A stretch of 64,000 bases of DNA from Prorocentrum cordatum (Eukaryota > Sar > Dinophyceae > Prorocentrales > Prorocentraceae), in NCBI GenBank assembly GCA_963575745.1, contig CAUYUJ010014558.1, positions 271,731 to 335,730 on the forward strand, read 5' to 3'. The position numbers and the translations under genes are program-made. Numbering within the stretch: the stretch's first letter is position 1; every line of letters begins with the position of its first letter. Below, one piece after another: positions 1 through 64,000 of the stretch. The notes beneath the pieces are model-generated. The model did not search any database, had not been told where the DNA came from, and saw nothing but the letters and a program-made list of their open reading frames with translations.

Positions 1-35
<35 letters not shown>
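1..35. repeat. (CGA)n microsatellite
   Basis: The window opens inside a perfect run of CGA triplets, cut by the left edge, so its true length is unknown. Confidence 0.95.
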
Positions 36-1003
36 TCGATCCTCGTCATTTTCGTCGCAGAGGGGGAGGGGCGGGAGGGGGAGGAGAGATGAGAGGGGAC
101 GCACGGGAGGAAGGGGGGGGGAGGTGGGAGGGGAGGGAGGGGAGGAAGGGGGAGGAAGGAGGAGGGAGGCCTGTTTTGTCCGACCGCTGGCGCAGCCCCG
201 TTTAGCCCGACCGTTGATGCAGCAAGATCTGCCTCGCCGCTGACGAAAAAGTGTCTTCGTGCTTCTCGCGTATGCATCGCCGATGCATCTCGATGTTCTC
301 CACGCCGACGTCGCCGATGAGGCGCGATCCTCCGCCCCCATCCACACCCGGACCCCACTCGGGAGGCCTCAAGAGGAGGCGGCAGGATCGAGGGAGGCGG
401 GAGGGAGGAGGAAGAGGAGCATGAGGAGAGCGCATGTCCTCTCGGGCGCTTGACTGTTTTTTCCATGTTTAATCGTCAGCTGGGTTTCCGCCCCCCCCCC
501 CCCCCCCCCCTTAGCGAAGACCGTTTCGGGGGGAGGCAGGGCAGCGTTACGTTACATGTGTCATGCCCGCAGCCACGAGCCACGAGGAGGAGGGCGGAGG
601 GAGGAGTAAGAGGAGGGGGATAATGAAAGGAACTTGACTTCTCTGGCCCCTTCCTGGCCCCTGGAGGCTCTTCGCTGTCGTTGGCGTCGATGCGGCGTCG
701 CCGCCGCGGTCGTCGTCAGCCTCCCGTTCCTCCTCCCGTTCCTCCTCCTCCTCCCCCGCCTCCTCGACACTCATCCTCTTATCCCTATGTGCCTCCCCTC
801 CCTCCTTGCAGTCCCCCGCCCCTCGCTTCCTCCTCGTCCTTTCCATCATCTTCCTCATCCTCCTCTCCGTTCGACATCTTTGTCGCTCATGTTGCTGACG
901 CTGCCCTTCTTATCCTCATCATTCCTCCTCGTTCTCTGCCTCCTCTTCCTCGCCCCGTCACGCATACTCTCGTTCATCTCCTGTACATATCCGTTTCATC
1001 CGT
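36..1003. other. Low-complexity DNA without a supportable gene
   Basis: Purine-rich GGGAGG tracts fill about 60-170, a run of about 22 C lies near 490, and a CCTCCT-rich pyrimidine strand covers about 720-960. Several frames are open, but only because of this composition: their translations are Arg/Pro/Ser/Leu strings. I see no RNA gene or promoter here. Confidence 0.7.
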
Positions 1004-1025
1004 TCCGTAGTTTGTCTGACTCGCG
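1004..1025 (+). other. Weak spliced-leader-like sequence upstream of element 1 gag
   Basis: The first seven bases, TCCGTAG, match the dinoflagellate SL and about 14 of 22 positions match overall. Alone this is not convincing. It is listed because it lies just upstream of a gag-like region, the same position as the better SL-like sequences of elements 2 and 3. Confidence 0.25.
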
Positions 1026-1303
1026 TATTGGGCGCTGCGCGGACTGCGGGCGGCTGCCCAGCGGGCCCCCTTCTTGTGCGCGCCGCGGTTTCCAGAGTGC
1101 AACTGCGTTGCCGATTGTGCGGTCGGCCCATGGAGCCCAGAGGTGGGGGCGAGGGCCCTCGCTCATCACGATCCTCGAGATGACTGCGGTGACGAGCGGG
1201 CCATGCGAGCCCAGATTGATCTGCATCGGCTCGTTGGGCGCATTTCCCGCTGGGACATCTACGACGAGGACAGGTTCCAGGCGATGCGCCCGCTGCCGCT
1301 CAG

Positions 1304-2446
1304 GTGGCGCCAAGCTCGACCAGCGCTGCGGGGAGGCGCGGCAGCTGGCGGCGGGCGTGCAGGCTGTGGAGGGACGAGGACGAAAACGAGGAGGAGGAGG
1401 AGGAGGAGAAGGAGGAGGAGGAGGTGCCGGACCTGCCGCCCATCGGCGACGCTGCGGGCCTCGCGGCGGACGCGGACGCAGTGGTGCCGGCCGCCGAGCC
1501 GCAACCAACCGTCCCCCGCGGCAGCAGCGCCAGCGGCGGTCGGCGGCGACCTGGCGGCGCGGCCTGGGCGGACGGCGGCCCCACCCGCCGGCGCCATCGG
1601 GCTGGCGGCCGTGTCCAGCGGGGGCTCGCGCCGGGGACGCGGGCACTTCCCGAACCCTTTTCGGCAGCTGGCCGGCCGCAGGTCATGCTGGAGGATCGGG
1701 GCCTCGTCGTGCTGGGCTTGGGCCACCCGCTCGCGGTGGCGGTGGCTGACACATTCGACGCGGACGCAGGCCAGATGTGCAACGCCGACGACGACTTGCG
1801 GACCCTGCCGGTGACGTATTCTTCCGACGGGCGGGCGGACCAGGTCGTTCCATGGCGCGGTGGCCAAAATGTCGACGACGCCTTTCGCGGACGGGGCGAC
1901 CAGGGCCCCCGCACTGCCGCGCGGCTTCTAGCTAGGATCTCGGAGGCTTGCTTCACGCCCTTGCAGAGGCACTTCTGGTGGAGGTCCGCGCAGGGTCTCA
2001 CAGCTGCGGATCCTGGTTTGCACGACCATTACTTTTTTCTGACTTGCGGCAGGAGCTCACCACGCACGACCAGCGGCATTGCTGGCAAGCCCGGCTTGGC
2101 CGAGATCATCATCTGCAGGAGGTACCACTGTCGCGAGGGGCGGCGCGCTTCGAGTCTCAAGGATGCCGAGGCAAATCAGGACGCGGCGGCTTGGCTCGAC
2201 GGGAGGGTCATATTCTTTGGGCAGGTCAGGAGCAGCGGATCTGCGCCGTCTTGCCCCGCGCTTGAGAACTGGGCCGCCGAGGAGCTCAAGGAGGAGCGCG
2301 CCACCCCCAAGAAGCGCAGGAAGGGGCGCGAGGAGAGGCTGCTGGAGCGGGGTGGCGGCGTCGGCGGCGCGCCCTCTGGCGAGATGGCCGCGCCCGCCAA
2401 GGCCGAGTGCCGACGCGGCCGCGGGCGAGCGACCCGCCCGCGCTGA
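1304..2446 (+). pseudogene. Gag-like protein of YR retrotransposon element 1
   Basis: This frame reads as a dinoflagellate retroelement gag (capsid-like) protein. After an N-terminal Glu-rich stretch from GAG repeats (residues about 25-42), the order LRTLPVTYSSDGRADQ, a helical block with TPLQRHFWWRSAQGL, then LKDAEANQDAAAWLDGR and CPALENWAAEELKEE matches gag proteins I know from Prorocentrum-type elements. The C-terminus is basic (PKKRRKGREERLLER), as expected for RNA binding. The family usually has a longer N-terminal part, which cannot be followed confidently upstream of 1304, so the start is arbitrary. Pol fragments of the same element follow immediately. Role (family knowledge): packaging of the element RNA. 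Frame losses around it mark it as a dead copy. Confidence 0.6.
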
Positions 2447-3082
2447 GGACCCCCCCGGCATTGGCGCGGCTTTCGCAGGGAGGCGAGGTGCGCCAGGAAG
2501 CGATGCCGCCCAGCTGGGTTTTGACGCGGCCGTTGATACCCAAAGACATGTCTTGCCCATCCCGCTCGGCGCGGAGACGCCCCAGCTGCCGGAGGGGCAC
2601 GCGGCCCTCGACGGCGAGCTTTCGCTGGTGCAGCGGCGCAAATCTGCGCGCTGCAGGCGACAGGGGCGCTGGATGCTGGAGGGCGTCGCGGCGCTCGACG
2701 TGATGGGCGGCGACGGGCGGGCGACAGCGGCGGGCCCTTCTGCCGGGCGCGGCCCTTCGCGCCGACGCATGCGGCGGAGGCCCGCGCCGCGGCGAGGCCC
2801 CGCCCTGCGGCTTGCGCAGGCCCGGGAGCGTTCGATGCGCTTCCGGGGATTGGCTACAGCCGGCTACTGGCGCGGGGATGTTTGTTTTTCCCCGCGGGCG
2901 GTGCAGGGCGGGTTGGAGTGGTGCTATTCTTGCCCGTGCACCTGCAGTCCGCGCTGGAGTCCGAGCAGGGATTGTTGCGGTCGGAGCAGGAGGCTTCTGC
3001 TGCTCTGGACGAGGCGGCTGCCGCACGTCACCTTGACAGCAAGTCGACCCAGCAGGCCATGGATTACAAACGCGCGTTGTAA
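2447..3082 (+). pseudogene. N-terminal pol fragment of element 1
   Basis: Directly after gag two frames continue as the pol N-terminus. The first contains HVLPIPLGAETPQLPEGHAAL and then RWMLEGVAALDVMGG. The second, from about 2882, contains LQSALESEQGLLRSEQEA and STQQAMDYKRAL. These segments precede the RT fingers in this family. The change of frame and the stop at 3080-3082 show decay. The RT fingers and palm motifs A and B that should follow are not recognisable between about 3,090 and 3,280, so an internal deletion or rearrangement is likely. Confidence 0.5.
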
Positions 3083-3287
3083 GGGCGCGCGCCTTTTCTA
3101 GGGCACCCTTGCGCCCTTGTCACTGCGGCCCGTCCACTGTTGTTTTCGCTGGTCGCCCGTCGCTCAAAAATCCCAACTTCGGCCTGCCAGGGTCTTGCGC
3201 CCTCACCACCCATCCTTAATTTACGTTTTCACTGCGAGTAAGTGGCCGCGCAGTAAGTGGCCAGGGGGCAAGAAGCCCTGCGCCCCT

Positions 3288-3720
3288 CTGGTGAATGACG
3301 CCGACGCGGCCGAGGTTTTGCACATCGACAACTTCGCCGCCATCAGCGCGAGCCAGGACGCGGCCCGCCAGGCGGTCAATGACGCGCTGCAGAGGTTCAC
3401 CAGCGAGGGGGCGCAGGCGGCGCTTGACATCGACGACGTTCTCAGGGGCCTCGTGCTGGACTCGAAGCGGGGGAGACGTCGGCCCGCGGCCGCGAAGTCC
3501 CGGCGAGTGCACGGCTGCATTCAGCACTTGCTCGAGCGGGCGCGCTGCCCCGCAGGCCGCCGCGTGGGAAGGGGGAAGGTTCGCAGGGCGCATGGCAGCC
3601 TTTCTGCCTCTACGCCGCGAGGCGCTCAGCCTCCCCAGCTCGGTCTGCGTCTTCGCTAGGGAATCGCGCGACAACTCGCAGCCCCAGCGGCGGGCCGCTG
3701 GCGGGGGCCCGAGCGGGCGC
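3288..3720 (+). pseudogene. RT palm motif C and thumb remnant of element 1
   Basis: The frame reads AEVLHIDNFAAISASQDAARQA. This is RT motif C with LHIDN in place of the classical xxDD, followed by the thumb region. After a frame change near 3,590 the segment RREALSLPSSVCVFARESRD matches the connection region that precedes RNase H in these elements. Role (family): RNA-templated DNA synthesis. RT motifs A and B are missing, so it cannot be active. Confidence 0.55.
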
Positions 3721-3759
3721 ACGCGCCCCCCCCCGCGATCCTCGCAGACGCGGAGAGGA

Positions 3760-4330
3760 CCTGGCGCGCCGTGGCGGGGGCCTTCGACGCCTCGTCTTGG
3801 GGCGCAGGCGTCTGCGCGGCCCGCCGGCAGCTCGGCGGCGCGCGGGCTGCTCGTGGGCAGCCGGGGAAGTCGCGCTTCCGAGGCCGCCCGGCGTCTCCGC
3901 TCGCTCCGAGGGCGGCCGCCGGCGTCGCCGCGGCCGCCGCCACTGGCGCCATCGATCTCTCTGATCTGGCGGCGCCCCCGCTGGGCCGCCCAGCCGGCAT
4001 CGAGGGGGCGACGCAGCTCGGCCTGGGCCGCGGCTGTGGCTTGCGGGTGGAGTCAACGCAGCGCCATGCACCGTCTCGAGAGCTCTGCCAGGCCGCCGCG
4101 GCTTCGCCGCGCCGCGCGCAGCGCGGGCAGCCACGGCCGCCGCCTCCTCGGCCCAGGAGAGTGCGCCCATGATCTGCGCGCAGGACAAGGGGGGAGCGTC
4201 CGATTTTCTGGTTTTCCGTCTGCGCGCCGCGTCGCGTTCGCCATCTCAGTCGCTTGCAACCTCAAGGTCGCGTCGAGGCGAGCCTCGTCTGAACTCAACC
4301 CCGCAGACGGACCCTCGAGGCGATTCCAAG
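3760..4330 (+). pseudogene. RNase H remnant of element 1
   Basis: GAFDASSWGAGVCAA near 3,775 is the first catalytic block of a retroelement RNase H (Asp in FDAS). ACNLKVASRRASSELNPADGPSR at about 4,250-4,320, read here only as its last part ELNPADGPSR, is the C-terminal block with the fourth acid. The two halves lie in different frames, so there has been at least one frameshift. The domain would degrade the RNA of RNA-DNA hybrids during element replication. Confidence 0.6.
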
Positions 4331-4339
4331 CGGCTGGTC

Positions 4340-5400
4340 TGGAGCCATCTTGGCCCGCGCGCGCTGCCCATCATTGCCGAGACCGCGCAGGCCCCGCTCA
4401 CGGACGCGCGCGCGCCCCAGGCAAGCCCGCCCCGCGGTCGGCCGCCCTGCCGGCGCCAGCGGGCGCGTTGCTGACCCGCAGGCGAGCCGCCAAGGCCAGG
4501 CGCGGGCGGCCGCGGCGCGGGTCGGCGCGGACGGCCACGGCGCGGTTCGGCTCGGCGCTGCCGCGGGGGGGCCCGCAGCCCCTCGCGGCGCCCCCGCAGA
4601 GGCGCTGGGGGCGACTGCGTCCGCCATGCTTGCGGCCCCCTCAGCACGGGCCGGCGGTCCGCGCAGCGGCCGCCAGGCTGCCCCTCTCGGCGCGAACGAA
4701 ATGGGCGCGGAAGAATGGGCACGATGCCCAGCAGCAGCTCCTTTTCATCTTGAACAGGACTCGCTGTCCGCGCCGCCGCGGCCTGCGCCCATTTGAGACC
4801 GAAGGCCGCCTGCCCAGCAGCGGCCGCTCTTGGTTTGGGACAGCATTTGTAGTTGGGCTTTGTGCCCATATATTTTTTCCGCGCCCATGTCGGGCGTCCA
4901 AATCCTCTAAGGCGCCACGGCGCTGTGCATCGCACTGATGTTCGAGGGCCACCTGCGACTCTCAGAGGCGGTGGCGCCGCAGGCGGCTCCGATCTCAGGG
5001 CCTTTCGGCACCGCCAATGCGCCAGGGGGGGCCCATGCATGCGGTGGCGGATTCAACGAAGCTGGACCAGCCATGCAATGCGGGGGAGATGGGTCACGCA
5101 GTTGCGCTCAACTTGCAGCGGGAGCAGGCGCTGGCCTGGGCCTTTCCGCGGCCGCACGACAGCCGCCCAGGTCGCCGGCGCCCACTGCGGGACTACCACT
5201 GCAGCCACCCGCGGCGACGCTGCGGCCTAGCGCTGCAAGCTGCGGGAGCGAGCTGTTTAGCAGACGCGCCCTGCAGCCTCCGCCACGGCGGCGCCAGCCA
5301 CGACCGCCTGCTGGGCCCCCGCGCGCTGATGGAGGCGCAGCAATGCGTAAACTGCCACACCTTCAACAGCGGCAGCCGCAGCGACGCGCACGGGGGGGGG
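4340..5400 (+). pseudogene. Tyrosine recombinase remnant of element 1
   Basis: MFEGHLRLSEAVAPQ at 4938 matches the block carrying the first catalytic Arg of tyrosine recombinases (LRxSE context). In another frame, at about 5,278-5,307, SLRHGGASHDR matches box II (LRHxGAS). RALMEAQQCVN follows, where family members have the segment leading to the nucleophilic Tyr. The order after RNase H is as expected for a DIRS/Ngaro-like YR retroelement. Several frames and G-runs (5392-5408) show decay. Upstream (4,340-4,900) only a diffuse Ala/Arg-rich N-terminal region is visible. Confidence 0.5.
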
Positions 5401-5509
5401 GGGGGGGGCATCGTGCGCGATCAGCCGCGGAGTTTGACACCGACTGCAGGCAGCTCTCGCAGCGGCGGTGTGGAGCTGCCGAGGGCGCGATTTCAGAGTG
5501 TTCGTTGAA

Positions 5510-6240
5510 CTTTTCAGTGGCTCTGGCAACTTGTCTCGACACTTGCGCCGGGGCGGGCGCGCCGCGGGTGAGTGGCATGTCTTGCAAGTTTGATATCACC
5601 CGCCAGGCCCCCTGGGCTGTGCTGCGCGGTTGGATTGCGAGCGGCGACGTCAAAGCGGCGTTTGTGGACGCACCGCGTGAGACCCTTTCCCGAGCATGGC
5701 GAGGTGGCCCCGACTCACGCACGCCGAGGCGCCGTCGCCGCGATGCATCCCATACGTCTGGCATCCCCGACATGTCCGCCGCCGACCAAGCCGAGCTCGA
5801 CCGCGGCAATCGCTCGGCGGCCCGCGCTGGCCAAGCCCGGCCCCTCGCTTTCAAGTTCGGCATCGCCGCAGGGGAAGAAAACTCCGTAAGTGGCTGGCTC
5901 TGTCGTTTCCATGGAGATTGAGCAGACAGGCCTTTCCGCGCTCTCATGCCGCCCTCGCTGACCAATGCGCAGCTGGTCGCCCTATCAGAGTTCGACGCAG
6001 TTTCCACCTCCTCTTTGGTCGCCCCTCCCCCGCCTTCCCGGCGATGAAATGCCGCGGCCAGGGCATCTGCAACTATGCTCGGCCGCCCCACCTCGAGCTC
6101 TCAGGCAGAGAAGGCGGCGCGATTCACGTTAGAACGCGTCAGAAGGCTGCCCGCCCCGATGCCATTTGCGCCCAATTGGCCTCGATGTTTTGCTCTCGGG
6201 CAATCGCCAGCCAAGCTGTCTCTTGGACACGCTTGTTAAT
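5510..6240 (+). pseudogene. Methyltransferase-like C-terminal domain of element 1
   Basis: CLDTCAGAGAP (glycine-loop-like), KFDITRQAPWAVLRGWIASG and then VDAPRETLSRAW are homologous in order and spacing to the better-kept domain at 11,478-12,211 of element 2. The Pro-Cys pair of C5 methyltransferase motif IV is changed to Pro-Arg here, so the copy cannot be catalytic. The first frame ends at 5919-5921. Fragments of the remainder may continue in other frames to about 6,240. Its function in these elements is unknown to me; the methyltransferase resemblance is inferred from motifs only. Confidence 0.45.
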
Positions 6241-6463
6241 GCGTGGCTGAACCAGCTCGCTGTCTGTCGTTGGGATCTGCGCATGAGTTGGACGCGGGCA
6301 AGGTCTCTTGCAAGCGCCACCCCTTGCCGGACGCCATCTTCCAACCAGTTCACTGGACAGAAAATGCCAGTTACAGTTCTGATAAGCTCACAAGTTTAGT
6401 TGCAGGTCTGATCCGCATTGCGCCTCGCTGCCCCTCGCATTATTTCCTCCTTTTCCGCCCCAT

Positions 6464-6532
6464 CCTACCCAGGTGCCCGCACATCTTGGCACGGAAAGGT
6501 TGGGCGGGCCGTTGGATTATATCCGTTGCTCT
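6464..6532 (+). repeat. Left terminal direct repeat (A1) of element 2
   Basis: About 66 bp beginning CCTACCCAGGTGCCCG and ending GGATTATATCCGTTGCT recur at 12,408-12,472 with a few substitutions. The pair brackets a gag-RT-RNase H-YR coding region in the same orientation, so I read it as the A1/A2 pair of a YR retrotransposon. Confidence 0.75.
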
Positions 6533-6541
6533 AGGCTCAAA
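6522..6541 (+). other. Spliced-leader-like sequence at the end of A1, element 2
   Basis: TCCGTTGC followed by TCTAGGCTCAA aligns with the dinoflagellate SL (TCCGTAGCC...GGCTCAAG) with a 2-nt gap: 16 of 20 aligned bases match. In the matching A2 repeat only the first half is kept, so the full resemblance exists only upstream of gag. Confidence 0.45.
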
Positions 6542-6629
6542 TCAGCGGCAGAGCGCATGCCCCTTTTTACGGTTGTCAGGCTCGCCTCTTGGGCTGCCTC
6601 TCAGTGGGGCACGATAGGCCCCGTGCCGG

Positions 6630-7472
6630 GTGCTGCTGGACAGTGCGCCTTCGCGGCCAACCTGCCTGGAGGACTACTTGGGCTGGTGGTGGCCATCGGC
6701 GGCGTGGGGTTCCTCCTGGGGTTCAGCTGCGCCGCCATCGATGGCTGCCCGTGTGCTCAGGGGGCTCGAGACGGGCCGGCGAGTCTGCGCGCTCTGGAAC
6801 GACGGGGAGGATTGGCAGGTGAGGGCGCTACTCACGCCCGCGACCGCGGGCGACCTCGACGAGGTGATGGGGGTCAACGCCATCGACGATCCCGAGATCC
6901 AGAGCCATATCTGGTACGCTCTCAGTCCCGACGTCGACGCGTACCCTCACCTCCTCGCCGCGCCTCCTCTAGCCGGTCTGTGCCTCGCCGATTCGACGGA
7001 CCGGTTCGACCCGACCCTTGGCGAAGGCAGGCGACGGCCCCGGCGCTCGAGGACCTACGGGGAGGATTGGGCACCCACACCACTCGAGCTCAGCCGGGCC
7101 ATTCGCTTTGCCGTGATGGGCGACTCCGACGGCTCAGCCCCCAGCCGCCGCATGGTCGGGAAGAAGCCGATGACAGCGAGCGAGGTGAAGGCTCTGACAG
7201 TGGCGACGGGCTCTTCAGTCACTCAGGGTCGACCAGCGGGCACTGAGGCGGAGGTCGGGACGGGGATGCTCGAGAACCCCGCCCCGATGGTCCGGCAGGT
7301 GATCTGCATGTCGGGCGGCGCTTTGGGCCCGCAGACTCTCGAGGACTACCGAGTCGACGGCTGGGCCACCATCGGCGACTTCGGGGTCGCCAAGGTTGGA
7401 GGGCGGATCTTCCTCTTCCGCGCGGTGGACAAGAAGACGGCCTCCGAGGGAAGGGGCCGATTTGGACGCTAG
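6630..7472 (+). pseudogene. Gag N-terminal part of element 2
   Basis: The frame contains RVCALWNDGEDWQVRALL, then HIWYALSPDVDAYPHLLAAPPLAGLC, then YRVDGWATIGDFGVAKVGG. The WYxLxPDxDxYPxxLxxPPL pattern is characteristic of the gag N-terminus of dinoflagellate YR retroelements. Near 7,445 the reading passes by frameshift into the frame of the next entry. Which Met starts the protein is not determinable; the first good family match begins around 6,780. Confidence 0.55.
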
Positions 7473-8181
7473 AGTGATGCCCGTGCTGGAGAACCACTCA
7501 GGCGAGCGGAAGCGGGTCTTCCGCGACGCGGTGAAGCGGCTGCAGGTGTCTCAGTGGCGCCATTGGCCAGTGCGCGGGCCGCGGACGGTCAAGTGGCGTT
7601 TGGAGTTCCTCGGAGAGCAGGACATGCACCCGAGGGCTCGCCACGCCAAGTGGAAGGCAGAGCGCCGGCTCCAGAGTGGCGACGCTGGCGTAGCGGACCA
7701 CGAGCTGGCGATGAGGATGTTCGAGGTGGCGGTGGTGTGCGACCAGCTCATGGTCTCAGAGCTGGCCTGCTTCGAGTACCTCGCTCGGCGTGCCCAGGCG
7801 GCGGAGCGGAGACACCGCCATTTGGTGGCGGGCGGGGGTTCCGAGGTGGACGCGGTGGAGGACGAGTACCTGTGCATGGGGGCGGCGGAGACGCGCGGGC
7901 TGCTCATGGTGGCCCCGGAGCTGCAGCGGCACATCACGGAGGCACTCCACAAAGAGGCGGCCATCCTCAAGCAGCGGCGCCAGCTGCGAGAGGAGAGGGC
8001 CACCGCGCGCGGGCCCGGCGGCGGCGCCCTCGGCAGCGGAGGGGCCCCCGCCGCGCTGGAGAGCAAGATCAAGAACCAAGCGGGCGAGATCGAGCGCCTG
8101 CAGGCGCGCCCTTGCGACCGGACGGGCGACGCGGAGCTCGACGGCGGCAAAGGCGGCGGCCGCGGGCGCGGGGGCAAATGA
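7396..8181 (+). pseudogene. Gag capsid-like C-terminal part of element 2
   Basis: After ADLDARVMPVLENHSGERKR the frame is a long helical protein: FRDAVKRLQVSQWRHWPVRGP, MRMFEVAVVCDQLMVSELACFEYLARR, and ELQRHITEALHKEAAI. The frame ends in a glycine/arginine tail (GGGRGRGGK) suited to RNA binding. This block order matches the gag capsid region of the family and of element 1. The stop TGA at 8179-8181 is the natural gag end, and pol begins directly after it. Separated from the N-terminal half by one frameshift. Confidence 0.65.
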
Positions 8182-9690
8182 TGAGTACCGCTCGGGAGTG
8201 CTTGCCGGTGGGGGCTCCCGTGGACGGCAGCCGCACAGCGAGGATTATCCGCTGCTGCCGCGCCGCGCGTTCACGACACCGGCAGGCCGAGCACGCCCTC
8301 GACTGGGAGTACGAGGTCCACGAGGCGCTGAACGGCCTCTACTCACATGGCGCGCCAAAAGGCGACCAGTTTTTGTCAGTGCGCAGGAGGCCGGCGTTCA
8401 GCACGTGAAGGGCGTGATCTCCTCCGTCGGCCCGCCCTGCATCGCCCTCGCGGCAGCCTTCACTGAGCTGTGCGGGCACGCTCCCGGCTACTCCCAGATG
8501 CCGGAGATTCGCACGCCCTTCCAGCGGGACCTCGTCTCGCTCCCCCGCGGGGACCACGCCCTCTGCGACGGCTTATCGCACCTGCAGGTGTTGCGCGCGA
8601 TGAATGGATGGGTTGGAAGGACCGGCTTATACGCCCGGTTTCAGACATGCAGGAGGAGCGGGTCAAGCCGTACAATGATCCGGAGTTGGTCCGTTCGCAG
8701 TCCTGCTTGGCTTCTTTTCTCCTCGACCTCTACGACTCTAACTTGCTCTACTTCGGGGCGGAGCAGCCGGCCACAGTTGGGATGTTCTTCGTGCTGAAGT
8801 CCGACAAAGTTCGGCAACGCCTGAATCAAGAGTTTGCCGACCCGGATTACACGCAGGTCCCCACCGCGGGGGCTTGGAACGGCCTCATGTTGAGGCCAGA
8901 CGACAAGCTCTTCCTGTCTCAGGTCGACGTCGACAACGCGTTCTACAGGATCCTGCTGCCGCCCGGGCTGAGCCGGCGCTTCGTCTTGCCGGCGGTCAGC
9001 CGGCGGGCCCTACTGGCGGCGCGCCCGGGGCTCGTGCTCCCGGAGGGGGGCAAGATCTCGGGCTTCCTCCGCGCGCTGCCGATGGGTTGGACGTGATGCC
9101 TGTACTTCTGCCAGTCCATGGTGGAGACCGCCGTGAGGCGGTCGGGGTTCCCCGACAACCGCCTCGTGAGGGATCGCCACACCACTCCGGACGTCCGCGC
9201 TGGGGAGGCAGCCGCCGTGTACGTCGACGGCGCGGCGACCCTCGGCACGGACTCCAACATGGTCGACCGGCGCTGTCAGGACGTGACGCGCTGCCTGCAG
9301 GACCACGGGCTGATCTGCAAGGGCGTGGAGTGCTCGGGGGGCTTGCAGAAGTTCACAGGCCTCCACTTCGACGTGGAGACGGGCAAGATCTCCCTGGGCC
9401 GCGAGCGGCTCTGGCGGCTCCGGCTCGGGCTGCTGTATACACGCGGCCGACCAGCGGCACATCACGGGGGGCGACCTGCGCCGCCTAGTGGGCCACTTCG
9501 CTGGTTCGCCGCGAGCTGCTGGCGATTTTCGACAGCGTCTACCGCATCGCCGACCGCGCCGGCAGCCGCAGGTGGCGGATGCGGCCCAGCGTCGAGCTCG
9601 AGCTGTGCCGCGCGGCAGCCTTGGTCTGCTTCTGCTTCGTGGACCCGAAGAGGCCCCTGGCGTCGGACGTCTACGCCACTGACGCCTTAA
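8182..9690 (+). pseudogene. Reverse transcriptase of element 2 (broken by frameshifts and a stop)
   Basis: Segments in order: HALDWEYEVHEALNGLYSHG (pol N-terminus), PPCIALAAAFTELCGHAP, then VGMFFVLKSDKVRQRLNQEF (RT fingers, motifs 1-2), LFLSQVDVDNAFYRILLPPG (motif A), FLRALPMGW (motif B), an in-frame TGA at 9094-9096, and AAVYVDGAATLGTDSNMVD (motif C, YVDG instead of YxDD), then the thumb LQKFTGLHFDVETGKISLG. Frame changes lie near 8,370, 8,595 and 9,440. Role (family): copies element RNA into DNA. The order RT then RNase H then YR identifies a YR-type element. Confidence 0.75.
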
Positions 9691-10270
9691 GGGAGCTCGG
9701 GCGTTGACGCCAGCGGGCACGGCGCCATGAGTCGGGGCAGCGAGGCGGAGGTGGTCCAGCGCTTGGAATGCCAGGCCGAGCGCTGGAGGTATAACATCAT
9801 GGACGCCATCGCAGCCCGGTGCCACATGCTGGGTGTGGAGGCCCCCAAGGCGTACGGCAGCCGCGTCGCCAGGGAGGGGGGCTCCGACTTCCTGGCGGCG
9901 ACGGCCGCGGACATCGGCTCCTTCGACGACTGGGGCCTGAAGGTGAAGGGCAGCTGGCGTATCCAAGACAACATCATGAGGACGGAGGGCCGTGCCGTCA
10001 TTCTGGCGGTGAGGCACCACTTGAGACGGGTCTCGGCTCAGTGCCACCGCCTCGCTGTTATGTGCGACAATTTGTCCGTCGTGCTGGCGCTCGGCAAAGG
10101 AAGATCATCTTCGCCTCACCTCATGCGCACCTGCAGAGAGATGCTTGCACTCAGCCTCTTGGGGAATGTGGTCGTGACCGTGAGATGGATTGCTTCGGAG
10201 CTCAACCCGTCCGACGGGCCGTCTCGGCTCAAGTCCGCGATCACCAACGACCCCCGCCTCGACCCGCGCA
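9500..10270 (+). pseudogene. RNase H of element 2
   Basis: RRELLAIFDSVYRIADRAG leads to VYATDA near 9,681 (first acid). After a frameshift, IMRTEGRAVILAVRHHL supplies the Glu, VMCDNLSVVLALGKGRSSS the third acid, and ELNPSDGPSR the fourth. All four D-E-D-D positions are visible, although in two frames. The spacing between the first acid and the Glu is that of an ordinary RNase H, so there is no inserted domain here. This is a useful contrast with element 3. Confidence 0.75.
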
Positions 10271-10539
10271 GCGCCTGGTACGATGCTGAGACAGCTGCCC
10301 GCTGGGCCGCCGAGCGGCGGGACCAGGCCGTCGACGAGCTCGTCAGGGACGAGGTCGGCGGCTTCCACGGGCTGGCGGGGCTCGGGGACTACTTCCTCGC
10401 GGACCCTACGCCGGGCGGCCCCCGAGGCTCCGCCTCGGCCACCGCCGGCGACGCGGACGCCGCCCTCGGCTGGGAGGACTCCGACTCTGACGACGAACCA
10501 GTCGGGCTTGCTGAATGCGCGGGCGCAGGGGGGCACCAC

Positions 10540-11349
10540 GTCCGAGCTCGCGGCCGCGGAGAAGCAGGCGCAGGGGCGGGCGCGGCGGCGCCAGGCAGCG
10601 GCTGGGCGGCGGCCGGCACGGCCGCTGGGCACGACCTTCCTGGAGGCCGCGAGGGGGGCCAACAGGCAGGCTCGGACGCATGCTCCGCTCCACCAGGCCG
10701 CCTTGGACTGGGCCCGCCGCCAGGGCTCGGCCGCTCGGACGACGAGCGGGCTCCACATGGCGCTCGCCCAGTACCTCGACATGCTGTACTTCGGGGACTT
10801 CAGCCAGTCACTCGGTCAGAAGTCCGTCGCGGCTCTACGCTGCGACTGGCTCGAGTGCGAGCTCAACGGACCTCGCGGCCTCGCGCGCACGCGGGCCGCG
10901 CTGCGCGGCCCCCGCCGCCGAGGGCCCGGCGGGAGGCGCCGGCCGCTGCCTCGCTCAGCCTACCTGGCCATCCTCGGGGCCGCGCTGCACCTCCGCCTGA
11001 TGGAGTTCGCGCTCGCCCTCGTGACCGACGTCGTGGCGATGGCGGGGGGCAGCCTGGTCACTCCGGGCCCCTCTGCCGGCGGCCTGGCGCGGGGGCTGCT
11101 GGCCCCCCCGCCCGAGCGCCCGAGGCCGCGCGGCCGAACGAGGTCGGCCACTTCGACGAGGGGCTGGTACTCAGGGGGCGAGAGACCAGCTTGCTGGACG
11201 CGTCTCTCCACGCACTCACGCGCCACCTCGCCGCGTGGTCGCTGCTCGAGCCCCCCCTGCTGCAGCGCGCCAAGGGCGTGAAGGCGCAGCTCCCCAGGCA
11301 CTACCTGCGAGGAGCGCCGCCACCCCCAGAGGGAAGGCGGGCGGCCTGA
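10540..11349 (+). pseudogene. Tyrosine recombinase remnant of element 2
   Basis: TTFLEAARGANRQARTHAPL and LAQYLDMLYFGDFSQSLGQ match the SAM-like N-terminal region of the family's YR. PLPRSAYLAILGAALHLRLMEFALALV is the start of the catalytic domain. EVGHFDEGLVLRGRETSLLD and LLEPPLLQRAKGVKAQLPRHYLRG resemble later parts. The catalytic Arg context (LRxSE), box II (LRHxGAS) and the Tyr are not recognisable, so the enzyme is dead. Frame changes occur near 10,880 and 11,110. Confidence 0.5.
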
Positions 11350-11477
11350 GGAGCGGCGCCGTCTGGCGCGCAGGAGACACTCTCGGCCTGCGCGAGGGCG
11401 CAGGTTCGGGCCGCAGCAGGTCAGCTGCTGTCTCCAATGCTTTGCGAAGCGTTCTGAAGCAAGGCCCTTCTCACGCT

Positions 11478-12211
11478 ATGGCCTACCGCGACATTTTTGC
11501 TGGGGCCGGCGCCGTCGGTCGATGGCTCCGCCGGCACACAGCGCACAACGTTCTACGACTAGATCTAAAAGACAATCCCGCTTTCGACCTCAGCTGCGCA
11601 GCTGTCTGTAGGACGCTGCGTGGCTGGATTGGGTCGCGGCACGTCCGCGGCCTTTTCATCGCATTCCCGTGCAGCACTTGGTCGAGGGCCAGCCGCGGCC
11701 GCTATCGCTCGGTATCTTGTATCCACGGCTGGCCGGACCTCGATCCAGTCGGCCTCCGAAATTGTCTCTATGGGAATCGCACCCTCCTGACCACAGTGCT
11801 CCTCGTCCGAGCTGCCGTCCGTGCCGGGGTGCCTGTAATCGTCGAGAACCTTATACTAGCATGGCCTGGCTGGAACCCAGTCTAGCCTCTCTCATGCGCC
11901 ACAGGAGCTGTATTACCACAGTATGTGACTTTTGCCAAGTCGGTAAGCCCTGGAGGAAAGGGACACGACTCGCCGGCTGGAACGTGATCTCTCCGCCCGC
12001 CGACCCCCATCGAACGCGCGAAGGGAAGTGCGGGATCTGCTCACGGACTGGCCGGCGGCACGTCGTCCTTGAGGAACGACAGGCCGGCTTCGGCCAGATG
12101 ACAGCTGCCGCCGAGGCCTACCCAGCCAAATTCGCCGCGGCCGCTGCTCGATGCCTTCGCGATTCGGCGAACGCCCTCCAGACTGTTCGCATCAACCGAC
12201 TGATCGTCTAG
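11478..12211 (+). pseudogene. Methyltransferase-like C-terminal domain of element 2
   Basis: AYRDIFAGAGAVGRWLRR resembles motif I of C5-DNA methyltransferases. LDLKDNPAFDLSCAAV follows, then LFIAFPCSTWSRASRG with a Pro-Cys pair as in motif IV, and PVIVENLILAW where motif VI has ENx. After a frameshift near 11,880 the end reads CDFCQVGKPWRKGTRLAGW, CGICSRTGRRHVVLEER and RDSANALQTVRINRLIV, a Cys-bearing C-terminal block found in related element proteins. The domain sits downstream of YR, unlike the nested DNMT of element 3. Catalytic activity is unproven; it may be a distant, non-C5 Rossmann methyltransferase. Confidence 0.5.
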
Positions 12212-12407
12212 TTTGCTCCCGCCACTTCCTGTCCAAAGCACCGTGTTGCAGAAAGTTTACATGGGCATGCGGCTCTGCCATTGCTCCAGTAAGGGAATTC
12301 GGGATAATGTGCGCTTCGGTCCGAGGCTTCTCAGTGCAGTGCTGTTGCGAAGCTCTGGTCTGCCCACACAAAAAAAACGTCGTCATCCTGGCCCTGCCCT
12401 TCCCGTG

Positions 12408-12472
12408 CCTACCCAGGTGCCCGCGCATCTTGGCGCGGAAAGGTTGGGCGCGCGCGGATTATATCCGTTGCT
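12408..12472 (+). repeat. Right terminal direct repeat (A2) of element 2
   Basis: Direct repeat of 6,464-6,532 (CCTACCCAGGTGCCCG...ATATCCGTTGCT) in the same orientation. A C-rich tract of about 38 bp follows at once. I could not find a second (B1/B2) repeat pair for this element. Confidence 0.75.
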
Positions 12473-12854
12473 CCTCTCCCTCGCCCGCCCCCCCCCCCCC
12501 CCCCCCCCCCCGCGCCCCCCCCCTCCTAAGCCGCCACCCCGGTTCGAGGGTCTCGGGTGCGACTGGGACGCGGGTTTCACCTCCGGGACAGCTGCTGCGC
12601 GCGCTGCGCGCGCGAAGCCCGTCATAGCGCCGCGCGGCGGCTGCGGCGGCCCCCGCCGCCGCGCAGGCCGAGCGGTAGAGCCAGCGCGGCACTGGAGGGC
12701 CAGAGCGGAGAGGCCCCGCGCCCGAGTTCTCCTCCGCGCGCAGGCGGCACGGCGCCTGCCACAACGGCATCACAGCAGACGGCGAGAAGGACCAGGCAGC
12801 AGCGCGAAGAAGTCTGCCGCCCCCTCGGCCACCACCGGGGCCGCCGCGGCCCCG

Positions 12855-13605
12855 CGGCATTTGTCCCAGCGAGAACTGGCGCGGCAGCGTGGCTCGCCTC
12901 AGCCAGAAGCCCCGCCTCGGCGCCGTGCTCCTCGTCGATCAGGCATCGCGCCGCCAGAGAGCGCCCGTGGCAAGGGCAAAGGCAAGGCGGCGCTGAAGGA
13001 CAAGGGTGCCCTGGTGATCAGGGACAAGGACAAGGGCGACAAGGACAAGAACGTCGAGTCGAAAGCCGCCCGTGGCTCATTGGCCACCATGGACAAGGAT
13101 CGCGATTCGAAGACGCAGGGCGCGCGCGCCACGGGCGACGAGAGGTCGGCCAAGGAACTGTTGCACATGCATCCTGCACTACCTCAAGTGGCACGCCGAC
13201 ATCGTCGGCGGCGTTCTACGCCTGGGATCCAGGCGACCGACAGCGAGGTGGAGTGCTACGCGGAGCAGGTCTCAGTGCGGCTGGAGGCGTTAAGTACGAT
13301 CATCCCCGGCAGGATCGATGTTGGAGAGGAGTGCGAAGATGCAGTCCTGGAGTTCACGACGTTGTTGGCCATGCTGTTCAGCGCAAGGGGCCTGCAGTCG
13401 CAGCTGGGCAAGCAGGAAGAAGTTCGAGAGCGAGCAGAGCCTCGCCTCCAAGAGTCAGAAGATGCGCTTGTCGAATTGCAGACCCACGTGAAGAAGGCGA
13501 TCGTGGGCGTCGATGCGGCGACGCGCGATATAGAGCACAAGGGCCAGACGATCGCTGAGCTGCAGGCCTCGGCCCGGGCCGAGTGCAGGGCTAGTAATAA
13601 TGATC
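12855..13605 (+). CDS. Lys-rich, coiled-coil ORF1-like frame
   Basis: The frame open from 12213 to 14324 looks coding only in its centre. GIAPPESARGKGKGKAALKD and IRDKDKGDKDKNVESKAA form a Lys/Gly/Asp-rich basic region. EVECYAEQVSVRLEALSTI, LLAMLFSARGLQSQLGK and ERAEPRLQESEDALVELQTH then form a helical, probably coiled-coil segment ending in ECRASNND. This basic-then-coiled-coil plan resembles ORF1 proteins of dinoflagellate LINEs. The frame then runs into a CAT/CTC microsatellite and is meaningless beyond it. No start codon can be chosen. It could instead be a fragment of a host gene; there is no EN or RT next to it. Confidence 0.35.
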
Positions 13606-13643
13606 CTCCTCCTCCTCCTCCTCCTCCTCATCATCATCATCGG

Positions 13644-13706
<63 letters not shown>

Positions 13707-13714
13707 CATCATCG

Positions 13715-13749
<35 letters not shown>

Positions 13750-13806
13750 GTCATCATCATCATCAGCATCATCATCATCAGCAGCAGCATCATCGTCATC
13801 GTCATC
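13602..13806. repeat. (CTC)n then (ATC)n microsatellite
   Basis: CTC triplets followed by about 170 bp of CAT/ATC triplets with sporadic G or C substitutions. Apparent poly-His, poly-Ile and poly-Met proteins here are artefacts of this repeat. Confidence 0.95.
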
Positions 13807-14690
13807 CTTCTCCCCTCAATCCCTCCCTCGTCCTCTTCCCTCTCTTCCTTTTTCCCGCTCCTCTGTCACCACCTCCCCCCCTGCCCCGCGCGGAGGCCGC
13901 GAACTGCCTGCTGGCCGACGTGCTTCAGGACAAGCGGGGCCGGCTGCAGGAGACCCCGCTGGGCACGGCGGGTGGGGGGTGCGGGATTGCGGGGCTCCCT
14001 CAGCGGGCGGGGAGGCGAGCGCTGCCGGGGGGGGCCTCCGCCTCTCGTGCCGACGGACGTTTTCGGGCCGCGATCGGCTTCCGTGGGCCCTCACCTGGCC
14101 CCGGGGCCGTCAGAAGGTTGTGGTGTTTCTTGTCCTTCCCGCCCAGTGGTGCTTCAGTTCGGGCTCCAGGTAAAAACGCATTCTTGAAAGGGGCCGCCCA
14201 GTCAGATCGTCCGCCGTCGTCCAAAACATCGCGAAGCATCCAGAGTATCAGTGGTGCGTCTGGCCGGGGGAGCAGGGCAACTTCGCGGGCATGCCCATGG
14301 AGACCAACAGGTGCCTTGCGGTAGGTCCAAACGCCGGCCGACGTTATTTCTGCGTCGGCCGCGGGCGCGGAGCTAAATTGTAGTATCTCGTTCAGCGAGC
14401 GTTCCTTCGTACATAAGGGCATGGGCGGGCTTGTACGTGGAGGAATTCTTCACAATGTGGCGATGCAAATCAGATTGAGGGGGCCGAACGGTCTTACAGT
14501 GTCCCTGGGTGCGTGGCTGAAGTGGGGATCCACGGTTCGGATTATGCTTGTTGTTATTGTTGTCGTCGTCCTGGCGGTTTGCTCGCGGCGCGGGTGAATC
14601 GCGGCGCGGGCGGGTCGCGGCGCGGTGGATCTCGTGTGGTTTGCGGCGCCGATGGGTCGCGGGTGGGTTGCGTGTGGGTCGCGGCGTGGG
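13807..14690. other. No recognisable gene
   Basis: GC-rich DNA with open but unconserved frames on both strands. From about 14,585 to 14,690 a GGGTCGCGGxG minisatellite-like sequence appears, related to the one at 37,190-37,300. Confidence 0.6.
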
Positions 14691-14694
14691 TTCA

Positions 14695-15215
14695 TCTTTC
14701 GGTTCCCTCAGTGACGCTCAGGGGGCCCTCTGGAGCTGTCTTGGGGCCCTCTTGGAGCCGTCTGAGGGCCGTACGAAGGGCCCGATGGGGGTCCCAAGAC
14801 GGCTTCAAGAGTGCCCCAAGACAACTCCAAGAGGGCCCCGAGAAGGCCCCAATGTCGGTCACGCCAGAGAGGCAACGCGTGACCGCTCTTGGGATCCTCT
14901 TGGGGCGGTCTTGGGCCCCTCGTGGGGCCGTCTGAGGGCCCTTAGGACGTGGCCCGAAGGGGCCCGGAGGCAGCTCAGGGCCCGAAAACGTTTCCAAGAG
15001 GACCCCCAGCGCGGTCACGCGAAACCTCTCTTGCGTGACCGATCTTGAGGCCCTCTCGGGGGCCTTTCCAGGCCCTCATGGGGGCCTCTTGGAGCCCTCT
15101 CGGGGCCTTCTTGGACCCTTGCCAGGGCCTTCGGAGGGGCCCAAACGGGCCCCAAAACAATTGTAAGTGGCCCCCAGAGGCCCCCAAGAGTGCCCCAAGA
15201 CCTGTCCTAAACATC
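14695..15215. repeat. Array of imperfect hairpins built of GGGGCCCTCTTGG-type repeats
   Basis: Units of about 157-166 bp each hold a plus-oriented arm (GGGGCCCTCTTGGAGCCGTC) and a minus-oriented arm (CCAAGAGGGCCCC). They are separated by short palindromes: CGGTCACGC...GCGTGACCG at 14,856-14,885 and again at 15,011-15,041, with a degenerate one near 14,711. The DNA could fold into serial stem-loops. Confidence 0.7.
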
Positions 15216-15239
15216 CTTAATTGTTCAAACCTATCCAAG

Positions 15240-15995
15240 CAACTCAGGACATCTCCAAACGCAGAGGCCCTTACCTACTTTGAAAAACCATTTGTGTGAT
15301 TTCCAAAGAATGTAAAGGGCCGCTCCCGGAGGAGCTCGGGGGGGCGTGCCGGGCAGTGGCCCTCTTGGCGGCTGCGGCGTGCTCGGGTCGCAACGCAATC
15401 CCCTGCACAGTCCACGACGTCTCTTTTCCCCGCCCCCTAGTTTGAAGATGTTTAGTTTGACGAGGAGGTGATTCTTCAAGCTTACGCCACATCCGCCGAC
15501 CCCTTGTTTTTTTTTCTGGGGCGATGCGCGCACGGGGGCGAAAAAGTTTGAATGCTCCGCGTGCCCACCGAACGGGGACGGGAAGAAACCAGCGTTTTCA
15601 GACGGGGGCCATTTGTCGAAAGACCAGAAGAAGAATTATTTCAAGCGAAACAACCCAGTTGTGTGCGCGAAGTGTTTTAAAGCGGGACGAGCGCCGCGGA
15701 GAGACCCTCCGAAACGCCCGGCGGAACCAAGTGACGAGCATTGCGACAAGGCACGGAAGTTGCGAGGAATCTGACCGCTGGGGACGGGATGGATAAGGGG
15801 GACGTGGAGGAGGGAGGATGGGGGAGCAGCCAAAGGCGGAGAAGGTGAAAAGTGAGCCAGTGGAGGGAATACGAGACAGAAAGCTGAGAGGGGAGACGGG
15901 AGGAGGGGGCGGAAGAGGAGGATGAGAAGGAGCAGGAGAACACGACGAGGACGACAATGGCGGCGACAGACTCGACGGCGTAGGCTGGGCACCTT
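15240..15995. other. No recognisable gene
   Basis: Unique-looking sequence. A minus-strand frame is open over 15598-16731, but it runs into the CTTGGGGCC repeat and has Arg/Pro/Lys-rich composition without any motif I know. Confidence 0.55.
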
Positions 15996-15997
15996 TT

Positions 15998-16640
15998 TGG
16001 GGCCATCTTGGGGGCTTCGTTGACCGTTGTGGGAGCCTCTGGCGCCGTCGTCGTGAGAATCCTCTCGGGGGCCTGCGGGAGGCAGTTTGGAGGCTTCTGG
16101 GGAGCTGTTTTGGGGCAGCTTGGGGCTTTTTTTGGGCTTGTTGGGGGCCTCTTGGGGGCTTCTTGGAGCCTCTTGGAGGCCTCTTGGGGCCTCCTTGGCG
16201 CCTTTTGGGGCGGAAGGCTAGAATTTTAGGTTCGTGGTCCCCGTCTGGAGCCTTTCTTGGGCCCCTCTGTGGGCCCTCTTGGACTGTCTGAAGGCCCTCT
16301 TGAGCCGTTTTGAGGCGCTCTTGGGCCGTGTTGGGGCCCACTTGGGAGCCTCTCGGGTCGTCTTGATGCCGTCTTGGGGGCTTCTTTCGCCGTCTTGGAG
16401 CGTCGGAAGCCCGAAAAAACGCGAAGGCCAAAAACGTTGAAAAAACCAATGGAAATCGACGATTTTGGCCTCTTGGGGCCATCTTGGGAGGCGTCTTGGA
16501 AGCTTCTTGGGGCGTCTTGGAGGCATCTGGGGCCATCTGGAGGCCATCTTGACCGTCTTCGAGTGTTTTTTCGGCGACTCGGGGCCCTCTTGGACCGTCT
16601 GCAGAGCTTCTTGGGAGCCTCTTCGCTCGTTTGCGGCCCC
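15998..16640. repeat. CTTGGGGCC-type low-complexity repeat, plus orientation
   Basis: Dozens of variants of CTTGGGGGCCTCTTGG follow each other with spacing of roughly 10-11 or 20-22 bp. The phase is irregular, so no single unit can be fixed. Confidence 0.8.
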
Positions 16641-17640
16641 CCCAGCAGACTCTCTGGAGCGGATGACCCCCCCCGGACCGCGCCGGCGGATCCCGGGGAA
16701 TCCGGCCGGACCCCCCCCCCCCCCCCTCCAAAACGACCGGACCAGGCTCCGGGGGGAGGGGTTTGGGGAGGGGGGAAGCATCTCACACGCCGATGACCCC
16801 AAGGGGTCGGCGGATTTGACGAATCTTCGTTTCAAGATTTGCACAGAGTTCCGTCGTCAAAGTAAGTTTCCCTTCCCGAGGGCACTCTTCAAAATCCCGT
16901 CAAATTTTCGCGAGGATGTCTCGGGAAAGTCGCTCGCGTCAACTCTCGTCAGAGTTCGTCAAATGTCGTCATATCCCGTATCAACCTCGTCAAACTAAGA
17001 TTCGTCAAATCGCGTCATCGTCAAAATCGCTGCGTCAAATTATTTGGGAGAGGGCAACAATGACACGAGGGGGATTGCGTTGCAACCCGAACGCGGCGCA
17101 GTCGCCGAGGGCAGGTCTCCCAGAGCCTTCAACAATCTGGGGGCATGGTAGGTCAGTCGGCCAGTGGTCGCGCTCTGGGGCCGTTCGGGCCCCTCTGCAG
17201 GTTTCCAGGGGGTGGACGAGCGAGCTCCCAGAAGGCACCGCAGACCCCGCTGCCAAGGTTGCTGCCCGGTGGCGGGCCGCGGAGACCACCATTGAGGCCG
17301 TGCGCGATCGTCGGCGTGACGCCATTGAGGGTTGAGCTGCGAGAGGGCCAACACATGATGATCAGGTCAAGGTCGGGGGGTGCCGGGGGCTCACTCGCAG
17401 CGTCCTCGTTCGCTACGACAATGCTTTGCGGCAGTCCTTGAATTCTTGTCGTTTCGCGCATCCCCGCCGCCCCGTTCAGAGAAGATGCCCGTGCGAGTCG
17501 CCGCGATCAAGGAAGCGTAGCAGCGTGCGGTGAAACGCAAAACGGGGCAGCCGCTGCCCGTGGAAAAAGGGATGCGGACAGGGGGAATGGAAGAATAGCT
17601 CCAGCTTTGTCGTCGCCAGGAGCCCCAGGAGAGCCCCCCC
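16641..17640. other. Mostly uncharacterised; TCGTCAAA motif cluster at 16,815-17,040
   Basis: Within about 225 bp, CGTCAAA or GTCAAA-type words recur about ten times at irregular spacing. The rest (17,040-17,640) shows no gene, although both strands are partly open. Confidence 0.5.
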
Positions 17641-18110
17641 ACAGGGCCGCGCAAAGGGCCCAAGAAGGTTGCGGGGGCTCTCTCGGGGCCCTCTTGGGGG
17701 TCGCTGCAGGCCCCCCCTAGGCCGCGCCATAGCTTCGGGGCTCAGGCTCCCGCGATTTCATACGATAGCCTGTTCCTACGATATCGTTGGGGCCTGGGCA
17801 CCAACGATATCGGTGCCCCGAGGAATTCTTCGAAAATTCATAGAGGGGCCCGCGCGGGCCCGGATAGAGCCCCAAGAAAGCGCCCGTTCGGCATTAGCAA
17901 GCATCGCGCCAAATTCCGTCAAAAGGAGTTTGGCGCGATGCGCGGCGCGCCCCCCTTCGGAGCCCCCTCGGGCCGCTCTTGGGGCCCTCTCGGGCCCTCT
18001 GCGGCTTCTCTCGGCGCCCTCTCGGGCCTGTCTCGCAGCCTCCCCTGGGGCCTTCCAGAAGCTTCGGGGGGGCCCCGAGAGGGCCCCCCCCAGCAAAGAC
18101 AGGATTCCTC
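17641..18110. repeat. CTTGGGGCC-type repeats with two perfect palindromic hairpins
   Basis: Repeat variants fill 17,650-17,730 and 17,940-18,110. Between them lie CGATATCGTTGG/CCAACGATATCG (about 17,779-17,813) and CATCGCGCCAAA/TTTGGCGCGATG (17,903-17,941), both exact inverted repeats with short loops. Confidence 0.7.
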
Positions 18111-18960
18111 AAACGTTCTACGCCCAGAGGGCTGTATTGAAGGGCAGTTGCAAGGTTTCGCAGGCCCAGCTGCAGGGAATTGCAACACATAGCAGGGTCT
18201 ATCGCAGGGTATTGCATGGTATTGCAAGGCCTTCTTAAGGTTCTCGGCGAGGTTTTTGCAGGGGTCTCTGTATGGTCTTGGCATGTTGTTTGGCTGGGTG
18301 ACTGCAGGGTTCTCTGCAAGGTCTCTGCACGGGGGCCTTGGAGTGGGTCGTCGTATGGGTTGGCGCTCTGGGGCGGGAGGCCTCGCGGGCGACCGTTCGT
18401 TCGCGCGGCCGCGCGGCTGCTCCGCGTGAGGCTGATTCGAGCCACGCAAATTGCGAAGACTCAGCCCTTGTCCGATCCCGGTTCTTGGCTCGACTTGCTC
18501 CCCGAGGGCCTCCGATCCTGGGGGCACTTTCTCCTGGGGGCACTTATTCTAGCAACTCCCGACTCCAGGAACATCTGCTTCGGGGGGGCGAGGGTCCACG
18601 CCTTGCCCCTTGCCGTCGTCGTCATGTTCGTGGGCGTCGTCGTCGTCGGTGTTTCTTGAAACTGTTCGTAGGTTTTTGGTTGAGATTCGATCGGGGTTCG
18701 AACTTAGACCAAGTTTTTCACAGCTTTCGGCCCCAAGGGGCCCGTTTTCGGGCCCCCTGGGAAGCCCCCGAAAGCCATCCCGAGGCCCCCGGGAAGCCCC
18801 GCAAGGCCATCCAGAGGCTCCCCAGAAGCCCCGTAAGGCACCCAAGAGGACCTCAGGAAACCCAAAGAGGTCCCCAAGAAGTTCCCAGGGAAACCCGAAA
18901 AGGCCACCCGAGACACCCCAAACCATTCATACTCCCAGGAGGCTTTCCCGGAACATGATT
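18111..18960. other. No gene; a block of GCCCC-rich repeats at 18,730-18,930
   Basis: 18,120-18,330 is unique-looking with irregular GCAGGG/GCAAGG words. From about 18,730 minus-oriented relatives of the CTTGGGGCC repeat (CCCCAGAAGCCCC, CCCAAGAGGACC) appear. No motif-bearing frame was found. Confidence 0.5.
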
Positions 18961-19044
18961 CATGAGGCTTCTGCCCCGCCCCGCCCCCCCCCCCCGAAAA
19001 AATGCATCCGAAAGGCCTCGCTCGGAAACGCCACTCCGGCATCG

Positions 19045-19425
19045 ATGGTCCACATGATGATGACGATGATGCGAATGATTATGGAGATGACGATGCAGGT
19101 GATTCGGAGCATGATGATGATGATGCCGATGCTGACGATGTTTTTGGTGACGGTGATGATGACGACAACGATGATGAAGATGATGCTGGTGATGTTCGCT
19201 ATGTTGCTCATGGTGATCCTGGTGATGATGGTGATGGTGAAGCTGAAAATGATGATGTTACGATTCGTGTTCTTATTGTTCTTATCCTTACCAGTATGAA
19301 AGTTAGGGGATGATTGTGTCGCTGATGGCATTACTGATCATGACGATGAATATCACCATGATGGCCACCATGTTTCTTATGATTATGCTGCTGATGATGA
19401 TTGTCGCGTTGACATGTCACGAAGC
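19045..19425. repeat. Degenerate GAT/GATGA microsatellite
   Basis: GATGAT words interrupted by many substitutions give Met/Asp-rich frames on one strand and Ile-rich frames on the other. Confidence 0.85.
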
Positions 19426-19621
19426 ATGATGAGGCCCGTCAGAAAGCTTCCCCGGACGGCGCAGGAGGACGGGGAGGAGGCAACCCAGGAGACGGCTTCG
19501 GGAGAGGGACCCAGAGGCCCCCAGGAAACCCCCGGAGGCCATCAACCAAGCGGGAAAGGGAGCCGTGGCGCAGCTGCATCCTGGGATGCACACAGTGCCC
19601 ACGGACAACGTCTTCGGAGTC

Positions 19622-19662
19622 GACTAGAACCAAAGCTCGCGCGAAGCGCGCGCGTGGTTCTA
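19622..19662. repeat. Palindrome CTAGAACCA...TGGTTCTAG
   Basis: Nine-base perfect arms flank a core containing GCGCGAAGCGCGC, itself palindromic. A half copy with the same core and TGGTTCTAGT arm is at 36,592-36,624, so this is probably the end of a small dispersed element. Confidence 0.65.
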
Positions 19663-19958
19663 GTGTGTGTCTGTGTGTGTGTGTTACCGAAGTCTGAGCC
19701 TCTTCATTGGTCAGAGAGAGAGAGAGAGAACGAGCGCAAGAGATGGTGCCATCGCGCGGACCCCGGCCACCGTCCACGCCCCTATGCCTCGGGCGCCGAA
19801 CAGACATTTCCAATGGGTCGGAGGAAGGAGAGGCGACACCACAACCAAGGGGATCAACTCCAGCGAGGGGGTTCACGATGCTTTCCCGAGCTGGGAATGG
19901 GGATGTCTCGAGCGGGGAGGGGGGATGCACCAGGAGGACCCCGGCTAGCTCCTCACGC

Positions 19959-20053
19959 TGGTGGTGGTGGTGGTGGTGGTGGTGGTGGTGGTGGTGGTGG
20001 TGGTGGTGGTGGTGGTGGTGGTGGTGGTGGTGGTGGTGGTGGTGGTGGTGGTG
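19959..20053. repeat. (GGT)n microsatellite
   Basis: About 31 uninterrupted GGT triplets. Confidence 0.95.
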
Positions 20054-20223
20054 TCGCGGTTCCTTGTTCCCGAATGGACCCTCCAGGATCTCGTTGCTGG
20101 GATCGCATGCTGGTACCCGGATATCCCCAGCGGACCTCGCGATCTCCGCAGCGCGAGCATCGGAGGAGGGCAGCTCGAGACAGCAGCGGCTCTCCCGCCC
20201 GGCCCAAACCCGCGCAAGATCGC

Positions 20224-20245
20224 TCCGTAGCTTAGATGGCTCAAG
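20224..20245 (+). other. Spliced-leader-like sequence before a 176-residue ORF
   Basis: The first eight bases, TCCGTAGC, and the last eight, GGCTCAAG, equal the two ends of the 22-nt dinoflagellate SL, and the spacing is exactly right (17 of 22 identical). Such relics arise when a trans-spliced mRNA is reverse-transcribed back into the genome. Confidence 0.5.
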
Positions 20246-20266
20246 CCGTACACAGGGGTCGTTTGC

Positions 20267-20797
20267 ATGCCCATCGGCAGCATATTGGAGTTTCGATGTT
20301 TCACGACCTCCATGGCATCGCTTGGGCTCTGCGGGCCTGGCAGACTTGACGACACAGAGTCTGCACTATCAGTGGAGAAGAATATCCGCGCCGGTGCAAG
20401 GGGACCAACTGAGCTTCCAGGTGTCGCCACCGTGGAAGCAAGTGCTCAAGCTGGTGCTGCATCAGATGCTGGGTCGGGATCTTCGGGTATCAGTTCAAAC
20501 ACAACTGCTCTCGCAGCCCTGCGACTGGCTTTGGCAGCCCTGCTGCCAACGAACATTATTGCAAACGTGTGGTCATGCGCAGGGAGTCACACAAGCAATA
20601 CCGCGGTCTGTGAAGAAATTCCAGATTCTGAAGTTCTGGCATCCGTGGCAAGATTACCCAGGCCAGAGGTTCTCAGGGTATCCACGCCAGATGGGGGAGA
20701 GGAAATCCCTGAAATGTACTTGTGCGACTCACCCAGATTAAATCCCGTCCAGCTGCAGCAAGATATTGGTCAGGCGTACACTGTGCGGATTCTTTGA
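20267..20797 (+). CDS. Hypothetical protein, possibly a retroposed gene
   Basis: A 176-residue frame starting at ATG 20267, 21 nt downstream of the SL-like sequence. That short spacing would suit a 5'UTR of a trans-spliced mRNA. The composition is Ala/Ser/Leu-rich with an Ala/Leu run (TTALAALRLALAALLPTN, about residues 85-102) and an acidic C-terminal third (GGEEIPEMYL). I recognise no family. A second frame is open over the same bases and equally motif-free, so coding status is uncertain. The choice of frame rests on the SL spacing and on composition. No intron boundaries are evident, as expected for a retrocopy. Confidence 0.35.
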   Translation: MPIGSILEFRCFTTSMASLGLCGPGRLDDTESALSVEKNIRAGARGPTELPGVATVEASAQAGAASDAGSGSSGISSNTTALAALRLALAALLPTNIIANVWSCAGSHTSNTAVCEEIPDSEVLASVARLPRPEVLRVSTPDGGEEIPEMYLCDSPRLNPVQLQQDIGQAYTVRIL

Positions 20798-21600
20798 TGA
20801 AGACTCGGGCAGAGGGCCCATTCCATTTGTCCCGTCCCCTCGTCTAATACCATCTTCTCCCTCCCTTCCCCCTCCTCGTCATCATCCTGCTAGCGATCTC
20901 TGCGGATCGCTGCCCGCCCAGCGGTGCTCTGGTTGACATCCTGAAGGCTCCCCGACGAATGTGCCGTGCCACTCTGTCGGCAGCGCATGCGCCGCCATTT
21001 TGCGGCGGATGGGGGCTTGCGGGATGGGGGGGCGCGGGGGCAGTGGGAGTCGGGTCGAGCCCGTGGGGGGCCCCACCCTGGCCTTCGGGCTCTCCCCTGC
21101 ACCGCCTTAAGCCCCCCCCCCCCCTGGAGCCCCCGCCCCGCCCCCTGGGGCACGCGCCCTGCGTCGCGCCCTGGCAGGGTGCGGCCCCGATCTGGGAAGG
21201 CCATCGCAGCCCTCGCAGCCCGCGCCTTGATGAAACGGTCTGACGCTGAACGGCTCTGATGCCGGCGGGCGCTTTGCGCGACACGAAATCGAATACCGTT
21301 GAAGCAGGTCACGTTGAAGACAGGACTTCAGGGACTCTTCATGCAGTTCCGTTTAATGCGCTGAGAACTTTTTATCCGCCAAAGGTGCCTTCCTTCACCG
21401 CGCCCTGTCACATGTGCGTGTCAGACGCACCTTGCCGACTTTCACATAATTCTTCACGCTTCGCGTATCCCCACCAGCCCATTCAGAAACCCTGGCCTTC
21501 AGAGCTGACGGGGAAAGGGACGAAGAGACACACCTAGGGAAACAAAGCGAGCAAGGGGGTGGCCTTGGAAGCCCTCTTCGGGCCATCCCTGGGTGCCGCG
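20798..21600. other. No recognisable gene
   Basis: Mixed sequence with G- and C-runs (about 21,000-21,130). Open frames on both strands have no motif. Confidence 0.55.
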
Positions 21601-21765
21601 TGGGGGCGAGGGGAGAGGAGGAGGAGGAGGAGGAGGAGGAAGAGGAGAAGGAGGAGGAGGAGGAGTACGAGGAGGATGAGGACGCGGATGAGGAGGAGGA
21701 GGAGGAGGAGGAGGAGGAGGACGAGGACTAGGATGAGGACGACGCGGACGAGGACTCATGGAACC
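21601..21765. repeat. (GGA)n microsatellite
   Basis: GGA/GAG triplets with GAC and GAT interruptions, about 160 bp. Confidence 0.95.
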
Positions 21766-21789
21766 ATCTAGAGGTATTGTTGCGGCTGC

Positions 21790-23060
21790 TGCTGCTGCCG
21801 GTGCTCTCTGGGAGTTTGGGGGGCCCTCTTGGAATCTTCTTGGTAACCCTGGAAGGCTTCTTGGGATCATCTTGGAGGCCATCGATTACAGGATGGGGGG
21901 GGCCCAACTCAGCTCCTCTTGGGGCTCTCTTGGGGCTCTCTTGGGAGCCCTGGAGCGCCTCTTGGGGCAATCTTCGAGGCTATCGAGCAAAGGAGGGAGG
22001 GTCCCGCTCGAGGTCCTCCCCTCGGAGGCCACGATCCTCGTGTCGGGTGTCAAAAATTGGCCCTCCCAGGGGCCGATAACGGCCCTCCAACGACCCTCGA
22101 ACCCCCCCCAAAAAAGTCCAGGGGAGGTAGGGGGAGGGGTAAATCCCTCCCCAAAGGGGAAGAGGGGTTTTTGGAAGAGGAAAGAAATAATTTCGTTTGA
22201 CCACCTTCGCCCAGAGGGCTGGTGGGACTAGTACTATCCAGCTGCCTCCGGTAATTCTGCCGCCGTGCCAGCGCAGCATCCGGGATGCCAACTCAACTAC
22301 TCGAGAAGGCGAAGGGGGCCCCGCTCGGGGCTTCTTGGGGCAGCAGGCTCGAATTTTTGGTTCCTATTCCCACTCTCGGGCCCTTTGGGGGGGCCGTCTT
22401 GGAGCCCTCTTGGGCAGTCTTGGGCGCCTCTTGAGCCGTCTTGGAGCCCTCTCGTGCCGTCTTGGAGCTCTCTTTGGGGCCTCTTAAGCCGTCTCGGGGG
22501 ATTCCTGTCTAAAGGCCTCTTGGGCCGTCTTGGAGCTTCGGAAGTTCGAAAAGGCGAGAACCCAAAACACACTGAAAACGCGATCGACAATCAAAGGTTT
22601 TGCCTCTCGGGGCCCTTTTGGGTGCCTCTTGGGGGCCTCTTGTGGCCCTCTTGGGGCCCCCTGAGCCCTCTTGGGGCGGAAGGCTCGAATTGTCAGTTCG
22701 TATTCAGCCTCGAGGGTCGTCTTGGGTCCGTCTTGGGGCCCATTTGGGCATTTTGGGCGCCTCTGGGACCGTCTTGGAGCCTCTTGGGGGCCTCTTGGGT
22801 CGTCTTGGGGCAGTCCTGGTGGCCTCTTGGGTCGTCTTGGGACGCGGGAAGCTCGAAAAGGCGAGAACCCGAAACATGTTGAACAATTCGTGAAACATGT
22901 TTTTTCGCCTCTCGGGGCCCTCTTGCAGAGGCTCTTGGGGCTCTCTTGAGACGCCTCGGCGGCTTGAAGCGATCTTGGGCCTTCTTGAGGCCAAAGTTGC
23001 CTGTCTAGGAGCGATATTGGGCCGCCTTGGAGGCATCTCTGCGAGGGACTGTGGCCCCTG
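21790..23060. repeat. CTTGGGGCC-type repeats, plus orientation, with an embedded small repeat
   Basis: The CTTGGGG/CCTCTTGG words cover 21,820-21,990 and 22,320-23,045. Between them, at about 22,120-22,235, a GGGAGGGGTAAATCCCTCCCC hairpin (given here for its first 20 bases only: GGGAGGGGTAAATCCCTCCC) with GGAAGAGGAAAG downstream is also found at about 44,625-44,720, so it is a separate dispersed repeat. Confidence 0.7.
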
Positions 23061-23437
23061 GGGAAGAGGGACGGGGTGATGCACGCAGGTGGGCGCTTCC
23101 CGAGGGAAGGGGCAGCCCTCAGAAAATCACAGAAACCCTACCAGGCAGCACTTGGTATTCTGGCCCGCCCCAGCGTGCCATGGGGGCACGGTGGCGGATC
23201 GTAATTTTCTCTTTCGGCGTGCCTGCCCCGAACAAGGCGCGCAAGAGCCAGCAATCCCTGGCGCGCCCTTTGCAGTCCCCCGCTTTTTCTCAGCTTGTCT
23301 GAGTCTGGAACTTCCAGCTTGGGCATTCGATTCGTGCCCATCCCTTGCTTGGGCCCCACCCTGCAGCGCCCTCGCAGTGTCCCACGCAGGTCGCAGTGGC
23401 AGTCGTTAGACAGTGCGTGCCAGCGGGCATTCACATC

Positions 23438-23613
23438 GAAACAGAAAAAAACAGCACAAGCAAAAGCTTGCAGCGCTGCGCGCGGATTTCTTGGATTTGC
23501 GCCCGGTCGCCCTGGCGGTGCCTCCGGGTGGGGAGGAGGGGCCAAAGCAGATCCAGGAAATCTGCGCGGATCTCGGAAAGTTTATGTTCATGCTGTTGTT
23601 TCTGTTCCTCTAA
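23438..23613. repeat. Foldback (MITE-like) inverted repeat
   Basis: Outer arms GAAACAGAAAAAAACAGCA and TGCTGTTGTTTCTGTTCC pair, as do inner arms CGCGCGGATTTCTTGGATT and ATCCAGGAAATCTGCGCGG. The whole 176 bp can fold into one imperfect hairpin. No coding capacity is expected. Confidence 0.7.
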
Positions 23614-23875
23614 GGTTTGCCTCCTCACGGGTTCGCCTGTTTTGTTCCTGCGTTCTCCGCTATGTTACTGATTTTCAGCGCAGACTTCTCAAAATGGGCA
23701 GGAGCTGCCGTCGGTCTTCGTCCCCCCCCTCTTTCCGTACCCAGTTCGATCGTCAGAGTGGGGGGCGAACGTCCTCGGTGAATCAAGAAATCCGCTTTAC
23801 ATCGCCCCCCAGACCCCTCTCTGGATCCATCCTGGCACGTGTTTCACAGTGGATCCACCGTGGCGTCGAGAAGCC
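23614..23875. other. No recognisable gene
   Basis: Mixed sequence between the foldback repeat and the GGA tract; the open frame across it (23295-24404) is not motif-bearing. Confidence 0.5.
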
Positions 23876-24105
23876 TCAAGGAGGAGGAGGAGGACGACGA
23901 CGAGGAGGAGGAGGAGGAGGAGGAGGAGGACGAGGAGGAGAGGGAAGGGGAGGAGGAGGAGGAGGAGGAGGAGGAGGAGGAGGAGGAGGAGGAGGAGGAG
24001 GAGGAGGAGGAGGAGGAGGAGGAGGAGGACGAGAAGGAGAGGAGGGGAGGAGGAGGAGGAGGAGGAGGAGGAGGAGGAGGAGAAGGAGGAGACCGAAGAA
24101 CGAAG
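23876..24105. repeat. (GGA)n microsatellite
   Basis: About 225 bp of GGA/GAG triplets with rare GAC interruptions, followed to about 24,240 by CTTGGAGG-type repeat words. Confidence 0.95.
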
Positions 24106-24690
24106 AGGCCGAGAAGGCCGCCTCAGGAGGGCCTTGCTGGAGGGGTTCTTGGAGGTCCGTGGGCCGTCTTGGAGGCCTCTTGGGGGCGTCGTTGGCCTTC
24201 GTGAGGCCAGCTTGGACCGTCTTGGTGGCTTCCTGGGCAAACTTGGATGAACAGTGGGAAACCGACCCCAGCCCCCACAACTATGGATCTTATATGTCAG
24301 CATGTTGCAAACTTGCGGCGAACGCGCGTAAGTGTAGGCGCCTTGTCGGCGAGGCCATTGCCAGCTGCAGCAGGGGGGGGCCCGCGCGCGCGGCGACGTG
24401 CTGAGCCCACTCGACGCAGCCGCGCCCGCGCCGGCATTCCCATGGCCGCGCGTGCCACGGCCGCGGCATGCAGTTTGAGGCGACGGCGGCGCTGTCCCTC
24501 GCACGGCAGCGCCGCTGGCTCAGCCGCTGGCCCCCGCCCCCGCCCCCGTCGCCCCCTCGTAACCCGCCGACGGTGGAAAAGTTTAGATCGGGAGCGTTTC
24601 TCTTGAGGCAACTGTTCAGGAAAAAAACTTCTTGGTCGCTTATATAGGAAAGAGCGTGTTCTAAAGCTGCTGGCGGAAAACCAAGGTGGG
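24106..24690. other. No recognisable gene
   Basis: GC-rich with open frames on both strands but no conserved motif. Confidence 0.5.
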
Positions 24691-24694
24691 GGTC

Positions 24695-25390
24695 AATGGG
24701 GGTTCCCAACCCGGCCCCCCCCCTCGAAAACCGAGGGGGGGGTCACTACCGGTTCGAACCCCCCCATCACCCCCCCCGTCCATCATGAAAAGCGGGGGGG
24801 GTCACTACCGGTTCGAACCCCCCCCCCTCATCGCCGCCCCTCGCCGCCGGCGAAGGATTCCCGCTCCTCGGGACAGTGGGACAGCGGCGGGGGGACACTG
24901 GGACAGTGGTGAGGGCGGCGGTGTGGGGACAGCGGTGTGGGGACAGCGGCGGGGACAGTGGGACACTGGCGGGGGCGGTGGTGGTGGGGACAGTGGCGAG
25001 GGGACAGCAGAACAGATCAGTGGCGGGGACAGAAAGGACAGTGGGATAGTGGTGGGGACGGTAGCGGTGGGGACAGCGGTGAAGGCGGTAGCGAGGACGG
25101 TGGTGGGACAGTGGTGCAGTGGGGAGAGTGGTGAGGACAGTGGGGACAATGGAACAGTTGCGGGGACAGTGGGGGCACTTCTGACCGGTAGTGACCCCCC
25201 TACCCCCGGTTTTCTGGAGGGGGGGGTTCGAACCGGTAGTGGCCCCTCCCCGTTTTCTGGAGGGGAGGGGAGGGGTCGAACTGGTAGTGACCCCCCCACG
25301 GTTTTCTGGAGAGGGGGGGGGGGGTTCGAACCGGTAGTGACCCCCCCCGGTTTCCGGAGGGGGGGACGGGGGAGAGGGTTGGGGGGGGGG
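24695..25390. repeat. Inverted GGTTCGAACC repeats flanking a GGGACAGTGG minisatellite
   Basis: Left side: two copies of GTCACTACCGGTTCGAACCC at about 24,742 and 24,801. Right side: four copies of the reverse complement (GGGTTCGAACCGGTAGTGAC type, one mutated) at about 25,180-25,350, spaced by CGGTTTTCTGGAGGGG. Between them, 24,880-25,180, a minisatellite based on GTGGGGACAGTGGGACAGTG. The arrangement is that of a mobile element or expanded array with inverted ends. GGTTCGAACC also resembles a tRNA B box, but no A box or cloverleaf is visible. Confidence 0.7.
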
Positions 25391-25525
25391 GTTGCCGGGC
25401 CGGGTGAAGGGAGGAAGGGGGGGGTCCAGCAGAGGAGGTTTTCGAGGGCAGGGGGGGGGGGGGGGGGGGGCAGGTTCCGGAAGAAGAGGGGAGATTTTCC
25501 AAAGTAGAGCGGCGGTGGTCACGCC

Positions 25526-25529
<4 letters not shown>

Positions 25530-25610
<81 letters not shown>
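25530..25610. repeat. (TA)n at the left end of element 3
   Basis: About 80 bp of TA repeats with one CA interruption, directly abutting repeat A1. A similar (TA)n abuts the right end of the element at 34,044-34,092, which suggests insertion in or joining through TA-rich DNA. Confidence 0.9.
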
Positions 25611-25612
<2 letters not shown>

Positions 25613-25696
25613 TTGAGATTCTCATGGGTTTTATCTCGTCCCCCCTCCGTCCTCGAAACGATCTCCTCTAAACCGCCTCTCCGTAGCCGCCTCGGC
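25611..25696 (+). repeat. Split direct repeat A1 of element 3
   Basis: 86 bp from CCTTGAGATTCTCATGGG to CCGTAGCCGCCTCGGC, identical to 33,607-33,692 apart from one base (CGAAACGATC versus CGAAAAGATC). Confidence 0.9.
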
Positions 25697-25701
25697 TTAA
25701 G
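25680..25701 (+). other. Spliced-leader-like sequence at the end of A1, element 3
   Basis: Begins TCCGTAGCC and ends CGGCTTAAG; 17 of 22 positions equal the dinoflagellate SL, and all five differences are transitions. In A2 only the first 17 bases are kept, so the full match exists only on the gag side. Confidence 0.5.
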
Positions 25702-25813
25702 GGTGCGGGGGTCCCCAGAATGACCCCCTCCGAGGAGCCCGCGCCCGACTGAGCTCCCCCCTCGGCGCCTGGGGGAGCTCGTCAGCCCGCGCCGCCGCGG
25801 CGGCGGCACGGCC

Positions 25814-27643
25814 GTGGCGATGTTCGGCGCCGCGGGGGCTGGCGCGGGCGCCCCGCCTGGCCCGCCTGGGTTGGGCCCTGGCGGGGGGCTCCTCGGCGTT
25901 GGCGGCGGCGGAGCGCTGGGCGGCTTTCTGGGGCTGCCGCCTGGCGTCGGCGCCCTGCTCCCGCCGCCGCCTGCCGGAGTGGCCGCTGGAGCTGCCGCGG
26001 CCGCGGGCGGAGCCGCCGCAGGCCCCGCAGCACCAGGAGGCGGAGGCAAGGCGGCGGCGAAGCCCGGGATGGGCGGCAAGGGCGGCATGGGCGGCATGGG
26101 CGGCCCAATGGGCGGCATGGGCAAGCCGCCTGCCGCCCCGCCGCCCGCTGCAGGACGCGGCAGAGGTGCCGGCGCTGGAGCAGGAGCGCCAGCGGCCATG
26201 GGGGGCCCCGTGGTGCCGGGCCTGATCCCAGGGATCCCCGGGGTGGGAGCCCTCGTGGGGCCACCCGCTCACGCTGGGGGTGGAGCCGGCCTCGCCGTGG
26301 CAGGGCAGGCCGCCCACGCGGTGCCAGCCGCCGCCGCGCCTGTGCCCTTGGGCTGGCAGGCGGTCATGCCCGTGGCGGGCGGGGCGCTGCCGCAGTTCGG
26401 AGCGGCGTTCGCCCAGCCGGCGGTGGCGGGGGTCGCGGCGGTGGCGCAGCAGGTTGGGCCGTGGGTATACGTGCCCATGGCGCCCCAGGCGGTGACCCAC
26501 GGCCTCCTGGGGCTGAGTGCCGGTTGCCGCGTCGAGCTGGTGATGTACGACGCTGCCTGCCAGCCGAGCGGGACGACGACGATGACAGTGACAGGGCTCT
26601 ACCCACCTGACGCGGCAGGGGAGTTCGTGGAGTGCACAGTGGAGAGCAGCAGCGACCCTCTCTACCTGCCGATCCTGCAGGGCATCTTCGCGATGGGAAG
26701 CAGCGTGGTGCACCTCTGCACCCAGGGCGTGGCGACATGCTGTCGCACGACCTCTTGGCCAGGGCGCAACGTGGTGCACTCGGACACGCTGCGCGTGCTG
26801 GGGGCGGCCGGGCCTGGAGGCGGAGCCGCTGATGGCGCTGGAGCTGCCCCGCCTGGCGCCCTCCCTGCAGGAGCTGCGCCGCCCGCCGCTGACGCAGGCC
26901 CAGTGGTGCCGGGTAAGAACGCAGGTGGAGCTCCCAAGGGCTCAGGCGGTGCCGACGGTGACGACGTCGATGGCAAGACGGCCGAGGAGATGAGGAAGAT
27001 CGTGAATAGGCTGAAGGAGAAGCTTCAGAGGAAGCGCTCGATGGGCGAGGCGCTGGCCGAGCGCGCGGAGGCTGCGCTGGAGGGCCGCCGCAGCCGCAAG
27101 AAGCAGAAGAACAGGGACAAGGATAGTTCTGACAGTGCAAGTTTTGACGAGGCCCCGACCGCTGGTTCCGGCCGCCGAGTGCAGAAGCTGGCCCGCTCCG
27201 ACCCTGGGGCGCTCATGGCTGCGGGTTTGAAGCAGATCCGTGAATACTTGGCGCAGCGGGGCGGGGCCGACAACGATGATGAGCTGGATAAGATGGCGTC
27301 CAACGTGGTGCAGTACATCACGAGCGTGTGGCATGGCATGCACCCTCAGAGCGAGATGGGCGTGCGGAATGTGCGCGAGATGAGGATGGTCGGGGAGTGC
27401 CTGGACGCCCTCACGAGGGGCGATCTACCACAGCTGGGCGACATGCTGATGCAGAGGCTGAAGGCCATCGAGCAGGCCACCAAGGACGGGCACTGGAAGG
27501 TGGCCGAGCACCTCGAGCTGGTCGACTCCACCGACATCGGGCTGGCCAGCAGCGCCGAGGTGTCGGCGGCCGTGGCGACCTACTCGGAGGGCGCGAAGCT
27601 GAAGGAGCGCTTCACTCGGGCGGGCGCGAGGAGGCCCCCCTAG
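25814..27643 (+). CDS. Gag-like protein of element 3
   Basis: 609 residues from ATG 25814. Residues 1-210 are Gly/Ala/Pro-rich (PPGPPGLGPGGGLLG; MGGKGGMGGMGGPMGG) and likely disordered. Residues about 215-310 form a compact Cys-containing domain (WVYVPMAPQAVTHGLLGL ... GIFAMGSSVVHLC). After a second linker comes a basic coiled coil (EEMRKIVNRLKEKLQRKRS, then RRSRKKQKNRDKD), and residues about 445-600 are helical and capsid-like (GLKQIREYLAQRG, MRMVGECLDALTRGDLPQLG, HWKVAEHLELVDST). No zinc knuckle is present. Position and composition indicate the structural RNA-packaging protein; I know no named domain in it. The frame ends at TAG 27641-27643 and continues in phase beyond it. Confidence 0.7.
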   Translation: MAMFGAAGAGAGAPPGPPGLGPGGGLLGVGGGGALGGFLGLPPGVGALLPPPPAGVAAGAAAAAGGAAAGPAAPGGGGKAAAKPGMGGKGGMGGMGGPMGGMGKPPAAPPPAAGRGRGAGAGAGAPAAMGGPVVPGLIPGIPGVGALVGPPAHAGGGAGLAVAGQAAHAVPAAAAPVPLGWQAVMPVAGGALPQFGAAFAQPAVAGVAAVAQQVGPWVYVPMAPQAVTHGLLGLSAGCRVELVMYDAACQPSGTTTMTVTGLYPPDAAGEFVECTVESSSDPLYLPILQGIFAMGSSVVHLCTQGVATCCRTTSWPGRNVVHSDTLRVLGAAGPGGGAADGAGAAPPGALPAGAAPPAADAGPVVPGKNAGGAPKGSGGADGDDVDGKTAEEMRKIVNRLKEKLQRKRSMGEALAERAEAALEGRRSRKKQKNRDKDSSDSASFDEAPTAGSGRRVQKLARSDPGALMAAGLKQIREYLAQRGGADNDDELDKMASNVVQYITSVWHGMHPQSEMGVRNVREMRMVGECLDALTRGDLPQLGDMLMQRLKAIEQATKDGHWKVAEHLELVDSTDIGLASSAEVSAAVATYSEGAKLKERFTRAGARRPP

Positions 27644-28198
27644 GGACTCGGCGAGGGAGAGGGTGGGCGCACCAGGACGCCCTCTCCCGCACCGCCGCCC
27701 CCACAGATATCGAGTCCTGGAGCACAGGGGGAGAAGGATGCGCCGACGCCCGGATCGAGGAAGGACCGGTGGAGGGCGAAGCTCTGGCGTGGACGCGGCC
27801 GAGGGCGAGGTCGCGGTCGCGGGGACGCTGTCGAGGCAGTGAGGAGAGCGTCGCCGAGCCCGGCAGCCGGGACAGGCGCTGGCGAGAGATCTGGGAGCCC
27901 GAGGAGCCCGTCGTCCCACTGGCGGCCAGCACCTGGTTCGATCAGCCCTGGAGTGGATCGCAAGCCGGCCCTTCGGAGACCCTCGAGCCCTACTCGTCGC
28001 GTGAGGTTCGAGGACGACGTGACCACGGAGGCGAAGGCAGGCAACAAGGGCAAGCCGAAGGGCGACAAAGGACAGCGCCGCGGGACGCCACCTTGGCGCT
28101 CGTGGAACCCGAAGGGCAAGGGCGGCACGAAGGGACAGGCCCGTGGCAAGGGCAAGGACAAGGGCCAGGGCAAGAGGCCCAACAAGAATCGGAAGTAG
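27644..28198 (+). CDS. Basic gag tail, in phase after an internal TAG
   Basis: The same frame as gag stays open after TAG for 184 codons and ends at TAG 28196-28198. It has Arg/Gly repeats (WRGRGRGRGRGRGD, near residue 50), then PSSPTRRVRFEDDV and a Lys/Gly tail (NKGKPKGDKGQ; KGKGKDKGQGKR). This is a typical nucleic-acid-binding end of gag. Either the TAG is read through, or the tail is made by reinitiation, or TAG is a recent point mutation in an otherwise intact element. Pol starts 5 nt after its end. Confidence 0.6.
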   Translation, partial: GLGEGEGGRTRTPSPAPPPPQISSPGAQGEKDAPTPGSRKDRWRAKLWRGRGRGRGRGRGDAVEAVRRASPSPAAGTGAGERSGSPRSPSSHWRPAPGSISPGVDRKPALRRPSSPTRRVRFEDDVTTEAKAGNKGKPKGDKGQRRGTPPWRSWNPKGKGGTKGQARGKGKDKGQGKRPNKNRK

Positions 28199-28203
28199 AA
28201 TGC

Positions 28204-31200
28204 ATGAGCTTCGAGGGCGCTCGAGAGGCGTGTGACTGCACGTCCGACGGCAGCTGGGAGTCCGAGATCACCTTCTCCTCGTACCTTGAGGATGAGTGCA
28301 ACGGCGCCGCTCATGGCGCAGTCTCGGACGAGCCGTCCACGCGAATTCACGACTATCCCTACTTGAACCAGACGCGTGCCGCCAGTGAGCTGGGCAGTCT
28401 CTGTGGAGCTCCAGTTCGTGTTGTTGGACGCCGTCTAGCTGATCTCAGTACTTCTTCGCCCGCGTCGAGCGGGGCACTTGGCAATTTTGATGCGAAATCG
28501 CACGATGATATCCTCTCACCACTGACCGCAGGGAACGGACGGCGCGACCTGCTGCCGTTGCCCTGCGTCGATCTGACGATCGAGGAGTTGAGCATGAACG
28601 GCGTCGTGTTCGGCGAATCGAAGCCAGTCGATCCCTCCTTCGAGGACGACCTGAACGGCTGGCTGAAGCTCACCGTCCTGAGCCTGAACTTCCAGTACGC
28701 GCTAGGGGGCAAGCACCCGGGTCTCAAGATGGCCCCCTGGAAGGTGAGGCACGGGCCCGCCAGCGCGGTGCAGCTGAAGGCCCTGAGGTTGCTGGCCAGG
28801 AGTGTGGGCACGTTTTTGTGCCAGTACGAGGGCTCCGTGGCGAACCTCGACTGGACCCAGGAGCTGAAGTCGTCGGCAGTGAGCTACACGGGCATGGAGG
28901 TGTACCCAGCCGAGCAGCTGGACCGCGAGCGCCTCTTGCTCGCCCTGCCGCCGAAGGAGGCTTGCGGCTCGGTGCTGGCGACCGAGGTGAGCGAAGGATG
29001 GATAAGGAGCGCGCTGGAGCACCCGGAGTGGGTGATGAAGAGCCCCGCGGAGCTGGGCGAGATGCCCAAGACCCCGCGCGTCTGGGCCGAGGACGACGAG
29101 TGGGAGCTCATCGCGGCCGAGCTCGTGAACAGGGGCATCCTCGTCCCGATCGAGGCCGACGAGATCGTGAAGGTCAAGGGCCGTCGCGTGCTGGGCGGCC
29201 TCTTTGGTGTACGAAAGTCGGGACACGCCAAAGGCTCGGGGCCGCAGCGGCTGGTGATGAACATTATCCCGAGCAACTGGATGCAGGAGACGGTCCAGGG
29301 GGACATGGGTCTCCTCCCGACGACAGACAAGTGGAAGAGCATCATCTTGAGGAGCGGCGAGGTGATGATGAGCTCGTCGGAGGACCTCAAGTGCTGCTTC
29401 TACGTGTACCGGTTGCCCGCGGCGTGGCACAAGTACATGGCGCTCTCCAAGAAGGTGAGCAGGTCCTGCATCGGTCTCGACGGGACCGGCGAGGTGCACG
29501 TGGCCGCGGCCGCGATCCCGATGGGCTGGGTGTCGGCGACAGGCATCATCCAGCACATCCACCGGCGGCTGCTTCGTGAGTGGCTGGAGGGAGTGCCTCC
29601 GCTGCCCGAGGATCGTGAATTGCGGCGTGACCTTCCTCTACCTCCACATCGCGAGAGGGGCTCGGTGGTCTCTCAGGGCGAGGCGAGGCCGCCGGTGCGA
29701 GGCGAGCTGGGCCGATCCTACAGCGACGAGCGCCCACAGGTGTACATCGGTCGCACAGGGCAGCGGTACGGCTTCTCCCCCTCCAAGTGGGCGAACCCCT
29801 TCAAGGTGACGAAGATGATGCCGAGGAGCGAGGCCATCGCGAACTACGAGAGTCACCTGCGCGACTCGCCCGATCTGCTGGCCTGCTTGCCCGAGCTCTC
29901 GGGCTGTCGCCTCCTGTGCCACTGCAGGCGAGGGCAGCGCTGCCACGGGGACGTGCTGGTCAAGGTGTGGTCGGAGACGGTGCCGAAGGCGACGAGCGGA
30001 GTAGACACGCTCATGGCGGAGGGTGCTGGTACGGCTTGCTGGGTAGTGTGGCAGGTGTACATCGACAACCTTGACGTGCTGGAGGTTACCGACGAGGTCT
30101 CCGCGGCGGCGCTGAAGGCACAGGGCCCCCCCGAGGTGGTGCAGCTGGCTTGCGAGAGGTGCGCGCAGCGGGGCGTGCCCAGGAGCGAGGATAAGGCAGT
30201 GTGCCGCGAGCCTGTCAGTCAGGCCTTGGGCGAGCTCATTGACGGCACGAGGGGCGTGATCAGCCCGCCCCTGGAGTTCGTGCACCGCCTGCTGGGCCTC
30301 ACCTTCGCCACGCTAGAGCGGAGTGTGCTGACTCAGACTTGGCTGCAGGTGGTGGCGGGCCGCTGGGTGCGAGCGATGATGTTCAGGCGCGAGACGATGT
30401 CCGTGTTCGACGACCTGTGGCGTGCCGTGGTGCGCTGGAGAGGCGAGCGCAGGTTGCCCGCTCCCGTTCAGAGGGAGCTGCTGCTGGCCGTGGGGCTCCT
30501 GCCGCTCATGAGGTGCGACCTCAGGACGCCCGTGAGCGGGCTCGTCACCGTGTCCGACGCCAGCATGCGCAAGGGGGCGGTGTGCCGGGCTGTGCGCCTG
30601 CTCCCACACGGCGTTGAGGCAGCCAAGGCTTCTCGCAGGCGCCAGGTGGGGCGGCTGCAGGACGAGGGCGTGCTGCTGTCGCTCTTCGACGGGATCGGAG
30701 GTGGAAGGCGGGCCCTCGACATGCTGGGGCTGAGCGTGGCCGTGTATGCCGCGTCGGAGACGGACCCAGAGGCCTGCCGCGTGGTGAAGTACGCGTGGCC
30801 GGACGTGGTGGAGCTGGGCGACGTCACAAAGCTGAGCGCGCAGGACATCGCCAAGATCCGGGACAGGGCCCCGCACGTGCGCTGGGTTCTCCTGTTTGCT
30901 GGAGCCCCCTGCGTGGACCTCACCAGGCTGAGCGTCGACAGGCAAGGGCTGTCAGGAGCGAGGTCGGGCCTCTTCTACGAGATCAAGCGGGTGAAGTCGC
31001 TGGTGAAGGAGGTGTTCTCCGTGGAGGTCGAGGTCTTCGACTTGATCGAGAATGTGTCCTCCATGACGGCCGAGGATCGCGACACGATGTCAGAGCACAT
31101 GGGGCTGACCCCGGTGATGATCGACGCCGCCGACATCTCACACGTTCGCCGAGAGAGGCTCTACTGGTGTGACACCGACCTCATGACGCCGTGGCAGGGC

Positions 31201-32301
31201 GAAGTCAGTGTGAAGAGCGAGGTGGTGAAGGTGACGATCCCTGGAGGTCCAGGCCCGCTGGGCCGCTGGCTGCGCCCTGGGCGAGAGTGGTCAGGAGCCG
31301 AGGTTCCTGAGCAGCGGCTGCCCACCTTCGCGAGGTGCATCCCGCGCGGGCGTGCCGGCGACAAGCCGAAAGGCCTGCACCAGTGCAGCGAGGCCGAGCT
31401 GGAGCGTTGGCGGAGGCACGACTTCTGCTACGCGCCGTACCAGTTTCGAGATCCTCACTGTCTTCGATGGCAAGGAGGTGCGCTGGAGCCTGCCGACTCC
31501 TTTGAGAGAGAGATGTTGATGGACTTTCCACCTGGGCACACGGCGACAGCGCGGGCCACAAGATTCCGCAAGCTGGCTGAGCTCGAGGTGGTACGATGCG
31601 CCCTGCTGGGCAACTCGTTCCAGTGCGGCGTGGTGGCCTGGACAGTGGCGCACTGGGCTCACCGACACGGCTACCTGGACACGGTCCCCACGATAGCGGA
31701 GGCGCGCGCCGTCGGAGGCGCCTTCGACGCTGCCGAGGGCCTGGTGCAGGTGGCCAAGGAGGGCGACGACAGCGGGGTCGTGATCAGGGACCGTGGCCTC
31801 GAAGAGGCCGAGGCGCAGGCGGACCCAAGCATTCAGATCGTGGAGGAGCTGATCCGGCGAGCTGAGGTGAGGGGCTCGGACGTGCGCCTCGACACGCTGG
31901 AGGTCATGCGCCCTGACTTGTGGCCACGCCGCCCGATCAGCGTGAGCCGCTGGACGTGGAAGACAGTGCTGGTCTGGAAGTGGAGGTGGAAGAGCCACAT
32001 CACGGCGCTGGAGGTGCTGAGCACGCCGGCAGGCCTTCGCTGGCGCTTCAGAGTGGGCCATCACCTTGGCACGAGGTTCGCTCATCTGATGGATTCGCAG
32101 GTTGGACTTGGTGTGATATCGCGGGGGCGCTCTTCCTCGCATCTGCTCAACGCAGCCGTCAAGAGGATCTCAGCTCTGGTCCTGGCGGCGTCGGCAAGAC
32201 CGATTTACGGGTACACCGAGACGGGCAAGAACCCAGCCGACGACCCTTCGCGGGAAGGCGGCCCGTCAGGTGACAGCAATGCCGAGGAAGCGTCGCATTG
32301 A
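28204..32301 (+). CDS. Pol: RT, DUF4326-like, RNase H and DNMT3-like methyltransferase
   Basis: 1,365 residues from ATG 28204, the first Met after the gag tail stop; the frame is open further upstream but there it overlaps gag. RT: GLFGVRKSGHAKG and PQRLVMNIIPSNWM (about 335-360), motif A SSEDLKCCFYVYRLP (about 390-405), motif B AAIPMGWVSATG (about 435-446), motif C QVYIDNLDVLEV (about 616-627). Between B and C lies a DUF4326-like domain (about 510-590). RNase H acids: VTVSDAS (about 784), HITALEV (about 1266), LMDSQVG (about 1297), NPADDPSR (about 1346). Between the first and second of these lies a C5 methyltransferase (about 820-1150). Acts on element RNA and cDNA. Unbroken. Confidence 0.85.
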   Translation: MSFEGAREACDCTSDGSWESEITFSSYLEDECNGAAHGAVSDEPSTRIHDYPYLNQTRAASELGSLCGAPVRVVGRRLADLSTSSPASSGALGNFDAKSHDDILSPLTAGNGRRDLLPLPCVDLTIEELSMNGVVFGESKPVDPSFEDDLNGWLKLTVLSLNFQYALGGKHPGLKMAPWKVRHGPASAVQLKALRLLARSVGTFLCQYEGSVANLDWTQELKSSAVSYTGMEVYPAEQLDRERLLLALPPKEACGSVLATEVSEGWIRSALEHPEWVMKSPAELGEMPKTPRVWAEDDEWELIAAELVNRGILVPIEADEIVKVKGRRVLGGLFGVRKSGHAKGSGPQRLVMNIIPSNWMQETVQGDMGLLPTTDKWKSIILRSGEVMMSSSEDLKCCFYVYRLPAAWHKYMALSKKVSRSCIGLDGTGEVHVAAAAIPMGWVSATGIIQHIHRRLLREWLEGVPPLPEDRELRRDLPLPPHRERGSVVSQGEARPPVRGELGRSYSDERPQVYIGRTGQRYGFSPSKWANPFKVTKMMPRSEAIANYESHLRDSPDLLACLPELSGCRLLCHCRRGQRCHGDVLVKVWSETVPKATSGVDTLMAEGAGTACWVVWQVYIDNLDVLEVTDEVSAAALKAQGPPEVVQLACERCAQRGVPRSEDKAVCREPVSQALGELIDGTRGVISPPLEFVHRLLGLTFATLERSVLTQTWLQVVAGRWVRAMMFRRETMSVFDDLWRAVVRWRGERRLPAPVQRELLLAVGLLPLMRCDLRTPVSGLVTVSDASMRKGAVCRAVRLLPHGVEAAKASRRRQVGRLQDEGVLLSLFDGIGGGRRALDMLGLSVAVYAASETDPEACRVVKYAWPDVVELGDVTKLSAQDIAKIRDRAPHVRWVLLFAGAPCVDLTRLSVDRQGLSGARSGLFYEIKRVKSLVKEVFSVEVEVFDLIENVSSMTAEDRDTMSEHMGLTPVMIDAADISHVRRERLYWCDTDLMTPWQGEVSVKSEVVKVTIPGGPGPLGRWLRPGREWSGAEVPEQRLPTFARCIPRGRAGDKPKGLHQCSEAELERWRRHDFCYAPYQFRDPHCLRWQGGALEPADSFEREMLMDFPPGHTATARATRFRKLAELEVVRCALLGNSFQCGVVAWTVAHWAHRHGYLDTVPTIAEARAVGGAFDAAEGLVQVAKEGDDSGVVIRDRGLEEAEAQADPSIQIVEELIRRAEVRGSDVRLDTLEVMRPDLWPRRPISVSRWTWKTVLVWKWRWKSHITALEVLSTPAGLRWRFRVGHHLGTRFAHLMDSQVGLGVISRGRSSSHLLNAAVKRISALVLAASARPIYGYTETGKNPADDPSREGGPSGDSNAEEASH
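29730..29970 (+). other. DUF4326-like domain nested in RT
   Basis: VYIGRTGQRYGFSPSKWANP, MPRSEAIANYESHLRDS, ACLPELSGCRLLCHC and QRCHGDVLVKVW reproduce the DUF4326 signature: YIGRxxxxxxSKWANPF, a helical middle, LxGxxLxCxCxxxxxCHGDVL. The domain sits after RT motif B (29,513-29,545) and before motif C (30,050-30,085), so it splits the palm. Its biochemical function is not established to my knowledge. The conserved Cys/His could bind metal or nucleotide. Confidence 0.75.
30664..31660 (+). other. DNMT3-like C5 cytosine methyltransferase domain nested in RNase H
   Basis: Motif I LLSLFDGIGGGRRALDMLG (SAM binding), motif IV AGAPCVDLTRLS with the catalytic Cys, motif VI FDLIENVSSM with the Glu that contacts cytosine, motif VIII HVRRERLYWCD, a recognition region with HDFCYAPYQFRD, then FEREMLMDFPPGHT and CALLGNSFQCGVV (motif IX/X region). 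PCxDL and LFYEIKRV after it resemble DNMT3 rather than DNMT1. All key residues are present, so it is probably active. Expected reaction: transfer of methyl from SAM to C5 of cytosine in DNA, perhaps the element's own cDNA. Confidence 0.85.
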
Positions 32302-33235
32302 TTATGAGATAGACTTGGTGTCCCGCATTCGGGTACGACGCGCGATTGGCAGATTATCACACACACTAGTTCAACCTCGTACGTTTCGCAGATATGGTCA
32401 GATGGTGCAAAGCTTTGTCTCTTGGATTCGTGCCCATGGTATCGACGTGGCCACTGACCTGGAGCAGCTCGATTTTCAGTTATGTGAATGGATAGAAACG
32501 CTATGGGCGCATGGGAGGCCTGCTGGAGATGCTGGGGCCACTTTGTCTGGCGTACAGTTCTTCTTGCGACGCAAAAGAGTGCTTCACAGTGCGTGGAGCT
32601 TGCTGAAGGCTTGGCAACAGACTGAGATGCCACAAAGAGCACCACCCATGCCAGAGTATGTGCTGATGTCACTTGCCACGGTGGCTCGGTCCTGGAGTCG
32701 AAACGACGTGGCGGTGCTTCTTGTGATTGGCTACTCTGTGTTTTTGCGAACAATGGAGCTTCTTACTCTTCGTAAGTGGCAGCTGCAGTTCAGCAACGAC
32801 GGCCTCAGCCTTGTCATAGCCCTGCCGGTGACCAAGGCAGGCAAGAGACGGCACTGCGAGGAGTCGGTCACGCTCCACGACGCTAGGATTGTTCACTTCG
32901 TCAGAGTGCTCACTCAGCATTTGCCGCCTGAGAGCTCTTTGCTGCAAGGCACCGTGCCCGAATTTCGCGATGTGTTCAGAGCTCTCTTGAGGTCGTTGAA
33001 CCTGGAGCGGCACGGATATCAAATATATTCTTTACGCCGCGGAGGTGCCACCACTCACTATAGAAGATTCGAGAACATGGGCTTGACTTTGATAGTTGGG
33101 AGATGGCAAGATACCGCTGTGGCCAGACTGTACATCAGTGACGGTGTGCAAACTTTGCTTCAGAACGATTTCTTGCCTGCAGAATTGGAGCGATTTCGTG
33201 TACTGGCGAGTGCTCTTAACTTCGATGTGGGATGA
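32279..33235 (+). CDS. Tyrosine recombinase (YR integrase) of element 3
   Basis: 318 residues from ATG 32279; the ORF overlaps the pol end by 23 nt in another frame, and an in-frame GTG lies 9 nt upstream. An N-terminal SAM-like helical region (TFRRYGQMVQSFVSWIRAHG) precedes the catalytic domain. Visible catalytic elements: Arg in VFLRTMELLTLRKW (about 156), a Lys in TKAGKRRH, box II YSLRRGGATTHY (about 250-260; Tyr where His is usual), WQDTAV and the nucleophile in ARLYISDG (about 284). It would integrate the circular DNA form of the element by site-specific recombination, in the manner of DIRS/Ngaro elements. No frameshift or stop. Confidence 0.85.
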   Translation: MPRKRRIDYEIDLVSRIRVRRAIGRLSHTLVQPRTFRRYGQMVQSFVSWIRAHGIDVATDLEQLDFQLCEWIETLWAHGRPAGDAGATLSGVQFFLRRKRVLHSAWSLLKAWQQTEMPQRAPPMPEYVLMSLATVARSWSRNDVAVLLVIGYSVFLRTMELLTLRKWQLQFSNDGLSLVIALPVTKAGKRRHCEESVTLHDARIVHFVRVLTQHLPPESSLLQGTVPEFRDVFRALLRSLNLERHGYQIYSLRRGGATTHYRRFENMGLTLIVGRWQDTAVARLYISDGVQTLLQNDFLPAELERFRVLASALNFDVG

Positions 33236-33345
33236 GAGAGTGAAAAGAGGGAGCAAAATATCTGAGCAGCTTCGCTGTCAGCATTCTCCGGACCCTCCCC
33301 ACCCGTCCCTGGGAAATAATGGCGGTAAACCAGAATGGGGTGCAT

Positions 33346-33599
33346 GGAAAGGGGTCCCGGGGGGGGTTCGGACACGCGTCGCGCGCTGCCGCCCTCACCC
33401 GAGGGGGTTCGGACTCGCGTCGCGCTGCCGCTCCCGGTTAACTCCGAGGGTTCGGACTCGCGTCGCGCTGCCGCCCCTGGCCAGGCTTCGGAGTCCCCAG
33501 AGGACATGGGGGGGGGTCTCCGCTGGCAGCCCCCCTGTAGCACAAAACCCCTGGTGAGAGGAGTAAAAAGGAGATGGACGAGGAAAGGGGACACAGAGA
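33346..33599 (+). repeat. Split direct repeat B1 of element 3
   Basis: 254 bp, from GGAAAGGGGTCCCGGGG to GGGGACACAGAGA, equal to 33,790-34,043 except one base (GGAGATGGAC versus GGAGAGGGAC). Contains three internal TTCGGAC(T/A)CGCGTCGCG subrepeats. Confidence 0.9.
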
Positions 33600-33606
33600 T
33601 AAATAT

Positions 33607-33692
33607 CCTTGAGATTCTCATGGGTTTTATCTCGTCCCCCCTCCGTCCTCGAAAAGATCTCCTCTAAACCGCCTCTCCGTAGCCGCCTCGGC
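33607..33692 (+). repeat. Split direct repeat A2 of element 3
   Basis: Copy of A1. It is joined to B1 by only seven bases (TAAATAT), which gives the B-A junction expected from joined element ends. A unique 97-bp spacer separates it from B2. Confidence 0.9.
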
Positions 33693-33789
33693 CCCGCCCT
33701 GAAACCCTGCCCGAGCCGAGTTGGCTAAAAGATGTGCCGAATTCGAGCCATCTGAGGATGCGCTGAAGCCGTCCCAGCAGGAGTTGGAG

Positions 33790-34040
33790 GGAAAGGGGTC
33801 CCGGGGGGGGTTCGGACACGCGTCGCGCGCTGCCGCCCTCACCCGAGGGGGTTCGGACTCGCGTCGCGCTGCCGCTCCCGGTTAACTCCGAGGGTTCGGA
33901 CTCGCGTCGCGCTGCCGCCCCTGGCCAGGCTTCGGAGTCCCCAGAGGACATGGGGGGGGGTCTCCGCTGGCAGCCCCCCTGTAGCACAAAACCCCTGGTG
34001 AGAGGAGTAAAAAGGAGAGGGACGAGGAAAGGGGACACAG

Positions 34041-34043
<3 letters not shown>
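33790..34043 (+). repeat. Split direct repeat B2 of element 3
   Basis: Right terminal copy of B1, followed directly by (TA)n at 34,044-34,092. Confidence 0.9.
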
Positions 34044-34092
<49 letters not shown>

Positions 34093-34094
<2 letters not shown>

Positions 34095-34555
34095 AAATTT
34101 TGTTTATGTAAATTTCTCGGGGTTCTCCTGCGCGTGACTTTTCGCTTCGATCCACTTTATATAGAGTTTACATGGATTGTTGTTCGCGTGGTGTTTTTTT
34201 TCTTGGGGTTGGACCTGAGTTGTTCGATGCGCGCCCGTGCGGGGCGGGCCCCGCGCGCCGTCCCGGGCTTTTGCCGGCGCCGCCAGAGCCGACGCGCCCC
34301 CTGGTTTTTGCCCTGGCACGAGCGCGCGAACATCCACAATGACTTTAGGCATTGACAGCGCGCCAGCACAAGGCAACGCCAAGTTCATCAAACGCCCACG
34401 AGCATAGCAGCACCGCGCCGTTCGCATTGAATTGCGCGGCGCTGTCGTTGGCTGACCGTTGAGGCGTTTCCACTTGCAGTTCACGCGTCGCTTGACGGTC
34501 CCATTAATCTAAAGTTCTTCGTGTGGGGGGCGAGAGTATTTCTGTCATACGCTCA
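34093..34555. other. No recognisable gene
   Basis: Sequence to the right of element 3, GC-rich, with short unconserved frames. Confidence 0.5.
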
Positions 34556-36445
34556 TTTAAGGCATCTTGTACCCTCTTGGGCCATCTGGGAGGTTATCTT
34601 GGACCATATTGGGCGAACTTGAAGGCCATCTTGGGCCGTCTTGGCTATCTTGGAGGCGATTGGGCAATTTGTGCAGCGGATTGTGCGGCCTTTTTGGGTG
34701 GCTGGCGCGCAGGGGGACCTTTCAGAAAAAAACAAAACCAAGCCGCAGGGTTCAGCGCACAAGTACCCCTGTGGCAAGACCACAGGGCGGATCAAATAGC
34801 CTTCGGCCCATCCCGCCACCGTGCCTGGGTTGTGGGTATGTCGCCTATTGGGTGTTCGTTGAGATCTCGTGGGAGGCCTTTTGGGGGACTATTGGAAGCA
34901 GTTGGGAGGCCTCTTTGGGGATAGCAAACACAAATCGCTTGAGCAACTTATTTGCCGTGTCAAAGTTGTTGGCGGCCTTCTCGATGGCTACGATCGACGA
35001 TCGGTCGGGGTGGGCTTCACCTCCGCTAAGCAGGGCAAAACCTCCGCCGCGTGCCGGCCACTCGACGCCTGCGAAAACGCCAACACGCGTCGTAGACTCG
35101 CAACGCCCAACGCACAGCCCGCGACGTGCCAGCATATGACTCCAAGTCCAACGGTCGCAAGCACACTCACTGTGTAGAAGCCCTGCTTTTCCTTATCCTT
35201 AATATTCGTATTCGTTTTATTTTTTGTGTTTCCTTTTCGCTTCTGTTGGCTTGCCTTACTTTACTCCTCTTCTATATACCTATATCCGTATAGAGAGAGA
35301 GATGAACAAACAAGTAACAAGTAAGAGATAGCACGAGATACAGGATATGAATAAACAGCCCCACCCAAGCCTGGGCCGGCCGACCCCACAACCATCGGCG
35401 GAAACCCGCTGATACCCCCGCCACGTTTCGCTCCCAAAGGCGGCCCAGAGAGGCCAAGAGGGTGCCAAAACGAGCCAAGAGGGTTCCAAGAGGCCCCCCG
35501 AGCTGCCCAAAACAGCCCAGGAGGACTCCTAGAGCATTCCCAAGAGGGACCCAAGAGGCCCAAACCATAAAATTCCGATGGGAAGACGCACATGTTTTGC
35601 ATGTGCGACTTTTCGGCTCCCGCGGCTTTCAAGACGGTCCAAGAGGCTCCCAAGGTCCCAAGGTTCCCCCCAGACAGCCCAAGACGTTCCCAAGAGGCCC
35701 CCGAGCCAGCCCAAGAGGGCGCCAAAACGGACCAAGGGCCGCCTGAGACGGTCAAGTTGGCCCCAAGACGGCGCCCAAGACGGCCCAAGAAGGCCCCGAG
35801 TCGCCCAAGATGGCCCAAGATGGCCCCAAGACGGTCCAAGAAGGCTCCGAGGCGTCCCAAGAGGCCTCCAAGACCATTCCCAGGAGGGCCCCAAGAAGCC
35901 ACAATCGTTGAATTCCTATGGAGAAGCGTACATTTTTATATCATGCGATTGTACGGCCTTCACGGCTTTGAAGACGGCCCAAGAGGCTCCCAAGATTTGC
36001 CCGAGAGAGCCTAAGACACTCCCAAGAGGCCCTCAAGACAGCCAAGGGCTGCCCAAGACGGCCCAAGTTAGCCCCAAAACGGGCCCCAAGAAGGCCCCGA
36101 GTCGCCCAGGACGGCCCAAGATGGCCCCAAGAAAGTCCAAGAAGGCTTCGAGACGTCCCAAGAGGCCTCCATAGCACTCCCAAGAGGATCCCAACAGACC
36201 AAATTCGCTACATTCCTGTAAGCGAAACGTGCAATTTTAGCGTATACGATTTGGGGGCCTTCACGGCTGTCCAAGAGGCCCCCAAGCTTTCCCCAATCGA
36301 ACCGGAGACGCTCTCAAGAGGCCCCCAAGATAGCCCAAGAGGGCGCCAAGGCGGCCCAAGGGCCGACTAAGACGGTTCCAGGAGGGGTCCAAGAGGGGAA
36401 TTCCGACTCGAAAGTTGCAGCCTTCCGCCCAAAGAAGCTCCCAGG
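34556..36445. repeat. CTTGGGGCC-type repeats, orientation changing to CCAAGAGGCCCC
   Basis: 34,560-34,920 has loose CTTGG/GGCC words in plus orientation. 35,440-36,430 is dense with CCCAAGAGGCCCCCA in the opposite orientation, about 1 kb. Between them (34,930-35,440) is ordinary sequence without a gene. Confidence 0.75.
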
Positions 36446-38250
36446 AGATATACGACTACTACGACTTCTTGGCCCATGATTAGGTTGCTGTGGGATTGCC
36501 TCAGAAGGTCTTGGAAGCCACTTCGGCCGTTGGCGTAGTTCTTGGTTGCCCCAGAGGGATTGGTCACAAAATATAGGTCTTCAAAGTTCGACCGCGCGCG
36601 CGAAGCGCGCTAGTGGTTCTAGTATATGTATATATGTGTATATATATATATATATACATACACGTTCGATTTTGAAATCGCTACGAAACCTGCGGTTTCT
36701 GAAGGATTTCGGGATGCGCGCGCAACGACGCGCGCGTGTGCACCTTGACCAGTGTTTCGCACATGATTGTTGGAAACTGACGATGTGTGATAAACCAGTG
36801 CGCGCATAGAATTTTCTGCAAAGGATGAAGGGGGGAAGGGCGAACTCCGCTTGGGCTGGGATGATTTGTATTCATATCTTAGGATGAACGATGGGGCAGG
36901 ATCACATGTGAAATATTATACGAAAAGGTGGATCGGTAACCTGGGAGGGGGGGGCGTAGATCCGAATACTCTCCTGGAACGGAGAATCTATGCTGTGCAA
37001 TCTAGGATGCGACGGGGCTGCGACGGCGACGACGGAGCCGCCAGACCGGCACGACGAGGCGGCGACGGGTCGGCGACGGCGGCTACATAACCGCCAGACA
37101 AACAGCCAAGCCTAGACGGCGGGCGGCTACATGTATCTGTAATATGTGTATATATATACTCCATAGCCCATGCAGTTGCGGATGAAGTGGATCGCGGGTG
37201 GGTCGCGACTGGGTTGCGGGTAGGTCGCTGGCGGGTCGCGGGTGGGTCGCAGATGAGTAGAAGGTATGTCGCGGGCTGGTCGCGGGTGGGTCGCCGGCGA
37301 CGACAACAACAACGAACAACAACAGCAGCAACACCAACAGCAGCAATTGTAACATTGTTCGCTCTTATTTGCCCGCGTTCCATTCAACATGTGTACCCCA
37401 AGTGGTCGATACCCGCCCCTTTTGTCTTCGATCGTCCTTGAGGGCATCTCTTCCTTGCCACGCAAAGTTGGCGCAAGTCCTACAACAGGGGAGAGGAGGG
37501 AAAAGGCAGGGACAAAAGGGATGGAGAGGGATGGAGCACGACAGAGATTAGCAGGGTGGAGGTTAGGAACAGGAAAACAAGCGGCAGAACCAGACAGGCG
37601 GGTCGGGCGCGGGGAACCAAACGGGCGGGCCGGGCGGGCGGGCCCAGACGGCCGGGTCGAGCGGGCGGGTGATTGAACCGTCTGTCCTGCATGAATCAAG
37701 AGGACATCGTGAGAAAGTCCATAGCGGGAGCGTGATTCGTGAGTGTCGAAAGAGCGGCGTTTCCATAAATCGACAGAACGTCACACGCGAGAGCGCGATA
37801 CCTGCATACATTGTGAGGAACTCCCGCGCGAGAGCACGATTCTTGAATCAATTGCATGGAAATGTAAGGCGGGAGCCGTTGTTGTTGTAGTTCGGGGGCC
37901 AGGGGCCAACATTTTCCTTTGTTGAAGCAGAGCCCCGCGAGGGCCAGCTCAATCGGAAAAGACGAGGTGCACCGGAGGGGGGGACCAACAGTAATCATTC
38001 TTTGGAAATGAGAATGCAACCATAATCCCTATCGCGGAAGCCAAATTCAGGCACACTTCCATGGATGGTGTAAGACCGCTCTGCCTTCAATGAAGATGCT
38101 TATATATGTACACATTAGTAAGGCCCTCCCACCAAGATCGAGCTGAAGTACTGTTGTTTTGAAGTACGTGTCTTCCCGTTTGCTCTTCGTCGTCGCCGCC
38201 TTCCAAAAGTCTTCTGCCAAAAGGACTGTCGTTTGTTGGTCGGTTGTAGC
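36446..38250. other. No recognisable gene; small palindromes and a GGGTCGCGGGT minisatellite
   Basis: 36,592-36,624 has the GCGCGAAGCGCGC core and TGGTTCTAGT arm seen at 19,622-19,662, followed by (TA)n at 36,626-36,660. 37,190-37,300 repeats GGGTCGCGGGT-type units about eight times. 37,580-37,680 is rich in GGGCGGGC. No frame carries a motif. Confidence 0.55.
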
Positions 38251-38254
38251 CCAT

Positions 38255-38600
38255 CGGAGGAAGGTGGAGGCCGTGCTGAGGGGAGAGGGCGCCGTAAACC
38301 AACAAAAATAGGAACATCAACCAAAGCACCAGAACAAACAGTAACATGAGAGCCCCCAGGCAAAACAAATCAACGAAATCACAGCCCCGACTGGATCTCG
38401 GTCAGGAAGATTGAAAAACCACAGGTTTTCGTTTGTTGTTCACAAAAAGCAAATCGGGGAATCAATTTCGTTTTATTGTTGGGCCTGGGGGGCTTTGATG
38501 TTATTGTTTGTCCCAACCCTCCTGTGTTGGGTTCTCGTTTTGAATAGAGCAGTTTGGTCTCCACCTCCTCCTCTCCTCCTTCTCTCCTCTCCTCCTTCTC
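38255..38600. repeat. Foldback-unit copy and reversed array flank
   Basis: GGAACATCAACCAAAGCACC at 38,310 is the reverse complement of sequence near 40,190-40,200, and the region to 38,480 matches the inverted half of the units at 39,950-40,610. 38,510-38,600 (GGGTTCTCGTTTTGAATAGA, then CCTCCT-rich) is the reverse complement of the flank that follows the arrays at 41,270 and 58,200. Confidence 0.6.
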
Positions 38601-38694
38601 TCCTGTTTCATGTGTTCCCTTCTCCTCTTCTCTCGTGCCGTCTGGCTCCTGATTCCTGCCTCGCCGTCTTGTCTGTTGGGTGGGCGTGCCTGGG

Positions 38695-39840
38695 AGTTGC
38701 GACACTTTCGTGGGCTCCTGGGAGGCCCAGCGGAGGTAATTACGTCATACGCGGACCACCTCGAGACCTCCCCTCCCCTTGGGGGGCTTGCGATCTGCGA
38801 AACTGTCGGCACGTTCGTGGCTCCTGGGAGGCCCAGCGGAGGTACGTCATACGCGGACCACCTCGAGACCTCGCCGCCCCTTGGGGGCTTGCGATCTGCA
38901 AAATTGTCGGCACTTTCGTGGGCTCCTGGGAGGCCCAGCGGAGGTACGTCATACGCGGACCACCTCGAGACCTCGCCGCCCTTTGGGGGGCTTGCGATCT
39001 GCGAAACTGTCGGCACTTTCGTGGGCTCTTCGGAGGCCCAGCGGAGGTACGTCATACGCGGACCACCTCGAGACCTCGCCGCCCCCTGGGGGGGCTTGCG
39101 ATCTGCGGAATTGTCGGCACGTTCGTGGGCTTCTGGGAGGCCCAGCAGAGGTACGTCATACGCGGACCACCTCGAGACTTCGCCGTCCCTTGGGGGGCTT
39201 GTGATCTGCGAAATTGTCGGCACTTTCGTGGGCTCTTGGGGGGTCCAGCGGGGGTACGTCATACGCGGACCACCTCGAGACCTCGCCGCCCCCTGGGGGG
39301 CTTGCGATCTGCGCAATTGTCGCTACTCTCGTGGGCTCCTGGGAGGCCCAGCGGAGGTACGTCATACGCGGACCACCTCGAGACCTCCCTTCCCCCTGGG
39401 GGGCTTGCGATGTGCGGAATTGTCGGCACTTTCGTGGGCTTCTGGGAGGCCCAGCGGGGGTACGTCATACGCGGAGCACCTCGAGACCTCGCCGCCCCCC
39501 GGGGGGCTTTGCGATCTGCGCAATTGTCGCTACTTTCGTGGGCTCCTGGGAGGCCCAGCGGAGGTACGTCATACGCGGACCACCTCGAGACCTCCCCCTC
39601 CCCCTATGGGGCTTGCGATCTGCGAAACTGTTGGCACTTTCGTGGGCTCCTGGGAGGCCCAGCGGAGGTACGTCATACGCGGACCACCTCGAGACCTCGC
39701 CGCCCCCTGGGGGGCTTGCGATCTGCGCAACTGTCGGCACTTTCGTGGGGCTTCTGGGAGGCCCAGCGGAGGTACGTCTTTACGCGGACCACCTCGAGAC
39801 CTCGCCGCCCCCTGGGGGGCTTGCATTGTGCGGTCCTGAA
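38695..39840. repeat. 103-bp satellite array, 11 copies
   Basis: Unit of 102-106 bp containing GTCGGCACTTTCGTGGGCTC, TACGTCATACGCGGACCACC and TCGAGACCTCGCCGCCCCC. Eleven copies with point changes and small indels. Long open frames on both strands (594, 409 and 271 residues) cross it but drift between phases, so they are repeat artefacts. Confidence 0.95.
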
Positions 39841-39899
39841 TTTAATCGCCACATGTGTAGAAAAAGGTCGGGTACGTCGCAGGGTCATGTTGTGTGTGT

Positions 39900-40612
39900 G
39901 TGTTTTGGTTGATTTCTATGGTTTTGCTGGTTCCTGCCACCCCGCGCCCAGCTGTGGAGCCTCCCCTGGGTTGGGAGGCGGCGCTGGGGGGCGAGGGCGC
40001 CGAAAACCAACACAAACATGGAAATCAGAACAAATCACCGAAATCAATTCCCCAAATGGTTTCCAGACGGGAGACATTGAAAACCCGAGGTTGTTTTTGG
40101 TTGTTTTGTTTGAAAATCAAACAGTGGCGTTGGTTTCGTTGATTTGTTTGTCTGGGTGCTCTGATCTTTCTGTTTTTCCCTGGCGTTTTGATTGATGTTC
40201 CCGTCGTTGCTGGTTTCTGTCTTTCCGCGCCCAGCTGGGGTGCTTCCCTTTGGGGGGGGGGCGGCGGCGGCGCTGGGGGGAGGGCGCCGGAAACAAACAA
40301 ACCAAGAGCATCAACCAAAACACAAGGAAACACAATCGAATCAGAGCCCCCAGGCTAGAAGATAAACGAAATCATATCAGTGCTCCAAGTGGTTTTCGGA
40401 CGGGAAGCATTGGAAAGCTTGAGGCTGTCTTTAATTATTTTGCATGAAAGATTCAGAAGCGCTGTTGACTTAGATGATTGTTTTCCTGGGTGCTCTGATG
40501 TTTTTGCTTTCCTTTGTGTGTTAGTTGAGTTTCCCGTTGTTGCCGTTTTCTGCCACCCCGCGCCCAGTTGGGGCTCCCTGGGGGGGAGTGCGGCGGCGGC
40601 GCTGGGGGGAGG
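39900..40612. repeat. Foldback units of about 280-330 bp
   Basis: CCGCGCCCAGCTGGGG...GGCGCTGGGGGGAGGGCGCCG recurs at about 39,948, 40,229 and 40,556. Between copies, AACCAACACAAACATGGAAA and the GTTTTGATTGATGTTCCC region are mutually inverted, so each unit can form a hairpin. Confidence 0.7.
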
Positions 40613-41275
40613 GCGCCGAAACGTGTGAGGGGTGCGCCGAAGTGGGGGTGGAACTGCATGAAGACCATGCCGCTGAGGCATTCGGTGGAGCACCCTATGG
40701 GGTCGCGAAACCCGTGAGGGGTGCGCCGAAATGGAGGTGCAACTGAATGCTGGCCCCTCCGCTGAGACCTTCGGTGGAGCACCCTATGGGGCCTAGACGT
40801 GTGAGGGTGCGCCGAAATGGAGGTGGAACTGCATGCGGACTCTGCCACTGGGGCCTTTGGTGGAGCACCCTATGGGGCCACGAAACGTGTGAGGAGTGCG
40901 CCGAAGTGGGGGTGGAACTGCACGCGGACCCTGCCACTGGGGCCTTCGGTGGAGCACCCTATGGGGCCACGAAACGTGTGAGGGGTGCGCCGAAATGGAG
41001 GTACAATTGCATGCGGGCCCTGCCGCTGAGACCTTCGGTAGAGCACCCTATGGGGCCACGAAACGTGTGAGGGTGCGCCGAAATGGAGGTGGAACTGCAT
41101 GCTGACACTGCCACTGACGGGGGTGGAACTGCACGCTGACCTTGCCACTGGGGCCTTCGGTGGAGCACCCTATGGGGCCACGAAACGTGTGAGGGGTGCG
41201 CCGAAACGGGGGTGGACCTGCATGCGGACCCTGCCACGGGGGCTTTGGGTGGAGCACCCTATGGAGGACATGCGG
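40612..41275. repeat. 89-bp satellite array, about 7 copies
   Basis: Unit contains GTGTGAGGGGTGCGCCGAAA, GGTGGAACTGCATGCGGACC and TTCGGTGGAGCACCCTATGG. One unit is truncated near 41,105-41,125. It is the same family as 56,545-58,195. Confidence 0.95.
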
Positions 41276-41465
41276 AGGGCAGAGGCAGAGAGGGGAGGAG
41301 GGAGGAGGGGGCGGAGGAGGAGAGGAGGAGGAGAGGAGCCCAGGGCGCTGTCTCTTCAAAACGAGGACCCAACACCACAGCATGGTTTGGAACAAAGGCA
41401 CAACAACCGACAAAACCCAAGTAAGAACCAGCAACACCTCCCTGGCCAACTAACAACAAACGAAA
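41276..41465. repeat. Conserved array flank: GGA tract plus TCTTCAAAACGAGGACC block
   Basis: GGAGGAGG tract followed by CTGTCTCTTCAAAACGAGGA and ACACCACAGCATGGTTTGGA. The same block follows the array at 58,195 and, reversed, precedes the array at 38,695. Confidence 0.85.
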
Positions 41466-42227
41466 CCTAGGTGGTCGACGCCAAAGAAAGGGTTCGTCTG
41501 CGCCGACATTGGCGCGCAAGCTGCCCGCGTGAGGTCGCTCGTAAGCGCCCTCGTCTCCAATGTAGCGCGCCGCGCTGGCGGACCGCGTAAGTCGCCGCGT
41601 AAGGTCGCGATGTCATCTCGCGTAAGATTTGTTTTTGATCGTCGTCCAGGTGTGGTTTGGTTTCTTGGCTCGCTCAAACGGGTTTCTTTTTGCACGAGAC
41701 CATAGAGTCACCGATCCCCATGTGTCGTTGCGTTTCGTTTGTGGCCGGAAGGTTTTGTTGGTTCTTAGGTGTTGTTGCGTGTGGTGTTTGTAGTGGTTTT
41801 CGTATCTTGGTCGCCACAGGGGATTATTTCGAAAACTTCTAACGAAAGAAACTTTGTTGTAGCAGTACGCCACAACGGACATACGCTTGCATGGCCAGAA
41901 AGAACTAAACCCAGATTTGATCAGTTTTCTGAAATCGTACAACAGGGCGTGATTCCCGTGGTCAGGAAGTTGTGTTGTTTGTTTGTTCCCTATCTAGGCT
42001 TTGCCTAGAAGGGTTCTTACTCGGTATGCTTAAAGGGCCGGGCAGTGCAACTCGCCCCGGGCGGTTCCCCCAGTATCCGCCCCGCGATTCCCCCAGTTAC
42101 ATCCCCTTAGCTTAGCGTTCCTTATCGCATCGTAGCTTAGCTTCTTTCATCTTAGCTTAGTTTAGCTTCATCTTAGCTCAGGTTTATCTTAGCTAGCTTA
42201 CCTCAATCTTAGCTCCGCTGAGCTTTA
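41466..42227. other. No recognisable gene; CTAGGCTTTGCCTAG hairpin at about 41,993
   Basis: Unique-looking sequence. The exact hairpin CTAGGCTTTGCCTAG near 41,993 recurs as CTAGGCTCTGCCTAG near 42,581. Both lie just left of an AGCAT-type array. Confidence 0.55.
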
Positions 42228-42425
42228 GCATAGCAGAGCACAGCATAGCATAGCGTAGCATAGCATAGCGCAGCACAGCATATCATAGCATCGCCCAGCA
42301 TAGCATACCATAGCGCAGCATAGCATAGCAGAGCGTAGCATAGCATAGCGCAGCACAGCACAGCACAGCATAGCACAGCGCAGCATAGCATAGCATAGCA
42401 GAGCATAGCACAGCATAGCAGCAAA
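42228..42425. repeat. (AGCAT/AGCGC)n array
   Basis: Five-base units AGCAT, AGCAC and AGCGT in tandem for about 200 bp. Confidence 0.95.
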
Positions 42426-42604
42426 GCAAAATCCTCACCTCCTCGTCATCCTCACCGTCATCCAGCTCCTGGTCCTCCTGCCCCGGATCTGTGGGTGTAT
42501 TTTGGGGCGCTCGTGTGTGCCAACCGCGTTGCCAGTTTCGTTTTCTGTTCGGGTAATTAGCATGGGTGTAATTCCCTACCTAGGCTCTGCCTAGAGGGTC
42601 ATAT

Positions 42605-42920
42605 TAGCTTAGCATAGCGCAGCGCTGCATTAGCATAGCATAGCATAGCATACCATAGCCAAGCATGGCATAGCATAGCATAGCATAGCATAGCAAAGCA
42701 AAGCATAGCGCAGCATAGCATAGCATAGCATAGCATAGCGCAGTTTGGCATAGCATAGCATAGCATATATTAGCATAGCACAAAGCAGCATGATAACTCA
42801 TAGCTTAGCCTAGCATAGTATAGCGCAGCATAGCATAGCATAGCATAGCATAGCATAGCATAGCGCAGCATATAGCATAGCGCAGCATGTAGCATAGCAT
42901 ACCATAGCATAGCAACTAAT
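42605..42920. repeat. Second (AGCAT)n array
   Basis: About 315 bp of the same five-base repeat, separated from the first by 180 bp of unique sequence. Confidence 0.95.
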
Positions 42921-44400
42921 GCTGCTTTCCTAGGGGCTCCAACTTCTAGGTAGGGTCGCATTGGGGTATGTTTTGAATAGTGATGTTGCGTTTGCTGGCG
43001 ATCCCAGACCTGACCGCCAAACGGAAATATGTTTGGAATGTGTTCGTTCGTAATGTAGCTTGTTTGGGAGATCCGCTTGTATGGCCGTCGCAACGATGGA
43101 TTCTTGCGCAAGGCAGCACAAAGCACATATTTGCAGAATCCACCACGGAAGTCACTCGCTACAAAAGGAACCTTTTGCAACCCGCAACAGCAGAAACCCT
43201 CATGCACGAGCGCCACAAGCCAATCAAGCACATGTTTTTGGTTTTTTATGAGGTCAGGGGTGTGTTGTTGGTGTTCTCGTTGGTGACGTGTTGGTGTTGC
43301 TTTTGTTTGTGTTAGGTGCCGTGGCCGACGCTAAGAGAATTCCTCTCAAGCCGCAACAGGGTGTATCCTCATGTACGGCCGCCACAAATATAATCCCTTA
43401 CTATTGCACCACAGAAGGAATCAGTTTGCAAACTACGAGTGCCGAGTTCCTTGTGCAACCCAGAATAACAAGAATACTTGTGCATGGCCCAAGAGCGCCC
43501 AACCAAACGTTCGTGGTTTGTTGTCTCGTCTGGTAATCAGGAGGGTGTTGCTGGTACGTGCTTGGGTGATTTTGTTTAGTTTGCGTGTGCTGGGTTTCCC
43601 AGCTCTGACCGCCGCAGGGGAAATCCTTCTGCAGCCCGCGGCAACAGGAATCCTTTGCTCTAAAGCTGTCACAGCAGAGACCCGCCGAAAGGCGCCACAC
43701 ATACGCACGTGGAACTTTGCCCGCGAACAGGCATTACTGGCAAAGCAAAGGAAGGAGGATGCGTGGTGAATGGGGCACGAACGCAGCGATTCGGTGGAGC
43801 TTCAGGGGCAAGTATGTGCATGCATACGTCCAGGCATACATACATGCATATACATACACCAATACGCATTGTATTCGTCGACGGTCCCAGCGTCCAGCGA
43901 GGACCGTTTTGATAAAGATTGCCCATCCACCCGCGTGACCGTTGCACATGTCCAAAGCACGTGTCTGGAAACCAGATGACTTCTCCAGCAGGCGCCCCAT
44001 GTTCAAAAGGAACCGCCCCGCACCCGCATAATTGTTGCACACGTTTGAGCTTCAGGCCAACAATTCGAGGAGTTTCAGGTTGTAGCCCCGTTTTGCACAC
44101 GACCACCCCCCATCCGTGTAAGTGGTGGAATATTGAAGAACGAATGTGCGCGGCGCCAGGGCGAGAGCCGCATTTCTTAAATATCATGTGATCCACTCTT
44201 GCAGTTGCTGGACATGCAGCACTTTGAAGACCACCTGTACTTCGCTTGTGTCATTGTTTGTTGAGATTGTTTGACACGTTCGTGCACTTGATTGAAATGG
44301 TTGACGCTTGAGCATCCCCGCCAGCTCATCCAGATACGACGCCCACGGTAGTTGTCTGGAGGAGAGGCGCAGGCAAGCATAGAGTCGCAAAGTGGGGCAA
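42921..44400. other. No recognisable gene; degenerate internal repeats
   Basis: Between 43,140 and 43,700, sequences of the form CTGCAGCCCGCGGCAACAGG and TTGCAACCCGCAACAGCAG recur two or three times with GCGCCACA downstream, so this is an old tandem duplication. 44,120-44,180 holds a single degenerate unit of the 83-bp array described for 54,830 (GCGAGAGCCGCATTTCTT). Confidence 0.5.
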
Positions 44401-44960
44401 TGGGGCCAACAATTTTGAAATGAAACACCTCGGGAGGCCGATTGGGGCCATCTCGGGGCCAGTGGTTGCCTTTGGGGCCTTCCTGGGGCCCCCTTGGCGC
44501 TTTCTCGGGGGCCTTGAATGGCCACCTTGGGGGACATCGATCAAAGAAGGGGGCGAGCTTGTGCCAGCACTCTTCTCGCAAGCCCGATGGCCACAGTTTG
44601 GGGCGTTCTTGCCAGGTCCAGTGGAGGGGGAAGGGGGAGGGGCAAACCCCTCCCCGAAAGGAAAGAAGGGGGTTGGAAGAGGAAAGGTCCTAAACCACCT
44701 GCGCCCTAATGAGCCCGGGGGGAGTGAGAAGGGGCGGGCCTTCTTAGAAGGCTCGGAAGTCCCCCGGCCTTCTGAGATGGTTTCTCAGCCATCCCCCGAG
44801 ACACAGAGAACCTCTCGCAAGGCCAGGGGGGATTTCTGAGAAGGCCTTCTTTTTCTCATTTCCCCCCTTCGCTCGCCGCCGATCATGCTGCTGTCTGATG
44901 TTTCCAACGGTTTTCTGGGGGGGGGAGGGCAGGCCCATTTTTCAACAACACAGCTCGGCC
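44401..44960. repeat. CTTGGGGCC words and a dispersed GGGAGGGGCAAACCCCTCCCC hairpin
   Basis: 44,430-44,540 has the CTTGGGGCC repeat. 44,616-44,720 matches 22,120-22,235 (GGAGGGGCAAACCCCTCCCC, then GGAAGAGGAAAG, then GCGCCCTAATGAGCCC). 44,720-44,960 has no feature. Confidence 0.65.
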
Positions 44961-44999
44961 TGACGAGGGTTTCGAAGCGGCGGTGCTAACGCCCCGTTC

Positions 45000-46000
45000 T
45001 GCCTTCTGTAAGATCTCACCGTAGGCACAAATGGCCAAGAACATGCAGAATTCTCAACGTCACTCTTTCCTCATTTTTCTCGTCCCCACCCTCCCGAGGA
45101 ACTTCTCCACCTCGCGCGAGCTCAAGGCGTGGAGCTCAGCGGGGCTGTCAATCTGACGCAGATTGAGGCCTTCGGGCTGGCGCAGAGCAGGCCAAGGAAG
45201 TTGACCGAGGCGCGCGGAAGAGGAGGAAGGACGACGAGGAGGAGGAAGCGACATTCGATGATCCAGGATCGAACAGCTTTTGGCAGTGCATGTGTTTTGC
45301 CTCCACGTGTTTGTTTCGTCACCACGGCTGGAATCCATTCGACATGTTGGCCAAAGCGTACCCCAGGAGAGGTCTGGGGGCAGATGTTTGTTGTCAGTGG
45401 CCCTGGCCCGGACTCGTCGTGACAAAAATTACAACAGAAGGTCTTTGGCGTTTTCCTGGTCCTGGGTGTCCTGACCAGGCCCCAGGACCACCAGGAATTT
45501 CACAAGAGGGAAAACTGGTCCGGGGGAACGGGTCGTCAAAAACAAGTCGTCCAGGAAGGACGAGTTGTAGGAAGAAAATGAGGGCGATCGGGTCCGTAGT
45601 CATTTTGGTGCAAGTTGTTATCTCTCGAGGCAAGTGGCCAAATCAGAAACGCTTCGGATCTTCATCCCACGAGGTATTCAATCGTGGATGGGTGCGTTCA
45701 TGTGCGTTCAGGCTAACGGGATTTGTCCCTCTACACGATCCATCCCACCAACGTGCACCATTTCATGAGGCGCAATGGCGTTGGAAATGGAAACGCATCC
45801 TGCGCGGATGTTCAGACAAAAAGCGAAGGATGGTGGCAGTGGTGTAAGCACTGGAGCCCGAGTCGGACATATGCACAAGCAAACGGTTGGCCCAAGCCGC
45901 TGAGAGTTTGGGTGTGCCGTCACCTCTTCCTAGCCTTCCCGATGATCGGGCGCGCGGCCGCATCCCGACCGAGCGTGCTTCAGCGAGGCCTGTCCTTCAG
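45000..46000. other. No recognisable gene apart from an SL-like sequence
   Basis: Mixed sequence with open frames but no motif; the SL-like sequence at 45,593 is listed separately. Confidence 0.5.
45593..45614 (+). other. Best spliced-leader relic of the window
   Basis: Starts TCCGTAGTCATTTTGG and ends TGCAAG: 19 of 22 bases equal the dinoflagellate SL, without gaps. It differs at one C-to-T and at two adjacent bases. No clear ORF follows, so the retroposed sequence behind it is unidentified or decayed. Confidence 0.65.
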
Positions 46001-46782
46001 CGCGGGCAGCGATTGAGAGCAGGGCCGCCAAGATACCTGTCGACCTCGACCGTTGCGCTGTGTCGCAAGAGTCTTGGGATGGTCTGGGCCGCGCTTTCCC
46101 CACCGATGTTCGAGCACGCGGGCCAGCCCCGTGCGTCGCGGGCATCGTTCCCGGTCGCACATCAGTCGTCGTTCGCCTTGGGAGTTTGCGTTCCCATATC
46201 GCGATCACGGGACACGCTGATGTCGACCAAACGCTGCATTGAGTTAGCGCCCGCGGTGCGCAAACGAGTAAGAATCGGCCGAGGCATCGCGGACCGAGGA
46301 GTTGATTGACGGCGCATAGATCCCGATATTGGTCTTTTGCGTTTTGGGTTCCTTCAAGGGTTGTCCTTTCGCTGACCATGCTGCTGCTGTAAACTTCTGG
46401 TGGGTCAGCCGCCGCGTGCTTCTGAACCTTGCATTTGCATTCGTTAATCGCAAACGGTTGCCAAAACGGGCTCAGGTTCAGGACGGCACTCTCGCACAAT
46501 AGACGCTCGAGCTTGCGGACCTCCATCTTGGCTCTGGCGGCTGCCAGGCTCAGGAGGCCCGATGGCAAAGCATCCTCAGGTACGCGTTGTTGTTGAAGAT
46601 ATGTTTCTGATAGTGGATGCGATCGTATTGCGCGTTCTTGCTGGCCAGACGCGACGACAGCATTGGCGCCGCGGCCTGGGCACCGTCCAACGTCGAACTG
46701 ATCACCAGCTTGGGCCGAGCTGTCGGCCGCAGCTTCGGCGCGGCCACCGCTGTCTCCCAGCAGCTGGTGCGGCATCCGCTCG

Positions 46783-47160
46783 CTACGCCGCAAGATACCT
46801 CCTCGGGTTGCCCTGCTGGCGCTGCATCATCTCCAGACCCTTCAGGTCGCCGCAGCACTTCTGACAGATCTTGATATCCTGGAACTGGTTGCCGTTGGCC
46901 TTCAATCGTTCCGCGCCGTTCTGGAATATTGGAGTCAATTCCTCGAGAGTTGCCCAATTCGCGGGTGCCTTATTGGTGCCTAGCATCTCCTTAGCGTGCG
47001 CCAGTTGATGCTTCCACTCCAGCGCGGCCTCCTCTTGGATGGTCCCAGGCTCCTCCAGTAAGGGCTGCTTCTCCGGATTCGAAGGTGCGAATGCTTCTCC
47101 CTCACTCGATGCTCAGAGAGGCCAGGTCCGCCCAGCAGGTCACGTTCATCGCGAAGTCTA
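46783..47160 (-). pseudogene. Minus-strand retroelement fragment with a CxxC motif
   Basis: Reading leftwards from about 47,050 the frame is coherent: EWKHQLAHAKEMLGTNKAP, NWATLEELTPIFQNGAERLK, then FQDIKICQKCCGDLKGLEMM. Composition and the CQKC motif recall gag-type proteins of dinoflagellate LTR elements, but I cannot name the family. It ends at 46,783. It may belong to a second copy of the element at 48.0-49.5 kb. Confidence 0.3.
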
Positions 47161-47569
47161 TGTCATTGACATGCTCGTTCACGCGGCGGTGAAAGCTGAA
47201 TTCCTCCTAGGATATATCGTCCATCAGTATTGCTTGAGTTGCTTCTTCGGCTTGCTGGCTCCGCGTAAGAAAGCAGTCGTTGTGTTGCCGCGTTTCCTCG
47301 GTATCCTGCAGCATCCACTCGCCGATCTCGGTCGTCGTCGGGAAGTGCTCGCACGGCGTCCTCTCGCTGCGCTTCTCTGCCAAGGCGCCGCCAGCTGCTC
47401 TCGTTGACCTTCTGCTTGTAGAGGCCGTCTTCGAGCAACGCAAGTGCGAAGAGGCTCGAGCAGGCATTCCTGCGCCTGGGCATCGCACCCGCCCCGAGGG
47501 CGTGAACTGTTATGGAGAGACCAGGAGTTCGAATGTTAACTTGCTGATTTGTTAAGTTGAAAAATGTCC

Positions 47570-47692
<123 letters not shown>

Positions 47693-47953
47693 TCTCTTTC
47701 CGTCTTGTTTTTTTCTCGCAGCGAGAACGGCGCAGGTGCAATCTGATGTTGTTGCAGATGTCGTATGATGTGTAATAACGCTATGATCCATAGCGCGTGC
47801 TATCCTGAGGGCCGTAGCCACGTTCGGTTCCATTCATGAAGCTTCTGTAAATGATAGCGCACAGGTTCGTGGTCATGTCGCATATGAGTCCCCAGCGTTG
47901 GCGATGATCTCTTGCGCGACGCTGCCGACGGTGTAAACGCGAGCATTCGCCCC

Positions 47954-48500
47954 CTACGTTTGCTCCGACATCGGCAGGGAAGAACGAATAATTAATGCCG
48001 CAGTGGCAGTGCTCCTGATGGCTGCCACTGTAGGAGGAGCCATGATCATAAGTGGTTTGCACGATGCACCTTGATCGGCCCCTTGTGGCATTGGCTTCGG
48101 TTCAAGGATCCCACAGACAGCCGGGGGCGCCTCAACTCCACGTCGCCGCGCAGGCGTCGCTGGCGAGCGCCGCGGGACGCCCGTCACCAGGCGGCCGTTG
48201 CCGAGCCGCGGCAGGCCGAAGTCCTGCGCGAGGTTCCTGACCACGGCAACATCCTGCCTCGAAGTCGACGCAGCGCCCCAAGTCTCGCCCAGGCCTGCGA
48301 ACGCGAGTTGGCCCGAGATCTCGGCAACTATGATCGGGATCGCGATGCGACCCGAGTTGGTCTCTTTCGTACCACTCGCGAACGTGAATTCGGCCTCGTA
48401 GCTTGAATCGACTGTTAAAGTTAACATGTCTTGACCGCATTGGTGTAGGACCTCGTCTTGGTCTGCACTGAGCAAGGGGAACTCTGCTATGCTCTGCGAA
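47954..48500 (-). pseudogene. Retroviral-type aspartic protease remnant
   Basis: On the minus strand, ACYSGASQSIAEFPLLSAD (first residues in an adjacent frame) has the place and shape of the DTGAS active-site loop, but Asp is lost. EAEFTFASGTKETNSGRIAI fits the flap region and ISGQLAFAGLGETW, then VVRNLAQDFGLPRLGNG, the C-terminal strands. The zinc knuckle lies upstream on the same strand, so the order gag then protease is kept. Inactive because of the active-site change and frameshifts. Confidence 0.45.
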
Positions 48501-49480
48501 GCTCCACTGTAGCACGCGGTCTGGCACTTTTGCGCGTTGCAGAAGCTACAGGCCGCGAAAGTGGCGAACCCCCACCCCTCGAGCGCAGCGATCGCGCACC
48601 CAACGATGCCGCTGGACGAAGGTCGTCAAGGTTCTTCAGTTCGGCGCAGTCCTTGGTGAAGTGATCGACCTTGCCACACTTCAGACAGTTACTGATTTGT
48701 CCTCCTGGATGTAGGGCTCGCTGCGGTCCTCGGCGATGCTGCGTGATTCCGTTGCGCCCGGCAACGTTGCGCTGCTCGGATCCACGCTGAAAGGGCCCCC
48801 CAGGGAGATCGTTGTACGAGTTGTTGTCCAGCGCGTCGTTGGCCATCTCAAGATCGGCAGGGTCGGCCTCGGCCGCCACTGGCATATTGTGGCGGGTTCG
48901 GTTGTCGAGTGGTTTTGTTCTGCATGAGTAAGTCGCGCGCCTCCTTGAAGGTGCGTCGGGCCCGTCGCATGACAGCTTCTTGTTCGGTGTCCGGTCTCGA
49001 ATGACGTCGTCGCCGAAGAAGGCACCGTGTTTCTCGTCCTCGCAGGCGGCGTCGCCTTCCCCCTGCTCTTCTCCGTCGAAGTCCAGGCCGTCAGCGATAT
49101 GAGACATCCGCCCGCGTCGACGCCGCAAATTGCCCCCGGGCCAGTTGCTGGTGCAGTTCGAGCCTGCAGGATACTATCGTTTGGGCATTCGTAGCAATTC
49201 GATGAGAGGACGTCAACTCGTTCTGTCGGATCGAGGCCACTGCTGCGCGGCAGCAGCGTTCCACGTAATTCGTTGTCCAGGCATTGCTGTGCATATGCTT
49301 CTGCCGCTGCTCCTCGCGCGCGTCCGAAGGCCCCCTGCAGCTTGTGATATAGCTCATGCCCCCCTGTTGCCCTTGACGACCATGCTCCTTCTCTTCATGG
49401 GGGCCCGTTGTGCAACGCATTACAAGAACGTGTTCTCGAGATCGATCGGCGCCCGGCTCCCGGGCTGAGCCCCGAGGCAC
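48487..49480 (-). pseudogene. LTR-retrotransposon gag remnant with CCHC zinc knuckle
   Basis: Minus-strand frame 48487-49128 contains ISNCLKCGKVDHFTKDC at about 48,649-48,700, a perfect CX2CX4HX4C zinc knuckle typical of gag nucleocapsids. A parallel frame upstream reads RRTFKEARDLLMQNKTTRQ, a plausible gag linker. The frame at 49091-49480 probably holds the more N-terminal part. Frame changes show it is not functional. Followed downstream by the protease remnant. No LTR pair was found by eye. Confidence 0.55.
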
Positions 49481-50213
49481 CCCGCGCGCGTTTGAGCTCC
49501 AATCTCCTTGCCAAGGCCAGTCGCTGAGAAAGCCGCCGCCTGTCTCTTTTGAGCGCTGCCGTCTGCCATCATTCCGGTCGGGCGCGCCCCGCGCAGAACT
49601 CGATATTCTCGCTTTGTCCCAGCAACGTATATGCGAACATTCTCGATTCAGTCACCGATGGTCTTCAGCGCGGGATGACCTCGCGCTCGCCCTGCCGGGC
49701 CACTGTTCAAAGTCCGCGTTCGATCCGCGTTCTCGAATGGAAGATCCGCTGTGCCAACGTCGTAGCATCGGTGTCGGTGCTGATTTTGAGTTGTCGATCA
49801 GTCTTGGAAATCATTGCACGAGACTGCACAATACATGTAAGAAGCCGAACCAGTTCAAACAAGAAGAGAGGCACCTCGCGCGTCGGACTGTCGGGGCAGC
49901 GCCTGACGCGCCAGATTCCTGCAAAGGATTGGGCCGCGTTTCCTCGGATCACGAGCCAGCTTTGCGATCGGGGCCGACATGCCATCAGGTGCGCTCATTC
50001 ACACTGTGCTCCTTCTCGCTGCTTCGTGCTGGTGCTGAGATGCTGCCCTGCTGTGGCTGTCATTTTGGAATCCCTGTCAAGCAGTGTCAGTCCCCCCCCC
50101 CCCCCCAGCACTTTCCCAATCCGAACACACCTATCCCTCCAGCATTTGCCATGGCTGGCATCAATCGCGTTGGCGATCAGGCGAAGGACGCTCGCGCAGC
50201 GGTTTAGCCCCGC

Positions 50214-50649
50214 CGGGGCGCCCCGCGAGGCTCCGCGCCAGGAGCCCGCGGGTGCCCCTGCAGATGCGGCATCGGCGGACGGCGGCAAGCGCGCTGCGCC
50301 CTCGTCGCCGGCCCCATTCGACGAGCCGCAGTGCAAGTGGCCGCAGCAGGCGATGGGCGCCACCCTCGAGACCTTCGGGCAACACGTCGACCAGCGAATC
50401 CAGGGGGTCGAGGACAAGGCTGACCAGGCGCTCCGGGACGCCGACGACCTCAGGACTGAGATGAACTGGCAGATGGCTGAATTCAGGAAGAAGCAGGACG
50501 CCACAGAGAAGGCCTTGGCGGAGCTGACGAAGAAGCACGATGAGACCGACAAGGCAATGAAGGACCTCCGGCAGCGCGCCTCGCCCGCGCCCCCGACGAT
50601 GGCCAGCGCCCCACACCGCCTCCAGCAACCCGCCATCCCGTGCGAGTAG
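50214..50649 (+). pseudogene. LINE ORF1 region, Pro/Ala linker and coiled coil
   Basis: GAPREAPRQEPAGAPADAA, KWPQQAMGATLETFGQHVDQ and then a strong coiled coil (VEDKADQALRDADDLRTEMN; FRKKQDATEKALAELTKKHD) lead to PPTMASAPHRLQQP and stop. The plan is that of ORF1 proteins of dinoflagellate LINEs, which bind the element RNA. The open frame extends upstream to 49549, but that part does not look coding. The next segment follows in another frame. Confidence 0.55.
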
Positions 50650-51152
50650 CGCACTGTTGCCCGCATCGGCGACCTCGGATGGGACCTCCAGCGAGAGACG
50701 CTATTCGAGCGCGCGCGCCGTCGCCGACGTTTCTGGTTTCTGGTGCAACCCATGGCCCGCTCTCTGCTGTCGTCGGCCGCTCCGGCCAAGGCAGTTGCAC
50801 GGAGCTCACCTTCAACGCGCCAGCCGGCTTGCAGGCAGCCAGGAGCTTAGTGCGGAACATGCGCAAGACCTTCCACGACAACCGCTTGGCGTGGCTCGAC
50901 GCGAAGAAGGAGCGCTCCGAGCTGCGGCCCGCCCATCCTATCGATAGGTCTTTCGAGTTCATCTCCGACCTCGAGGCCCAGCGCCAACAGCCCATGCAGG
51001 TTGAGAGGGGCCTCGCCCACAAAGTGGTTAAGATCGGTACCGATCGCTGCTGCTTCCCGTTGGACGGCATGCTTCACTTCACGCATTGGGCGAAGCAGCA
51101 CTTCAGCCAGGAGGAGCTGGACATGGTTAAGTCCTTCGCGGAGGCCGACTGA
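50640..51152 (+). pseudogene. LINE ORF1 C-terminal domain
   Basis: FLVSGATHGPLSAVVGRSGQ, ELTFNAPAGLQAARSLVRNM, FHDNRLAWLDAKKERSELRP and FEFISDLEAQRQQP match, in order, the domain I know downstream of the ORF1 coiled coil in Prorocentrum-type LINEs. It ends DMVKSFAEAD then stop at 51150-51152. The strong match to NRLxWLDAKKERxELRP suggests relatively recent decay. Confidence 0.6.
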
Positions 51153-51159
51153 CCATCTG

Positions 51160-52110
51160 CCAGCCGGGCGGTCATTGCGGCGGCGAACGCGTCGCGGGCC
51201 ACGGGGAGCGAGCCTTCCAGAGGGGCATTCTGGAAGTTACTCAGGGCTTCGATTCCGGAGTGGTCGCTCGCGTTCATCTCCGAGTACGACGGGCGCGCCA
51301 GGGGAGCTACGCCACGGCATGGATCGCGCGTAGGCGCCTGGCGCCCTTAATCAGATCAGTAGTTTGGATGGGCCGACGTGGCGATATCCATGTCTGGTCT
51401 GCCTCTTCCCCCCCTCCTCGCCCCCCCCCCTTCCCCCGCGGTCTCACCATTAGATTAGAACATATGTCTCGTGAGCTTCCACGGGGGGCACGGGGGGGCG
51501 ATCGACGGCAGCCTGCGCGATCTCGCTTTTGTTATCCGGGGCTGGCCGCTCGGCAGCAACGTCGTGGTCGCGAGGGATTTAAACGCAGACCAGTTGCCGC
51601 GGCGCCCACCCGACCCGCGGCCCCCCCAGCTCGGCCGGGGGGTCCGTCGCCATTTAGCCCGCGAGTCGCCCGCTAATCCAAGCAGCGCTTTTAACCTCGA
51701 CATTCGCCTCCCCCCCCCCCTCCCCCCACGGCCTGGGCGGCCCGCGCAATGTTGTTTGCTTGGCCGCCCCCGTCACCAGGGCCCCTGGTGGAGACATGGC
51801 TGAGGAGATCAAGCCGAGTCTGTTGGATCATGCTCTGGCGTCGCCTGCTGCAGTCGTTCGACCGACGACTCATCGGGCCTCTCGCGGGGGCCACGCGTTG
51901 CTTCAGCACGCCCTCGGGCACAAGGCCAAGGCGCGGCGCCGTGGCAAGACACATTGGGTTTATAAGGATTTCGAGGCTTGCCTTGAGTGGTCGAGCTCTG
52001 CCCTCGCCCCCCCCCCCCCCGCCCCCGTGCCCAGGCGCCCCCGCCGAAGGTGTCTGCGCAGCTGCTTTCGCAGCCCTGCGCGGTGGTTGGTCTGACAACC
52101 GCGCATGCGC
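51160..52110 (+). pseudogene. LINE APE-type endonuclease remnant
   Basis: GSLRDLAFVIRGWPLGSNV and ARDLNADQLPRRP (51,500-51,610) correspond to the GDxNxD block of apurinic-endonuclease-like nucleases, with Gly-Asp altered to Arg-Asp. In another frame MAEEIKPSLLDHALASPAAV (about 51,795-51,855) supplies the SxxDHxL block with the catalytic His. KAKARRRGKTHWVYKDFEA follows as the linker to RT. Upstream to 51,160 only faint matches remain. The enzyme would nick target DNA to prime reverse transcription. Confidence 0.55.
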
Positions 52111-52259
52111 GGCACGGTCTGCGGCGCGCCTGCCATCGCAGCCCCGGGATTTGCATCGGCGAGCGGCCGAGGCCCCCTCTGAGGGCGAGCGCGCGCGGCT
52201 CCGCCGCCAGGCGCGGCATCTTCTGCAGGCGCGCGCGCGCCAGGAGCGGACGCGGAAGG

Positions 52260-53420
52260 CCACGGTTACCATCGGGCAGGGTCGGGTGCTTAGGACAGCT
52301 TCCAACTTGCGATCCGTTTCCGGGATGCACCTGCCATCTCTGCCCAACCCACCAGATGCCGAAGTGCAGTACCAGTGCCAGTTATCGCATTATCCAGCCG
52401 AGTGGGCCGCGGCGGTCAAAACAGACGACCCAGCATCGCCCCTCCCTTCGTTGGATGTTGTCTTCGCGGCGGAGGGGCACGAGCCCAGATTCATTGCTGC
52501 AGATGTGTTGGGCGCGCTCGCCCGCCCCAAAAAATAGCGACAAACTTGATCATAACGGGCGTTGTGTGCGCGTGCACGATATGATATAGAAGTGCGCTCC
52601 CGGCCCCACCACTCGCTACTAGTGGCTTCTAGCGCTGCCATGTCCAGGATTGGCGTTGCAGGGCACGCGAGGGGGCAGGAACCCTCCACCCCCAAACCCA
52701 CGCAGCTCTGAGCCATCATGCCCCTCCCGGCGGATCTCCAAGTTCTGGATTGTTTGATCGCTCAGCGCCGCAACGCATGGATCGACGAGCGCGCTGCTGT
52801 GCCTCAGCGCTGCTGGGTTGGAGCCCGGCCATGCACTGGACATCGCACGCGCTTTGCACTTCGTTATCGAGAGAGGTCTGGACAACCGCAGCCAGTCGGC
52901 AATGGCTCAGAGCGATATTGAAGCCCATCATGACCCTCTCCTTGTTTTGGGCGCGTTGCAGCGGCGCGTGTCTCGAGGGATGCCGTTGGCGCTCGCGGCA
53001 GCAGCGGCGCGCCATCAGTTGCTCCCAGTAGTGAGTGTGCGCGTTGGAGACGTGGATGCGGAGCTTGGTAAGCGATCCCGCGGAAGTCTCACTGGGAGCC
53101 GGGTGGCCGGTGCTTTGGGCCGCATCCCAGTCGAGGCAACTCTCGGGAAGATGTCGGATGTCTGCCGGCAACGGGGCTTCCTGTTGGGCGAGTTCCAGCA
53201 AGTAGCCATTGCCACACACGTGGACAACATTTATTCCGTCAGAAAGTCCCTGTATAGTGTTACGGGCTCGTTGGGTGTGTTCCAGTTCCATCTTTCCTCC
53301 GATTGGGGACTCCGTCCGCATCAAGGATTCCAGCAAATCACGCATGGTTGCTGCAGGAGGGGGCGCATCCGTTTTAGACCCAGCTGTTTGGAGACCGCCA
53401 GAGTCTTCTGAGGCTTTGGG
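52260..53420 (+). pseudogene. LINE reverse transcriptase
   Basis: IAADVLGALARPKK (about 52,500) and MPLPADLQVLDCLIAQRRNA (52,718) begin the RT. After a frame change, ALDIARALHFVIERGLDNRS, motif A MAQSDIEAHHDP, motif B KRSRGSLTGSRVAGALGR, FLLGEFQQ and motif C ATHVDNIYSV follow in one frame to 53,411. Motif C has VDN rather than xDD. A third frame carries SSKSRMVAAGG and the thumb. Several frameshifts and premature stops make it inactive. Confidence 0.7.
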
Positions 53421-53479
53421 CCACATCCTGGAAGATACGGGATCGTGCACGATGTGTGTTGATAGGACTATGACCGCCA

Positions 53480-54073
53480 TGTGGCGTGCGTTTTGGGCCA
53501 TTTGTGCCACGCACCGCCTGCGAGACGCCCCCCTGCGGCAACGTCTTCGCATGCGATCGCTCTGTGCTGCCAGTGTTCGATTATCGACGCAGCCGGTGGC
53601 CGCCCGCTGCAACCCCGGAGAGACGCATCGGCACCTGTCAGCGCCGCATGGTCAGCCTTCTGATGCGGGCGCCGCGACAAGCTGGTGAAGAGGCGCCGGT
53701 CTACTTCCGCCGCAGAGCCCGGGAAGCCAAGGATCTTTGTAGACAGAGGCTTTGGTGGAGCTATCGCCATTGCACTCGAGTTCTGAATTGGCGAGAGCAC
53801 CTCAAACGGCCGCGAAACTGTCGTTCTTGGGCGGCGCAGATCCTACACTGGCAAGGAGAGCGCTGGCTCCAAAACCGGAGGACGCAGCTGAACAGCTACA
53901 GCATTCATGCCGGACGTACGGATACGAGATTGGCAGCGCGTCGTCCACGACAGCGGTGGCACGATGGAGCCAGGTTTGCTTTAGAGCACGTGCTGCCTGG
54001 CTCGCACCTGTTTTTGACCCTCTCTAGTCCCTCCCCCCCCTCCTCCTCGCATGAGCATGAAGTCGTTCAGTAG
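53480..54073 (+). pseudogene. LINE C-terminal domain
   Basis: VFDYRRSRWPPAATPERR, QRRMVSLLMRAPRQAGEE, YFRRRAREAKDLCRQRLWWS, RVLNWREHLKRPRNCRSWAA and RPRQRWHDGARFALEHV match the C-terminal region of dinoflagellate LINE ORF2, with its conserved RRxM, YxRRRAR, W..HL.RP.N..SWAA and RWHDG blocks. Function unknown; probably RNA or DNA binding. The frame ends at 54,071-54,073, which is taken as the coding end of the LINE. Confidence 0.65.
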
Positions 54074-54169
54074 TTCCAGCGTTGCAGCGGGCAGTGCGCC
54101 TGCATTGCACCACTCTTCGCGTAGTGCGTTTTACTCACGCGGCTTGCGGCGTTACCCCGCCTGTTGATT

Positions 54170-54480
54170 TGGATTCTGAGGAGGAGGAGGACGACGAGGA
54201 CGAGGAGGAGGAGGAGGAGGGGAAAGACGAGGAAGAGACCAGTGTAAACCCAAGACCGACCAACACTATTGCAATACACCCTCCCTCCAAGTCCCCTGCG
54301 CATAGGCCCCATACAAGGATTTAGTTTCACCGACGGAAGCGCCCCGTTGGAGAACAACCATGTCAAATTCCTGAACTACGCCAGGGGACCACTCCTGTGA
54401 ATTCAGCGCCTCGAATCGCCGCGATTGTTGCGTATTGACGATCCTGAATCGCGTCCAGACTGTCTACCTGGGACGGGAGG
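54170..54480 (+). repeat. Partial copy of the composite repeat
   Basis: GAGGAGGAGG tract, then ACCAGTGTAAACCCAAGACC and GAATTCAGCGCCTCGAATCG: the left part of the composite element, without its 83-bp array. A full copy follows. Confidence 0.75.
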
Positions 54481-55605
54481 AGGAGGAGGAGGAGGAGGAG
54501 GAGGAGGAGAAGGAGCACCAGTGCGAACCCAAAACCCATCGACGATATTGTCATACACCTTGCAAAGTTCCGCTTCATTGGCCCTTAACTAGGTTCATGC
54601 TCATTGAATAAAGTGCCCCGCTGGATAACCACTGTTGGAACATATGTAACTGCGCCAGAACACCGTTCTTTTGAATTCAACGCCGCAAATCACAGTTACG
54701 GTTGCGTTTTGAAGATCCTAAATCGCGTCCGCACACTACCCCTGGAAATTCAGTGCCACGAATCAGCGTAACTGTTGTGCCCTGATAGTCCGCCATCGTG
54801 CCAAACATTTTTCTTAGGACGCTAGCCAGGAGAATCCTTGAAACTGCTGCAAGCTCTTCAACCGAATTTGCGCGGCGCTGATGCGAGAGCTGCGTTTTGA
54901 AACCGGGCCGCCCTCCATCCGTGAAACGTTTGGAGATTTGTCAGTCGAGTGCGCGCGGCGCTCAGGCGAGAGCCACATTTTGAAAACGGCTTGCCCTCCC
55001 ACCGTGAATTTCTTGCAAGCTTCAAAACGCGCGCGCGGAGCTCAGGCGAGAGGCACATTTTGAAAGCGACCTGCCTCCAAACGTTAGATTATTGCAAGTT
55101 TCAAAACGAGTGTGCGCGGCGTTCAAGCGAGGGCCGGATTTTGAAAGCGACCCGCCCTCGACCCGTGACAAGTATTTCGCATGTTCAATACGAATGCGCG
55201 CGGCGCTAGGGCGAACGCCACATGTTGAAAACGACCCGCCCTCCATCTGTGAAGCTCTTGCGAATGTTTGAGACGAGTGCGCGCGACACTTAGGCGACAG
55301 CCGCATTTTGGAAACTGCCCGCCCTCCATCCGTGAAACTTTTGCAAATATTTAAGACGAGTGTGCGCGGCGCCAGGGCGTGAGCCACATTTTGAAAACAA
55401 CTTGGTTTCCACCCGCGAAACTACTGGAAGTTTGTAAGACGGATGCGCGCGGCGCTCAAGGCGAGAGCCACATTTTGAAAACGACACGCTTTCAACCGCG
55501 AAAGCGTTGCAAGTTTTGAGCGTCAGGGCCACGAGTGGTGAGAAAGTGTCAGGCGAAACGCCCCGCCCGCCCTTTCGACCGGCCTCGTCGTGTGTGTGCA
55601 AAGTC
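54475..55605 (+). repeat. Composite repeat, copy A (with nine-unit 83-bp array)
   Basis: GGA tract; ACCAGTGCGAACCCAAAACC; the AACACCGTTCTTTTGAATTC region; then from 54,840 about nine units of some 83 bp with GCGAGAGCCACATTTTGAAA and GCCCTCCATCCGTGAAA; then GTCAGGCGAAACGCCCCGCC. Matches copies B and C in order. Confidence 0.85.
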
Positions 55606-56044
55606 AGAGCTTAGATTAGTCATCAACCTCGCTTTTTCTTGGTATGATCAACCGAAGAATTCCTTTCTCTCCGCTTCTGCTCCTCGGTGCGCCGCTCGCG
55701 TTCCCCTCCGGCTCTTATCCTTCGCCCCGCTTTTCTATCCTTAGCCACTCCTTGCCCCCATTCTCCGCCATTCGGTTGGCCCCAGAGGTGGCCCTCGAGG
55801 CTTTTGTATCAGACCTCCCCTCCTCTCTTCTTCGTCGTCCCTCCCCTGCGTGACTGTCCAGACCGTTGCGGCACATGCACGAAACACACACACACAAACA
55901 AAAATTGTTGTTCTGTCATGTTTTGCTCGGGTATGTTTTGTGCTATGCTGGTGTCCTCTAGTTTGTCATGATATTGATATGTTATGTTCTGCCATGTTCT
56001 GTCATGCTCTTGCTCTGTTCTGTCATGTTCTGTTTTGTCATATT
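55606..56044. other. No recognisable gene
   Basis: Pyrimidine-rich, then TGTTCTGTCATGTTCTG-type words from 55,930 onward (degenerate tandem repeat). Confidence 0.6.
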
Positions 56045-56398
56045 GTGTTCTGTCGTGGTTGTCCGGGGCGCGAGGCGGGACACCCGGGATTCTCGGGACA
56101 ACTTGGGGTCTGGCGGCCGCGGTATGCAAGGTGTGTTCTGTTGTGTTTGTCGAGCGCGCGAGGCGGGATAACCGGGACACTCGGGGCAACTTGGGGTCTG
56201 GCGGCCGCGGTATGCAGGGTGTGTTCTGTCGTGTTTGTCGAGGGCGCGAGGCGGGATAATCGGGACACTCGGGACAATTTGGGGTCTAGCGGCCGCGGTA
56301 TGCAGGGTGATTCTGTCGTGTTTGTCGAGGGCGCGAGGCGGGATGACCGGGACTTTCGGGACAACTTGGAGTCTGGCGGCCGCGGTATGCAGGGTAGG
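56045..56398. repeat. 88-bp tandem repeat, four copies
   Basis: Unit contains GTCGAGGGCGCGAGGCGGGA, CGGGACACTCGGGACAACTT and CTGGCGGCCGCGGTATGCAG. Confidence 0.9.
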
Positions 56399-56544
56399 AG
56401 TGGCCGGGAGGTCTGTGTTTTTTATCTACAGACCCCAACCTGTCCAGTGGGGAACAACATTAAAAAAAAAACAAAACCAAAAAAAATATCCTGGCGAAGG
56501 ACCCAACCATATGCAATTGTGAGTACCGCAATTGTGAATATCTT

Positions 56545-58195
56545 CTTCGGTGGCGCTCCCTATGGGGCCACGAAACGTGTGAAGGGTGTGCCGGCATGGG
56601 TGTGCGGGACGCATGCGGGCACACCCACTGGGACCTTCGGTGGAGCTCCCCATGGGGCCACGAAACGTGTGAGGGGTGTGCCGAAATGGGTGTGCGGGAC
56701 GCGGTGGAGCCCCCTACGGGGCCACGAAACGTGCGAGGGGTGTGCCGAATTGGGTGTGCGGGATGCATGCGGGCACACCCACTGAGGCCTTCGGTGGAGC
56801 TCCCTATGGGACCACGAAACGTGTGAGGGGTCACGAAACGCGTGAGGGGTGTGCCGAAATGGGTGTGCGGGACGCATGCGGGCACACCCACTGGGGCCTT
56901 CGGTGGAGCCCCCTATGGAGCCACGAAACGTGTGAAGAGTATGCCGAAATGGGTGTGCGGGACGCATGCGGGCACACCCACTGGGACCTCGGTGGAGCTC
57001 CCTATGGGGCCACGAAACGTGTGAGGGGTGTGCCGAAATGAACGTGCTGGACGCATGCGGGCACACCCACCGGGACCTTCGGTGGAGCTCCCTATGGGGC
57101 CACGAAACGTGTGAGGGGTGTGCCGAATTGGGTGTGCGTGACGCATGCGGGCGGCAGCACTGGGGCCTTCGGCGGAGCTCCCTATGGGGCCACGAAACGT
57201 GTGAGGGGTGTGCCGAATTGGGTGCGTGACGCATGCGGGCGGCAGCACTGGGGCCTTCGGCGGAGCTCCCTATGGGGCCACGAAACGTGTGAGGGGTGTG
57301 CCGAATTGGGTGTGTGCGCATGCGGGCGGCAGCACTGGGGCCTTCGGCGGAGCTCCCTATGGGGCCACGAAACGTGTGAGGGGTGTGCCGAATTGGGTGT
57401 GCGTGACGCATGCGGGCGGCAGCACTGGGGCCTTCGGCGGAGCTCCCTATGGGGCCACGAAACGTGTGAGGGGTGTGCCGAATTGGGTGTGCGTGACGCA
57501 TGCGGGCGGCAGCACTGGGGCCTTCGGCGGAGCTCCCTATGGGGCCACGAAACGTGTGAGGGGTGTGCCGAATTGGGTGTGCGTGACGCATGCGGGCGGC
57601 AGCACTGGGGCCTTCGGCGGAGCTCCCTATGGGGCCACGAAACGTGTGAGGGGTGTGCCGAATTGGGTGTGCGTGAGGCATGCGGGCGGCAGCACTGGGG
57701 CCTTCGGCGGAGCTCCCTATGGGGCCCGAAACGTGTGAGGGGTGTGCCGAAACGTTGGGTGTGTGACGCGGTGACGCATGCGGGCGGCAGCACTGGGGCC
57801 TTCGGCGGAGCTCCCTATGGGGCCACGAAACGTGTGAGGGGTGTGCCGAATTGGGTGTGCGTGGCGCATGCGGGCGGCAGCACTGGGGACTTCGGCGGAG
57901 CTCCTTATGGGGCCACGACACGTGTGAGGGGTGTGCCGAATTGAGTGTGCGTGACGCATGCGGGCGGCAGAACTGGGGCCTTCGGCGGAGCTCCCTATGG
58001 GGCCAGGAAACGTGTGAGGGGTGTGCCGAATTGGGCCTGCGTGAGGCATGCGGGCGGCAGCATTGGGGCCTTCGGCGGAGCTCCTATGGAGCCACGAAAC
58101 GTGTGAGGGGTGTGCCGAATTGGGTGTGCGTGACGCATGCGGGCGGCAGCACTGGGGCCTTCGGCAGAGCTCCCTATGGAGCTACGAAACGCTGT
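56545..58195. repeat. 90-bp satellite array, about 18 copies
   Basis: Unit contains GTGTGAGGGGTGTGCCGAAT, GCATGCGGGCGGCAGCACTG and GAGCTCCCTATGGGGCCACG. From about 57,111 many units are exactly 90 bp, so frames stay open on both strands (277 residues plus, 453 minus) as 30-residue repeats. Left units (56,545-57,110) differ in the middle (GGGCACACCCACTGGGACC). No evidence that it is translated. Confidence 0.95.
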
Positions 58196-58385
58196 ACTGG
58201 GTGGGTGAAACGCAGGGAAGAGGGGGAGGAGGAGGGAGGAGGAGAAGGAGGAGGAGGAGGAGGAGGAGAGGAGGAGGAGGAGGAGAGGAGACGCGGGCCA
58301 CCGTCTCTTCAAAACGAGGACGCAACACGACAGGATGGTTGGGAACAACAAAAAACACAACAAGCAGTTAATCATAAGAAGGAAT
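58196..58385. repeat. Conserved array flank, second copy
   Basis: GGA tract and CGTCTCTTCAAAACGAGGAC then AACACGACAGGATGGTTGGG, as after the 89-bp array at 41,276-41,465. Confidence 0.85.
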
Positions 58386-59160
58386 GCAGGAGGAGGAGGA
58401 GGAGGAGGAGGAGGAGGAGGAGGAGGAGGTACTCGAGGAGGAGGAGGAGGAAGAGGAGGACCAGTGCAAACCCAAGACCCATCAACGATATTGTAACACA
58501 CCTTCCAAGTTTCCTCTTCGTAGGCCCCTAAATGCGTTCTTGCTCACTGAGGAACGTGCCCCGCTGGATAACAATTCTTTGAACATCCTGAACTGCGCCT
58601 GAACACCGTTCTTTTGAATTCAACGCCGCGAATCACAGTTACGGTTGCGTCTTGAAGATCTTGATCTTGAATCGTCCGAACACCAGCCCTGGAACTTCAA
58701 TACCACGAATCAGCGTAATTGTTGCGGCCTAGCAGTCCCACATCGTGCCAAAATACATGTTCGTATGACGCTAACCAGGAGAATCCTTGAAACGAAATTG
58801 TTGCAAACTTTTCAGCCGAATGTGCGCGGCGCTGGTGCGAGAGCCACATTTGAAAATGGCCCGCCTTCCATTCGTGACGCACTTGCAAATCTCAATGCAA
58901 ATGTGCGTGGTGCTAAGGTGAGCGCCACATGTTGAAAACGGCCCGCCCTCCATCCATGAAGCGATTGGAAAGTTTCAAAATGAATGCGCGCGGCGCTCAA
59001 GGCGAGAGCCGCATCTTGAAAACCACATGCGTTCCATCCGCGAGACAATGTCACATCTCAAGCTTCAGTGTCATATATGGCTAGGAAGTCTCAGGCGAAA
59101 CGTCCCGCCCGCCTTTTCGACCAGCCCCGAGGTGCGACAGGGAAGATTTGCTCATAAGAA
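58386..59160 (+). repeat. Composite repeat, copy B
   Basis: Same order as copy A with a shorter array of about four units (58,795-59,060): GGA tract, ACCAGTGCAAACCCAAGACC, AACACCGTTCTTTTGAATTC, array, CTCAGGCGAAACGTCCCGCC. Confidence 0.85.
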
Positions 59161-59234
59161 AAGAAGGGAGGGAGGAGGGAGAGAGCGCGCGTGCGCGCTG
59201 GAGCTGGCAGGCTCCCTGCGAAGCTGAAAGGCCC

Positions 59235-60080
59235 CGAGAGGGAGGAGGAGGAGGAGGAGGGAGAGGAGGAGGAGGAGGAGGAGGAGGAAGAGAAGGAGGA
59301 GGAGGAAGAGAAGGAGGAGGAGGAGGAAGAGAAGGAAGATGCGACAAAAGAGACGGAGGAGGAGGAGGAATAATGATAAGAAGACGAAGACGCGGAGTAG
59401 TCGAAGGAGGAGGGAGAAGGAAAGAGGAGGCGCGGAAGAGAGGAGGAGTGAGGAGGAGGAGGAGGAGGAGGAGGAGGAGGAGGAGGGGGGAAGGGGAGAG
59501 GAGGGGAGGGGGAGGGGAGGAGGAGGATGAGGAGGAGGGAGGAGGAGGGAGGAGGAGGAGGAGGAGGAGGAGGACAGGAGGAGGCGGAGGAGGAGGAGGA
59601 GGAGGAGCAGGGGGGAGGAGGAGGAGGAGGAGGAGGAGGAGGAGGAGGGGGAAGGGGGAGGAGGAGAGGAGGGGGGGAGGAGGAGGAGGAGGCGGAGGAG
59701 GAGGAGGAGGAGGAGGAGGAGGAGGAGGGAGAGGAGGAGGGAGGAGGAGGAGGAGAACAGGAGGAGGCGGAGGAGGAAGAGGAGGAGGAGGAGGAGTGGG
59801 GAGAGGAGTGGGGAGGAGGAGAGGAGGAGGGGAGGAGAGGAGGAGGAGGGGAGGAGGAGGAGGAGGAGAGGAGGAGGAGGAGAAGAAGGTTGAGGAGGAC
59901 GAGGAGGAGGAGGAGGCGGAGGAGGAGGAAGAGAAGGAGGAGGAGGAGGAGGAGGAGGAGGAGGAGGAGGCAGAGAAGAGAGGAGGAGGCGGAAGAGGAT
60001 GATGATGAGGAGGAGGCGGGGGAGGAGGAGGAGGAGGAGGAGGAGGAGGAGGAGGAGGAGGTGGGAGGACGAGGAAGAAG
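59235..60080. repeat. 840-bp (GGA)n homopurine tract
   Basis: GGA/GAG triplets with occasional AAG, GGGG and CGG interruptions. Frames up to 392 residues on both strands are poly-Glu/Gly/Arg or poly-Pro/Ser/Leu artefacts. It ends about 95 bp before the first exon of the membrane-protein gene and is probably intronic or upstream DNA of that gene. Confidence 0.9.
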
Positions 60081-60173
60081 CGAGGGAGGAAGGGAGGGAG
60101 AGGGAGGGGGGCACGCCAACCACAGCACCCACCCCCCTTCGGCGGCCCTCCTCTTGGCCATTCCGCCGGCCAG

Positions 60174-62120
60174 GAACACGAGGGCGACCACCACATGCTG
60201 TTCCGCTCGTGGGACAATGACACCTCCATCATGCTCCTTGGCATGATATCGTTTGTCATGGTTCTCTTTTACCTGACGAACTGGCCGGACGACGACATCC
60301 GCTTCTATTCCTGGCAGATCACTAGCATCACCATCTCCATCTTTTGCGCGGTGCTGACCTTCAATGGGTTCAATCAGCTCATACGCGCAGCCTTTGAAGA
60401 GCCTGAAGACATCCAGTCAACTAAAAACGCGATGATCATGTGCATATTGCATTTTATCCATTGTTTTATGTACCTCGCTCTGATGCACCTCGGCACCGGT
60501 TTCGAGTCTGGGCTGATTGGTTCGGTACAAGACGAGGACGCATTAGTGTCAGAGGCAGGATGGGTGTATGCTGATGCTCTCCAGTGCACCAACGACGAGC
60601 TAGTGCCAGCGGCGGATCTTTGCAACATCCGAGCTGTTTCGAGAGGTGATGACGATGCCATGAGAAGTGTGATCCTGATACCCGCGGGCGAGACGCAAAA
60701 GATGGAGGTCCCTGTTCAGAAGAAGCAGCACAGGCTGATCAGGCGCAAACGAAGGACGAAAGCTCTAGCGATGCTGCTCGCGCACATGGCGGGGTTCGCC
60801 GCGATCTTCTCTGGAACTAGCCTCCAGCGAGTGTTCCACGAACTCAACACGGGATATTCGGAGATCGTTTGTTGGATTCCGCTCATAATTAACCAGTTCG
60901 TGATCCAGCTGGCATTCAAGGTCTCAGAGTGCGTGAGACATAACACCGTAAAGTCACGCCATGCCAAAAACGAGCAGAAGACGTGGACCGACCAAGACCA
61001 GAAGAAGAGGGCGGAGGAGGGCCTAGAATTGATAGAGGAGATGATGACGGAGGAGATCGTAGAGAGCGAGAACGACGTCTCGAGTCTGTCCATGTCGTAC
61101 CTCTTCGTGAACGTGATACGCTTGCTGCTGACCTCGGAGTTGCCAGACGTGACGGGCGAGGATCAGGGGCGACGTCAGGGGGGATAGGGCTTAAGGTGGC
61201 AATGCATCGACCCCTCATCGCCCACTGATCGTCGATACGGTCGGACCTGGGTATAAGATCCAGGCTGGTTCGGGGAGGGTGTCCTATTGTTCTTCGTGTG
61301 GGTTAGATGTTCGTGTGCATCCTGAGGGAGGGTACCCTCGAGTGATCCTGTGGTTTGGGGTGTTTTGGCCGGCGGAGGGCGTCATGTTCTCAAACATATT
61401 ATTATGTCTGAGGTCCGACCGTAGGGGCCTGATAGTCCGTCTCGCCCAGGAACGTGGGGAGGGAGTCGTTATCGGAGGCCTATCGCTGATCTGTCGGCGA
61501 TGTATCGCCGATTCCAGCTCGACGGTTCCCCCCCTTGGGCCTGTTCTCCGCTAACTTTGCCCCTCAGAGGAGCCTGAGGGATGGAAGCCGAACTTGTTCC
61601 GCCACGCCGTGGCTCTCTACGGGATCGGTTTGGTCCTGGTCCTCCTGGCTTGCGTGCAGGCCATCGCCATGCAGAAGTTCAATAAGCAGATCAAGGATAA
61701 GTCCACCCGCCGCATCTTGAATACCATCCTTAACGCCACGGCGATGTGCTTCGCTTGGTGTGTGCTCTGGGCGACGCACTGGACGGTAGAGTGGTGGTGC
61801 GACCTCACGCACTGGCACCCAGCCAGGATCGGTCGAGACGGGTGATGGGATACATTTCTTGAGGCGAACGAGGCAATGTCGTCGCCGACGACCCGGGAAA
61901 TATCTGTTCCCTACCGGAATTCTGTCGGCCGAGCCAAACACCCATATCGGGGGCCCGTTCGACCCAAACGTGTGCGATTTCTCGACGTAACGATTTCCCC
62001 GTCCAAGCGGGCGTCTCTTCGTTCGCCTTCTGTCCACCAGGATGCGCCAGAAGGTTGTCATAGCCTTCGTGCTGACCGCCTTTGCCGCCGGCATGGTGTT
62101 CGCAGTGGCGCAGATCTCAG
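60174..62120 (+). CDS. Polytopic membrane protein, multi-exon host gene (partial)
   Basis: Exon 1 60,174-61,160, exon 2 61,570-61,826 and exon 3 from 62,041 join in phase. Exon 1 begins after CCAG with EHEGDHHMLFRSWDND; ATG 60195 is the first Met but the true start may lie further upstream. At least nine hydrophobic segments: SIMLLGMISFVMVLFYLTNW, ITSITISIFCAVLTFNGF, MIMCILHFIHCFMYLALMHL, ALAMLLAHMAGFAAIFSG, IVCWIPLIINQFVIQLAF and LSMSYLFVNVIRLLLTS in exon 1; VALYGIGLVLVLLACVQAIA and NATAMCFAWCVLWATHW in exon 2; VVIAFVLTAFAAGMVFAVA in exon 3. A charged cytosolic-looking stretch (HAKNEQKTWTDQDQKKRAEE) precedes segment six. No family recognised. Codon use is balanced, unlike the repeats around it. 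The end of exon 3 is unclear. Confidence 0.65.
61161..61569 (+). other. Intron 1 of the membrane-protein gene (GA-AG)
   Basis: 409 bp, phase 0: exon end GGCGAG, intron GATCAGGGG to CCCTCAGAG, exon GAGCCTGAG. A canonical GT donor 12 bp upstream (GAC|GTG) would also keep phase, so the donor is not certain. Confidence 0.5.
61827..62040 (+). other. Intron 2 of the membrane-protein gene (GA-AG)
   Basis: 214 bp, phase 2: exon end CCCAGCCAG, intron GATCGGTCG to TGTCCACCAG, exon GATGCGCCAG. The GT donors nearby do not give the phase needed for the hydrophobic frame of exon 3. GA donors and AG|G acceptors are known in dinoflagellates. Confidence 0.55.
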
Positions 62121-62440
62121 ACGGCTTTGCTCTGTCCAGCGGTCGGGGCCCGGGGGAAGCAGGGTCGCCCGCGGGGGCGCGAGGGCGATCGCGCTGCGCG
62201 CGCCGCGGCCCGGGCGGGAGCGCTGCACTCCTCCAGGGGGGCCCCCGCGAGGGCGCGAGGATAAGCGGCCGCCACGCAGCGCGGGGTGCGACGCACGGAT
62301 CCGGGCGGCCTGCAGCCTCCGGAGTAATGCAGAGCCCGGCCGGCCCGGCCGGCTTGTGCCGCCGATCCTGGGCGTTCTGGGACGCTCCGTGCGAGCTCGT
62401 CGTCCTATCCAACATCTTTGGCCCGTTCTCTCCTCGAGGA
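62121..62440. other. Unresolved end of exon 3 or following intron
   Basis: GC-rich sequence. The exon 3 frame stays open to a TGA at 62,525-62,527 but loses protein character after about 62,130. The segment SWAFWDAPCELVVLSNIFG near 62,365-62,420 in the same frame could be a further exon. Confidence 0.35.
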
Positions 62441-63275
62441 GGCAGGAGGGAGGACGAGGAGGGAGGAGAGGGAGAAGGAGGAGGAGGACCAGCGCAGACC
62501 CAAGACCCATCAACGATAATGCAATGAACCCTGTCTCCAAGGTCCCTCTTCACAGGCCCCTACAATGGATCACTTTCACTGAGAGAAGTGCCCCGTTTGA
62601 AGACAACCGTCTGAAAATTTGGAATTGCACCAGAACGCCATTCCTGGGAATTCAACGCCGCGAGAACCGTTACTGCTGCGCCTTGACGATCCTGAACCGT
62701 GCTGGGACACCGTTCGTGGGACTTCAACACTGCGAATCAACGTGACTGTTGCGGCCTGGCGTTTCCACATCCTGTCAAAACGATGTTTCTGGGACGTTCC
62801 CATGAGAATTCTTTAAAACTGCTGCAAACTCTTAAAACGAAATTGCGCAGCGTTAAGGCGAGAGCCCCATTTTGAAAAGGAATGCCCTCCATCCGTGAAA
62901 CGTTTGTATCGTTTGAGACGAATGCGCGCAGCGCTAAGGCGAGAGCCACATTTTGAATGCGAATCGCCCTCAATTCGTAAAACGATTGCAAGCGTTTAAG
63001 CCGAATGTGCGCGGCGCTTAGGCGAGAGCCACATTTTGAAAGCGTGCCACCCTCCATCCGTGAAACGCTTGCTAGCTGTTGCAAAGAATGTGCGCGGCGC
63101 TGAGGCGAGAGCCACATTTTAAATGCGACCCGCCCTCCATATGCGAAACGATTATAAATTTCAAGTTTCAGCACCATAAATTGTGAGGAAGTCTCAGGCG
63201 AAACGCTCGGCCCGCCCTTTCGACCGGCCTCGGGGCGCGACAGGAAGGAGTTATTTATAAGGATGAGGGATGGAA
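62440..63275 (+). repeat. Composite repeat, copy C
   Basis: GGA tract, ACCAGCGCAGACCCAAGACC, GAACGCCATTCCTGGGAATT, then about four units of the 83-bp array (62,840-63,165) and CTCAGGCGAAACGCTCGGCC. Confidence 0.85.
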
Positions 63276-64000
63276 GGGGGAGGAGGGTATCGGCAGTCGC
63301 CTTAAGCAGTCTGATTTGTTTAATGGAACGTCTGTCGAGCACGATGGCGGGAGAATTCGTTCCCTAACGGATTTGCTCGTTGTTGGGTCGTTGGGCTTGG
63401 AAGCCCCAGCCCCCGGCCCAGGCTCCGCTCCTGGGCCCGCCCCCGGCCCCAGCCCCGGCTCCAGAGTATTAGCAGACACCCACCCCCATCCCCCCCTGTC
63501 CCCGGCAGAGCCACCCCAGCAACCCCCTCAGCAGAGCTGAAGGTCAGCCTGTACCTTTTTGGAAATCGAACGCCGGATGGGCTGATTTTCTCAACGCCAC
63601 ACCGCAGACTGAACAATAATCGGATGACAAACGAATGCTGTTGCGCCCCAGCCACACGCATGTTATTGCGCCCCTCACGTATCTCCATTAGCCCATTCAA
63701 ACATCATCGTGGCGAAAGACCCGACCACATGCAGCTGCAAGCATCGCGAGGCAGGTGAAAGGGACGAGGGGGTCTGGCAAGAGGATCGGGGCGTGGGCTT
63801 GGAAAGAAACGGACATGGGCGAACGGAGGGTTTTCTTAGTTTGGCGGCGTCCTCGCCAAGGAGCTGGGTTTCTCCAGGTTCATCCGCGAGGCCTGACCTG
63901 AGGAACGGCCCGCCTGAGTCGTCTCGCTTTCTCTCGACCGTCCAACTGTAGTTGTGACCTCGCGCCGCGGACGACCCGCGCGCGTCGTTGGAATCTTCTC
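63276..64000. other. No recognisable gene
   Basis: 63,400-63,470 is a short CCCCAGCCCCGGC-type minisatellite. The rest is mixed sequence without motif-bearing frames, cut by the right edge. Confidence 0.5.

Follow-up and report, generated by a model that had tools for sequence, protein, structure and literature searches.

The locus raises the question of what kind of mobile element occupies the middle of the window (the whole stretch of 64,000 nucleotides analysed here), and what the enzymes that it carries may do for it. The element spans 25611-34042 on the forward strand, in the order A1, gag, TAG, basic tail, pol, YR, B1, core, A2, spacer and B2 (Table 1). As in the DIRS group, it joins RT and RNase H, the latter recognised by motif and model only, to a tyrosine recombinase (YR), and it has the split direct repeats A1, B1-A2 and B2, found likewise in 17 of 20 copies. 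Split direct repeats and a common orientation of RT, methyltransferase (MT) and YR are also described for PAT/Toc3-type DIRS elements in the passages available from Szitenberg et al. 2014 (PMC4157794), and as in those elements no gag zinc finger is seen here by eye. The Ngaro group, which lacks an MT domain according to the same passages, does not accommodate the element, since MT is present. On the whole, the best explanation, to which we give a probability of about 0.62 with the life cycle discussed below included, is a DIRS-group YR retrotransposon with PAT-like repeats, akin to the published SymbioDIRS-Dnmt3. Two other accounts are ruled out. An LTR retrotransposon is incompatible with the split repeats and the YR, and both a plain LTR pair and a DDE integrase are absent (Pfam scans of the element ORFs find no integrase); an assembly duplication is incompatible with the split repeats being complete in 17 of the 20 copies, which lie on other contigs.

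Table 1. Features of the element, in window positions
Feature	Position	Strand	Remarks
A1 terminal repeat	25611..25696	+	86 bases, 1 mismatch vs A2; (AT)n immediately left
gag ORF, first ATG to in-frame TAG (27641-27643)	25820..27643	+	
Lys/Gly-rich basic tail, gag frame, downstream of TAG	27644..28198	+	
pol ORF, first Met to stop	28204..32301	+	
RT fingers/palm up to motif B (PMGW)	28969..29655	+	profile scan; relatives match HIV RT by profile; model
DUF4326 (PF14216), between RT motifs B and C	29710..29994	+	E 2.8e-16, 60.4 bits (Pfam gathering cut-off 25); model
RT motif C (YIDN) and remainder of RT	30034..30516	+	profile scan, model
RNase H N-terminal piece, first catalytic Asp (SDAS)	30517..30627	+	profile scan, model
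Dnmt3-like C5 cytosine methyltransferase (MT), within RNase H	30652..31641	+	profile scans, model
RNase H C-terminal piece; Glu, Asp, Asp by motif reading	31810..32256	+	profile scan, model
Tyrosine recombinase (YR) ORF	32279..33235	+	motifs; profile match to Cre
B1 internal repeat	33346..33598	+	
Junction core ATAAATAT, B1/A2 boundary	33599..33606	+	identical in 18/20 elements
A2 internal repeat	33607..33692	+	
B2 terminal repeat	33790..34042	+	(AT)n immediately right

The element is a young and numerous one. Its pol protein is 97% identical to a Prorocentrum cordatum protein, and a 1.1-kb MT query against the genome (4,128,499,153 bases in 21,875 contigs) finds at least 40 places at 94-100% including the window, hence at least 39 further copies at 94-99%, with 40 of 126 candidates scored. 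We fetched 20 copies, which represent the younger half, being the first 20 of the 39 by similarity. Among them, 17 have a gag, 15 a pol and 19 a YR without stop or frameshift, and 14 have all three intact; two copies contain N runs in the aligned stretch (410 in L099 and 2,864 in L100), so that their frames are read only in part. Within an element, 0-2 mismatches separate the two A repeats and 0-4 the two B repeats. With the per-codon majority as reference and a single kappa throughout, the variants common to at least two of the 21 elements give omega values of 0.18 in gag, 0.11 and 0.19 in the two RT pieces, 0.09 and 0.00 in the two RNase H pieces, 0.18 in MT and 0.11 in YR; in the C-terminal piece of RNase H none of the shared variants (0 N, 11 S) alters an amino acid. 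As a separate observation, the YR frame (32279-33232) may have had a history of its own, its GC3 being 0.57 vs 0.76-0.92 for the pol domains.

Copies, open frames and repeat divergence together confirm the initial annotation in its view of a real, intact, recent and multicopy YR retrotransposon, and the count of near-identical copies that it proposed is the one given above. Its split direct repeats in place of LTRs, its unbroken pol and YR frames (gag, pol and YR are all open) and its cytosine methyltransferase, Dnmt3-type by the MT profiles, hold as well. Its order of parts is right in outline but places MT after RNase H, within which MT in fact sits, and it overlooks that RT contains a DUF4326 domain, that the element sits in (AT)n and that gag has a conserved TAG.

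The closest known system is SymbioDIRS-Dnmt3 of Symbiodinium (de Mendoza et al. 2018, PMC5890265), in which, according to the available parts of that paper, Pol carries a DNMT of the Dnmt3 type, the tyrosine recombinase has an ORF of its own and the repeats follow the plan A-coding-B-A-B; the DNMT is under purifying selection, CG depletion is not significant, and Pol comes in two domain orders. As far as those parts go, the window element is alike in being a YR element with its own YR ORF and the same repeat plan, in having a Dnmt3-type DNMT in one ORF with RT (by profiles and model), and in showing purifying selection on the DNMT and no CG depletion. The two Pol orders fit the window type and the MT-first relative P0036. 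The host differs, being Prorocentrum-like here and Symbiodinium there. From classical DIRS elements, whose MT is adenine-type according to the same parts of PMC5890265, the window element is distinguished by a Dnmt3-type C5 cytosine enzyme lying inside RNase H. A DNMT-carrying YR element as such is thus not new, because SymbioDIRS-Dnmt3 is already published, and the novelty implied for it by the initial annotation, as judged from the portions of PMC5890265 at hand, was overstated. Our protein searches, limited to sequences sharing short words, returned no named Symbiodinium protein. Four details are absent from the literature searched, as far as its accessible text extends: MT inside RNase H, DUF4326 inside RT, the (AT)n at the ends with the conserved B1-A2 core, and the gag TAG. 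In the main text of PMC5890265, so far as available, "DUF" occurs 0 times, and a split RNase H, a target and a gag TAG go unmentioned; the titles and abstract starts of papers on DUF4326 include none on retrotransposons, and the passages found concern phages and large viruses; a search for PF14216 as a term found nothing. The element is mobile DNA present in many copies in a bloom-forming alga and carries its own DNA-methylating enzyme, as already known from related algae; it gives DNMT-carrying YR elements a testable life cycle, with a landing place, circle joining and further cargo.

Profile scans show that two domains are nested in Pol, which runs from RT to motif B, DUF4326, RT from motif C, the first piece of RNase H, MT and the last piece of RNase H. 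In the AlphaFold2 model, built for 1156 residues of the pol core from 24 rows (mean pLDDT 85.4, pTM 0.76), DUF4326 is flanked by an RT helix (250-263) on one side and by the YIDN hairpin (418-435) on the other; MT (about 619-964) follows RNase H strands (587-604) and precedes the remainder of RNase H (1055-1142). Motifs B and C lie 158-180 residues apart in P0001, P0006, P0009 and P0011 and 52-86 apart in ten relatives without DUF4326 there (P0014, P0016, P0018-P0022, P0025, P0030 and P0034); P0012 (109), P0015 (122) and P0032 (51), gene models with missing pieces, fall outside both ranges or in the wrong one. To our knowledge, it is unusual for one polymerase to hold an enzyme in the RT palm region and another in RNase H. 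A methyltransferase-like stretch (FIEVFGGAG and APPC by eye) also lies between the RNase H pieces of P0037 and P0038, distant pol relatives without a recognised DNMT, and an MT-like insert in RNase H may therefore be old.

Judging by its position, and by the de novo activity published for DNMTs of retrotransposons, MT enclosed in RNase H would methylate CpG of the nascent DNA during synthesis. CpG depletion, tried as a sign of self-methylation, is not seen, the o/e being 0.93 in the element and in both flanks.

Where DUF4326 lies in Pol can be compared over 35 pol proteins (the window and P0005-P0038), 19 with DUF4326 and 32 with MT. All 19 pols bearing DUF4326 have MT, and 13 of the 32 bearing MT are without DUF4326; this co-occurrence is not unbiased, because the search seed was a pol bearing both. 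DUF4326 lies between RT pieces in 16 pols, and a 17th, P0033, is without the first RT piece. In P0019 it is found downstream of MT, still upstream of the RNase H end, and in P0036 within MT: upstream of it P0036 matches PF00145 positions 4-110 and the entire N-terminal MT profile, and downstream PF00145 positions 275-322 (E 0.016), where our custom C-terminal MT profile gave no match. The RT tree splits 15 proteins with DUF4326 in RT from 15 others (support 82.1/88), with P0019 among the others, and the DUF4326 tree separates 9 retrotransposon rows from 80 viral rows by a branch of 89/92, present in 86% of bootstrap trees, though with few columns and an unsettled bootstrap. In view of these trees and positions, the simplest reading of the sequences is that a single dinoflagellate DUF4326 lineage was probably placed at different pol sites, independent captures from outside being less simple. 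A protein search seeded with the DUF region of P0036 returned only P0036 itself, the viral contigs gave one weak match only to the retrotransposon pols, and 19 stretches in the genome contigs collection matched a DUF4326 pattern, none of them confirmed.

The genome of the window contains at least 150 PF14216 places (150 scored among 302 candidates), of which 111 lie outside the window family by a reading of two lists. Of the 40 MT-query places, 39 are by the same reading also among the 150, the exception, L108, having an insert in the domain. Besides these, PF00145 gives 3,988 first-look candidates, of which 123 were scored, a set that does not include the window family; both families are greatly expanded. 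At L110 (1486-1740) and L111 (1489-1746), outside recognised elements, DUF4326 stands downstream of a degenerate methyltransferase-like stretch (FLEVFGG by eye), and neither 3.2-kb locus matches the RT, MT or YR profiles or a Pfam MT. The DUF4326 at L112 (1552-1803), which has the GCWC form common among viral homologues, is in no recognised element and is possibly a host gene. In viral contigs, DUF4326 shares an ORF with a uracil-DNA glycosylase (L066), SLOG families (L040, L070, L031) and, weakly, DNA polymerase A (L065).

Whether DUF4326 works in the element or only travels with it is judged from its constraint. Among the copies its omega is 0.73 (12 N, 7 S) vs 0.00-0.19 in RT, RNase H and MT (P 0.0019 for the contrast with RT, RNase H and MT together), which disfavours strong recent constraint. 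Over longer distances the domain is about as conserved as RT and MT, its identity against that of its neighbours being 51 against 59/55/55% to P0009, 46 against 53/56/50% to P0011 and 42 against 36/34/38% to P0019. All 11 residues invariant in 69 viral homologues are kept by the window and by 19 of the 20 copies, one copy having lost a Cys. DUF4326 might be a passenger, one dinoflagellate lineage spreading by chance into tolerant pol loops and doing no work linked to MT; the omega among copies, the 13 MT-bearing relatives without it, the grouping of the retrotransposon rows in the tree and the many PF14216 places, which make a chance capture plausible, are all in its favour, but the virally invariant residues and the long-term conservation level with RT and MT make us regard it as rather doubtful.

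Modelled alone with the 69 viral homologues, DUF4326 reaches a pLDDT of 89.6, and no solved structure or fold is convincingly akin to it; it may belong to the rhodanese-phosphatase superfamily, as proposed in the available part of PMC9503650. In phages and large DNA viruses, according to the accessible portions of PMC9503650 and PMC7824862, DUF4326 is predicted to process ADP-ribose derivatives and is fused with SLOG, Macro and NADAR domains and with restriction-modification parts. The window has the same domain, with the 11 residues invariant in 70 aligned rows, but nested in the RT of a eukaryotic retrotransposon. It would be a conflict-type enzyme domain that was captured into the RT loop, beside the catalytic YIDN hairpin, and that works close to MT in the replicating complex; its substrates could be marks or signals of ADP-ribose type. 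This is the weakest step of the proposal. We put forward only tentatively that MT and DUF4326 form a functional pair assembled more than once by YR retrotransposons, at three Pol sites (the RT loop, after MT in RNase H, and inside MT), as a mobile eukaryotic counterpart of phage DNA-modification and counter-defence modules, in which DUF4326 might act on the new DNA or on a host NAD/ADP-ribose alarm while MT marks the copy. If DUF4326 and DNMT were joined in pol repeatedly, this would be the first clue to what DUF4326 does in the mobile DNA of eukaryotes.

In gag, the in-frame TAG at 27641 parts gag from the tail in 19 of 20 readable elements, with CAG in L096 and an N in L100, and the context CCCCCCTAG is retained where TAG is present. 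The tail frame stays open in all 21 elements, L100 being partly masked there. Read-through of the UAG is favoured over a -1 shift: Gag would be made in a short form and, by read-through, in a longer one whose basic tail would bind nucleic acid. The region could instead be a -1 frameshift site (CCCCCCUAG) fusing Gag to Pol with no read-through, as the pol frame is open over 27643-28197 in all 20 elements counted and the CCCCCCTAG context would be kept for this too; shared variants in the tail stretch, however, give an omega of 1.26 when read in the pol frame, where they look unconstrained, and are milder, at 0.49, in the gag frame (contrast P 0.06), and we consider the frameshift unlikely.

The ends, finally, bear on how the element moves. 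YR elements are known to join one A and one B unit in circular DNA. Here the left ends adjoin ATATATAT in 17 of 19 elements, and ATAAATAT, the internal B1-A2 core in 18 of 20, never stands there; at the right ends, 8 bases consist of A and T alone in 18 of 20, starting with ATAA in 14 and ATAAAT in 11 of the 20. The flanks are (AT)n, a sequence in which a target-site duplication would be indistinguishable, and only 3 (AT)n tracts of at least 8 bases occur in the 55,210 window bases outside the element. This asymmetry, with ATATATAT left and ATAAAT right, indicates a crossover nearer to the A side of the core, and the end pattern looks like a circle recombined by YR, which matches Cre by profile, into (AT)n. 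Pol would copy the RNA, and a circular DNA would arise with one A and one B joined, as at the B1-A2 junction observed here; YR would then recombine the circle core ATAAATAT with host (AT)n, the B side retaining ATAAAT and the A side gaining host ATATATAT, a reaction suggested by the footprint that is seen.

That the element makes the (AT)n flanks itself, by end slippage or extension, and has no such target, would suit a core that is itself AT-like, variable tract lengths and the fact that no empty sites were seen. We hold it to be very unlikely, as the left and right flanks within a single copy are unequal in length and interrupted differently, several tracts run on into other simple repeats like host microsatellites, and the end asymmetry fits a recombination crossover. 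Recombination into (AT)n, which is our preferred reading, would mean a YR retrotransposon with a simple and common target, which could help to date insertions and serve in an assay; the literature searched, in its accessible text, holds no report of an (AT) target or of gag read-through in YR elements, although this speaks only weakly for their absence. Just left of the element, at 24685-25348, the window also has a G/C-rich cluster of inverted and direct repeats.
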